Source of the DNA: Gammaproteobacteria bacterium
GTDB taxonomy: Bacteria > Pseudomonadota > Gammaproteobacteria > Steroidobacterales > GCA-2729495
Direction of reading: 5' to 3'
Assembly (NCBI GenBank): GCA_016874095.1
Contig: VGVH01000024.1
Coordinates: 1 to 37,771 of the forward strand
Length of the DNA: 37,771 nucleotides
The position numbers were made by a program, and so were the translations under genes. Within the stretch, counting starts at the first letter, position 1; each line of letters opens with the position of its first letter. The notes beneath the pieces are model-generated. The model saw nothing but the letters and a program-made list of their open reading frames with translations. It was not told the origin of the DNA and did no database searches. Positions 1 to 37,771 of this stretch are shown here, in pieces.

Positions 1-15
1 CGCAGGGACGCCGGT

Positions 16-501
16 TCAGCCACGCGGGCCTTGCGTTGCGCCCACGTCGCTCTTGCCGCCGGTCTTCGCGAGCAGGCGCACGTCGCAGATCACCATGTCC
101 TGTGAAATCGCCTTGCACATGTCGTAGATCGTGAGCGCGGCCACGGTCGCGCCGGTCAGCGCCTCCATCTCGACACCCGTCTTGTGCGTGACCTTCACGC
201 GACAGTCGATCACCGCGCAACCCTCGGCGTCCACGGCGATCTCGATGCGACAACCCTCGATGCCGAGCGGATGGCAGAACGGAATCAGCTCGTGTGTGCG
301 CTTCGCGGCCTGTGTCCCGGCGACGATCGCCGTCTGGAAAACGGGGCCCTTCGGCCCGTGCAGCTCGCCACCCGAGAGGCCTGCGAGCACCGCCTGCGGC
401 AGGCGGACGCGGGCCTGCGCGTGCGCAGTCCGCGGCGTCGCATCCTTGGAGGCGACATCGACCATCGCAGGCTGGTTGCGGTCGTCGAGATGCGAGAACA
501 T
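16..501 (-). CDS. moaC: MoaC, cyclic pyranopterin monophosphate synthase
   Basis: MoaC works with MoaA in the first stage of molybdenum cofactor synthesis, rearranging the MoaA product into cyclic pyranopterin monophosphate in the cytoplasm. The 161-residue product has the family length. Visible family blocks are KGPVF at 51-55, AAKRTHELIPFCHPL at 65-79, THKTGVEMEALTGA at 105-118, DMCKA at 127-131 and KTGGKS near the end. Lys51 and Lys130 match the two conserved lysines of the family. I chose the ATG at 501 because the frame extends 25 residues further upstream with no family character and runs into the preceding gene. There is no Shine-Dalgarno sequence, but a perfect TATAAT lies just upstream. 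The gene follows a membrane-protein gene by 7 nt on the same strand. What lies downstream is beyond the window. Confidence 0.95.
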   Translation of the reverse strand: MFSHLDDRNQPAMVDVASKDATPRTAHAQARVRLPQAVLAGLSGGELHGPKGPVFQTAIVAGTQAAKRTHELIPFCHPLGIEGCRIEIAVDAEGCAVIDCRVKVTHKTGVEMEALTGATVAALTIYDMCKAISQDMVICDVRLLAKTGGKSDVGATQGPRG

Positions 502-507
502 CCGCTG

Positions 508-513
508 ATTATA
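508..513 (-). promoter_or_regulatory. Possible -10 element (TATAAT) immediately before moaC
   Basis: Read on the minus strand, this is a perfect TATAAT ending 6 nt before the moaC ATG, overlapping the stop codon of the upstream gene. Transcription starting about 7 nt downstream would begin at or next to the ATG, giving a nearly leaderless message, which fits the missing Shine-Dalgarno. No good -35 hexamer is visible at 16-18 nt spacing, so the element may be fortuitous. Confidence 0.35.
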
Positions 514-1051
514 GCGACCACGGCCCGGTCGCCACCTCCGGATCGACAGGGCCGGAACCACTGCGCAGCGCTGCAAAGACCATTGCCAGAAACGACAGCA
601 GTCCCCAGCTGAGTCCCAGGACCACGCCGACGTCGATGATGCCCCGCCAGGGCTGCGGCAGGCGCTGCACGACGAGCACCGCCAGCACGATCAGGGCAGC
701 GCCGATCCAGATCCGCCGCAGCAACGCCGGCGGGGCTCCGACGAGCCCGACGCAGAAGGCCGGGGCCAGGAGCGCCGACCACGCTCGCGCGTGATCGCGC
801 AGCCACAGCACGCGCGCGGCAGCCCGCGGAGAAAAACGCTGCTGGAAGCCGCGGTATCCTTCGGCCCACAGCATGAAGATGGTGTTGGCTGCCAGCACCA
901 GCCACTGCACCGTCGACAGCGGCGCAACCAGCGCTTCCCACGCGATCGCGCCGAGCCGCCAGATCGCGAAGCCGAGCACCGCCGACCAGCCGAGCGTGGC
1001 CCAGGCAACGGCTGCAGCGGACAGCAGGGTGAGTGGCCTCGCTCCGGTCAT
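509..1051 (-). CDS. Small multi-pass membrane protein, unknown function
   Basis: I do not recognise this family. The 180-residue protein is mostly hydrophobic, with about five predicted membrane spans near residues 7-31, 45-64, 90-107, 113-130 and 139-161. Basic or polar loops separate the spans, and there are no obvious catalytic or metal-binding motifs. It starts with ATG at 1051, diverges from the leuC-like gene across a 39 bp gap, and ends with TAA 7 nt before moaC. The two minus-strand genes may therefore be cotranscribed. The proximity to moaC does not by itself imply a role in molybdenum metabolism. Confidence 0.7.
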   Translation of the reverse strand: MTGARPLTLLSAAAVAWATLGWSAVLGFAIWRLGAIAWEALVAPLSTVQWLVLAANTIFMLWAEGYRGFQQRFSPRAAARVLWLRDHARAWSALLAPAFCVGLVGAPPALLRRIWIGAALIVLAVLVVQRLPQPWRGIIDVGVVLGLSWGLLSFLAMVFAALRSGSGPVDPEVATGPWSL

Positions 1052-1090
1052 CGTGGCATCCTACCGGCCGCGCCGATTCGGGTCACCCGC

Positions 1091-2503
1091 ATGACACTCA
1101 GCATCATCGACAAGATCTGGCGGGAACACGGGGTCGCGGATCTGGGCGACGGCACCAGCCTGCTCTACATCGACCGGATTTTCCTGCACGAACGCACCGG
1201 CAGCGTCGCGCTGAAAGGCCTGCAGGCGGCGGGACGGCGCGTCCGCAACCCCGAACTGGTGTTCTGCACGATGGACCACATCGTGGACACGCTGCCGGGC
1301 CGTACAGACCAGACGCGGATGCCCGGCGGCACGGCCTTCATCACCGAGACACGCGCAGCCGCGCATGCCGCCGGCATCAACCTCTTCGACCTGGGCGACG
1401 AACGCCAGGGCATCGTGCACGTCGTTTCCCCCGAACAGGGCATCGCCCTGCCCGGCGTGACGCTGGTCTGCCCCGACAGCCATACCTGCACCCTTGGCGG
1501 CATCGGCGCGCTGGCCTGGGGCATCGGCTCGACCGAGGCCGAGCACGCGCTCGCAACCCGCACGCTGGCGGTGCGCAGGCCGAAGTCGATGCGCGTGTCG
1601 TTCGACGGCACGCTCGCGCCCGGCGTCACGGCCAAGGACATGATCCTGTGGCTGATCGCGGCGCACTCGGCAGCCGGCGGCGTGGGCTACGTCATCGAGT
1701 TCGCCGGCAGCGCCGTGCGCGCATTGACCGTCGAGGCACGACTCACGCTCTGCAACATGGCCGTGGAGTTCGGCGCCTGGACCGGCATCATCGCGCCGGA
1801 CGACAAGGTCTTCGACTATGTCCGCGGTCGTCCATGGGCACCGTCGGGCGCGCGACTCGACGCGGCCATTGCCCACTGGCGCACGCTCGTTTCCGATCCC
1901 GGCGCGAGGTTCGACCGCGAGATCGCCATCGACTGTGACAGGCTCGCGCCGCAGGTCACCTGGGGCACCAGCCCGCAGGACGCCACGGCGATCGACGGCA
2001 GCGTGCCGGACCCGGCCGCTGAAACCGACCCCAACAGGCGCAAGTCGATGGAGCGTGCGCTGGACTACATGGGGCTCAGCGCCGGTACGAATCTCGGCGA
2101 TGTCAGGATAGACGCCGCCTTCATCGGCTCCTGCACCAACAGCCGCCTGTCGGACCTGCGTGCAGCAGCCGCGATCCTGAAGGGTCGCACGGTGGCGCCG
2201 GGCATCAAGGCCATCTGCGTGCCGGGCTCCACACAGGTCAAGCAGGCGGCCGAACGGGAAGGCCTGGATCGCGTCTTCCGCGATGCCGGGTTCGAATGGC
2301 GGGAGTCCGGCTGCTCGATGTGCTTCAACGCGGGCGGTGAAGGCTTCGGCGCGAAGGAGCGCGTGATCTCGACGACCAACCGCAACTTCGAGAATCGCCA
2401 GGGCCCGGGCACGCGCACCCACCTGGCGAGCCCGCTGACCGTAGCCGCCTCGGCCCTGGCGGGCCGTATCGCCGACGCGCGCGAAGTGACGGAGCGGCGC
2501 TGA
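1091..2503 (+). CDS. LeuC-like aconitase-family dehydratase, large subunit (possible (R)-citramalate/citraconate hydro-lyase)
   Basis: This is the large, [4Fe-4S]-bearing subunit of an isopropylmalate isomerase-type hydro-lyase. The 470-residue length equals LeuC, and the three cluster cysteines are present at Cys348 (FIGSCTN, 344-350), Cys408 and Cys411 (GCSMC). Several blocks differ from biosynthetic LeuC as I recall it: CPDSHTCTLGGIG replaces CGDSHTATHGAFG, and CFNAGGEGFGAKER replaces CLAMNxDxLxPGER. This suggests a paralogue with another substrate. It overlaps the leuD-like gene by one base (TGATG), as expected for a two-subunit enzyme. No leuA or leuB lies nearby; the neighbours are a CoA-transferase and a citramalyl-CoA-lyase-like enzyme, which favours citraconate/(R)-citramalate. 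Genuine LeuC remains possible. The start is ATG at 1091, with only a weak ribosome-binding site. Confidence 0.88.
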   Translation: MTLSIIDKIWREHGVADLGDGTSLLYIDRIFLHERTGSVALKGLQAAGRRVRNPELVFCTMDHIVDTLPGRTDQTRMPGGTAFITETRAAAHAAGINLFDLGDERQGIVHVVSPEQGIALPGVTLVCPDSHTCTLGGIGALAWGIGSTEAEHALATRTLAVRRPKSMRVSFDGTLAPGVTAKDMILWLIAAHSAAGGVGYVIEFAGSAVRALTVEARLTLCNMAVEFGAWTGIIAPDDKVFDYVRGRPWAPSGARLDAAIAHWRTLVSDPGARFDREIAIDCDRLAPQVTWGTSPQDATAIDGSVPDPAAETDPNRRKSMERALDYMGLSAGTNLGDVRIDAAFIGSCTNSRLSDLRAAAAILKGRTVAPGIKAICVPGSTQVKQAAEREGLDRVFRDAGFEWRESGCSMCFNAGGEGFGAKERVISTTNRNFENRQGPGTRTHLASPLTVAASALAGRIADAREVTERR

Positions 2504-3123
2504 TGGAGAAGTTCACCACGCTGACCGCCATCGCCGCGCCGCTGCTCATGATCAACGTCGACACCGACGCCATCATCCCGAGCCGGGAAATGAAAAAAGT
2601 GTCGAAGACCGGCCTCGCCGACGGGCTGTTCGCGGCGTGGCGCTACACCACGCCTGGCGGCCGCGAGGAGAACCCCGACTTCGTGCTGAACCGCGGGCCC
2701 TACCGGCAGGCGAAGATCCTGCTCGCGGGCCTCAATTTCGGTTGCGGTTCATCGCGCGAGCATGCCGCCTGGGCGCTGCATGAGTGGGGCGTGCGCGCGA
2801 TCCTGGCGCCCGGTTTCGGCAACATCTTCTACGGCAACTGCGTGCGCAACGGCATCGTGCCGGTCGTCATCGACAACGCGCGCGTCGAGGCGATTGCGGC
2901 GCAGGTCGAGCGGGATCCGGAACGCAACCGCGTCACCGTCGACCTGCGGCAGAACCTGGTGACGGCGCCGGATGGCAGCACGACGACCTTCGCGCTGGCT
3001 CCCGCGGATCGCGAGATGCTGCTGGAAGGCCTGGATGCGATCGCCATGACGCAGAAGCGCGACGCGGAGATCCTGGCATTCCAGGCGCGCGATCGCGAAC
3101 GCCGCCCCTGGATCTACCCCTGA
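2503..3123 (+). CDS. LeuD-like aconitase-family dehydratase, small subunit
   Basis: This is the swivel-domain partner of the preceding gene. The 206-residue product is close to LeuD length (about 200). It carries NVDTDAIIPSR near residues 19-29, the substrate-loop motif NFGCGSSREHA and the FGNIFYGNCVRNGIVPV block typical of LeuD. The ATG shares its first base with the TGA of the large-subunit gene, implying coupled translation and equal stoichiometry. The C-terminus, with its DRERRPWIYP tail, is slightly longer than in typical LeuD. It converges on the CoA-transferase gene with only 4 nt between stops and no room for a hairpin terminator. Substrate assignment follows the large subunit and is an inference from context. 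Confidence 0.88.
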   Translation: MEKFTTLTAIAAPLLMINVDTDAIIPSREMKKVSKTGLADGLFAAWRYTTPGGREENPDFVLNRGPYRQAKILLAGLNFGCGSSREHAAWALHEWGVRAILAPGFGNIFYGNCVRNGIVPVVIDNARVEAIAAQVERDPERNRVTVDLRQNLVTAPDGSTTTFALAPADREMLLEGLDAIAMTQKRDAEILAFQARDRERRPWIYP

Positions 3124-3127
3124 GCCG

Positions 3128-4330
3128 TCACTCCGCGCCGACGGCGCGGCGCGCGATGAGACCATCGATCTCACCCGCCGAGTAGCCCGCCTCGGCGAGC
3201 ACCTCGCGCGTGTGTTGTCCGGCCCGCGGCACGTCACGGTGGATGCCGAAACGCCGTCCGCCCATCTCGAGCGGCAGGGCCGGCAGCCGCGTCTTCGTGC
3301 CACGGCGCTCGCCGTCCGTGACGGTGACCGGCAGCAGGCCGCCACCGGCGGCGAGATGCGGGTCGTCGAACAGCTGCTCGGGCCTGGCGATCGGCGCGAA
3401 CGGCAGCCCGGTCTGCTCGAGCTTGTCCATGAGCTGCTGCTTCGTGAATCGCAGGAACGTCTCGCGGATCACCGGCAGGATGCGGTCCTTGTGGATGACG
3501 CGATCGTTGTTGGTATCGAGCGAGCGGTCCGCCGCGAATTCACGCAGATCGAATGCCTCGCACAGCAGCTTCCACTGCTTGTCGCTGACAACACCGACGA
3601 AGACCTGCTCGCCGTCCGCCGTGTCGAACACCTGGTAGATCGCCCAGGCGGAAACCCGCACCGGCATCGGCGCAGCGGCCTTGCCGGTCACGGCGTACTG
3701 CGCCATGTGCTGGCCGACCAGGAACACGGTGCTCTCGTACAGCGACGCGACGACGTACTGGCCCTTGCCGGTCTGCTGGCGCTGGAAAAGCGCGGCGATG
3801 ACGCCGAGCGCGCCGAACATCCCGCCCTGGACATCGATGACCGAGGTTCCGGCGCGCAGGGGCTTGCCCGGCGGCCCGGTCATGTACGCCAGCCCGCCCA
3901 TCATCTGCGCCACTTCGTCGAGCGCCGTGCGCTCCTCGTACGGCCCGGGCAGGAAGCCCTTCTCGGAGCAGTAGATCAGCCGGGCGTTGCGCGCACTCAA
4001 GGCGTCGTAGCCGAGTCCCAGCCGGTCCATGGTGCCCGGACGGAAATTCTCGATCACGACATCGGCCCGATCGGTCAGTCGCAGCACCGCGGCGGTCCCC
4101 TCCGCCGACTTGAGATCGACGCAGAAGCTGCGCTTGTTGCGGTTGTACATCGGGAAGTAACCCGCACCGGAACCGGGCAGCCTGCGCGTGCTGTCACCCT
4201 CGACCGGCTCGATCCGGATCACGTCGGCACCGAGATCCGCGAGCATCAGGCCGGCGGCCGGCCCCATGACCATGTGCGTGAATTCGATGACACGCACGCC
4301 CGCCAGGGGCAGCTGCTGCTCTGAAGCCAT
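3128..4330 (-). CDS. Class III (CaiB/BaiF) CoA-transferase, probably citramalate/itaconate type
   Basis: The 400-residue length and the N-terminal ADLGADVIRIEP and ENFRPGTMDRLGLGYDAL blocks are those of family III CoA-transferases. Asp166 in GTSVIDVQGG aligns with the aspartate that forms the acyl-anhydride in formyl-CoA transferase (Asp169). The enzyme would move CoA from a donor such as succinyl-CoA to a dicarboxylate in the cytoplasm. It is divergent from a citramalyl-CoA-lyase-like gene. In Chloroflexus, succinyl-CoA:D-citramalate CoA-transferase and citramalyl-CoA lyase are cotranscribed, so citramalate, itaconate or malate are the first candidates; the specificity is inference. The chosen ATG at 4330 has a GAGGA ribosome-binding site 5 nt upstream and begins the family N-terminus. 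The open frame extends further, but through the divergent promoter region. Confidence 0.88.
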   Translation of the reverse strand: MASEQQLPLAGVRVIEFTHMVMGPAAGLMLADLGADVIRIEPVEGDSTRRLPGSGAGYFPMYNRNKRSFCVDLKSAEGTAAVLRLTDRADVVIENFRPGTMDRLGLGYDALSARNARLIYCSEKGFLPGPYEERTALDEVAQMMGGLAYMTGPPGKPLRAGTSVIDVQGGMFGALGVIAALFQRQQTGKGQYVVASLYESTVFLVGQHMAQYAVTGKAAAPMPVRVSAWAIYQVFDTADGEQVFVGVVSDKQWKLLCEAFDLREFAADRSLDTNNDRVIHKDRILPVIRETFLRFTKQQLMDKLEQTGLPFAPIARPEQLFDDPHLAAGGGLLPVTVTDGERRGTKTRLPALPLEMGGRRFGIHRDVPRAGQHTREVLAEAGYSAGEIDGLIARRAVGAE

Positions 4331-4453
4331 GGATGTCCTCGTGAGGGGATTATGTCGGTATCCGCCGGCGCGCGAATTATCCACCACGCCGCCCCCATAT
4401 AGAATATGCAGCCCCGCCGGCATCGGCCTGCGGCACCCCGGAAGGAAGCGCAC
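4331..4453. promoter_or_regulatory. Divergent intergenic region of the CoA-transferase and lyase genes
   Basis: This 123 bp gap separates two divergent genes and is AT-richer in its middle. For the plus-strand lyase gene, TAGAAT at 4400-4405 is a plausible -10, with TTATCC at 4377-4382 as a weak -35 at 17 nt spacing. A strong GGAAGGAAG ribosome-binding site follows near 4440-4448. For the minus-strand gene only the GAGGA ribosome-binding site at 4336-4340 is clear. No inverted-repeat operator was recognised and no regulator gene is adjacent. Confidence 0.45.
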
Positions 4454-5413
4454 ATGGCAGCGGGCAACGACATCGACGTGCTGGTGAGCGAAGTAGGCCC
4501 CCGCGATGGCCTGCAGAGCATCAAGTCCATCATGCCCACCGTGGCGAAAAAGGCCTGGATCGCGGCCGAGGCAGCGGCGGGGGTGCGCGAGATCGAGGTC
4601 TGCTCCTTCGTGCCCGCGAAGATCCTGCCGCAGATGGCGGACGCGGAGGAAGTGGTGCGCTACGCCTGCACGATTCCCGGCCTGACGGTTCTCGCGCTGG
4701 TGCCGAACTTCCGCGGCGCCGAGAACGCGATCGCGGCGGGAGCCCACAAGATCGCCCTCCCCCTGTCGGCAAGCGAGACCCACAGCAAGGCCAACCTGCG
4801 GAAGTCCCACGCAGAGGTGCTCGACGAGGTGCGGCGCATCGCTGCGGTCCTGAAGGCGATGCCCGCCGAGCGCCGGCCCGGCTTCGAGGGCAACGTGGCA
4901 ACCGCCTTCGGCTGCACGCTCGAGGGCGCCGTGTCCGCCGACAAGGTGGTGGAACTCGCCGCCGCGCTGATGGCGGCCGGCGTCGACGAGGTGGGCCTGT
5001 CCGACACGACCGGCTACGCAAACCCCGCGCAGCTGCGCTCACTCATCCGCCGCGTGAAATCCGCGATCGGCAGCGACAAGCTGTCGGGCGTGCACCTGCA
5101 CAACACGCGCGGCCTCGGCCTAGCCAACGCGCTGGCCGCGCTCGAGGAAGGCGTGACGACACTCGACAGCTCGCTCGGCGGCCTTGGCGGCTGCCCCTAC
5201 GCGCCCGGCGCGAGCGGCAACATCGTCACCGAGGACCTCGTGTTCATGCTCGATGCCATGGGCCTGAAGACCGGCATCGACATCGAAAAGTTGCTCGCCG
5301 TCCGGCAGATCCTGCGCGAGGCGCTGCCGAACGACGAGCTGTATGGCTTCACACCGGACGCCGGCCTGCCGAAGGGCTATTCGCGCGGCTGGGGCGTTAC
5401 GCGCGCCGCCTGA
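4454..5413 (+). CDS. HMG-CoA lyase-family enzyme, probable (R)-citramalyl-CoA lyase
   Basis: The 319-residue protein is a DRE-TIM metallolyase. SEVGPRDGLQS (12-22) supplies the catalytic Arg17 and metal-binding Asp18. HLHNTRG (214-220) supplies two metal histidines, and GGLGGCPYAPGASGN (242-256) contains the mobile-loop Cys247 and Asn256. HMG-CoA lyases usually read HCHDTYG, so HLHNTRG points to the citramalyl-CoA-type branch, in which citramalyl-CoA is cleaved to acetyl-CoA and pyruvate. No methylcrotonyl-CoA carboxylase or isovaleryl-CoA dehydrogenase gene is nearby, which argues against a leucine-degradation role. The divergent class III CoA-transferase would make the CoA ester. The start ATG follows a strong GGAAGGAAG site; an upstream in-frame start at 4406 lies just past the putative -10 and is less likely. 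Confidence 0.85.
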   Translation: MAAGNDIDVLVSEVGPRDGLQSIKSIMPTVAKKAWIAAEAAAGVREIEVCSFVPAKILPQMADAEEVVRYACTIPGLTVLALVPNFRGAENAIAAGAHKIALPLSASETHSKANLRKSHAEVLDEVRRIAAVLKAMPAERRPGFEGNVATAFGCTLEGAVSADKVVELAAALMAAGVDEVGLSDTTGYANPAQLRSLIRRVKSAIGSDKLSGVHLHNTRGLGLANALAALEEGVTTLDSSLGGLGGCPYAPGASGNIVTEDLVFMLDAMGLKTGIDIEKLLAVRQILREALPNDELYGFTPDAGLPKGYSRGWGVTRAA

Positions 5414-5417
5414 CGAC

Positions 5418-6677
5418 TCAGTACTTGAAATTCAGGTCGAGCTGCAGCCGGTCGTAGTCGACCGCGATCCCGTCGTTGGCGTCTTCACCGAATTCGTTGA
5501 AGAAGTACGAGAACGCGACGTTGGTCTTGTCGCTCAGCGCATACGCGCCGCGCAGGACGTGGCCGGAATTGTCGGTGCCGCCACCGCCGAAGTCCGAGTC
5601 GGTCCAGAGACCGAACACCGCGTCGCGCTCGAGGTCCTGGTAGGTGTAGCTCGCCTCCCAGCTGCCCTGCGCCTTCGCGGCGCCGATGGATGCGCCGGCA
5701 GCCCAGCCCGAGTCGAACTCATCGGCATCGCTGTTGGTGACGAAGTCGGCAAAGACGCTGGCGGGCTGCCCCAGGACCTTGAAGCCCAGCTCGGCGAAGA
5801 GCTCGACCATGTCGTAGTCGTTGACGTAGAGACCATCGTCATCGACCGTGTTGCCGAAGAACCGCGGGCTCTGGCCAGGCACGACGAAAAACGCACCCTT
5901 GCCAGCTGAGTTCACCCCGAAGTAACCGGCACCCGCAGTCAACTTTGCGGCGTCACCGAGTGCCAGGCTGGTGCCGATCTGGCCGCCGAAACCGAAGGCC
6001 TCGGTGCCATTGCTGTCGCTCTCGACCCAGGTCCCCAGCAGGTTGGCGAAGAACGGTCCGTTCGCGTACGTCAGCCCGAAGCCTTCGGGGTTCAGGTCGC
6101 CGTCCCAGATCAGGCCGTGCTTGCCCGGCCGCGCGAGCGTGTTCTTGAACTTGCCGCCGACGATGTTGAGTCCTTCGGTCGCCTGCCAGTTGAAATAGGC
6201 CAGGTCGAGGTAGATGTCCTTGCGCGAGCCGCCGCTGCCGATGGTCTGGTTGCTCGACACCGGATCGGCGTCCTGCGCGGTGGCGAGCCCGAAGCCGACT
6301 TCGAGCCCGTCCTGCGGCCTGGCGATGACGGCGGCACGTGCACGGATGCGCATGCGATTGCGCTCGTCGGCGCGGTTTTCCTGGTCGATATTCTCGTAGC
6401 GGAGACGCAGATCGCCGGTGAGCCTCAGGGTATCGGCCCAGGACTCCGGCTCGGGTTCCGGCGTGGCAGCCACCGCAGGCTGCACCGGCTCCGCCGATCC
6501 CGAGCGGGCTCGCTCCGTCGCCAGCTCCTTCTGCAGCGCTTCGACGGTTGCGGTCAGCGCATCGAGCTGCTCTTTGAGCGCCTGGAACTCGGCGTCCGTG
6601 ATCGCGAACGCAGGCAGCGGCGTCGCAAGCAATGCAATGGCAACCCAAGGCGATGCCCAATGTGAAGCCGGGATCAT
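5418..6677 (-). CDS. Putative outer-membrane porin with N-terminal coiled coil
   Basis: The 419-residue product begins with a clear Sec signal peptide ending in TPLPAFA, at about residue 25. A short coiled coil follows (EFQALKEQLDALTATVEAL and onward, about residues 30-57), then a Pro/Glu-rich linker. The rest is a long beta-rich region with alternating aromatic residues and many Gly/Asp/Asn turns. It ends in LQLDLNFKY, whose terminal aromatic residue is typical of beta-barrel insertion signals. This matches the putative porin type rather than classical trimeric porins. Its ATG overlaps the stop of the cytochrome gene (ATGA), so it is the last gene of the five-gene operon. It would let the operon's substrate enter the periplasm. 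The substrate is unknown. Confidence 0.8.
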   Translation of the reverse strand: MIPASHWASPWVAIALLATPLPAFAITDAEFQALKEQLDALTATVEALQKELATERARSGSAEPVQPAVAATPEPEPESWADTLRLTGDLRLRYENIDQENRADERNRMRIRARAAVIARPQDGLEVGFGLATAQDADPVSSNQTIGSGGSRKDIYLDLAYFNWQATEGLNIVGGKFKNTLARPGKHGLIWDGDLNPEGFGLTYANGPFFANLLGTWVESDSNGTEAFGFGGQIGTSLALGDAAKLTAGAGYFGVNSAGKGAFFVVPGQSPRFFGNTVDDDGLYVNDYDMVELFAELGFKVLGQPASVFADFVTNSDADEFDSGWAAGASIGAAKAQGSWEASYTYQDLERDAVFGLWTDSDFGGGGTDNSGHVLRGAYALSDKTNVAFSYFFNEFGEDANDGIAVDYDRLQLDLNFKY

Positions 6678-7213
6678 GGGGCCCCCTGCTCGGCTGCCGG
6701 CTTCGCCGACTCCGCCTGGATGAAAGCGATGATGTCGGCACGGTCCTGGGGATTCTGGATGCCGACGAAGACCATCTTGTTGCCCGGCAGGAACTGGCTC
6801 GGGCGGGTGAGCCAGGCGTCGATCTGCTCGGCGGACCAGGTGATGCCGGAGTTCTGCACGGCCTCGGAATAGGCGAAACCGGCGATGCTGCCGGCCGCCC
6901 GGCCCAGCACGCCATAGAGCGTCGGGCCGATCTTCCCGGACTCGGCTTCCGGCACGAGGCTGTGGCAGGCGCGGCACTGCAGGTAGAGCACCTTGCCCTT
7001 GTTCAGGTCAGCCGCGGCCAGCATCGCCTGCAGTTGCGGATCCGGCGCGAGCTGTGCCGTTGCGCCCCCTTCGACGGGCGCGGCGGCGGGCTCCACGGGC
7101 GCGGCGGGTTCGGCCGCAGGTGCCGCGGCATCGGGAGTGGCCGGCGACTCTGCGCCACCGCAGGCGGCAAGAAACAGCGCGCAGGCGACAGCAAGGGCTC
7201 TCAGGCAAGGCAT
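6674..7213 (-). CDS. Lipoprotein c-type cytochrome (class I)
   Basis: This 179-residue protein has a lipoprotein signal with LAAC and a likely lipidated Cys18. An Ala/Pro/Glu-rich tether follows (about 21-58), then a single haem domain. The haem site is CRACH at 80-84, and Met147 in GNKMVFVG is the likely distal axial ligand, as in mitochondrial-type class I cytochromes. It should be anchored to a membrane facing the periplasm and carry single electrons. It lies 19 nt after the IorA-like [2Fe-2S] gene, the usual position of the electron acceptor in IorAB-type molybdenum hydroxylase clusters, although the molybdenum subunit is missing here. Its TGA overlaps the porin start by 4 nt. Confidence 0.9.
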   Translation of the reverse strand: MPCLRALAVACALFLAACGGAESPATPDAAAPAAEPAAPVEPAAAPVEGGATAQLAPDPQLQAMLAAADLNKGKVLYLQCRACHSLVPEAESGKIGPTLYGVLGRAAGSIAGFAYSEAVQNSGITWSAEQIDAWLTRPSQFLPGNKMVFVGIQNPQDRADIIAFIQAESAKPAAEQGAP

Positions 7214-7232
7214 GGTGTCATCCGTAGGGAAA

Positions 7233-7709
7233 TCAGGCAGTAATGTCGGATTGATCGCGACGCAGCTGAGCAGCGCGATGGATCGCGCGACGGATCCGCG
7301 GATAGGTGCCGCAGCGGCAGATGTTCGTGATCGACTGGTTGATCGCCGCGTCGTCGGGCTGCGGGTTCGACTCCAGGAACGCAGCCACCGCCATGATCAT
7401 GCCCGGCTGGCAGTACCCGCACTGCGGCACCTGCTCCTCGATCCACGCCTGCTGCACGGGATGCAGGTTCTCGAGCGTGCCCATGCCTTCGATCGTGGTG
7501 ATTTGCCGGCCTTCCACGCCGGACACCGGCACGACGCAGGAGCGCGCCGCCGCTCCGTCGATGTGCACGGTGCAGGCACCGCAGAGCGCCATGCCGCAGC
7601 CGTACTTCGTGCCGGTGAAACCGAGCACGTCGCGCAGCACCCAGAGGAGCGGCATGTCGCCGGGTACATCGGCACTGACTTCGGTGCCGTTCAGGACGAA
7701 TCTGGCCAT
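7233..7709 (-). CDS. IorA-type [2Fe-2S] subunit of a molybdenum hydroxylase
   Basis: This is the small electron-transfer subunit of the xanthine oxidase family (isoquinoline 1-oxidoreductase alpha type), 158 residues as expected. The N-terminal plant-type cluster uses Cys38, Cys43, Cys46 and Cys58 (GCGMALCGAC and SC). The C-terminal four-helix cluster uses Cys97, Cys100, Cys131 and Cys133 (CGYCQPGM and CRCGTY). Gln101 after CGYC is the position that contacts the molybdopterin in related enzymes. There is no signal peptide; such subunits normally cross the membrane bound to a Tat-exported large subunit. No large IorB-type subunit is encoded next to it or elsewhere in the window, which is unusual. 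The neighbours are two DUF1838 genes upstream and a cytochrome c downstream. Confidence 0.9.
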   Translation of the reverse strand: MARFVLNGTEVSADVPGDMPLLWVLRDVLGFTGTKYGCGMALCGACTVHIDGAAARSCVVPVSGVEGRQITTIEGMGTLENLHPVQQAWIEEQVPQCGYCQPGMIMAVAAFLESNPQPDDAAINQSITNICRCGTYPRIRRAIHRAAQLRRDQSDITA

Positions 7710-7742
7710 GGCGCGCAGTGTAGCCGCAGCAGCCCCTGGACG

Positions 7743-8720
7743 TCAGGGCTTCGCGGGCTTTGGCTGGTTCTCCCGCATGTAGACGCTGTAGCTCGAGTCG
7801 TTCGGGCTGCCCCAGGTCTCGGGCCCGGGAGCCTGGAAATACTCCGGATAGCCTTTCTCGGTACGCTCGCGCAACGCCTTCGGCAGCCTCTCGGGCGTGC
7901 CCGTGCGATTCATCATCGTGCGGTAGAACAGGTGCCCCGGCGCCTGCCCCTGCAGCATCCACGGCATCCACGGGCCGATCCGGGTCCAGGTCCCGACGTA
8001 GTCGCAGGCCGTGCGATCCGGGTCCTCGAGTTCCGCCAGCGTGGTGAAGCGATGGAACATCTCGCTGATCCGCAAGGTCGTGCCGGCGGACTCGCGCGGC
8101 CACTTGTCCGGCTGCATCGGGCTCGGAAACGCCGTGTGCACCTCGAACAGCGAGAAGGCCTTGTCACCCTGCAGCTCCCACGGAGGGCTGAACGGTACCT
8201 CCACCATGGTGCCGTCGAAATCCATTTTCATGACCGGTGCGATTTCGGCGTTCACGACCAGGTTGTGTATCGGCTTGACCTCGACGGTTTCGCCGGTGAA
8301 CGGATTCGTCCACTCGTCGATGAACTGCTGCGTCCGCGGATCCTTGTAGAAGGCGATTTCGCGGTTGAACATGCGGTAACTGCCGTCGCTCTGCGCCTCG
8401 ACCCGCAGGACGCCGAAGCCCTCGACTCCGTAGAGCGGCATGAGTGGCTTGTCGGGCGTGGTGACCGCGAACACCGTGCCGCCGAACCAGCCCGTAGTCT
8501 CGACCGTGGGATCGAGATCGCCGGTCAGCTTGATGAAGGCCCGCAGGTTCTCCGCGGGGTCCTTGAAGTTGACGGGCACGCGCTTCGCCGACGGCCCGGG
8601 CGCAGCGGGCTTTTCCGCCGGCGCGCATCCCGCCAGTGCCACGGCAGCACCGGCCCCGAAAAAGGTCTTGAGGGCCTGGCGCCGGTCGGCCATCGCTGCC
8701 AGCAGACTGCTTTGCCACAT
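7743..8720 (-). CDS. DUF1838 protein, predicted Tat-exported lipoprotein
   Basis: The function is unknown. The 325-residue protein resembles its upstream neighbour in shared blocks: DPAENLRAF, GWFGGTVFAV, FYKDPRTQQFIDEWTNPFTG, and a later PGHLF followed by LPKALRERTEKGYPEYF. I assign both to the DUF1838 family from memory of its pattern. The N-terminus has DRRQALKTFF, a twin-arginine-like motif, followed by an Ala/Gly-rich stretch and LAGC (Cys32), so a Tat-dependent lipoprotein is likely. An in-frame ATG at 8693 would give a shorter leader that still contains DRR. It lies 26 nt after the first DUF1838 gene and 33 nt before the IorA-like gene. The two copies have diverged strongly, which suggests different roles or a heteromer. 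Confidence 0.75.
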   Translation of the reverse strand: MWQSSLLAAMADRRQALKTFFGAGAAVALAGCAPAEKPAAPGPSAKRVPVNFKDPAENLRAFIKLTGDLDPTVETTGWFGGTVFAVTTPDKPLMPLYGVEGFGVLRVEAQSDGSYRMFNREIAFYKDPRTQQFIDEWTNPFTGETVEVKPIHNLVVNAEIAPVMKMDFDGTMVEVPFSPPWELQGDKAFSLFEVHTAFPSPMQPDKWPRESAGTTLRISEMFHRFTTLAELEDPDRTACDYVGTWTRIGPWMPWMLQGQAPGHLFYRTMMNRTGTPERLPKALRERTEKGYPEYFQAPGPETWGSPNDSSYSVYMRENQPKPAKP

Positions 8721-8746
8721 GTTGCGTGCTCCCCTGCCTTCGGCAG

Positions 8747-9610
8747 TCAATTCATCGAACCTGGTATCGCGCGCTGCTGCGCCGGGTTCGCCGAGAGCAG
8801 CTGCGGATACTCCTTCTCGGCGCGGGCGCGGTACTCGCGCGGCAGATCGTCGATCGAGCGCAGCTTCGCGCCCGAGGCATGCCAGACGAGGTGGCCGGGC
8901 CGCTCGCCCATGTCCATCCACTTCAGCCAGGGCATGAACACCGTCGAGGCGAACACGACGGGGATGCTGGCGAGACGGTCCTTGCGGAAGTCATTCAGCG
9001 ATGCATGCATGGACTGCTGCTGCCAGCGCGGTGGCGGCATGCCGGGTGGATAGCGCGTGTAGTTGTGCAACCAGACCCGGTCGCGCACGAACGACCAGTC
9101 GAGCACCAGCGGCTCTTCCGGCAGCTTGTCGATGAGCGGCGTGAACCGTATGCCCCGCGTCGAGTAATTGAAACCGCGTCCGGGTCCACCACCCTGGGTT
9201 GCCGCCGGAACCGTGTTGCGCTGCTGCGTGTAGGGATTGTCGAAGGTCGCCAGGAACCCGTTGGTGCGGACGTCGCGAAAGAACGTCACGGTGTTGCCCA
9301 TCAGTTCGTACTCGCCGCCCGGCAGATGACGCAGCCAGTACAGCTCCATGCCCTCGAACCTCACCAGCGGTCGCGGGTGCTCACCCGGCAGCACGCCGAA
9401 GATCGTGCCGTTGTACCACCACGGCACATCGCGTTCCTCGAGGCTGGCGGTCATCCGGGCGAGCGCACGGAGATTGGCCGCGGGATCCCTGAGGTCCGGA
9501 ATCCACGCCGGCAGGTCTCCGTCGATATGGGGCAATGCGTCGGCAGCCGCGACCAGGCCCAGGAGCCCGATGCCCTGCATTGCGCTGCGCCTGGAAATCG
9601 CGTTGGTCAT
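8747..9610 (-). CDS. DUF1838 protein with Tat-type signal
   Basis: This first gene of the minus-strand operon encodes 287 residues from the ATG at 9610. The frame also has a GTG at 9622, but the Tat motif sits better from the ATG: SRRSAMQ at 6-12, then a short hydrophobic stretch. The body has DPAANLRALARMT, WWYNGTIFGV, EGMELYW, FFRDVRTNGFLATFDNPYTQ and a C-terminal block with MGERPGHLVWH, LPREYRARAEKEYPQLL. These align block by block with the next gene, so the pair arose by duplication. It is rich in Trp, Arg and Pro and lacks metal-binding clusters that I can recognise. No enzymatic role is assigned. Unlike its neighbour, it has no lipobox, so it is probably soluble in the periplasm. Confidence 0.75.
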   Translation of the reverse strand: MTNAISRRSAMQGIGLLGLVAAADALPHIDGDLPAWIPDLRDPAANLRALARMTASLEERDVPWWYNGTIFGVLPGEHPRPLVRFEGMELYWLRHLPGGEYELMGNTVTFFRDVRTNGFLATFDNPYTQQRNTVPAATQGGGPGRGFNYSTRGIRFTPLIDKLPEEPLVLDWSFVRDRVWLHNYTRYPPGMPPPRWQQQSMHASLNDFRKDRLASIPVVFASTVFMPWLKWMDMGERPGHLVWHASGAKLRSIDDLPREYRARAEKEYPQLLSANPAQQRAIPGSMN

Positions 9611-9717
9611 GGTGGGCGGCACTCTGCCACAAGGCCCGCCAGTCAGTCACCCGCTCGCACGCCACTTGCGCGGCTGGCAGAATGACCGCCTCGCACGGTA
9701 TCGCCGGAGTAGCTGCC
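9611..9717. promoter_or_regulatory. Divergent promoter region between the DUF1838 operon and the lysine-catabolism operon
   Basis: This 107 bp gap drives the five-gene minus-strand operon and the plus-strand dehydrogenase pair. For the plus strand, CAGAATGACCGCC near 9678 resembles the TAGAATG -10 seen elsewhere in the window, and GGAG at 9706-9709 is a well-placed ribosome-binding site 8 nt before the ATG at 9718. For the minus strand, CAGAGTGCCGCC just before the first gene has a similar look. No clear operator palindrome was found. Confidence 0.4.
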
Positions 9718-10884
9718 ATGCATCGTGTACTCGTTCTCGGCGCCGGCAAGATCGGCTCGCTGATTGCCGGCCTGCTGGCGGAATGCGGCGACTACGAAGT
9801 ACATCTTGCCGACAGCCGGCCCGGTGCCGCGCAGGAAGTCGCCACTGCCCACGGGCTGGCCGCCATCAAGCCGCTGGTGCTTGATGCCACGCAGAAAGGC
9901 GAGCTGCAGCGTTACGCGGAGACGGCGCGCATCGAGGCGCTGGTGTCCGGCCTGCCCTACTACCTGAACGAGGCAGTGGCCGAGGTGGCGCGCGCCATCA
10001 AATGCCATTACTTCGACCTCACCGAGGACGTGAAGGTGGCCACCACGGTGCAGCGCCTGTCGCAGGGTGCCGAGACCGCCTTCGCGCCGCAGTGCGGACT
10101 CGCACCCGGCTTCGTGAGCATCGCGGCCGCGGAGTTGATCCGCCACTTCGACAGCCTGCGCACGGTCAAGCTGCGGGTCGGCGCGCTGCCCCAGCACCCC
10201 AACAACGTCCTCAAGTACTCGCTCACCTGGTCGACCGACGGCCTGATCAACGAGTACGGCAACCCCTGCCTCTCGGTTGTCGACGGGAAGACCCGCGACG
10301 TCCTGCCGCTCGAGGGCCTGGAGGAAATCGAAATCGACGGGCAGTTGTACGAGGCCTTCAACACCTCCGGCGGCCTCGGCTCGCTCGCGGAAAGCTTCAG
10401 TGCCGGCGTCGAGAGCATGGACTACAAGACCATCCGCTACCCCGGCCATTGCACGCAGATGAAGCTGCTCATGAACGGGCTGAAGCTCAATCACGACCGC
10501 GGCACGCTGAAGCGCGTGCTGGAGAACGCCGTGCCGCAGACCCTGCAGGACGTCGTCATCATCTATACGGCGGTCACCGGGCTGCAGGCTGGCGAGTTGC
10601 GCGAGGAGAACTACGTCAACAAGGTCTATCCGCAGGTCATTTCCGGGCGCCTGTGGTCCGCGATCCAGGTGACCACGGCGGCAGGCGTCTGCGCGGTGCT
10701 TGATCTCGTGTGCCGCTCGCCGGACCAGTACCGCGGCTTCGTGCGGCAGGAGCAGTTCCCGCTGCCGCAGGTCCTCGCCAACCGCTTCGGCCGCTACTTC
10801 AGCGAGCAATCGAGCAAGGATGTGTCGCTGCGGCTTATAGCCGCCGGCAAGACCGGCGAGCAGCGCGCGAAAGGCAGGGGCTGA
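9718..10884 (+). CDS. Saccharopine dehydrogenase / lysine 6-dehydrogenase-like oxidoreductase
   Basis: The 388-residue protein starts with an NAD(P)-binding Rossmann motif, VLGAGKIGS at 5-13. It continues with the saccharopine dehydrogenase signature region: a YYLNEAVAEVA block, HYFDLTED, and QCGLAPGFVS near residue 120-130. It would oxidatively deaminate a lysine-derived substrate (saccharopine or lysine itself) to release 2-aminoadipate 6-semialdehyde. The next gene, 3 nt downstream, encodes an ALDH7-type dehydrogenase that oxidises exactly that semialdehyde, so the pair makes sense as lysine catabolism. No lysine-ketoglutarate reductase domain is fused or adjacent, so direct lysine dehydrogenation or a remote partner is needed. 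The ATG has a GGAG site 8 nt upstream. Confidence 0.85.
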   Translation: MHRVLVLGAGKIGSLIAGLLAECGDYEVHLADSRPGAAQEVATAHGLAAIKPLVLDATQKGELQRYAETARIEALVSGLPYYLNEAVAEVARAIKCHYFDLTEDVKVATTVQRLSQGAETAFAPQCGLAPGFVSIAAAELIRHFDSLRTVKLRVGALPQHPNNVLKYSLTWSTDGLINEYGNPCLSVVDGKTRDVLPLEGLEEIEIDGQLYEAFNTSGGLGSLAESFSAGVESMDYKTIRYPGHCTQMKLLMNGLKLNHDRGTLKRVLENAVPQTLQDVVIIYTAVTGLQAGELREENYVNKVYPQVISGRLWSAIQVTTAAGVCAVLDLVCRSPDQYRGFVRQEQFPLPQVLANRFGRYFSEQSSKDVSLRLIAAGKTGEQRAKGRG

Positions 10885-10887
10885 AAC

Positions 10888-12405
10888 ATGAGCGCCATCC
10901 CCGCATCCCTCGGACTGCGAAACCGCAACCCCGGCGTCTCCTCCGGCGGCCGCTGGCACGCCTCGGGCAAGGCGAAGGCGTTCGCCTCGCTGAACCCCGC
11001 GACGAACGAGCCGCTCGGCACGGTGACGGCAGCAAGCGCGCGGGACTACGAGCAGGTGATCCGCAACTCGACCGCTGCGTTCCGGGCCTGGCGCGAAGTG
11101 CCGGCACCGCGCCGTGGCGAAGCGGTGCGGCGGATCGCCGACGCTTTGCGCGGGCACAAGGACGCGCTTGGCACGCTGGTCAGCCTCGAAGCAGGCAAGA
11201 TCAAGGCAGAGGGCGACGGCGAAGTGCAGGAGATGATCGACATCGCCGACTTCGCCGTGGGACTCTCGCGCCAGCTCTACGGGCTGACGATGCCGTCGGA
11301 GCGACCGAGCCACCGCCTCTACGAACAGTGGCAGCCGCTCGGCGTGGTCGGGATCATCAGCGCCTTCAACTTCCCCGTCGCCGTGTGGTCCTGGAATGCG
11401 TTCATCGCTGCCGTCTGCGGCAACGCGAGCGTCTGGAAGCCGTCGCCCAAGACGCCCCTCTGCAGCATCGCGGTGCAGAACATCTGCAACCGGACGCTGG
11501 CCGCAGGCGGCTACCCGCCGATCTTTTCGCTGTTCAACACGACCGACAACCGGCTCGCCGAGCGGTTCGTCGACGACCACCGGGTCGATCTCGTCTCGTT
11601 CACGGGCTCGACGGCCGTCGGCCGCAAGGTCGCGGAACGAGTCGCCGCGCGACTCGGCAAGTACCTGCTCGAGCTCGGCGGCAACAACGCGATCATCATC
11701 GACGAGCACGCGAACCTCGACCTGGCAGTGCCTGCCATCCTGTTCGGCGCGGTCGGCACCGCCGGGCAGCGCTGCACGACGACGCGGCGCCTGCTGGTGC
11801 ACCCGAAGCTGGTCAAGGAGCTCACCCGCCGCCTCGTGGCAGCCTATCAACAGGTGCCGATCGGCAATCCGCTGCGCAAAGGCACGCTCATGGGCCCGCT
11901 CATCGATGAAGCGGCGGTCGAACGCTACCTCGCCACGGTTCGCGACGTGCGCCGTCTCGGCGGCGAGATCCTCTGCGGCGGCGAGCGGCTGAAGCGTGGC
12001 GGCAATTTCGTCAAGCCGACCATCGTGATGGCGAAGGCGAACTGGGCGCCGGTGCAGCAGGAGTGTTTCGCGCCGATCCTCTACGTGATCCCGACGAAGA
12101 ACCTGGACGAAGCCATCGCCGTGCAGAACGGCGTGCCGCAGGGCCTGTCATCGGCGATCTTCACCGACCGCCTGCAGCATGCCGAGCGTTTCCTGTCGGC
12201 CGCGGGCAGCGACTGCGGGATCGCGAACGTGAACATCGGCACCTCGGGCGCCGAGATCGGCGGTGCATTCGGCGGCGAGAAGGAAACCGGCGGCGGTCGC
12301 GAGGCGGGCTCCGATTCCTGGAAGGCCTACATGCGGCGCCAGACGGTGACCATCAACTGGGGCAACGACCTGCCGCTTGCGCAGGGCATCGACTTCTCCG
12401 TCTGA
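10888..12405 (+). CDS. ALDH7-type aldehyde dehydrogenase, probable 2-aminoadipate 6-semialdehyde dehydrogenase
   Basis: This is a 505-residue NAD(P)-dependent aldehyde dehydrogenase. Active-site residues are visible: Asn161 in SAFNFP, Glu262 in LELGG and the nucleophile Cys296 in GTAGQRCT. The [10 protein letters not shown] and [10 protein letters not shown] blocks, and the C-terminal [20 protein letters not shown] region, are characteristic of the ALDH7 (antiquitin, AmaB/Pcd) group, which oxidises aminoadipate semialdehyde. It begins 3 nt after the saccharopine dehydrogenase-like gene, so translation is probably coupled. It converges on the FAD oxidase with 9 nt between stops. Betaine aldehyde or other semialdehydes are alternatives, but the neighbour and family group favour lysine catabolism. 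Confidence 0.9.
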
Positions 12406-12414
12406 AGTCGCGCG

Positions 12415-13995
12415 CTAGAGCTGGAGCGCACCGGGGTTCATGATCCCCTGCGGGTCGAGCTGGCGCTTGATCTCGCGGATCGCGCGGGCGGCCGCGGCCT
12501 GCCGGCCTTCCATGTAGGTGTAGCTTTTACCGACCTGCATGTGGATCGCGCCGACTGACGCGAAGATCTTCTGTATTTCCGCGCGCAACTCGCGCACCAG
12601 TGCCCGTCCCTCGGGGTTGGGGCCGTACTCGGGCAGCATCTGCAGGTAATCCTGCGGCAGATAGCGCTTGTGGAAGACGGTCCGGTCGTCTTCCCAGTAG
12701 AACACGGGCTCGTAGAGGAAGCCGTGGGTGTTCACCGCCATGAACATCGCGCCCTTGTCGACCTTGAGGCTTTGCATGCGCCCGGCATGCGCGGCGTACA
12801 ACTGGCCCAGTTTTTCGTGGAATTCATTCATCTTCGAGAACGGCATGATGCCGTGCTGGGGCACCCAGCGCTCGCCGCGCGGGCCGAGAATCGGGTAAAG
12901 CGGAATGAACGGCATCGCGCGAATGACCGTCGGAATGGTATTGGCCGTTTCCTGCCCGTGGCCCTCCATCGCCCGACGCAGCACCGCGAGCTTGCCGTTC
13001 ACCTCGCCCTTCGACACGCCCTCGACGGTGTAGTGAGCCGAGTAGTTGTGGCCCGACAGGAAGCGCTTGCCCGCGGCTGCCATCTTGGCCAGGCGGACCA
13101 GCGCATCGACGGGGTTGCGCGAGGTCTTCGCGACGGCGAGGGCAGCCGCGGTGGCATCCTTCGTGCTGGTCTTGCCGAGCTGGCCCTGCTGCAGCCGCGG
13201 ATCCACGCCGAAGTTGTCCGCCGTGACGTTTTCGCGCGCCGCCGCCGCCATGCCGGCCGCCATCTTCGCGAACGTCTCGAAGCCGAAGGATGCCGCGCCG
13301 AAGAAGGCGGGCTCGCGTATGAGCTTGAGGGATATGCTCGCCTTGATGCCGAGCGCACCCGCGTCGCCGCAGAACAGCCCGGTCAGATCGGGGCCGTACC
13401 AGCGGAAGAACGGCCGGCCGTTCGCGGCCGCATGCGCACCGGTACGCAGGATTTCGCCGTCGGCGAGCACGATCTCGAAGCCGACGATCGCGTCGGCGGA
13501 AATGCCGTAGTTGCCCGAGCCCAGGCTTGCGCTGTTCTGCGAAGCCGAGCCGCCCACCGTCGCCTTGAGGCCGGAGAACGGTCCCCAGAACGAGCTGCGC
13601 AGGCCCTTGGCCTTCAACGCCTGCCACAGGTCGTGCCAGGTCACGCCCGGCTCGACCGTGACATACATGTCCTGCTCGTTGATCTCGAGGATGCGATTCA
13701 TTCGCGACGTGTCGACCAGCAGCGACACCGGCGTGGATGGCAGGTAGCCGTCCGTGTAGGAAGCCCCGCCACCGCGCGCCACCAGCGCGACACCGGCGCC
13801 CGCAGCGATCTTCACGATGCCCTGGACTTCGCCCGCCGATGCCGGACGGACGACGGCGATGGGCAGTTCGCGGGCGTTGTACACGTCCATCGCGTGGAAT
13901 CTGCGCTCGACCTCGTCGGTCAGCACGTGTTCGCGCCCCAGCAGGGTGACGAGTGGTGTGAGGATGTCGTTGCTTACGGTGGGATTCGCGGACAT
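12415..13995 (-). CDS. FAD-linked oxidase/dehydrogenase (PCMH-type)
   Basis: The 526-residue flavoprotein has a PCMH-type FAD domain: VVRPASAGEVQGIVKIA near 48-64, ARGGGASYTDGYLPS at 73-87, ATVGGSASQNSASLGSGNYG at 145-164 and CGDAGALGI at 209-217. A C-terminal cap domain ends in LDPQGIMNPGALQL, the classic tail of glycolate/D-lactate dehydrogenase and 4-cresol/vanillyl-alcohol oxidase relatives. It would oxidise a hydroxyacid or phenolic alcohol; the substrate cannot be read here. A hydroxyacid step in lysine catabolism is possible because it converges with that operon, but the strands differ. There is no signal peptide. I chose the ATG at 13995; the alternative at 14025 overlaps a likely -10. 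Confidence 0.82.
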   Translation of the reverse strand: MSANPTVSNDILTPLVTLLGREHVLTDEVERRFHAMDVYNARELPIAVVRPASAGEVQGIVKIAAGAGVALVARGGGASYTDGYLPSTPVSLLVDTSRMNRILEINEQDMYVTVEPGVTWHDLWQALKAKGLRSSFWGPFSGLKATVGGSASQNSASLGSGNYGISADAIVGFEIVLADGEILRTGAHAAANGRPFFRWYGPDLTGLFCGDAGALGIKASISLKLIREPAFFGAASFGFETFAKMAAGMAAAARENVTADNFGVDPRLQQGQLGKTSTKDATAAALAVAKTSRNPVDALVRLAKMAAAGKRFLSGHNYSAHYTVEGVSKGEVNGKLAVLRRAMEGHGQETANTIPTVIRAMPFIPLYPILGPRGERWVPQHGIMPFSKMNEFHEKLGQLYAAHAGRMQSLKVDKGAMFMAVNTHGFLYEPVFYWEDDRTVFHKRYLPQDYLQMLPEYGPNPEGRALVRELRAEIQKIFASVGAIHMQVGKSYTYMEGRQAAAARAIREIKRQLDPQGIMNPGALQL

Positions 13996-14023
13996 GGTGT
14001 TATTCCAGGAAACGGCAGTCGGC

Positions 14024-14029
14024 ATGGTA
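14024..14029 (-). promoter_or_regulatory. Possible -10 element (TACCAT) of the FAD oxidase gene
   Basis: Read on the minus strand, TACCAT followed by GCCGACTGCC lies about 28 nt before the ATG at 13995. A start site near 14017 would leave a short leader containing a GGAAT-type weak ribosome-binding sequence. Its position argues against the in-frame ATG at 14025. The gap to the end of lhr is 65 nt, so read-through from lhr is also possible. Confidence 0.3.
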
Positions 14030-14060
14030 GAGGGGCGGCCCGCCAAATTGAAGACGGGGC

Positions 14061-17000
14061 TCAGTGCGATCGCTGGCCTCCCGGCACATAGAACCGGTCC
14101 CGGTCGCTGCGCAGGAGCAGGTTGCGCAGGCCCCACTCGGCGGACGGATCGGGCGCTACCAGCCAGGTCACATCGCCGGCCACGCACACCCCGACGGGAA
14201 CGCCCCCGCGCCACAGCACGCGATTGCGCGGGGCCGCAGGCACGCGCGCTCCGGGCGTGACGATGCCGCAAAGGTTCAGTGGATCGGCAGCGGCAGTGAC
14301 GACGACGGCTTCCGTCGCCTGACGGCGCGCCGCCCGGAGACCCTCGACGGCTTGCGGCAACGCGAACTGCTCGCCGGTGAAGCCGCTGACGAAACGGCCA
14401 CCGCGGATCTCGCCGCGCGCCTCGAGCCGGCGCAGCACCCGGGCCAGGTCCCGCCACGGCGGCAGGTACCAGGCTTCGCGGCGCAGGATGGCGCGGAACA
14501 CGACGCCGTAACGGTCGAGCAGGGCCCGCGCCGCCACCTCCACCGGATCGCCGGACTCGATCGCGCCGGTATCGGCCGGCAGCGGCGCCGGCATGACCAG
14601 CGACCAGCGCCCGGCAGCGTCGACGCTGAGCGCACCGGGCCGCAATGCGCGCCCGAAACTCGCGCGGCGGCTCGCCGGAGTGATGAGGGAGCGCAGGCCG
14701 GTGTAGTGGTCGGAAGTCGCGAAACCCCAGGCAACGAGCTCCGCCAGGCCCTGCTCGACCTGCGTCCGCAACTGGCCCGTCGCGCGGACGATTTCGACGA
14801 AGAACATGGCACCGCGCGCAGCCAGCGCGTGGCGGACGGCACGCGCCGCGGATCCGAGCGGCGGCTCGCCGCCGGCGGGCGGAGCGAAGACAGCAGACCA
14901 GGCATCGGCCTCGGCCCGATCGACGAAGACGACCGGCGTGGCGCGGATGGGCCCGGCACGGCGCCCGCCGCTGCCGGGCTCGGCGCCCGCCCGCGACCAG
15001 GTGTACTGCCCGCTGGCCAGTACCGTGTCGAGGTCGCCTGCGCTGTAGTGCTCGACCCGCGCCGGCAGCAGACTGCCCTCCCACGCCGCAGCGGGGGCGG
15101 GAAACGCCCGCAGGCGCGCGAGCGCGCGGCGCGCGGCCTCAGGCCCCTCGGACTTTTCCGCGCCCATGCCGTGCCAGGCGAACAGGAACTGCATCAGGTG
15201 CGCCGGGGTCACGGGCTCGACCTGCTCGCGCAGCCGGCTCAGCGTCAGGCGGTGGATGCGCGCCAGCAGCCGGCGGTCGCACCACTCCTCCTCAGCCGTG
15301 ACGGCGCGGTAGCGGCCTTGCATGACGGCGCCTTCCGCCTCGAGCGCAAGCAGGGCCACGGTGATCTCGCTGTCGGCCAGGCCGAGAGGCCGAGCCAGCT
15401 CGCTCGCTGTCACCGGGCCCAGCGTCTCGAGGCGGCCGCGCAGGAGTTCGCGCAGCGCGTCGCTGCGTGAGTGCACGGCGCCGCGTGCGCCGCTGCGCAC
15501 GGCGTCGATGCGTGGCACGAGTGCCACATCGGGCAGGACCTCGAGCAATTGCGCAAGTCGTTCGGCAGCCACCCAGAGCCGCCGACCGGCGCTGGTCACA
15601 GCCACGGTTGCGCGCCGCTCATGTACCAGCGACTGGAACATCGGTAGCCAGTCCGTCGCGGACGCTTCCGGTTCCGTGCCGGCCTCCTCCTCGGCGAGGA
15701 AGCCGGTCAGCACCAGCGCATCGTGCAGTTCGTCGGCGGAGCGCGGCTCCGGCCACGCTTCCTGGCAGACGAGCGCGATCGCCGTCGGATCGAGGCGCGC
15801 GATCGACGCGGCCTCCAGCGGATCGAGCAGGTGGCGGCTGCGCACGGCGAGCGTGCGCCGCTCCTCGGCCGGGGCATCGTCGAGGAATGCGTAGGGCCGC
15901 GCGGTGAGGATCTCCTGGGCGAGCGGCGACGGGGTCGTCACGTCGCGGGCCTCGATCCGCACTTCGCCGGCAGCGATGCGCGCGAGCAGGCGTTCCAGCC
16001 CCTCGACATCCATCAGCTCGTGCAGGCAGTCGTCGAGCGTCTGGCGGACGAGCGGATGGTCGGGCACCTGCCGGTCGCCGACGATGTTCTCCGCGCAGGC
16101 GATCTGGTCGGGAAACACGACGGCGAGCAGGTCCTCGGCATCGCTGCGCTGGAACTGCGGCGGCACCTTCCGACCGTTGCGGAAGCGGCGCAATGCAAGC
16201 GCAGTCGTCGCGGCCCAGCGCCAGCGGGTCGGGAACATCGGCGCGGCAAGCAGCGCCTGCACGAGCACGTTGCGTACCGTCTCCGCCTTGAGCCAGCCCG
16301 CAATCTCGGCGAGCGGGAAGCTGTGCACCGGTCCCAGCGAGATGACGATGCTGTCCTCGAGCGCGGCAGCCTGCAGTTCGTAGTTGAACTTGCGGCAGAA
16401 GCGCTTGCGCAGCGCGAGACCCCAGGCGCGGTTGATGCGTGAGCCGTAGGGCGAATGGATGACGAGGTGGCAGTCGCCCACCTCGTCGAAAAACCGCTCC
16501 AGGATGATGGTCTCGTGCGTCGGCAGCTCGCCGAGTGCGAGACGCGCCGTGCCAAGATACTCGACCAGTTGCGAGCTGGCCATGGGCGCCAGCCCGAGAT
16601 CGCGCTCGAGCCGGAGCCGCGTGGCTTCCTCGCCGAGCTCCAGGGAAGCGGATACCTCGTCGCGCAGGCGCGAAACCGCGAGCGACAGCTCGTCGCTGCG
16701 CCCGGGCGCTTCGCCGAACCAGAACGGGATGTTCGGCGGCTGGCCGCGCGCATCCTCGACGAGCACGCGTCCCGTCTCGACCCGCGCGATCCGGTAGGAC
16801 GTGTTGCCCAGCTGGAAGATGTCGCCAGGCAGGCTCTCGAACGCAAAATCCTCGTTGAGCGTGCCGACCTGGATCTCCTCCGGCAGCAGCACGACGTCGT
16901 AGTCGAACTGGTCGGGTATGGCGCCGCCGTTGGTGATCGCGGTCAGCCGCGCACCGGGGCGCGGCCGCAGCCGGCCATTCACCGCGTCGTAGTGCAGGTG

Positions 17001-18383
17001 CAGGGAGTGGCGTCCGCGCCGCGTCGTGAAGCCGTCGGCCAGCATCTGCACGACTTCGTCGAACCTCTGGCGTCCCAGCTCGCGGTATGGCGCGGCGCGA
17101 CGGACGAGATCGTAGAGTCCATCGACCGTCCACTCGCGCGCGGCGACTTCAGCGACCAACTGTTGCGCCAGCACGTCCAGCGCCGGGCGGGCCGGTTCGA
17201 TTGCGTCGAGCTCGTCGCGTCGGACGGCATCGAGCAACGCGGCGCACTCGACAAGGTCGTCGCGGGTCAGCGGGAACAGCCGCCCCTTGGGCAGCGCATC
17301 CACGCCGTGGCCCGAACGGCCGACCCGCTGCAGGAAGGTCGCGATGGCGCGCGGACTGCCGAGCTGGCAGCACAGATCGACGTCGCCGATGTCGATGCCA
17401 AGCTCCAGCGAAGCCGTGGCGACCAGTGCGCGAAGCCTGCCGGTCTTCAGCTTCTGCTCGGCCTCCAGCCGGTGCTCGCGCGCGAGGCTGCCGTGATGGG
17501 CAGTGACCTCCGCCGGGTCGAGCCGTTCAGCGAGGTGCCGCGCGACACGCTCGGCAAGCCGTCGCGTGTTGACGAAGATCAGCGTCGAGCGGTGCGCCCG
17601 GACCAGCTCGGCCAGCCGGTCGTAGATCTCCGCCCAGACCTCCGCCGCCATCACCGGGGCAAGCGCCGAGCCGGGCAGCTCGATGGCGAGGTCACGCCGA
17701 CGAACGTGTCCGGTGTCCACTACGGTGCAACCGTCGGCGCGGTCGCCGACCAGGAACCGGGCCATGCGTTCGATCGGCTTCTGCGTGGCCGAGATGCCGA
17801 TGCGCTGGGGCGGCGACGCACAGAGCGCCGTCAGTCGCTCGAGCGAGAGCATCAGGTGCGCGCCGCGCTTGTTGTCGGCAAGCGCGTGAAGTTCGTCGAC
17901 GATCAGGGTACGCGCCGTGGCGAGCATGTCGCGCCCCGACGCGGAGGTGAGCAGGATGTAGAGCGACTCGGGCGTGGTCACAAGGATATGCGGCGGCTGG
18001 CGTCGCATCCGCGCCCGGTCGGCCGGCGGCGTGTCACCGGTGCGCACAGCCGCACGGATGCCAAGCGGCTGCAGCACACGCTCCTGGATGCCGGCCAGCG
18101 GCTCCTCGAGGTTGCAGCGGATGTCGTTCGACAGCGCCTTCAGCGGCGAGACGTAGACGACCCGCACTTCATCGGGCAACGGCCCCTGCTCCGCCTCGCG
18201 CACCAGCGAGTCGATCGCGGCAAGAAAAGCGGCGAGCGTCTTGCCCGAGCCCGTGGGCGCCGCAAGCAACGCGTGCCCGCCGGCGCCGATCGCCGGCCAG
18301 GCAGCCGCCTGCACTGCCGTGGCGCCGGCGAATCTCCCGGCGAACCACGCCGCAACGGCAGGATGGAAGGACTGGAGTGGCAT
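14061..18383 (-). CDS. lhr: Lhr, large ATP-dependent superfamily 2 helicase
   Basis: This 1440-residue protein is of the long proteobacterial Lhr type. The helicase core has Walker A PTGSGKT (43-49), motif Ia SPLKALSNDI, motif Ib TTPESLY, the DExH-type box DELH at 163-166, motif III SAT, motif IV FVNTRRLAER, motif V ATASLELGID and motif VI QRVGRSGH. The Lhr-core winged-helix and beta-sheet domains follow, then roughly 600 further residues typical of the extended C-terminal region. Lhr unwinds RNA:DNA and DNA duplexes 3' to 5' and is linked to DNA repair. The gene is the third in a minus-strand run behind moaA and fdhD, starting 9 nt after the fdhD stop. That is an odd partnership, since lhr is more often found with repair genes. 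Confidence 0.96.
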   Translation of the reverse strand: MPLQSFHPAVAAWFAGRFAGATAVQAAAWPAIGAGGHALLAAPTGSGKTLAAFLAAIDSLVREAEQGPLPDEVRVVYVSPLKALSNDIRCNLEEPLAGIQERVLQPLGIRAAVRTGDTPPADRARMRRQPPHILVTTPESLYILLTSASGRDMLATARTLIVDELHALADNKRGAHLMLSLERLTALCASPPQRIGISATQKPIERMARFLVGDRADGCTVVDTGHVRRRDLAIELPGSALAPVMAAEVWAEIYDRLAELVRAHRSTLIFVNTRRLAERVARHLAERLDPAEVTAHHGSLAREHRLEAEQKLKTGRLRALVATASLELGIDIGDVDLCCQLGSPRAIATFLQRVGRSGHGVDALPKGRLFPLTRDDLVECAALLDAVRRDELDAIEPARPALDVLAQQLVAEVAAREWTVDGLYDLVRRAAPYRELGRQRFDEVVQMLADGFTTRRGRHSLHLHYDAVNGRLRPRPGARLTAITNGGAIPDQFDYDVVLLPEEIQVGTLNEDFAFESLPGDIFQLGNTSYRIARVETGRVLVEDARGQPPNIPFWFGEAPGRSDELSLAVSRLRDEVSASLELGEEATRLRLERDLGLAPMASSQLVEYLGTARLALGELPTHETIILERFFDEVGDCHLVIHSPYGSRINRAWGLALRKRFCRKFNYELQAAALEDSIVISLGPVHSFPLAEIAGWLKAETVRNVLVQALLAAPMFPTRWRWAATTALALRRFRNGRKVPPQFQRSDAEDLLAVVFPDQIACAENIVGDRQVPDHPLVRQTLDDCLHELMDVEGLERLLARIAAGEVRIEARDVTTPSPLAQEILTARPYAFLDDAPAEERRTLAVRSRHLLDPLEAASIARLDPTAIALVCQEAWPEPRSADELHDALVLTGFLAEEEAGTEPEASATDWLPMFQSLVHERRATVAVTSAGRRLWVAAERLAQLLEVLPDVALVPRIDAVRSGARGAVHSRSDALRELLRGRLETLGPVTASELARPLGLADSEITVALLALEAEGAVMQGRYRAVTAEEEWCDRRLLARIHRLTLSRLREQVEPVTPAHLMQFLFAWHGMGAEKSEGPEAARRALARLRAFPAPAAAWEGSLLPARVEHYSAGDLDTVLASGQYTWSRAGAEPGSGGRRAGPIRATPVVFVDRAEADAWSAVFAPPAGGEPPLGSAARAVRHALAARGAMFFVEIVRATGQLRTQVEQGLAELVAWGFATSDHYTGLRSLITPASRRASFGRALRPGALSVDAAGRWSLVMPAPLPADTGAIESGDPVEVAARALLDRYGVVFRAILRREAWYLPPWRDLARVLRRLEARGEIRGGRFVSGFTGEQFALPQAVEGLRAARRQATEAVVVTAAADPLNLCGIVTPGARVPAAPRNRVLWRGGVPVGVCVAGDVTWLVAPDPSAEWGLRNLLLRSDRDRFYVPGGQRSH

Positions 18384-18392
18384 GCGTTTCGC

Positions 18393-19223
18393 TCAGCTGC
18401 CTGGCGTTATCCGTGCCGGCAGGCTGTATATGTTGAAGCGCCCCCCGCGAACGAATCCGACAAGTGTAACGCCGGCCTCCCATGCCGCGTCGACGGCCAG
18501 GCTCGTCGGCGCACCGACCGAGGCGACCAGCGGGCAACCGGCCATGGACGCCTTTTCGATGATCTCGAAACTCACGCGACCGCTGACGAAGAGCCCGCTG
18601 CGGATCAGCGGCAGGGTACCGGCGAGCAGCGCCGCGCCGACGAGCTTGTCGACGGCGTTGTGGCGGCCGACGTCCTCGCGCACGGCGCTGATCGCGCCGT
18701 CGCAATCGAAGAGCGCCGCGGCATGCATGCCGCCGGTGCGCGCAAAGGCGGGTTGCCGCGCGAGCAGCGCCTCGGGCAGCGCTGCGAGCGCCGGCGTGGC
18801 GATCGACCAGCCCGATGAGCCGCCCGGGTGCCGTACGCGCCGCTGCAGCGCCTCGATCGAGGCCTTGCCGCAGACACCGCAGGCGGCGGTCGCGTAGAAG
18901 TCGCGGCGGCGGTTCGCGAACCGCGGTCGCAGGGCTGCATCGAGGCTCAGCGTCAGGACGTTGCCGGGCGGATCGTCGCGCGACTCGCCCAGCACGTCGG
19001 CCGCCGTGTCGAGGAGACCTTCCGCGTAGAGGAAGCCGCGCACGAGCTCCGCATCGGCACCCGGCGTACGCATCGTGACGAGCAGGTCTTCCGGGGGCTC
19101 ACCCGCCGATCCGAAGGCCACCCGGATCTGCAGCGGCTCCTCGACGGCAACCTGGTCGGTCAGCTCAGCGGCAAGGTCGCCGGAGCGACGTACGGGAATA
19201 CTGCGGCGCGCGTCCTCGGCCAC
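18393..19223 (-). CDS. fdhD: FdhD, formate dehydrogenase accessory sulfurtransferase
   Basis: FdhD moves sulfur from a cysteine desulfurase to the molybdenum or tungsten cofactor of formate dehydrogenase. The 276-residue product shows the family hallmarks: the CGVC motif with Cys115 and Cys118, FARTGGMHAA near 160-169, REDVGRHNAVDK at 182-193, and the C-terminal SVGAPTSLAVDAA region. It starts with GTG, 2 nt after the moaA stop, and ends 9 nt before lhr, so it is the middle gene of an operon. Its presence predicts a formate dehydrogenase elsewhere in the genome, because none is in this window. Pairing with moaA is logical, since both feed molybdenum cofactor enzymes. Confidence 0.96.
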   Translation of the reverse strand: MAEDARRSIPVRRSGDLAAELTDQVAVEEPLQIRVAFGSAGEPPEDLLVTMRTPGADAELVRGFLYAEGLLDTAADVLGESRDDPPGNVLTLSLDAALRPRFANRRRDFYATAACGVCGKASIEALQRRVRHPGGSSGWSIATPALAALPEALLARQPAFARTGGMHAAALFDCDGAISAVREDVGRHNAVDKLVGAALLAGTLPLIRSGLFVSGRVSFEIIEKASMAGCPLVASVGAPTSLAVDAAWEAGVTLVGFVRGGRFNIYSLPARITPGS

Positions 19224-19225
19224 CG

Positions 19226-20287
19226 TCAGCCGCCGATGTAGTACATCTCGACCTTGCTGGCATCGCCGCGCAGTCCTGCGCGCAGCTCGCTGTAGCGGTC
19301 GTCGCGATGCTCCCAGACGCCGGCGATCATGGCGCGCAGTTCGTCGTCGCTCGCGCCCGAACGCAACGGCAACTTCAGGTCGGTGCCGCGGTTGGCGAAC
19401 AGGCAGGTGAAGAGCTGTCCGTCGGAGGACAGTCGCGCGCGCGTGCAGGAACCGCAGAACGGCGCCGAGACGGAGCTGATGAAGCCGATCTCGCCCTGAC
19501 CGTCGTCATACGCGTATCGGCTGGCGACCTCGCCGTGGTAGTTGCCGCCGACCGGCGACAACGGCCAGCGCGCTCCGATGGCCGCGAGCAACTCGCGGGT
19601 TGGAACGGTGTCCGCGAGTTTCCAGTGATTGATCGTGCCGACATCCATGTACTCGATGAACCGGACGATGACGCCGGTGCCACGGAAGTGTTCGAGGAGG
19701 CCGAGCACGGTATGGTCGTTCACGCCGCGGACGACCACGCAGTTCACCTTGAGCGGCGTAAGGCCGGCACTGATCGCCTCGCGGATTCCCTCGAGCACGC
19801 GCTCGCGGTTGCCGCGGCCGCCATTCATCGCAACGAACACGTCCTCGTCCAGCGAGTCGAGGCTCACGGTGACGCGCGCCAGTCCTGCTGCCTTCAGCGC
19901 TGCGGCGTGCTGCGCGAGAAGCACGCCGTTGGTGGTGAGCGCGACGTCGTCGATGCCATCGATGCGGGAAAGGTCACCGACGAGGTCGGGCAGGTTCTGT
20001 CGCAGCAGGGGCTCGCCGCCGGTGATGCGCAGTTTCCGCACGCCCTGGCGCGCGAACAGCTGGGCGAGGCGCAGGATCTCGTCGAACGACAGCCGTTCGC
20101 TGGACTTCAGGAACTGGAAGTCCTTGTGATACTTGTCCTCCGGCATGCAGTAGGGGCAACGGAAGTTGCAGCGGTCCATGACCGAGATGCGCAGGTCGCG
20201 CAGCGGTCGGGCGAGCCGGTCGACGGGCGCCGGCGCGCCGGACTTCGCCCAGCGGATCACCTTTTCGCTGCCCCTCAGGTCTGACAC
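19226..20287 (-). CDS. moaA: MoaA, GTP 3',8-cyclase
   Basis: MoaA is the radical SAM enzyme that, with MoaC, begins molybdenum cofactor synthesis from GTP. The 353-residue protein has the N-terminal cluster motif CNFRCPYC (Cys40, Cys44, Cys47), the SAM-binding ITGGEPLLR block, and the second cluster at Cys278, Cys281 and Cys295 (PFCGSC, FTC). It ends in the conserved Gly-Gly (YYIGG). The frame opens with GTG at 20287. The first 25 residues are an extra N-terminal stretch compared with E. coli MoaA (329 residues), so a later start such as the GTG at Val10 is possible. It leads a moaA-fdhD-lhr run; moaC lies about 19 kb away and is not linked. Confidence 0.96.
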   Translation of the reverse strand: MSDLRGSEKVIRWAKSGAPAPVDRLARPLRDLRISVMDRCNFRCPYCMPEDKYHKDFQFLKSSERLSFDEILRLAQLFARQGVRKLRITGGEPLLRQNLPDLVGDLSRIDGIDDVALTTNGVLLAQHAAALKAAGLARVTVSLDSLDEDVFVAMNGGRGNRERVLEGIREAISAGLTPLKVNCVVVRGVNDHTVLGLLEHFRGTGVIVRFIEYMDVGTINHWKLADTVPTRELLAAIGARWPLSPVGGNYHGEVASRYAYDDGQGEIGFISSVSAPFCGSCTRARLSSDGQLFTCLFANRGTDLKLPLRSGASDDELRAMIAGVWEHRDDRYSELRAGLRGDASKVEMYYIGG

Positions 20288-20440
20288 AGGCTGACTCGCG
20301 CTGGCGGTTGAATCGAACGCGACGGCGACGCTAACACAGGGTCAGCGACCGGCCAACCAGGCCGCGACCGGAGGCCTTCTTATATACTGCCTGCCCATTC
20401 CCAGCTGACCCCAGCACCAGCCGTGGACCTGCCGCAGCGG
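20288..20440. promoter_or_regulatory. Divergent region between moaA and the quinone oxidoreductase operon
   Basis: This gap separates moaA from the plus-strand xdhC/moeA operon. TATACT at 20383-20388 is a plausible plus-strand -10 without a good -35. Two imperfect copies of an ACACAGG-centred sequence lie near 20284 and 20335, which could be a repeated protein site or chance. I looked for a structured Moco riboswitch-like leader before moaA and saw no convincing one. Confidence 0.3.
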
Positions 20441-21430
20441 ATGCGCGCCGTCGAGATTCGCGAACCGGGCCCGCCGTCGGTCCTGCAGGTCTGCGAGCGC
20501 CCTCTGCCCGTGCCCGGCCCCGGCGAGCTGCTCATCCGCGTGGCTGCCGCGGGCGTGAACCGCCCGGACTGCCTGCAGCGGCGCGGCGGCTATGCCCCGC
20601 CGCGCGGCGCCACCGACATCCCCGGCCTGGAAGTCGCCGGCACGCTGGTCGCGCATGGCGCAGGCATCGACCGGCCGCCGCTCGGCGAACGGGTCTGCGC
20701 GCTGGTTGCCGGTGGTGGCTATGCCGAGTACTGCACGGTCCCGGCGCCCCAGTGCCTGCCCGTGCCGACGGGCCTGTCGCTCACCGATGCCGCGGCCATC
20801 CCCGAGACCTTCTTCACCGTCTGGAGCAATCTGTTCGACCGCGCGCGCCTCAGGCAGGGCGAGTGGCTGCTCGTGCATGGCGGAGCCAGTGGCATCGGCA
20901 CGACCGCGATCCAGCTCGGCCGTGCTTTCGGCGCACGGGTCATCGCGACGGTGGGCAGCGCCGCGAAGGTCGCGCTGTGCGAGCGACTGGGCGCCGAGCG
21001 CGTGGTGTCGTACCGCACGGAAAACTTCGTCGACGTGGTGCGCGAGCTGACCGCAGGGCGTGGCGTCGACGTGATCCTCGACATCGTCGGTGGCGATTAC
21101 CTCGAGGCCAACATCGAGTCGCTGGCGGTGGAGGGACGGCTCGTCGTCATCGGCGTCCTCGGCGGTGGGAAGGGCACGCTGAACTTCGGGCCACTGCTCT
21201 ACCGCCGCCTCACCGTCATGGCTTCGACTCTCCGGCCGCGCAGCGTGGAGGATAAGGCGGCGATCGCCGCCGGCCTGCGCCAGCATGTCTGGCCCCTGCT
21301 CGCTGCGCGCAGCGTCGCCCCCGTGGTGCAGGAGACGCTGCCGCTGGCGCAGGCCGCGCGCGCGCACGAGATCCTCGAGTCCAACGCGGTGATGGGCAAG
21401 GTCGTGCTTGTCGTGGAGGACGCGGCGTGA
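20441..21430 (+). CDS. Zinc-free NAD(P)H:quinone oxidoreductase (PIG3/TP53I3-like, MDR family)
   Basis: The 329-residue medium-chain reductase has the quinone oxidoreductase N-terminus MRAVEIREPG, the substrate-side block VNRPDCLQRRG with PGLEVAGT, and the coenzyme motif HGGASGIGTTAIQLGRAFGA near 150-170. The catalytic zinc cysteines of alcohol dehydrogenases are absent, as expected for the PIG3 subgroup. It would transfer hydride from NADPH to quinones or enals. The frame could also begin at a GTG six codons upstream (20423), but the ATG matches the family N-terminus; neither has a strong ribosome-binding site. Its stop overlaps the GTG of xdhC, so it is the first gene of a four-gene coupled operon. 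Confidence 0.88.
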   Translation: MRAVEIREPGPPSVLQVCERPLPVPGPGELLIRVAAAGVNRPDCLQRRGGYAPPRGATDIPGLEVAGTLVAHGAGIDRPPLGERVCALVAGGGYAEYCTVPAPQCLPVPTGLSLTDAAAIPETFFTVWSNLFDRARLRQGEWLLVHGGASGIGTTAIQLGRAFGARVIATVGSAAKVALCERLGAERVVSYRTENFVDVVRELTAGRGVDVILDIVGGDYLEANIESLAVEGRLVVIGVLGGGKGTLNFGPLLYRRLTVMASTLRPRSVEDKAAIAAGLRQHVWPLLAARSVAPVVQETLPLAQAARAHEILESNAVMGKVVLVVEDAA

Positions 21431-22476
21431 GCGCAAGGCAGCTGCTGGCAGCCTTCGATCGCTGGCGCTCGACGCGCACCCCGCTCGTGCTCGCCACCGT
21501 CGTGGAGACCGCCGGCTCGACCTACACCAAGGCGGGGCACCGGATGCTCATCGCTGCCGACGGCCGCTGGCAGGGACTGGTGAGCGGCGGCTGCCTCGAG
21601 GGCGACCTTGCGGAACACGCCGGGCGCGTGCTCGCCGACGATCGCGCCCGTGTGATCGACTACGACCTGCGCAACGACAGCGACGGCGTGTTTGGCCTCG
21701 GTATCGGTTGCGACGGCCTGTTCCGCATCCTGCTCCAGCCGCTGCGCCCCAGGGACGGCTACGATCCGTTCGACCGGATCGCGGCGACGATGGCCGGGGA
21801 ACAGGCGGTCGTGATGGCAACGGTGTACGAAAGCCACGCGGTCGACGTCCCCCTGGGCACGACGGTGACGGTCGACGGCCGGTTGCCGGAGGGATGGCTG
21901 CTCGCCAGTGGTGGAATCCCGGTCGGCAGCGCGACGGTCACGTCCGGCGCCGGCAACATGCGCGCGCTCTTCGCCACGATCCGCCCGCTGCCACGACTGC
22001 TGATCGTGGGTGCAGGCCCCGATGCCGTACCGCTCGCATCGCTCGCCCACGATCTCGACTGGCGCGTCACGGTGGCCGATCACCGCCCCGGGCATCTCGG
22101 CCGGGGCGATTTCGCCGTCGGCGGGACCTTGCTGCTCGAGCAACCGGCATCGCTTGTGCAGGCGCCGGATCTCGACCGCTACAGCGCCGCGGTGGTGATG
22201 AGCCACCACCTCGATACCGATCGCGAGGCGCTGCGGGTCCTCGCGCGGACCCGTATACCGTTCGTGGGCCTGCTCGGCCCCGTCGCGAGGCGCGATCGGC
22301 TGCTCGCCGAACTTGGCGACGCGGCTGCGCCGCTACTGCCGCGGCTGCATGCGCCGGTCGGCCTGGACATCGCAGCCGACACGCCCGCGGCGATCGCGCT
22401 CGCCATCGTCGCGCAATTGCAGGCCAGCCGGGTAAGGCTGTCCGCAGGGAACCACGCCGGAGGATCCGACCAATGA
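21427..22476 (+). CDS. XdhC/CoxI-family molybdenum cofactor sulfuration and insertion factor
   Basis: XdhC-type proteins bind molybdenum cofactor, help its sulfuration and deliver it to xanthine-oxidase-family enzymes. The 349-residue product has the N-terminal XdhC/CoxI block VVETAGSTYTKAGHRML and the conserved SGGCLEGDL. Its C-terminal Rossmann domain contains LLIVGAGPDAVPLASLA and VTVADHRPGH. It begins with GTG inside the stop of the preceding gene (GTGA) and its own stop overlaps the moeA ATG. In this window the only candidate client is the IorA-type subunit at 7233-7709; a molybdenum subunit must lie elsewhere. A xanthine dehydrogenase is an equally plausible client. Confidence 0.9.
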   Translation: MSARQLLAAFDRWRSTRTPLVLATVVETAGSTYTKAGHRMLIAADGRWQGLVSGGCLEGDLAEHAGRVLADDRARVIDYDLRNDSDGVFGLGIGCDGLFRILLQPLRPRDGYDPFDRIAATMAGEQAVVMATVYESHAVDVPLGTTVTVDGRLPEGWLLASGGIPVGSATVTSGAGNMRALFATIRPLPRLLIVGAGPDAVPLASLAHDLDWRVTVADHRPGHLGRGDFAVGGTLLLEQPASLVQAPDLDRYSAAVVMSHHLDTDREALRVLARTRIPFVGLLGPVARRDRLLAELGDAAAPLLPRLHAPVGLDIAADTPAAIALAIVAQLQASRVRLSAGNHAGGSDQ

Positions 22477-23684
22477 CACGGCAACGAGTCAGCATCCGCG
22501 AAGCGCTCGAACTGATCATGGACGCCATGCCACTACAGCCGGCCGAGCGGGTGCCGCTGTTCAGCGCGGTCGGGCGCACGCTGCGGGAGACCATCATGGC
22601 CGAACGCGACCAGCCGCCGTTCGATCGCGTCACCATGGATGGGATCGCGCTCGCGCATCGCGACTGGGCAGCCGGCACACGCAGCTTCCGCGTCGCCGGC
22701 ACGCAGGGCGCCGGTGCAGCGCCGCTCGCCCTGGACGCGCCAGGCGCTTGCATCGAGGTGATGACCGGCAGCGCCCTGCCCGCCGGCGCCGACTGCATCG
22801 TGCCGGTCGAGCGGCTGTCGCTTGAGGACGGAGTCGCATCGATAGAAGCCGCGTACGAGCCCAGGCCCGGCACCTCGATACACCGCCGCGGTTCCGATTA
22901 CCGCCAGGGCGCCGTCCTGCTCGCGCCCGGCGCACGACTCGGGGCGGCACAGATCGCGGTCGCGACGCTGGGTGGCAGCGCCGACATCGCCGTGAGCCGG
23001 CAGCCAAGGATCGCGATTGCATCCACCGGCGACGAACTCGTACCGCCTGGCGCTGCGGTCGGGCCAGCGAGCATCCGCGCGTCCAACGACCGCGCAATCG
23101 AGGCGGCGCTGCGGCTGCGCGGTCACCCGGTCGAGGCCTGCGCACTGCTCCCCGACGATCCTGCCGTGCTGCGCAGCGAGCTCGGACGCATGCTCGAGGG
23201 ATGCGAGGTGCTGATCGTGTCCGGCGGCGTGTCGATGGGCCAATACGACCACGTTCCGGCGACGCTCACCGCCCTCGGCGTGGAGCCGGTTTTCCACAAG
23301 GTGACGCAACGGCCCGGCCTGCCGCTGTGGTTCGGGCGCAAGGGCGCAGACAAAGTGGTGTTCGCCCTGCCCGGCAACCCGGTCTCGAGCCTCGTCTGCA
23401 CCGTGCGCTACGTGCTGCCAGCGCTCGCTCAGGCGCTGGGCGCAAGAGCCGAACAACCGCGCCGCGTCGCACTCGCCGAAGCGGTCGAGTTCCGCCCGGA
23501 CCTGAGCTACCTGCTGCCGGTGGTGGTGATGTGGCGGCCGGACGGTACTTACCACGCCGTGCCAAGGCCGACGAATACCTCGGGCGACTTCGTCGCACTG
23601 GCGGGAACCGACGGTTTCGTCGAGCTGCCGCGCGGCCAGGACCTGTTTCCGGCGGGCTACGTCGCGCCCTTCTTCCGGTGGTAG
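22473..23684 (+). CDS. moeA: MoeA, molybdopterin molybdenumtransferase
   Basis: MoeA inserts molybdate into adenylated molybdopterin. The 403-residue length is standard. Visible motifs are PFDRVTMDG at about 49-57 with the conserved Asp56, GSALPAGADCIVPVE, STGDEL, the MoCF-domain VSGGVSMGQYD and ALPGNPVSS. The ATG overlaps the xdhC stop (ATGA). The last 7 nt overlap the likely GTG start of an ABC transporter gene. Coupling to xdhC suggests that this copy serves hydroxylases of the xanthine oxidase family in particular; whether another moeA exists cannot be seen. The frame is open well upstream, but that part lies inside xdhC and is a shadow. Confidence 0.95.
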   Translation: MTRQRVSIREALELIMDAMPLQPAERVPLFSAVGRTLRETIMAERDQPPFDRVTMDGIALAHRDWAAGTRSFRVAGTQGAGAAPLALDAPGACIEVMTGSALPAGADCIVPVERLSLEDGVASIEAAYEPRPGTSIHRRGSDYRQGAVLLAPGARLGAAQIAVATLGGSADIAVSRQPRIAIASTGDELVPPGAAVGPASIRASNDRAIEAALRLRGHPVEACALLPDDPAVLRSELGRMLEGCEVLIVSGGVSMGQYDHVPATLTALGVEPVFHKVTQRPGLPLWFGRKGADKVVFALPGNPVSSLVCTVRYVLPALAQALGARAEQPRRVALAEAVEFRPDLSYLLPVVVMWRPDGTYHAVPRPTNTSGDFVALAGTDGFVELPRGQDLFPAGYVAPFFRW

Positions 23685-25498
23685 ACGCCCACTTGCTGCT
23701 CAAGAACGCGGCTGTTCTGCGCTACACGCGCCGCGCGCTCGACCTCGTCTGGGCTACCAACCGCCGGCTGGCCTTGCTGCTCGGCTCGCTGGCCCTCGCC
23801 GCCGGCGTGTTGCCGGCGGTCGCTGCCTGGATCGGCAAGCTGGTCGTCGATGCCGTCGTAGCGCAGGTCGGGCTGGTCAACGCGGGCGCGGCGCCGGACT
23901 ACGCGCCAGTGCTCGAACTGGTGGCGCTCGAAGGTGTCGTCATAGGCCTGCTGGGCGGCGCGCAGCGGGGCATCAACGCATGCCAGGCGCTGCTGCGGGC
24001 GCAGCTCGGCTACCGCGTGAACGAGATGATCCTGCAGAAGGCGCTCACCCTGGATCTCACGCAGTTCGAGGACGCCGAGTTCTACGACAAGCTGCAACGG
24101 GCCCGGCGCGAGGCCTCGAGCCGGCCGCTGTCACTGGTCATGCGCAGCTTCTCGCTGATCCAGCAGCTCGTCTCGCTCGCCAGCTTCAGTGTGTTGATCG
24201 CGCAGTTCTCGATCTGGGCGCTGGCGCTGCTGGCGCTGGCGGGCCTGCCGGCCTTCATCGCGGAAACGAAATTCTCCGGCGACGCCTTCCGCCTCTTCCG
24301 CATGCGGGCACCGGAGTCCCGGCTGCAGAACTACCTGGAAATCGTCATGGCCCGCGAGGACCATGCAAAGGAAGTGCAGCTCTTCCAGCTCGGCCCGATG
24401 CTGCTCGGCCGCTACCGCGCCATCTTCGACAAGGTCTACGCCGAGGACCGGGCGCTGACCCTCAGGCGCGAAACCTGGGGCATGCTGCTGGCGCTGGTCG
24501 GCACCGTCGCGCTGTACGGCGCCTATGGCTGGATCGCCATGGCCGCCGTCGCCGCGACGATCACGCTCGGCGAGATGACGATGTACCTCATCCTCTTCCG
24601 CCAGGGGCAAGGCACGGTCTCGGCCAGCCTGGGCTCGATCGGCGGCATGTACGAGGACAACCTCTATCTCACCAACCTCTACGAGTACCTGGAGCAGGAC
24701 CCGCGGTACCGCTGGGGCGCTGCCGACCGCGGGCCCGATCCGGCCGATGGCGTGCGCTTCGAGCATGTCGGTTTCACCTACCCTGGTGCGAAATCGGCGG
24801 CCCTGATCGACGTCAGCCTGCACGTACGTCCCGGCCAGAGCCTGGCGCTGGTGGGCGAGAACGGCGCCGGCAAGTCGACGCTGATCAAGCTGCTCTGCGG
24901 GCTGTACCAGCCGGACGCCGGTCGCGTACTGGTGCACGGCAGGGACGTCCGCGAGTGGGACCCGCAGGCACTGCGGGGCCAGATCGGCGTGATCTTCCAG
25001 GACTTCAACCGCTACCAGTTCACTGTCGGCGAGAACATCGGCGCCGGCGACGTCGCGGCGTACCTCGACGAGGACCGCTGGACCGACTCGGCCCGCAAGG
25101 GCATGGCGCTGCCCTTCATCGAGCGGCTGGAGAGACGCTTTGCGACCCAGCTTGGCAGCTGGTTCAAGGGCGGCAAGGAGCTGTCGACCGGCCAGTGGCA
25201 GAAGATGGCGCTGTCACGCGCCTTCATGCGCCGCAGTGCCGACGTGCTGGTGCTCGACGAGCCCACCGCCTCGATGGACGCGGCGGCCGAAGCGGAACTC
25301 TTCGAATACTTCCGCGCCCACACCGAGGGACGCATGGCGATCCTGATCTCGCACCGCTTCTCGACGGTGCGCCAGGCCGACCATATCGCCGTGATCGAGC
25401 ACGGGCGCATCAGCGAATACGGCACCCACCAGGAACTGCTGGCGCGCAACGGGCTTTACGCGCGCCTGTTCACGCTGCAGGCCGAAGGTTATCGCTAG
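23678..25498 (+). CDS. ABC transporter, fused membrane and ATPase domains (exporter type)
   Basis: The 606-residue half-transporter has an N-terminal membrane domain of about six spans, with hydrophobic stretches near 30-52, 78-94, 160-200 and 270-307. The ATPase domain has Walker A GENGAGKST (393-401), signature LSTGQ (502-506), Walker B VLVLDEP with catalytic Glu528, and the H-loop ISHRFS. It probably works as a homodimer exporting a lipid, peptide or drug; the substrate is not readable. No ATG is available: GTG at 23678 overlaps the moeA stop, while TTG at 23693 is an alternative with a GGTGG sequence upstream. It is the last gene of the operon, and its link with cofactor genes is unusual. 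Confidence 0.88.
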   Translation: MVDAHLLLKNAAVLRYTRRALDLVWATNRRLALLLGSLALAAGVLPAVAAWIGKLVVDAVVAQVGLVNAGAAPDYAPVLELVALEGVVIGLLGGAQRGINACQALLRAQLGYRVNEMILQKALTLDLTQFEDAEFYDKLQRARREASSRPLSLVMRSFSLIQQLVSLASFSVLIAQFSIWALALLALAGLPAFIAETKFSGDAFRLFRMRAPESRLQNYLEIVMAREDHAKEVQLFQLGPMLLGRYRAIFDKVYAEDRALTLRRETWGMLLALVGTVALYGAYGWIAMAAVAATITLGEMTMYLILFRQGQGTVSASLGSIGGMYEDNLYLTNLYEYLEQDPRYRWGAADRGPDPADGVRFEHVGFTYPGAKSAALIDVSLHVRPGQSLALVGENGAGKSTLIKLLCGLYQPDAGRVLVHGRDVREWDPQALRGQIGVIFQDFNRYQFTVGENIGAGDVAAYLDEDRWTDSARKGMALPFIERLERRFATQLGSWFKGGKELSTGQWQKMALSRAFMRRSADVLVLDEPTASMDAAAEAELFEYFRAHTEGRMAILISHRFSTVRQADHIAVIEHGRISEYGTHQELLARNGLYARLFTLQAEGYR

Positions 25499-25505
25499 CA
25501 GCCGT

Positions 25506-25957
25506 TCAGGCGCCTTCGGCAAGCTGCTTCAGGTTCGCAAGCCCGCTCTCGAAGTCCGGGCCCCCATGGAATCGATGGAGACCAACACGCTGATCAGCTT
25601 TGACAGGAAATTGTTTTCGCCCTGCATCGACCAGACGACCGAGGTTCCACCGTCAACCGTCGGCAGCAGCTGGAGGCGCACGGTGCTCGTGTCGGCCTCG
25701 GCGTTTCCGGACCAGGCGTAGGTCGCGCCGGGACCGGCGGTCGCAGCGCCGTACTCGCGCGTCATCTGCGGGTCCTTGCGTTCCCGCGGCGACCACTGCA
25801 CCGACTCCTCGAAGTCCGAGATGAGCGGGAAAATGCGCTCCAGCGATGCCGCGATCACAGCCGAGCGCTCGAGGCGGTAGGCGTCGGGCTGGGCGTTGCC
25901 GTAGAACAGCAGGCCGCACAGCGCGAAGACCACGACCAGCAGCAACCTCCTCAGCAC
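25506..25957 (-). pseudogene. Broken SRPBCC (polyketide cyclase-like) gene with frameshift and internal deletion
   Basis: The start is a GTG at 25957 with a strong GGGGAG site 7 nt upstream, giving a short N-terminal membrane segment and then the SRPBCC domain (YRLERSAVIAASLERIFPLI, QWSPRERKDPQM, GPGATYAWSGN). Two lesions are visible. First, after GNAEA the sequence jumps to TSTVRLQLLP; relatives as I recall them have about 27 more residues here, so a strand pair is missing near 25688-25699. Second, at the C-run 25561-25565 the frame leaves the conserved ending. The shifted frame reads GGPDFESGLANLKQLAEGA and stops at 25506, while the unshifted frame ends at 25529 with a non-homologous tail. 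A sequencing error could explain the second lesion but not the first. Confidence 0.75.
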
Positions 25958-25976
25958 GACAGTTCTCCCCTCGGCG

Positions 25977-27092
25977 TCAGGCGAGCGCCTCGTTGGCCGA
26001 ACGGTATGCCAGCTCCTGCGCCCGCGCCACCGCCTCACAGGTGACCGCGCCGCGATAAATGTTCAGGCCTGCAAGCAGGTGCGGATCATCGGCCAGCGCC
26101 TTGCGGTAACCCTTGCCAGCGAGGGCCAGCGTGTACGGCAGCGTGGCGTTGTTCAGAGCGAACGTCGAGGTGCGAGGCACGGCGCCCGGCATGTTGGCGA
26201 CACAGTAGTGCACCATTCGCTCCTCGACGTAGGTCGGGTTGGAGTGCGTGGTGGGCCGGCTGGTCTCGAAGCAGCCGCCCTGGTCGATTGCGACGTCCAC
26301 CAGCACCGAGCCGGCGCGCATTTCCCTGAGCATCGCGCGGGTGACGAGCCGCGGCGCCTCCGCGCCCGGCACCAGCACGGCACCGACGACGAGATCGGCG
26401 TCGGCCACGTACTGCTCGATGGCCTCGACCGTGGAATAGATCGTGTTGAGCCGGCCGCCGAACTCGAAATCCAGTTCCTTGAGGCGCGGCAATGAACGGT
26501 CGATCACAGTGACCTGCGCCTCCATGCCCATCGCGACGCGGATCGCGTTGGTGCCGACGACCCCGCCGCCGATTACGACGACGTTGGCCGCCTTCACGCC
26601 GGGCACGCCGCCGAGGAGGATGCCGGAGCCCCCGGCCTCGCGCTCCAGGCAATGGGCGCCCGCCTGCACGGCCATGCGCCCTGCTACCTCGCTCATCGGC
26701 GAGAGCAGCGGCAGCGTGTTGTTCGGACCGGTCACCGTCTCGTAGGCGATACCGACCACGTCGGCCTTGAGCAGCGACTCCGTCTGGTCGGGATCGGGCG
26801 CCAGGTGCAGGTAGGTGAAGAGAACCTGCCCCTTCTTCATCGACGGAAATTCCGCCGCCTGGGGCTCCTTCACCTTGACGATCATGTCGGCGTACGACCA
26901 CACATCGCCCGCAGCAGCGCCGATCTTCGCGCCGGCGCGCTGGTAATGGCCGTCATCCATGCCGATCCCCGCGCCTGCACCACTCTGCACCATCACCTCG
27001 TGTCCGCGTGCCGCCAGTTCACGGACACTGCCCGGCGTCAGGCCGACCCGGTACTCGTCCTCCTTGATTTCCTTCGGTACACCGATCCGCAT
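25977..27092 (-). CDS. ald: Alanine dehydrogenase
   Basis: Ald catalyses reversible NAD-dependent deamination of L-alanine to pyruvate and ammonia. The 371-residue product is of standard length and reads MRIGVPKEIKEDEYRVGLTP at the start. It has VKVKEP in the catalytic region and YLHLAPDP with the conserved active-site histidine. The NAD motif is VIGGGVVGTNAIRVAMGM, and VANMPGAVPRTST lies in the C-terminal part. The ATG has a GAGGAG site 7 nt upstream. It lies 24 nt downstream of the aminotransferase gene on the same strand. Together they form a cycle: the aminotransferase converts pyruvate to alanine while deaminating an amine, and Ald regenerates pyruvate and releases ammonia. Confidence 0.96.
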   Translation of the reverse strand: MRIGVPKEIKEDEYRVGLTPGSVRELAARGHEVMVQSGAGAGIGMDDGHYQRAGAKIGAAAGDVWSYADMIVKVKEPQAAEFPSMKKGQVLFTYLHLAPDPDQTESLLKADVVGIAYETVTGPNNTLPLLSPMSEVAGRMAVQAGAHCLEREAGGSGILLGGVPGVKAANVVVIGGGVVGTNAIRVAMGMEAQVTVIDRSLPRLKELDFEFGGRLNTIYSTVEAIEQYVADADLVVGAVLVPGAEAPRLVTRAMLREMRAGSVLVDVAIDQGGCFETSRPTTHSNPTYVEERMVHYCVANMPGAVPRTSTFALNNATLPYTLALAGKGYRKALADDPHLLAGLNIYRGAVTCEAVARAQELAYRSANEALA

Positions 27093-27116
27093 GCTTGCTC
27101 TCCTCGCGACTTGTCC

Positions 27117-28442
27117 TCAGGCAACGGTCTGGATCACGGAGCGCAGCGTCTCGGCGATCTGGGTGATCTCACTCTCGGAAATGATCAGCGATGGCGTCAG
27201 CACCACGGTATCGCCGGCCGTACGCACCAGCACGCCTTTCTCGTAGCAGCCGCGAAGCACGTCCATCGCGCGCACGGTCGGCTGTCCGGCCCGCGGCGCG
27301 AGCTCGACGGCGCCCATGAGTCCGATGTTGCGCACGTCGATCACGTGGCGACAGCCCTTCAGCCCGTGCAAGGCCTGCTCGAACACAGGTGCCAGCTTGC
27401 GACCGCGGGCGAACAGGTCTTCGTCACGGTAGACATCGAGCGCAGCGATGCCCGCGGCGGTCGCTAGCGGATGATTGGAATAGGTGTAGCCGTGGAAGAA
27501 CTCGACCGCGAACTCGGGCCCGGTCATGTAGGCGTCATAGATGCGCTTGTCGACGACCACGCCGCCCATCGGCACGACGCCGCTGGTCAGGCCCTTGGCG
27601 ATCGTGATGATGTCGGGCTGCACGCCGAAGGTCTGCGCGGCGAAATTGCCGCCGGTGCGGCCGAAGCCGGTGATTACCTCGTCGAAGATGAGCAGCAGGC
27701 CATGCTTGTCGCAGATGGCGCGCAGGCGCTCGAGATAGCCTTGCGGCGGCGGCAGCACGCCGGTAGAGCCAGGCACCGCCTCGACGATCACTGCGGCGAT
27801 CGTGCTCGCGTCGTGCAGCGCGACGATGCGTTCCAGCTCGTCGGCGAGGTGGGCGCCCCAGGCAGGGGATCCGCGGCTGTAAGCGTTGTGCTCGAGGTTG
27901 TGGGTATGCGGCAGATGGTCGACGCCGTTCAACATCACGCCGCCGAACATCTTGCGGTTCGCGACCATGCCGCCGACGCTGATGCCGCCGAAGCCGACGC
28001 CGTGGTAGCCACGCTCCCGGCCGATGAAGCGCGTCCGCTGCCCTTCGCCGCGCAGCCGGTGGTAGCCGACCGCGATCTTGAGCGCCGTGTCGACGGCCTC
28101 GGAGCCGGAATTGACGAAGAACACGTGATCGAGGCTGCCCGGGGCCAGCTCGGCGACCCGCGCTGCCAGTTCGAAGGCCTGCGGGTGCCCCATCTGGAAG
28201 GCCGTGACGTAGTCGAGCTTCCCGGCCTGCTCGCGCACGGCCTCGACGATCTTCGGATGGCAGTGCCCGGCGTTGCAGCACCACAGCCCGGCAATGCCGT
28301 CCAGCACCCGGCGCCCGTCGTGGGTCGTGTAGTACATGCCCTGGGCGGAGACGAGCAGGCGGGGGTTCTTCTTGAACTCGCGGTTGGCGGTAAACGGCAT
28401 CCAAAGCGGCCCCAGATCGGGCAATGTCGTCGCGGCAGTCAT
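27117..28442 (-). CDS. Class III omega-aminotransferase, probable beta-alanine:pyruvate type
   Basis: The 441-residue PLP enzyme has the class III fold: the LWMPFTANREFKKNPRLL N-terminus, GIAGLWCCNAGHCHP, FVNSGSEAVDTALKIA for phosphate binding, and IFDEVITGFGRTG with the cofactor-contacting aspartate. The Schiff-base residue is Lys283 in TIAKGLTSG. The N-terminal block and the CNAGHCHP region resemble beta-alanine:pyruvate transaminases, which use pyruvate as acceptor and deaminate beta-alanine, other omega-amino acids or amines. The next gene, alanine dehydrogenase, would recycle the alanine formed, which supports pyruvate as the acceptor. It starts with ATG and diverges from the RND adaptor gene. 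Confidence 0.9.
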   Translation of the reverse strand: MTAATTLPDLGPLWMPFTANREFKKNPRLLVSAQGMYYTTHDGRRVLDGIAGLWCCNAGHCHPKIVEAVREQAGKLDYVTAFQMGHPQAFELAARVAELAPGSLDHVFFVNSGSEAVDTALKIAVGYHRLRGEGQRTRFIGRERGYHGVGFGGISVGGMVANRKMFGGVMLNGVDHLPHTHNLEHNAYSRGSPAWGAHLADELERIVALHDASTIAAVIVEAVPGSTGVLPPPQGYLERLRAICDKHGLLLIFDEVITGFGRTGGNFAAQTFGVQPDIITIAKGLTSGVVPMGGVVVDKRIYDAYMTGPEFAVEFFHGYTYSNHPLATAAGIAALDVYRDEDLFARGRKLAPVFEQALHGLKGCRHVIDVRNIGLMGAVELAPRAGQPTVRAMDVLRGCYEKGVLVRTAGDTVVLTPSLIISESEITQIAETLRSVIQTVA

Positions 28443-28584
28443 CCGGCAGTCCAGCCTTTCTGATGAATCGAGGGTTGGTGCTCACCCTAGCCTGACCGGC
28501 GGTGCGGAAACAACCGCTCGACACCGGTCACAGCGTTACATATTGAAACACTGGCGGTACGGAAATCCCCGTAAAATCGTAAAA
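28443..28584. promoter_or_regulatory. Divergent region between aminotransferase and RND pump genes
   Basis: This 142 bp gap is AT-richer towards the pump side. TCGACA at 28518-28523 and TATTGA at 28541-28546 form a weak plus-strand promoter at 17 nt spacing. TTGAAA at 28543 followed by TAAAAT at 28572 has too long a spacer to be a standard pair. No regulator gene (TetR or MarR type) or clear operator palindrome is present. Confidence 0.3.
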
Positions 28585-29721
28585 GTGGCCAGATTTTCCG
28601 CATCGATACCCGTTACTGCTTCCGCCCTGCTGGCGCTGCTGGTTCTGCTCGCCGGCTGTGGCAAGGACCCGGCCCCGACTGCGGCCGTCCCGGCACTGAC
28701 GATCACGACCACCCGATCGCAGGCGCAGGAACTGGACCGTGCCGTCGTCGTATCCGGCTCCGTGGCTGCCTGGCAGGAAATGTCGCTGGGCGTCGAACTG
28801 ACCGGCCTGCGTATCGAACAGGTCCTCGTGGAAGTCGGCGACGACGTGCGCGCGGGCCAGCCACTGCTGCGACTCGACGCCCGAACCCTGGCGGTGCGGG
28901 CTCGCCAGGCGGCAGCTGCACTGGCCCAGGCGCAGGCAAGCCTCACCCTTGCCCGTTCGGAGAGCGCACGCGGCGAACAGCTGCTCGAGCGACGGTTGAT
29001 ATCGACGTCCGATGCCGAACAGCTCAAGGCCAACCTGATCAGCGCCGAAGCGCAGGTGGCAACGGCCGAAGCGGACAACGACTCCGCCCGGCTGAATCTG
29101 GGCTTCGCCACGCTCGTCGCTCCCCATGCGGGCATCATCTCGGCGCGCAACGTGCAACCTGGCGCCATCGTCACGGCGGGTGCCGAGCTGCTGCGCCTCA
29201 TCCGCGACGGACGCCTGGAGTGGCGCGCGGAACTGCCGGAGAAAGACCTGCTGCGCGTCCGCGAAGGCACCGCGATCGAACTGACGGGCCCGGACGGCAC
29301 CCTTGCCACGGGCAGGGTGCGCGCCGTGTCCCCCGCCCTCGATCCGAACACCCGCACGGCGCTGGTCTATGCCGACCTGACCGAGCCGGGCCAGTTGCGC
29401 GCCGGCATGTTCGCCCAGGGACGCATCGTCCTCGGGCATGACGAAGTGAGCGTGCTGCCGCGCGAGTCCATCGTGTATCGCGACGGCTTGCCCTACGTAT
29501 ATGTCGTCGGCAAGGCGCCGCCTGGCGCCGACACGCCCGCGCTTGGCAGCGTCCGGCAGCAGCGCGTGACCATCGGCGATCAGCAGGGTGAATTCCTCGA
29601 AGTCGTGTCGGGTATCACCTCCGAGCAACTCATCGCGGTGCGCGGGGCGGGGTTCCTCAACGACGGCGATCTCGTTCGTCTCGCGCCCTCGCCGACGGCA
29701 GCCGCGCGGGCCCAGCCGTGA
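28585..29721 (+). CDS. RND efflux periplasmic adaptor lipoprotein (MFP family)
   Basis: The adaptor links an inner-membrane RND pump to an outer-membrane channel. From the GTG at 28585 the protein is 378 residues, with a lipoprotein signal ending in LLAGC (Cys25). The lipoyl half-motifs flank a short hairpin: VLVEVGDDVRAGQPLLRLDARTL cut as two blocks near 88-110, then a coiled region LAQAQASLTLARSE, then APHAGIISARNVQPGAIV. Beta-barrel and membrane-proximal domains follow (ELPEKDLLRVREG, VLPRESIVYRDG). The frame extends upstream, but only through the divergent promoter region and the aminotransferase gene. Its stop overlaps the GTG of the pump gene by 4 nt, so the pair is coupled. No TolC-type gene accompanies them. 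Confidence 0.9.
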   Translation: MARFSASIPVTASALLALLVLLAGCGKDPAPTAAVPALTITTTRSQAQELDRAVVVSGSVAAWQEMSLGVELTGLRIEQVLVEVGDDVRAGQPLLRLDARTLAVRARQAAAALAQAQASLTLARSESARGEQLLERRLISTSDAEQLKANLISAEAQVATAEADNDSARLNLGFATLVAPHAGIISARNVQPGAIVTAGAELLRLIRDGRLEWRAELPEKDLLRVREGTAIELTGPDGTLATGRVRAVSPALDPNTRTALVYADLTEPGQLRAGMFAQGRIVLGHDEVSVLPRESIVYRDGLPYVYVVGKAPPGADTPALGSVRQQRVTIGDQQGEFLEVVSGITSEQLIAVRGAGFLNDGDLVRLAPSPTAAARAQP

Positions 29722-32700
29722 ATTTCTCCCGCTGGGGGATAGCACACCCGCTCCCGGCGGCACTGATCTTCATCATTCTGTGTGCCTTCGGCTTCTACGG
29801 CTGGCGGCAGCTGCCGATTTCGACCCTGCCCGACTTCTCGCCGCCGGAGGTCGTCGTCACCATCGGACTGCGCGGCGCGAATCCGAGCCAGCTCGAGACC
29901 GACGTCACCCGCAAGATCGAGGATGCAATTGCCGGCATCCCCGACATCGACAAGATCCTGTCGACCATCAGCGAGGGCCAGTCGAAGACCCGCATCCTCT
30001 TCGAGCTTGGACGGGACCTCGACGTTGCGCTCGAAGAAGTGCGCGATGCCGTCGACCGCGTACGCATCGACCTGCCGCCCGAGATCGACGAGCCGCAGAT
30101 CTCCCGCGTCACGGTTCTCGGTCCGACCATGCTCACGTTCGCCCTGGAATCGGACAAGCTCAGCATCGACGACCTGAGCTGGTTCGTCGACGACACCGTC
30201 AAGAAGGCGCTCTTCGGCACGCTCGGGGTCGGCACGGTGTCGCGGATCGGCGGCGTCGACCGCGAGATCCGCATCGACCTGAGCCAGGAAACGCTGCAGT
30301 CCTTCCGCCTCACCGCGGGCCTCGTCTCGTCGCAGCTGGCGCGCATCCAGATCGAGCAGGCCGGGGGTCGCACGACGGTAGGCGGCGCAGAGCAGAACGT
30401 CCGCACGATCGCCACGGTCCGCACCGCCGCAGAGCTCGCCGACTTCCCCATATCGCTGCCCGACGGCCGGGCAATCCGCCTCTCGACGATTGCAACGGTC
30501 AGCGACAGCCACGCCGAACCGCGCGACATGGCGCTGCTGAACGGCAAGCCGGTCGTCGGTGTCGGTGTCCAGCGCGCGGCGGGCACCAGCGAGGTCGCGG
30601 TGGGCGCGGAAGTGCGCCGGCGCATGCAGGAACTCGCGGCGGCACACCCCGACGTGCGCATCGTCGAAGTGAACTCCACGGTCGAGGAAGCCAGGAACTC
30701 CTACCTGGGTTCCCTGTGGATGCTGGGCGAAGGCGCGGTGCTCGCCATCATCGTCGTCTGGTTCTTCCTGCGGGACTGGCGCGCCACCTGGATTACCGCT
30801 CTGGCGCTTCCCCTGTCGGTGATCCCCGCGTTCGGGATCATGCACCTGCTCGGCTTCAGCCTGAACCTGCTGACGCTGCTGGCGATGGCCGCGGTGATCG
30901 GCATCCTGGTCGACGACGCCATCGTCGAAGTCGAGAACATCGCCCGGCACCGGACAGCGGGCAAGACACCGCTGGAGGCCGCTGCCGAGGCCACGGATGA
31001 AATCGGGCTGGCCGTGATCGCCACGTCGGTGACCCTTGCGGCCGTTTTCATCCCGGTGGCGTTCATGCCGGGCCAGGTCGGGCAGTTCTTCCGCGAATTC
31101 GGCTGGACCGCCGCCGCGGCCGTGCTCATGTCGTTGCTGGTCGCGCGGCTGCTGACGCCGATGCTCGCCGCCTATTTCATGACGGGCCCCGTCGTCGCCA
31201 GGCCCGAACCCCGCTGGCTGAGCCGCTACACGGTCTGGATCGAGGCGGTGCTCCGGCATCCCTGGCGGACCATCGCCATCGCGATGGGTACGTCGCTGGC
31301 CTCTTTCGCGCTCGTCGCAGTGATCCCCACCACGTTCGTCCCGCCGAGCAACCAGCCGCGCACGACGCTGCAGATCGACCTTCCTCCCGGCGCGCGGCTC
31401 AGCGACACCGCCGCGATGACCGAGGACGCGCGGCGCATGCTCGAGTTGATACCGGAGCTTCGCAGCGTGTTCGCGCGCATCGGATCGATGTCGTCAGGCG
31501 GGTACGAGGGCGCGGGCAGCGACGAAGTACGCAAGGCCCAGCTCGTGCTCGAGTTCGACCCGGAGCGCGAACGCCCGACGCACGTGCTGGAACTGGAAGC
31601 CCGCAAGGCACTGCAGATGCTGCCCGGGGTCCGCGCGAACTTCGTGGCGCAGGGCCCCGGCGAACGCTTCGACATAGGACTGGCTGGTCCCGACCCGGTC
31701 AAGCTGCTGGAGGCAGCGAAGGCCGTGGAGGCCGGCATGCGCGGCATTCCAGGGCTGAGCGGCGTCTCCTCGACGGCATCGCTGCTGCAGCCCGAGATCC
31801 TGATCGTGCCGGACCCGGCGCGGGCCGCCGACCTGGGGGTATCGACGGTGGACATCGCCGAGGCAGCCCGCATCGCGACGATCGGCGACTTCCGCCAGAA
31901 CCTGCCGAAGCTGAATCTTGCCGACCGCCAGATTCCGATCCGCGTGCAGGTCAACGAGGCAGGTCGCCGTGACGCGGCTTTCCTCGGCCTCATGCGCGTG
32001 CCCGGCGGAAACCGCACGGCAGTGCCGCTGTCGGCGGTGGCCGACATCCGCGAAACCAGCGGGCCGGCGATGATCGAGCGCAGCAACCGCGAGCGGAACA
32101 TCAAGCTCACCGGCGAACTGAACGGCAACCCGCTCGGTCCGGTACGCGACGCGGTATTCAACCTGCCGGCGGTGAAGTCGCTGCCACCCAGCGTACGCAT
32201 CGTGCCGAGCGGCGACACCGAAGCCTTCGTCGACCTGTTCGTCGGCTTCGCGCTCGCCATGGCGGCCGGCGTCCTCAGCGTGTACATCGTGCTGCTCACC
32301 CTGTTCAACAGCCCGACCCAGCCGCTCGTGATCCTCGGCGCCGTGCCACTGTGCGGCGCAGGCGCCTTCGGCGCGCTCTGGCTAACGGGCAACGCCCTCA
32401 GCCTGCCGTCATTGGTCGGTCTGCTCATGCTCACCGGCGTGTCCACCAAGAACTCGATCCTGATCGTCGACTACGCGATCATCGGCGAGCGCGACCTCGG
32501 CCTCACCCGCCGCGAAGCCGTCATCGACGCCTGCCGCAAGCGAGCAAGACCGGTCATCATGACGACGATCGCGATGGGGGCCGGCATGCTGCCCATCGCC
32601 CTGTCGCTCGCCGCAGACGGCAATTTCCGGGCGCCGCTCGGCGTATCCGTGATCGGCGGCCTGCTGACCTCGACCTTCCTCTCCCTGCTGGCGGTGCCGG

Positions 32701-32792
32701 CGGCCTACATGATCATGGCGGAGTTCGTCGACCGCTGGCGCGCCTGGCGCCGCGCGGACGACCGGCTGCCTGCAACAACGGCGGCACGCTGA
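29718..32792 (+). CDS. RND-family inner-membrane efflux transporter (AcrB-like)
   Basis: This 1024-residue proton-driven pump has the AcrB-type layout of two repeats, each with a large periplasmic loop. In the fourth transmembrane segment, GILVDDAIVEVENI holds Asp399 and Asp400, the proton-relay pair. In the tenth, GVSTKNSILIVDYA provides Lys911, equivalent to AcrB Lys940. Heavy-metal pump signatures are not obvious, so hydrophobic compounds are the likely substrates. The start is GTG within the adaptor stop (GTGA). The protein is slightly shorter than AcrB (1049). The trimer would need an outer-membrane factor encoded elsewhere. It is followed by moaB after a small gap with its own promoter-like element. 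Confidence 0.95.
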   Translation: MNFSRWGIAHPLPAALIFIILCAFGFYGWRQLPISTLPDFSPPEVVVTIGLRGANPSQLETDVTRKIEDAIAGIPDIDKILSTISEGQSKTRILFELGRDLDVALEEVRDAVDRVRIDLPPEIDEPQISRVTVLGPTMLTFALESDKLSIDDLSWFVDDTVKKALFGTLGVGTVSRIGGVDREIRIDLSQETLQSFRLTAGLVSSQLARIQIEQAGGRTTVGGAEQNVRTIATVRTAAELADFPISLPDGRAIRLSTIATVSDSHAEPRDMALLNGKPVVGVGVQRAAGTSEVAVGAEVRRRMQELAAAHPDVRIVEVNSTVEEARNSYLGSLWMLGEGAVLAIIVVWFFLRDWRATWITALALPLSVIPAFGIMHLLGFSLNLLTLLAMAAVIGILVDDAIVEVENIARHRTAGKTPLEAAAEATDEIGLAVIATSVTLAAVFIPVAFMPGQVGQFFREFGWTAAAAVLMSLLVARLLTPMLAAYFMTGPVVARPEPRWLSRYTVWIEAVLRHPWRTIAIAMGTSLASFALVAVIPTTFVPPSNQPRTTLQIDLPPGARLSDTAAMTEDARRMLELIPELRSVFARIGSMSSGGYEGAGSDEVRKAQLVLEFDPERERPTHVLELEARKALQMLPGVRANFVAQGPGERFDIGLAGPDPVKLLEAAKAVEAGMRGIPGLSGVSSTASLLQPEILIVPDPARAADLGVSTVDIAEAARIATIGDFRQNLPKLNLADRQIPIRVQVNEAGRRDAAFLGLMRVPGGNRTAVPLSAVADIRETSGPAMIERSNRERNIKLTGELNGNPLGPVRDAVFNLPAVKSLPPSVRIVPSGDTEAFVDLFVGFALAMAAGVLSVYIVLLTLFNSPTQPLVILGAVPLCGAGAFGALWLTGNALSLPSLVGLLMLTGVSTKNSILIVDYAIIGERDLGLTRREAVIDACRKRARPVIMTTIAMGAGMLPIALSLAADGNFRAPLGVSVIGGLLTSTFLSLLAVPAAYMIMAEFVDRWRAWRRADDRLPATTAAR

Positions 32793-32806
32793 ACCCCGCC
32801 CGCCGC

Positions 32807-32812
32807 TAGAAT
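32807..32812 (+). promoter_or_regulatory. Likely -10 element (TAGAAT) of moaB
   Basis: TAGAAT lies 34 nt before the GTG chosen for moaB. A transcript beginning about 7 nt downstream would carry a short leader with GGAG at 32837-32840, 6 nt before that GTG. An in-frame ATG at 32811 overlaps this element and so is unlikely to be the start. The -35 region is weak. The same TAGAATG string precedes the tRNA-Arg gene. Confidence 0.5.
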
Positions 32813-32846
32813 GCACGGAGCGCTCGCGCGCCACCCGGAGTCATTC

Positions 32847-33377
32847 GTGCCCAAGAACGACCAGCCCCGGCAGTTTCTGCCGCTCTCGATCGCCGTGCTG
32901 ACGGTGTCAGATACCCGCACGCTCGCGGACGACAAGTCGGGGCAGCTGCTGGTGGACCGCCTCACCGCCGCGGGCCACCGGCTCGCCGCCCGCACACTCG
33001 AGAAGGACGATATCTACCGCATCCGTGCGGTCGTCTCGGCGTGGATTGCCGATCCGGCGGTGCATGCCGTCATCACGACCGGCGGCACGGGCCTCACGGG
33101 CCGCGACGGCACGCCCGAAGCCGTCGAGCCACTCTACGACAAGCGCATCGACGGCTTCGGCGAGATGTTCCGCGCGGTGTCGGTGGCCGAGATCGGCACC
33201 TCGACGCTGCAGTCGCGCTGCACCGCGGGGGTCGCCAACGGCACCTTCGTCTTCTGCCTGCCCGGCTCGACCAGCGCCTGCGCGACCGGCTGGGACCAGT
33301 TGCTGGCACACCAGCTCGACTACCGCACCCGCCCCTGCAACTTCGTCGAACTGATCCCGCGACTCACGGAGAAGTGA
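32847..33377 (+). CDS. moaB: MoaB, molybdopterin adenylyltransferase-type protein
   Basis: MoaB/MogA proteins adenylate molybdopterin before MoeA inserts molybdenum. From the GTG at 32847 the product is 176 residues, close to E. coli MoaB (170). Family motifs are LTVSDTRTLADDKSG near the start, TTGGTGLTGRDGTPEAV, the FGEMFRAVS helix and CLPGSTSACATGWDQLL. The GTG has a GGAG site 6 nt upstream; an ATG 12 codons earlier overlaps the -10 and adds residues without family character. It follows the RND pump by about 54 nt but seems to have its own promoter. It sits 28 nt before gloB on the same strand and is far from moeA. Confidence 0.94.
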   Translation: MPKNDQPRQFLPLSIAVLTVSDTRTLADDKSGQLLVDRLTAAGHRLAARTLEKDDIYRIRAVVSAWIADPAVHAVITTGGTGLTGRDGTPEAVEPLYDKRIDGFGEMFRAVSVAEIGTSTLQSRCTAGVANGTFVFCLPGSTSACATGWDQLLAHQLDYRTRPCNFVELIPRLTEK

Positions 33378-33405
33378 CGTGGTGATGCAGAGCGGAGAAA
33401 ACGCC

Positions 33406-34176
33406 GTGGCCGCGCTCGAGATCCACCAGTTTCCCTGCCTCGACGACAACTACGGTTACTTGATCCGCGATCGCGAGACCGGCGCGACGGCCGCCATCGA
33501 CACGCCTGATGCAGCGGCGATCCGCTCCGCGCTCGACCGCAAGGGCTGGCGGCTCGACTTCATCTGGAACACGCACCACCACGGCGATCACGCCGGCGGC
33601 AATCTCGCGCTGAAAGCAGCGACCGGATGCAGGATCATCGGCCCCCGGGCCGATGTCGCGCGCATACCGGGAATCGACGACGCGGTGGGCGACGGCGATA
33701 CCGTGATGCTCGGCAGCCGCAAGGCACGGGTGTTCGATACACCCGGCCATACCCGCGGCCACATCGTGTACGTCTTCGACGAGGACCGCGCCATCTTCAC
33801 CGGCGACACGCTGTTCGCGATGGGGTGCGGACGGCTGTTCGAGGGCACGCCGGACCAGATGTGGCACTCGCTGCAGAAGCTGCTCGCCCTGCCCGACGAA
33901 ATGCGCGTGTACTGCGCGCACGAGTACACCCAGAAGAACGCGCACTTCGCGCTGACGGTGGAACCGGGCAACGCCGCGCTTGCCGCCCGCGTCGGCGAAG
34001 TCGACCGCATGCGGGCAAACGGACTGCCGACCGTACCGAGCACCATCGGCCGCGAGCGCGCGACGAATCCTTTCCTGCGCCCGGACAGCGCCGCCTTGCA
34101 GTCCGCGCTGGGACTCAGTGGCGCGCCGCTCACCGCCGTGTTCGCCGAGATCCGCCAGCGGCGGAACGTCTACTGA
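33406..34176 (+). CDS. gloB: Hydroxyacylglutathione hydrolase (glyoxalase II)
   Basis: GloB hydrolyses S-lactoylglutathione to D-lactate and glutathione, completing methylglyoxal detoxification. It has the metallo-beta-lactamase signature THHHGDHAGG with the binuclear metal ligands, plus DTPGHTRGH, FTGDTLFAMGCGRLFEG and YCAHEYTQKNAHFA, which complete the site. The C-terminus has the glutathione-binding NPFLR. From the GTG at 33406 the protein is 256 residues, the usual size, with a GGAG site 8 nt upstream. A GTG at 33379 and an ATG at 33385 give nine or seven more residues and also have a GGAG site nearby, so the exact start is uncertain. It is followed 4 nt later by the CPXCG gene. Confidence 0.94.
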   Translation: MAALEIHQFPCLDDNYGYLIRDRETGATAAIDTPDAAAIRSALDRKGWRLDFIWNTHHHGDHAGGNLALKAATGCRIIGPRADVARIPGIDDAVGDGDTVMLGSRKARVFDTPGHTRGHIVYVFDEDRAIFTGDTLFAMGCGRLFEGTPDQMWHSLQKLLALPDEMRVYCAHEYTQKNAHFALTVEPGNAALAARVGEVDRMRANGLPTVPSTIGRERATNPFLRPDSAALQSALGLSGAPLTAVFAEIRQRRNVY

Positions 34177-34180
34177 CGGC

Positions 34181-34366
34181 ATGGTCGAGGAAGCGGAAGT
34201 GACCTGCCCCTGGTGCTGGGAATCCGTCAGCCTGACGGTCGATCTCTCGGAAGACAGCCAGTCCTACATCGAGGACTGCCCGGTCTGCTGCCACCCGATG
34301 CAGATCAGCGTGCAGGCCGCGGACGGCGAGTTGATCAGCTGCGAAGCGGAGCGCACCGACGCATGA
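34181..34366 (+). CDS. CPXCG-motif cysteine-rich small protein
   Basis: The 61-residue acidic protein carries two zinc-ribbon-like knuckles, CPWC (Cys9, Cys12) and CPVCC (Cys33, Cys36, Cys37), separated by an acidic strand-rich segment. It belongs to the short CPXCG cysteine-rich proteins common in gammaproteobacteria, whose function is unknown; metal binding is inferred. It begins with ATG 4 nt after gloB. Its TGA overlaps the ATG of the downstream membrane protein (ATGA), so it is translationally coupled to both neighbours. In several relatives one knuckle reads CPXCG exactly; here it reads CPWCW and CPVCC. Confidence 0.85.
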   Translation: MVEEAEVTCPWCWESVSLTVDLSEDSQSYIEDCPVCCHPMQISVQAADGELISCEAERTDA

Positions 34367-36624
34367 CCGACGCCGTGACGCGGGGCCTCGCCCTCGCCCT
34401 TTTCTTCCTCTCGGGATTCGCGGCACTGCTCTACCAGGTGGTGTGGCAGCGGCTGCTGACGCTGGTCACGGGTCTCGACCTGCTGTCGGTAACCACGATC
34501 GTGGCCGCATTCATGCTGGGCATGGGCCTCGGCAACCTGGCCGGCGGACGCTGGGCCGACAGGATGTCACCGGCCACCCTGCTCGGCGGCTTTGCCGTCG
34601 CGGAGCTCGTGATCGGGGCCTCGGCCCTCTTCAGTGCACCGCTTTACCAGGACTTCTTCTACCGCGAAGTCGCCACCGCACTGCCCGCCCCCGCGGTCCT
34701 GGTGCTGGCCGCCGCCACGCTGCTCGTGCCGACCTTCTGCATGGGCCTGACGCTGCCGCTGCTCGCGAAAACCCTGACAACGCGCCTCGACCTCGCGCCC
34801 GACCGCGTGGGCGGACTGTACGGCTGGAACACGGTGGGCGCCGCGCTCGGCGCAGGGCTCGGCACCGCGCTGCTCATCCGCCGCGTGGGCTACGGCGATG
34901 CACTGCTCGCGGGCGCGATCCTGAACGGCGTCGCTGCCCTCGTCGCCTGCGGCATGGCCCTGCAGGCGCGCGCGCCCGGGACGGCGACGCAGCGGGCGAT
35001 CACCAGCAGCGCAACGGCTGCCGACACCACCGCGCCCACCGGTCTCACGCTGCGCGGCTGGACGGCACTGTACTTTCTGTCGGGCTTCATCGCGCTCGGT
35101 CTCGAACTCGTCTGGTTCAGGCTGCTCGGCGCGCTGCTCAAGCCGACGGCGTTCACCTTTCCGCTGCTGCTCTGCTTCTTCCTGACCGGCGTCGGGCTCG
35201 GAAGCCTCGTCGGACGGCGGCTGGCCGCGAGGAGCCGAGCGCCCTTTCGCCGGTTCCTGACGCTGCAGGCCGCGATCCCGCTGTACGCGGCGCTGTCGGT
35301 GACCGCACTCACCTGGGCAGCGGCTGACGGCCCGGGGGATGCGCTGGCGCGGTTGCGCGAGTACCTGGGCAGCTACGAACCGATCGCGTTCCGCTTCGAC
35401 TTCCTCGCGCTGAAACCGGACCAGCTCGCCTTCTACCTCGGCCTGCCCGCAGTGCTGATCCTGCCGCCGACGCTGCTGATGGGCCTGTCGTTTCCGTACA
35501 TGCAGCGCTGCGTGCAGTCGGATCTCGCGACGCTCGGAAGCCGGGTCGGGAGACTCCAGACCGCGAACATCGCCGGCAGCGTGGCGGGCGTCGTCGCGGT
35601 GGGCGCGCTGCTGCTCGAGATCGCCGGAACGGCGGGGACGCTGCGGCTGCTCGCGGCGGCAAGCCTCGTGTTCCTCTATCACCTGTGGACACAGCACACG
35701 CGCGTGCCGGTACGTGCCGCCGTCGTCGCCGGCGTCGCCGCCTGCATCGTCGCGGTTCCGGGCACGCAGCGGCTCTGGTCGGCGCTGCACGGAACGCCGC
35801 CGGATCGCGCCATCGTCGGCGAAGCGGCGTCAGGGCTCTCGGTCCTGACCAACGCGGCGGCCGACTTCAGTGCCCCGACGACGGTGTTCGTGAACGGCAT
35901 CGGCCAGAGCTGGGTGCCATTCGGCGGCGGCCACACGCTCCTCGGCCTCGTGCCGGTGCTGCTGCATCCGGCGCCGCGCGAGGTCCTCGTCATCGGCCTC
36001 GGTTCCGGAGACACGCTGTTCGCCGCCGCAGGCAACCCGGCGACCGTGCAGGCGACCGGCATCGAGATCATCGCTGCACAGCTGCCGACGCTCCGCCGCC
36101 TGCATGAGCGCCGCCCCTACGGCGGCCTGGAGGCACTGCTGTCCGACCCGCGCTTCCACCACGTCGCCGGTGATGGCCGCGGCTTCCTGATGCGCGCGAC
36201 GCGCCGCTACGACGTGATCGAAGCGGACGCGCTGCGCCCGGGCAGCGCCTACGCCGGCAATCTCTACTCGCGCGAGTACTTCGAGCTGGTGCGCAGTCGC
36301 CTCGCGCCGGGTGGCCTCGCCGTCACCTGGGCGCCGACGCAGCGCACGCGCACGACCTTCCACAGCGCGTTCCCGTTCACCGCATCGATCGACTGGATCG
36401 GGGTCGGCAGCAACGAGCCGATCCCGTTCGACCCGGCCGCGATCCGCGCCCGTGCCGCCGACCCCGCCCTGACCGCCTGGTACGCCCGCGCCGGCATCGA
36501 CATCGGCCCGATGGCCGCGTTCCTGCTGCAGGAGTTTCGCCGCCTCCCGCAACCGTGGGACGCCGCGCCACCCGCGGCGATAAACACGGACCTCTTCCCC
36601 CGCGACGAGCTGGCGGTGCCCTAG
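34363..36624 (+). CDS. Membrane-embedded spermidine synthase-like protein (fused MFS/SpeE)
   Basis: The 753-residue protein has an N-terminal half of roughly a dozen membrane spans (for example SGFAALLYQVVWQRLL and, repeated later, SGFIALGLELVWFRLL). A soluble C-terminal Rossmann domain follows from about residue 530. The two similar SGF repeats suggest internal duplication of the membrane part. The methyltransferase-like motif GLGSGD is at 545-550. Near residue 617, DVIEAD retains Asp622, aligned with the catalytic aspartate of aminopropyltransferases, while the next conserved aspartate of the DxxDP motif is Arg625. Polyamine synthesis is therefore uncertain. Start and stop are clear: ATG overlaps the upstream stop. 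No terminator hairpin with a T-run follows. Confidence 0.85.
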   Translation: MTDAVTRGLALALFFLSGFAALLYQVVWQRLLTLVTGLDLLSVTTIVAAFMLGMGLGNLAGGRWADRMSPATLLGGFAVAELVIGASALFSAPLYQDFFYREVATALPAPAVLVLAAATLLVPTFCMGLTLPLLAKTLTTRLDLAPDRVGGLYGWNTVGAALGAGLGTALLIRRVGYGDALLAGAILNGVAALVACGMALQARAPGTATQRAITSSATAADTTAPTGLTLRGWTALYFLSGFIALGLELVWFRLLGALLKPTAFTFPLLLCFFLTGVGLGSLVGRRLAARSRAPFRRFLTLQAAIPLYAALSVTALTWAAADGPGDALARLREYLGSYEPIAFRFDFLALKPDQLAFYLGLPAVLILPPTLLMGLSFPYMQRCVQSDLATLGSRVGRLQTANIAGSVAGVVAVGALLLEIAGTAGTLRLLAAASLVFLYHLWTQHTRVPVRAAVVAGVAACIVAVPGTQRLWSALHGTPPDRAIVGEAASGLSVLTNAAADFSAPTTVFVNGIGQSWVPFGGGHTLLGLVPVLLHPAPREVLVIGLGSGDTLFAAAGNPATVQATGIEIIAAQLPTLRRLHERRPYGGLEALLSDPRFHHVAGDGRGFLMRATRRYDVIEADALRPGSAYAGNLYSREYFELVRSRLAPGGLAVTWAPTQRTRTTFHSAFPFTASIDWIGVGSNEPIPFDPAAIRARAADPALTAWYARAGIDIGPMAAFLLQEFRRLPQPWDAAPPAAINTDLFPRDELAVP

Positions 36625-36643
36625 CCCCCGGCTCTCAAGGCCA

Positions 36644-36673
36644 TTGAGGCCAGCCCGGCCCGGCGAGTAGAAT
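36644..36673 (+). promoter_or_regulatory. Promoter of tRNA-Arg
   Basis: TTGAGG (36644-36649) and TAGAAT (36668-36673) are separated by 18 nt. The -10 ends 14 nt before the mature tRNA, so transcription would start about 7-8 nt upstream of it. The GC-rich GCCGCC right after the -10 resembles a stringent-control discriminator, as expected for a stable RNA gene. Confidence 0.65.
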
Positions 36674-36687
36674 GCCGCCTCTTTTGC

Positions 36688-36764
36688 GCACCCGTAGCTC
36701 AGCTGGATAGAGCACCAGGCTACGAACTTGGGGGTCGGGAGTTCGAATCTCTCCGGGTGCGCCA
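36688..36764 (+). tRNA. tRNA-Arg (anticodon ACG)
   Basis: The 77-nt sequence folds as a complete cloverleaf. The acceptor stem pairs GCACCCG with CGGGTGC and the discriminator is G. The D-arm contains AGCTGGATAGAGC, the anticodon stem is CCAGG/CTTGG with loop CTACGAA, and the T-arm is GGGAG/CTCTC with loop TTCGAAT. The anticodon ACG (36723 is its C) reads CGN arginine codons after A-to-I editing by TadA. The terminal CCA is encoded. It follows the spermidine synthase-like gene, and the DNA just downstream is less GC-rich, as is common where islands insert at tRNA genes. Confidence 0.95.
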
Positions 36765-36850
36765 GATTTCCTTATCAACGCAATCTGTTGGCGCCGCTTC
36801 GTCTTATCGTCTATAGCTTTGCTGACGGGACGAATCCGGCTCGTAGCAGC

Positions 36851-37270
36851 TCATAAACTCGGTTGCCCCCAGAATTTCTTAGACTCCGCAACAACCCTCA
36901 TAGTTGTCGCTTTATTGTCAAGGATGCCCCACTTCGCAGTCTCGGTAAAAGAAAAAGTCGATCGACAGCGGGTCGCGCGCTTCGGTAGTGACTCGAATAA
37001 GTGCGTACCCGCGCGCCCCGTCGAACGCATCAAGGTGTTGAACGATATCTGTCGGTCATTCCAAAAAAGATTGCTGATTTCGTAGGGTTCTCCGTCCACG
37101 TAGTCACGCCCCGAGACGCGCACGAGCGCGCCATCCTGGACTACCGTGAACTCTGATCTCCCCTCAACGCCACTCATCTCAATCCACGTGCCAACAAGGG
37201 GGTGGCGCCATGGCCTAAGAGCGGCCTTTGCGCCGCTCCGACGTTTTGCTTTTTGTCCTCGCTTGCGCAC
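36851..37270 (-). CDS. Hypothetical protein, possibly lipocalin-like
   Basis: I do not recognise this 139-residue protein with certainty. After a very basic N-terminus (MRKRGQKAKRR), residues 24 onward read HPLVGTWIEMSGVEG, EFTVVQDGALVRVSGRDYVDGEPYEISN and RQISFNTLMRSTGRAGTH. This beta-rich pattern is reminiscent of small lipocalin-type domains, but that is a guess. The start is GTG with an ideal AAGGAG site 8 nt upstream, which makes it a real gene. Its base composition is clearly less GC-rich than the rest of the window, and together with the adjacent tRNA and toxin-antitoxin genes this suggests horizontal origin. The opposite-strand open frame at 36819-37085 is its shadow. Confidence 0.6.
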   Translation of the reverse strand: MRKRGQKAKRRSGAKAALRPWRHPLVGTWIEMSGVEGRSEFTVVQDGALVRVSGRDYVDGEPYEISNLFWNDRQISFNTLMRSTGRAGTHLFESLPKRATRCRSTFSFTETAKWGILDNKATTMRVVAESKKFWGQPSL

Positions 37271-37278
37271 GTCAAATG

Positions 37279-37284
37279 CTCCTT
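37279..37284 (-). promoter_or_regulatory. Strong ribosome-binding site deciding a GTG start
   Basis: On the minus strand this reads AAGGAG, 8 nt before the GTG at 37270. It is the strongest Shine-Dalgarno sequence I noticed in the window and is the main reason to accept the 139-residue hypothetical gene as real. Confidence 0.7.
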
Positions 37285-37294
37285 ATAAGAAACC

Positions 37295-37348
37295 TCCAGA
37301 AGCCTCTGGACCGGCACGTCCGCAGTAATTACCGAATTCACCTGCGGA
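37295..37348. repeat. Two inverted repeats upstream of the hypothetical gene
   Basis: TCCAGA (37295-37300) and TCTGGA (37305-37310) form a perfect 6-bp hairpin with a 4-nt loop. TCCGCAG (37319-37325) and CTGCGGA (37342-37348) form a 7-bp inverted repeat around an AT-rich 16-nt centre. They lie in the leader or promoter of the minus-strand hypothetical gene and could be an operator. No T-run follows on either strand to suggest a terminator. Confidence 0.4.
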
Positions 37349-37453
37349 CTTCCGGGCCGCCGAAATCCCGAAGTTAACGATAGGACATTCGCGGCCCGTT
37401 TCCAGTCAATAAAGCGTGATTCGCAGCGTGATTCTGCCAGGCCGTGCTGCTAT

Positions 37454-37480
37454 GATAACAATACTCGCATTTTTGTTATC
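37454..37480 (+). promoter_or_regulatory. Palindromic operator of the toxin-antitoxin pair
   Basis: GATAACAA (37454-37461) and TTGTTATC (37473-37480) form a perfect 8-bp inverted repeat with an 11-nt spacer, ending 3 nt before the antitoxin ATG. A TATGAT -10-like sequence at 37451-37456 overlaps the left arm. This is the usual arrangement for autoregulation by a ribbon-helix-helix antitoxin, alone or with its toxin. The right arm occupies the place where a ribosome-binding site would be, and no Shine-Dalgarno is visible. Confidence 0.6.
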
Positions 37481-37483
37481 ACC

Positions 37484-37708
37484 ATGATCCGCACCCAGAT
37501 CAGCCTGTCGCCGACCGAGTACGCAGCCGCAAAGCGCGAGGCCGCGCGACTCGGCATTTCTCTGGCGGAGCTGCTGCGGCGGTCGCTGCGCTCGGTCGTG
37601 CCGCCGCAGGACGGGCCGCAGTGGATGCGTTACGCCGGCATGGTCAGCTCGGGCTCGGCAAGGGCTTCGGAGTCCGTCGACGATATCGTCTATGGCCACA
37701 AGGACTGA
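37484..37708 (+). CDS. Ribbon-helix-helix (CopG-like) antitoxin
   Basis: The 74-residue protein begins MIRTQISLSPTEYAAAKREA, a typical ribbon-helix-helix strand and helix, followed by ARLGISLAELLRRSLR for the second helix. An acidic, disordered-looking tail ends in SVDDIVYGHKD and would wrap and neutralise the toxin. It is a dimeric DNA-binding protein expected to bind the palindrome just upstream and repress its own operon. The downstream PIN-domain toxin gene starts 17 nt inside its 3' end, which couples translation. It is classed with VapB-type antitoxins by context; the exact subfamily is not assigned. Confidence 0.85.
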   Translation: MIRTQISLSPTEYAAAKREAARLGISLAELLRRSLRSVVPPQDGPQWMRYAGMVSSGSARASESVDDIVYGHKD

Positions 37709-37771
37709 GGCCTACGTCGATACGGGTGCGCTGATCGCCTTCGCGGACGCTTCGGACAGCCATCACGCGCT
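37692..37771 (+). CDS. PIN-domain toxin (VapC-like), N-terminal fragment cut by the window end
   Basis: Only the first 26 complete codons are present. They read MATRTEAYVDTGALIAFADA and then SDSHHA. The VDTGALIAFAD segment is the typical PIN-domain first strand, with an aspartate (Asp10) that binds the catalytic metal. PIN toxins such as VapC cut tRNA or rRNA. The frame is in the +1 register relative to the antitoxin and begins 17 nt before its stop. The gene continues past the window, so its length and integrity cannot be checked. Confidence 0.8.
   Translation, partial: MATRTEAYVDTGALIAFADASDSHHA

Follow-up and report, generated by a model that had tools for sequence, protein, structure and literature searches.

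IorA-type proteins are the small subunits of molybdenum hydroxylases. In the passages of PMC6365646 and PMC7188995 that describe IorAB-like enzymes, the subunits are encoded together. The deoxyribose dehydrogenase of P. simiae (PS417_10890/10885/10880) comprises an IorA-like protein, an IorB-like protein for which a Tat signal is noted, and a cytochrome c, according to a passage of PMC6365646. Similarly, the three-gene cluster PP_3621-3623 of P. putida is described in sections of PMC6365646 and PMC7188995 as a proposed vanillin dehydrogenase. These three-gene clusters are important for the growth of P. simiae on deoxyribose and of P. putida on vanillin, and the authors suspect an oxidation in the periplasm in which the cytochrome c might accept the electrons (same passage of PMC6365646). 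The locus discussed here has the small subunit and the cytochrome c side by side, and probably encodes the part of a split periplasmic molybdenum hydroxylase through which electrons leave, with one IorA–cytochrome c set serving several IorB molybdenum subunits.

The window, which is the whole stretch of 37,771 nucleotides that was analysed, is a complete contig (G000:C24) of an uncultured gammaproteobacterium with a genome (G000) of 2.8 Mb in 75 contigs. Five reading frames are open on its minus strand: D1, a DUF1838 protein (8747..9622, with an alternative ATG start at 9610); D2, a second DUF1838 protein (7743..8720); the IorA-type [2Fe-2S] small subunit (7233..7709); a lipoprotein mono-haem cytochrome c (6674..7213); and an outer-membrane porin of the Porin_5 family (5418..6677). 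The first-pass annotation had described five genes on one strand separated by 19-33 nt or overlapping by 4 nt, and the coordinates agree, with gaps of 26 nt (D1/D2), 33 nt (D2/IorA) and 19 nt (IorA/cytochrome c) and a 4-nt overlap between the cytochrome c and porin genes. The gene families it had named are also borne out by the Pfam scores: 75 bits for D1 and 155.7 bits for D2 against PF08894 (gathering cut-off 25 bits), 103.6 bits (Fer2_2) and 34.4 bits (Fer2) for IorA, 27.6 (Cytochrom_C, cut-off 21.3) for the cytochrome, and 128.8 (Porin_5) for the porin. By eye, D1 and D2 both begin with a twin-arginine signal, that is, RR followed by a hydrophobic stretch, and D2 additionally has a lipobox-like LAGC. 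The cytochrome c carries one CxxCH and a lipobox-like LAAC, and no signal peptide is evident on IorA (both by eye).

Two plus-strand genes, divergently placed, separate D1 from the next minus-strand gene: a saccharopine-dehydrogenase-like gene (frame 9535-10884, likely start near 9718) and an aldehyde-dehydrogenase-like gene (10888-12405). They are neighbours and not members of the locus, and the same pair also stands upstream of D1 in L192, L193, L194, L200 and L201. Beyond them lies a FAD-linked oxidase (GlcD/VAO-like, FAD_binding_4; 12415..13998, minus strand) with no evident signal peptide. This gene, absent from the original five-gene list, is part of the same locus and is found upstream in relatives.

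The extent of the locus was determined across family f1, which contains 40 genomes, the window's included. IorA of the window type (called at E <=1e-62) is present in 28 of these genomes, in one copy each. Both [2Fe-2S] cluster motifs are found in all 28 orthologs, six of which have CGxCxSG in place of CGxCxPG. A profile scan of the 28 loci located a cytochrome c gene downstream of IorA in every one. Upstream of IorA and on its strand are the FAD oxidase in at least 19 loci and D1 in at least 17, across genera; D2 is present in at least six, and a porin on the same strand in at least six. Contig ends truncate several of the loci, and all counts except that of the cytochrome c are therefore lower bounds. 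The recurrence of the cytochrome c and of D1 beside IorA exceeds what chance would give. In the conserved order, the FAD oxidase is followed by D1, D2, IorA, cytochrome c and porin; D1, D2 and the porin are optional, and D1 is the DUF1838 gene most often beside IorA. In the related genomes G002-G007, both D1 and D2 are missing from the IorA locus, and in two of them (G002 and G006) IorA is immediately preceded by the FAD oxidase, again without a DUF1838 gene. Two others (G025 and G030) keep D1-D2 without window-type IorA. The window and G009 are the sole stretches in which D1, D2, IorA, cytochrome c and porin were all seen, and in G009 the cytochrome c and porin genes are 2.4 kb apart, with a reading frame on the opposite strand between them. 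The five genes had been proposed as a unit whose order might recur in other taxa. All five were seen together again, with this insertion, in G009 and in no other of the 28 loci, and the unit is not supported in the form proposed: D2 and the porin are optional, and D2 orthologs are also found away from IorA. DUF1838 genes near IorA and cytochrome c do occur in other genomes, as the D1 count shows. Further afield, a scan of 84,980 species genomes with two short patterns, which can miss relatives, returned 30 loci with relatives of D1; every one is titled metagenome-assembled, and the names given are gammaproteobacteria or the less exact Pseudomonadota or proteobacteria.

What the locus lacks is the molybdenum subunit: the profile scan found IorB in none of the 28 IorA stretches, the window's included. 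As a candidate for the missing subunit, the frame between the cytochrome c and porin genes of G009 was considered and rejected; it has no Pfam match and the IorB profile drew a blank, while its counterpart in L205 has a Frag1 match below the cut-off of that family. The absence of IorB could be taken to mean that the operon is self-contained and that IorA is supplied with electrons by the FAD-linked oxidase, or by a reaction dependent on DUF1838, and passes them to the cytochrome c. The recurrence of the oxidase in at least 19 of the 28 loci would suit such a scheme, as would its relatives by sequence, which include p-cresol methylhydroxylase and vanillyl-alcohol oxidase; p-cresol methylhydroxylase uses a cytochrome c subunit. 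However, the oxidase has no signal peptide evident by eye, whereas the cytochrome c is a lipoprotein, and the window IorA is closest to small subunits of molybdenum hydroxylases, its best solved relative being chain B of 8gy3, an aldehyde dehydrogenase small subunit (E=1.1e-51). Together with the distribution of IorB described below, these points make an IorB-independent operon quite improbable.

IorB genes are present elsewhere in 27 of these 28 genomes. A whole-genome search of G000 found three Fer2_2 proteins and five MoCoBD_1 large subunits. Two of the Fer2_2 proteins adjoin large subunits of their own and are far from the window IorA in the tree; the third is the window IorA, the sole IorA-type gene found in this genome. 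Three IorB genes, on contigs C9, C10 and C31, have no adjacent IorA, and each product begins with RR and a hydrophobic stretch. Across f1, IorB (called at E <=1e-90) is found in 33 of the 40 genomes, with 70 matches, some of them fragments. By the profiles built in this analysis, IorA is adjacent to 13 of these and not adjacent to the other 57, which are referred to here as unpaired and number one to four per genome; a contig end truncates six of the 57 on the upstream side (L242, L265, L267, L274, L280 and L281) and two on the downstream side (L264 and L266), and several are fragments. In other families of the order, IorA lies within 5 kb of 61 of the 83 IorB among the matches listed. The separation in f1 is not an effect of assembly, since in closed genomes the nearest IorB on the same contig, among the matches listed, is 1.07 Mb (G007), 1.11 Mb (G008) or 0.33 Mb (G013) from IorA; the corresponding distance in G017 is 0.29 Mb. 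The first-pass annotation had read the genes as a periplasmic oxidation module. That reading holds insofar as IorA accompanies an exported lipoprotein cytochrome c in 28/28 loci, with D1 in 17/28, but the module is not self-contained: its IorA–cytochrome c pair has no IorB in the locus, and the IorB genes of G000 lie on other contigs.

Among the unpaired IorB proteins, an RR motif is present in 48 of the 50 scored (seven cut ones were excluded). A crude GxGE pattern, which we take to mark the active-site region of IorB, was found in 38 of the 50 unpaired proteins scored and in 8 of the 13 paired ones, so that an intact site is not shown for every IorB. Near the unpaired IorB genes, cytochrome c gave a single match, 1.7 kb off and on the other strand. 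Their neighbours are of a catabolic kind. In L087 (G000) and L222 (G008), genes for a tannase-family esterase (by Pfam in both) and a short-chain dehydrogenase (by Pfam in L222) precede IorB, and the same is seen by eye in several other loci. The surroundings of the three unpaired IorB of G000 include a tannase-family esterase, a VanA-like Rieske oxygenase and a PQQ dehydrogenase, from which one might guess at plant-type aromatic compounds.

The two halves also tend to occur in the same genomes. Unpaired IorB is found in 27 of the 28 genomes with window-type IorA versus four of the 12 without (Fisher p=5e-5, kinship ignored; inputs counted by hand over the 40 f1 genomes). The co-occurrence is partly shared ancestry, and the genomes without window-type IorA cluster in genera g2, g5, g6 and g7. 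The four that carry unpaired IorB without window-type IorA are G018, G030, G033 and G034. In G018, the upstream side of IorB is cut at a contig end, and scoring this genome as having none gives p=7e-6; G030 carries an unpaired IorA from another tree group; and G033 and G034 are both 87% complete. Conversely, G001 has IorA with IorB unmatched and is 73% complete. In two of the 27 genomes (G019 and G039), a contig end truncates the sole IorB on its upstream side, and its pairing is therefore not visible. The presence of unpaired IorB in 27 of 28 genomes speaks against an operon that draws electrons from its own oxidase and for the shared-subunit reading.

DUF1838 genes are not restricted to the IorA locus. 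The genome of the window has 13 of them. Across f1, seven of the 57 unpaired IorB genes, in three genera, have a DUF1838 gene directly upstream on the same strand (G000 C31, G028 C57, G017 C9, G024 C6, G029 C94, G033 C141 and G036 C53). Five of these seven loci fall in genus g9, and the other 50 unpaired IorB have no DUF1838 gene directly beside them. In G000, the stop of the DUF1838 gene is 11 nt from the proposed GTG start of IorB. Three of the IorB-linked proteins score 71 (G000), 43.8 (G024) and 47.9 bits (G029) with Pfam, all above the cut-off of 25; the other four were found by a profile built in this analysis, that of G017 also by Pfam. In the DUF1838 tree, from which row L084 was left out, D1 (100/99), D2 (100/96) and the IorB-linked proteins (97/92) form separate groups, although the last, which holds all seven, carries a long-branch warning, as two long branches meet in it and the grouping is not secure. 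Further, in f13, a second family of the order (G064, G075 and G095), IorB is divergently placed beside IorA–cytochrome c, and a DUF1838 pair is found at the same locus, the nearer gene 1.5-2.8 kb from IorA. The IorA of f13 and the orphan IorA of f1 form one tree group (90/85). Since DUF1838 genes stand both upstream of unpaired IorB and beside IorA, DUF1838 accompanies both halves of the split IorA/IorB system.

A concern is that DUF1838 genes are simply abundant, and that the real unit is IorA–cytochrome c, with DUF1838 and the porin present by virtue of a loose neighbourhood. The 13 copies in a 2.8-Mb genome and the further DUF1838 matches of f13 speak for this, as do the low counts of D2 and the porin (six of 28 each) and the joint occurrence of all five genes in just two genomes. 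D2 moreover occurs away from IorA: orthologs are found in five genomes (G014, G015, G022, G026 and G027) with no match to window-type IorA or IorB. D2 was considered as a functional link to IorA and discarded, as nine loci examined by eye have it away from IorA among unrelated-looking genes; near D2 in G015 and G022, at 1.5-3 kb, lies a cytochrome c gene with 33% identity to that of the window. However, D1 keeps its position across genera (17 of 28 loci), a different DUF1838 group immediately precedes unpaired IorB in three genera, and f13 has DUF1838 near its IorAB–cytochrome c locus. With 13 DUF1838 genes among an estimated ~2,700, a chance neighbour would be expected at ~0.5%, a figure to be read with the relatedness of the loci by descent in mind. 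Collectively, a loose neighbourhood, with DUF1838 and the porin present through mere abundance, seems unlikely.

AlphaFold models (AF2) of D2 (pLDDT 89.7) and D1 (pLDDT 81.2) are mostly antiparallel beta, which we read as a barrel. Foldseek searches with both models returned weak similarity to varied beta proteins, for example photosystem II chain O, LolA, nitrobindin and PagP, and among the 50 rows listed per model the TM score was at most 0.29 when normalised by query and 0.47 by target, with an rmsd of at least 8.5; a clear fold relative, whether a lipocalin/nitrobindin-like barrel or another fold, was not found among these rows. A sequence search of D2 against the PDB gave chance matches only. 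In the literature searched, a single paper names DUF1838, as ArtU of the aurantimycin cluster, to which the table passage of PMC5031334 assigns no role. A ligand-binding or docking role would be compatible with the modelled beta structure. DUF1838 proteins may act on or bind the substrate, as the first-pass annotation proposed.

From these observations we infer a mechanism in which IorA, made from the operon without an export signal, would pair in the cytoplasm with any of several IorB proteins encoded at distant loci. The Tat signal of IorB would then take both subunits across the membrane, where electrons would go from the [2Fe-2S] subunit to the lipoprotein cytochrome c encoded beside IorA. 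Since the IorB genes have their own catabolic surroundings (such as tannase-like esterase, short-chain dehydrogenase, DUF1838 and IorB), a single IorA–cytochrome c set would serve several substrate-specific enzymes. As for the substrates, the best guess is aromatic aldehydes, by analogy with the vanillin dehydrogenase proposed for P. putida. The DUF1838 proteins, presumably Tat-exported and mostly beta, may be accessory periplasmic partners of the system. A more specific version, in which the subunits are interchangeable, one IorA/cytochrome c set is exported with alternative IorB proteins, and the IorA-locus and IorB-locus subfamilies of DUF1838 are dedicated periplasmic partners acting as substrate carriers or as docking or assembly factors, is put forward tentatively and is rather doubtful as a whole.

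If one small subunit and one cytochrome c do serve several unlinked large subunits, the lineage would have a respiratory system of modular design, in which each piece would be misread as an orphan by annotation based on gene neighbourhoods. For DUF1838, the position beside both halves of a split molybdoenzyme offers a concrete, testable context, and a role as dedicated partner, if true, would be the first function for the family. A shared IorA was not found described in the literature searched on DUF1838, IorA, AldFGH, iorA/iorB and orphan molybdenum hydroxylase subunits.

Judged as an enzyme of the IorAB–cytochrome c type, the system has the defining subunits and lacks the adjacency of the genes for its large and small subunits. 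The known enzyme that supplies the best solved relative of the window IorA, 8gy3, is presumably the membrane-bound aldehyde dehydrogenase of acetic acid bacteria, whose small-subunit gene, unlike the window IorA, presumably accompanies the genes for the large and cytochrome subunits. Isoquinoline 1-oxidoreductase IorAB has the same subunit types as the system described here but, in the passage of PMC6365646 that treats it, no cytochrome c gene near iorB, whereas here a cytochrome c gene is always beside IorA. The system also resembles the Pseudomonas clusters as outlined in PMC6365646, with which it shares an IorA-like [2Fe-2S] subunit, an IorB-like molybdenum subunit and a cytochrome c, known here from their genes. 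The proposed mechanism would follow the electron path suggested for those clusters in the same passage. In Pseudomonas, however, the three genes form one cluster, whereas here IorA and cytochrome c are found with a FAD oxidase and DUF1838, and IorB lies elsewhere. What would be new, judging from these gene arrangements, is a single IorA–cytochrome c unit shared by the one to four unpaired IorB of a genome.

Downstream of the porin gene, the window carries HMG-CoA-lyase-like and CaiB-family genes (3128-5413), which also lie downstream of the porin gene in the loci of two relatives, L201 and L211, so that the synteny reaches past the operon. On the other side, upstream of the first DUF1838 gene, D1, and divergent from it, stands a saccharopine-dehydrogenase-like and aldehyde-dehydrogenase gene pair (9718-12405, plus strand). 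The same pair occurs at the D1 loci of five relatives (L192, L193, L194, L200 and L201) and was not found at the remaining D1 loci compared.

Within the window's own family, D1 of genome G024 is split over two reading frames (L137, around 5491-6346), possibly reflecting a decayed gene or an assembly error. D1 and the adjacent DUF1838 gene, D2, are retained without the orphan IorA gene, that is, the small-subunit gene with no IorB alongside, in G025 (L054) and G030 (L058); in G025, a cytochrome c gene with 59% identity to that of the window is still present ~3 kb away. The DUF1838 family is strongly multiplied both in the window's genome, with 13 genes in 2.8 Mb, and in genomes G064, G075, G095 and G102 of a second family, f13, which yield 26-39 DUF1838 matches each; some genes were matched twice.

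At the IorB loci of the window's genome (L087:1034-4939) and of G008 (L222:8448-11042), IorB is preceded by one gene for a tannase-family esterase and another for a short-chain dehydrogenase. By eye, the dehydrogenase begins with a Sec-like signal stretch at both loci; export of an enzyme of this type would be unusual.
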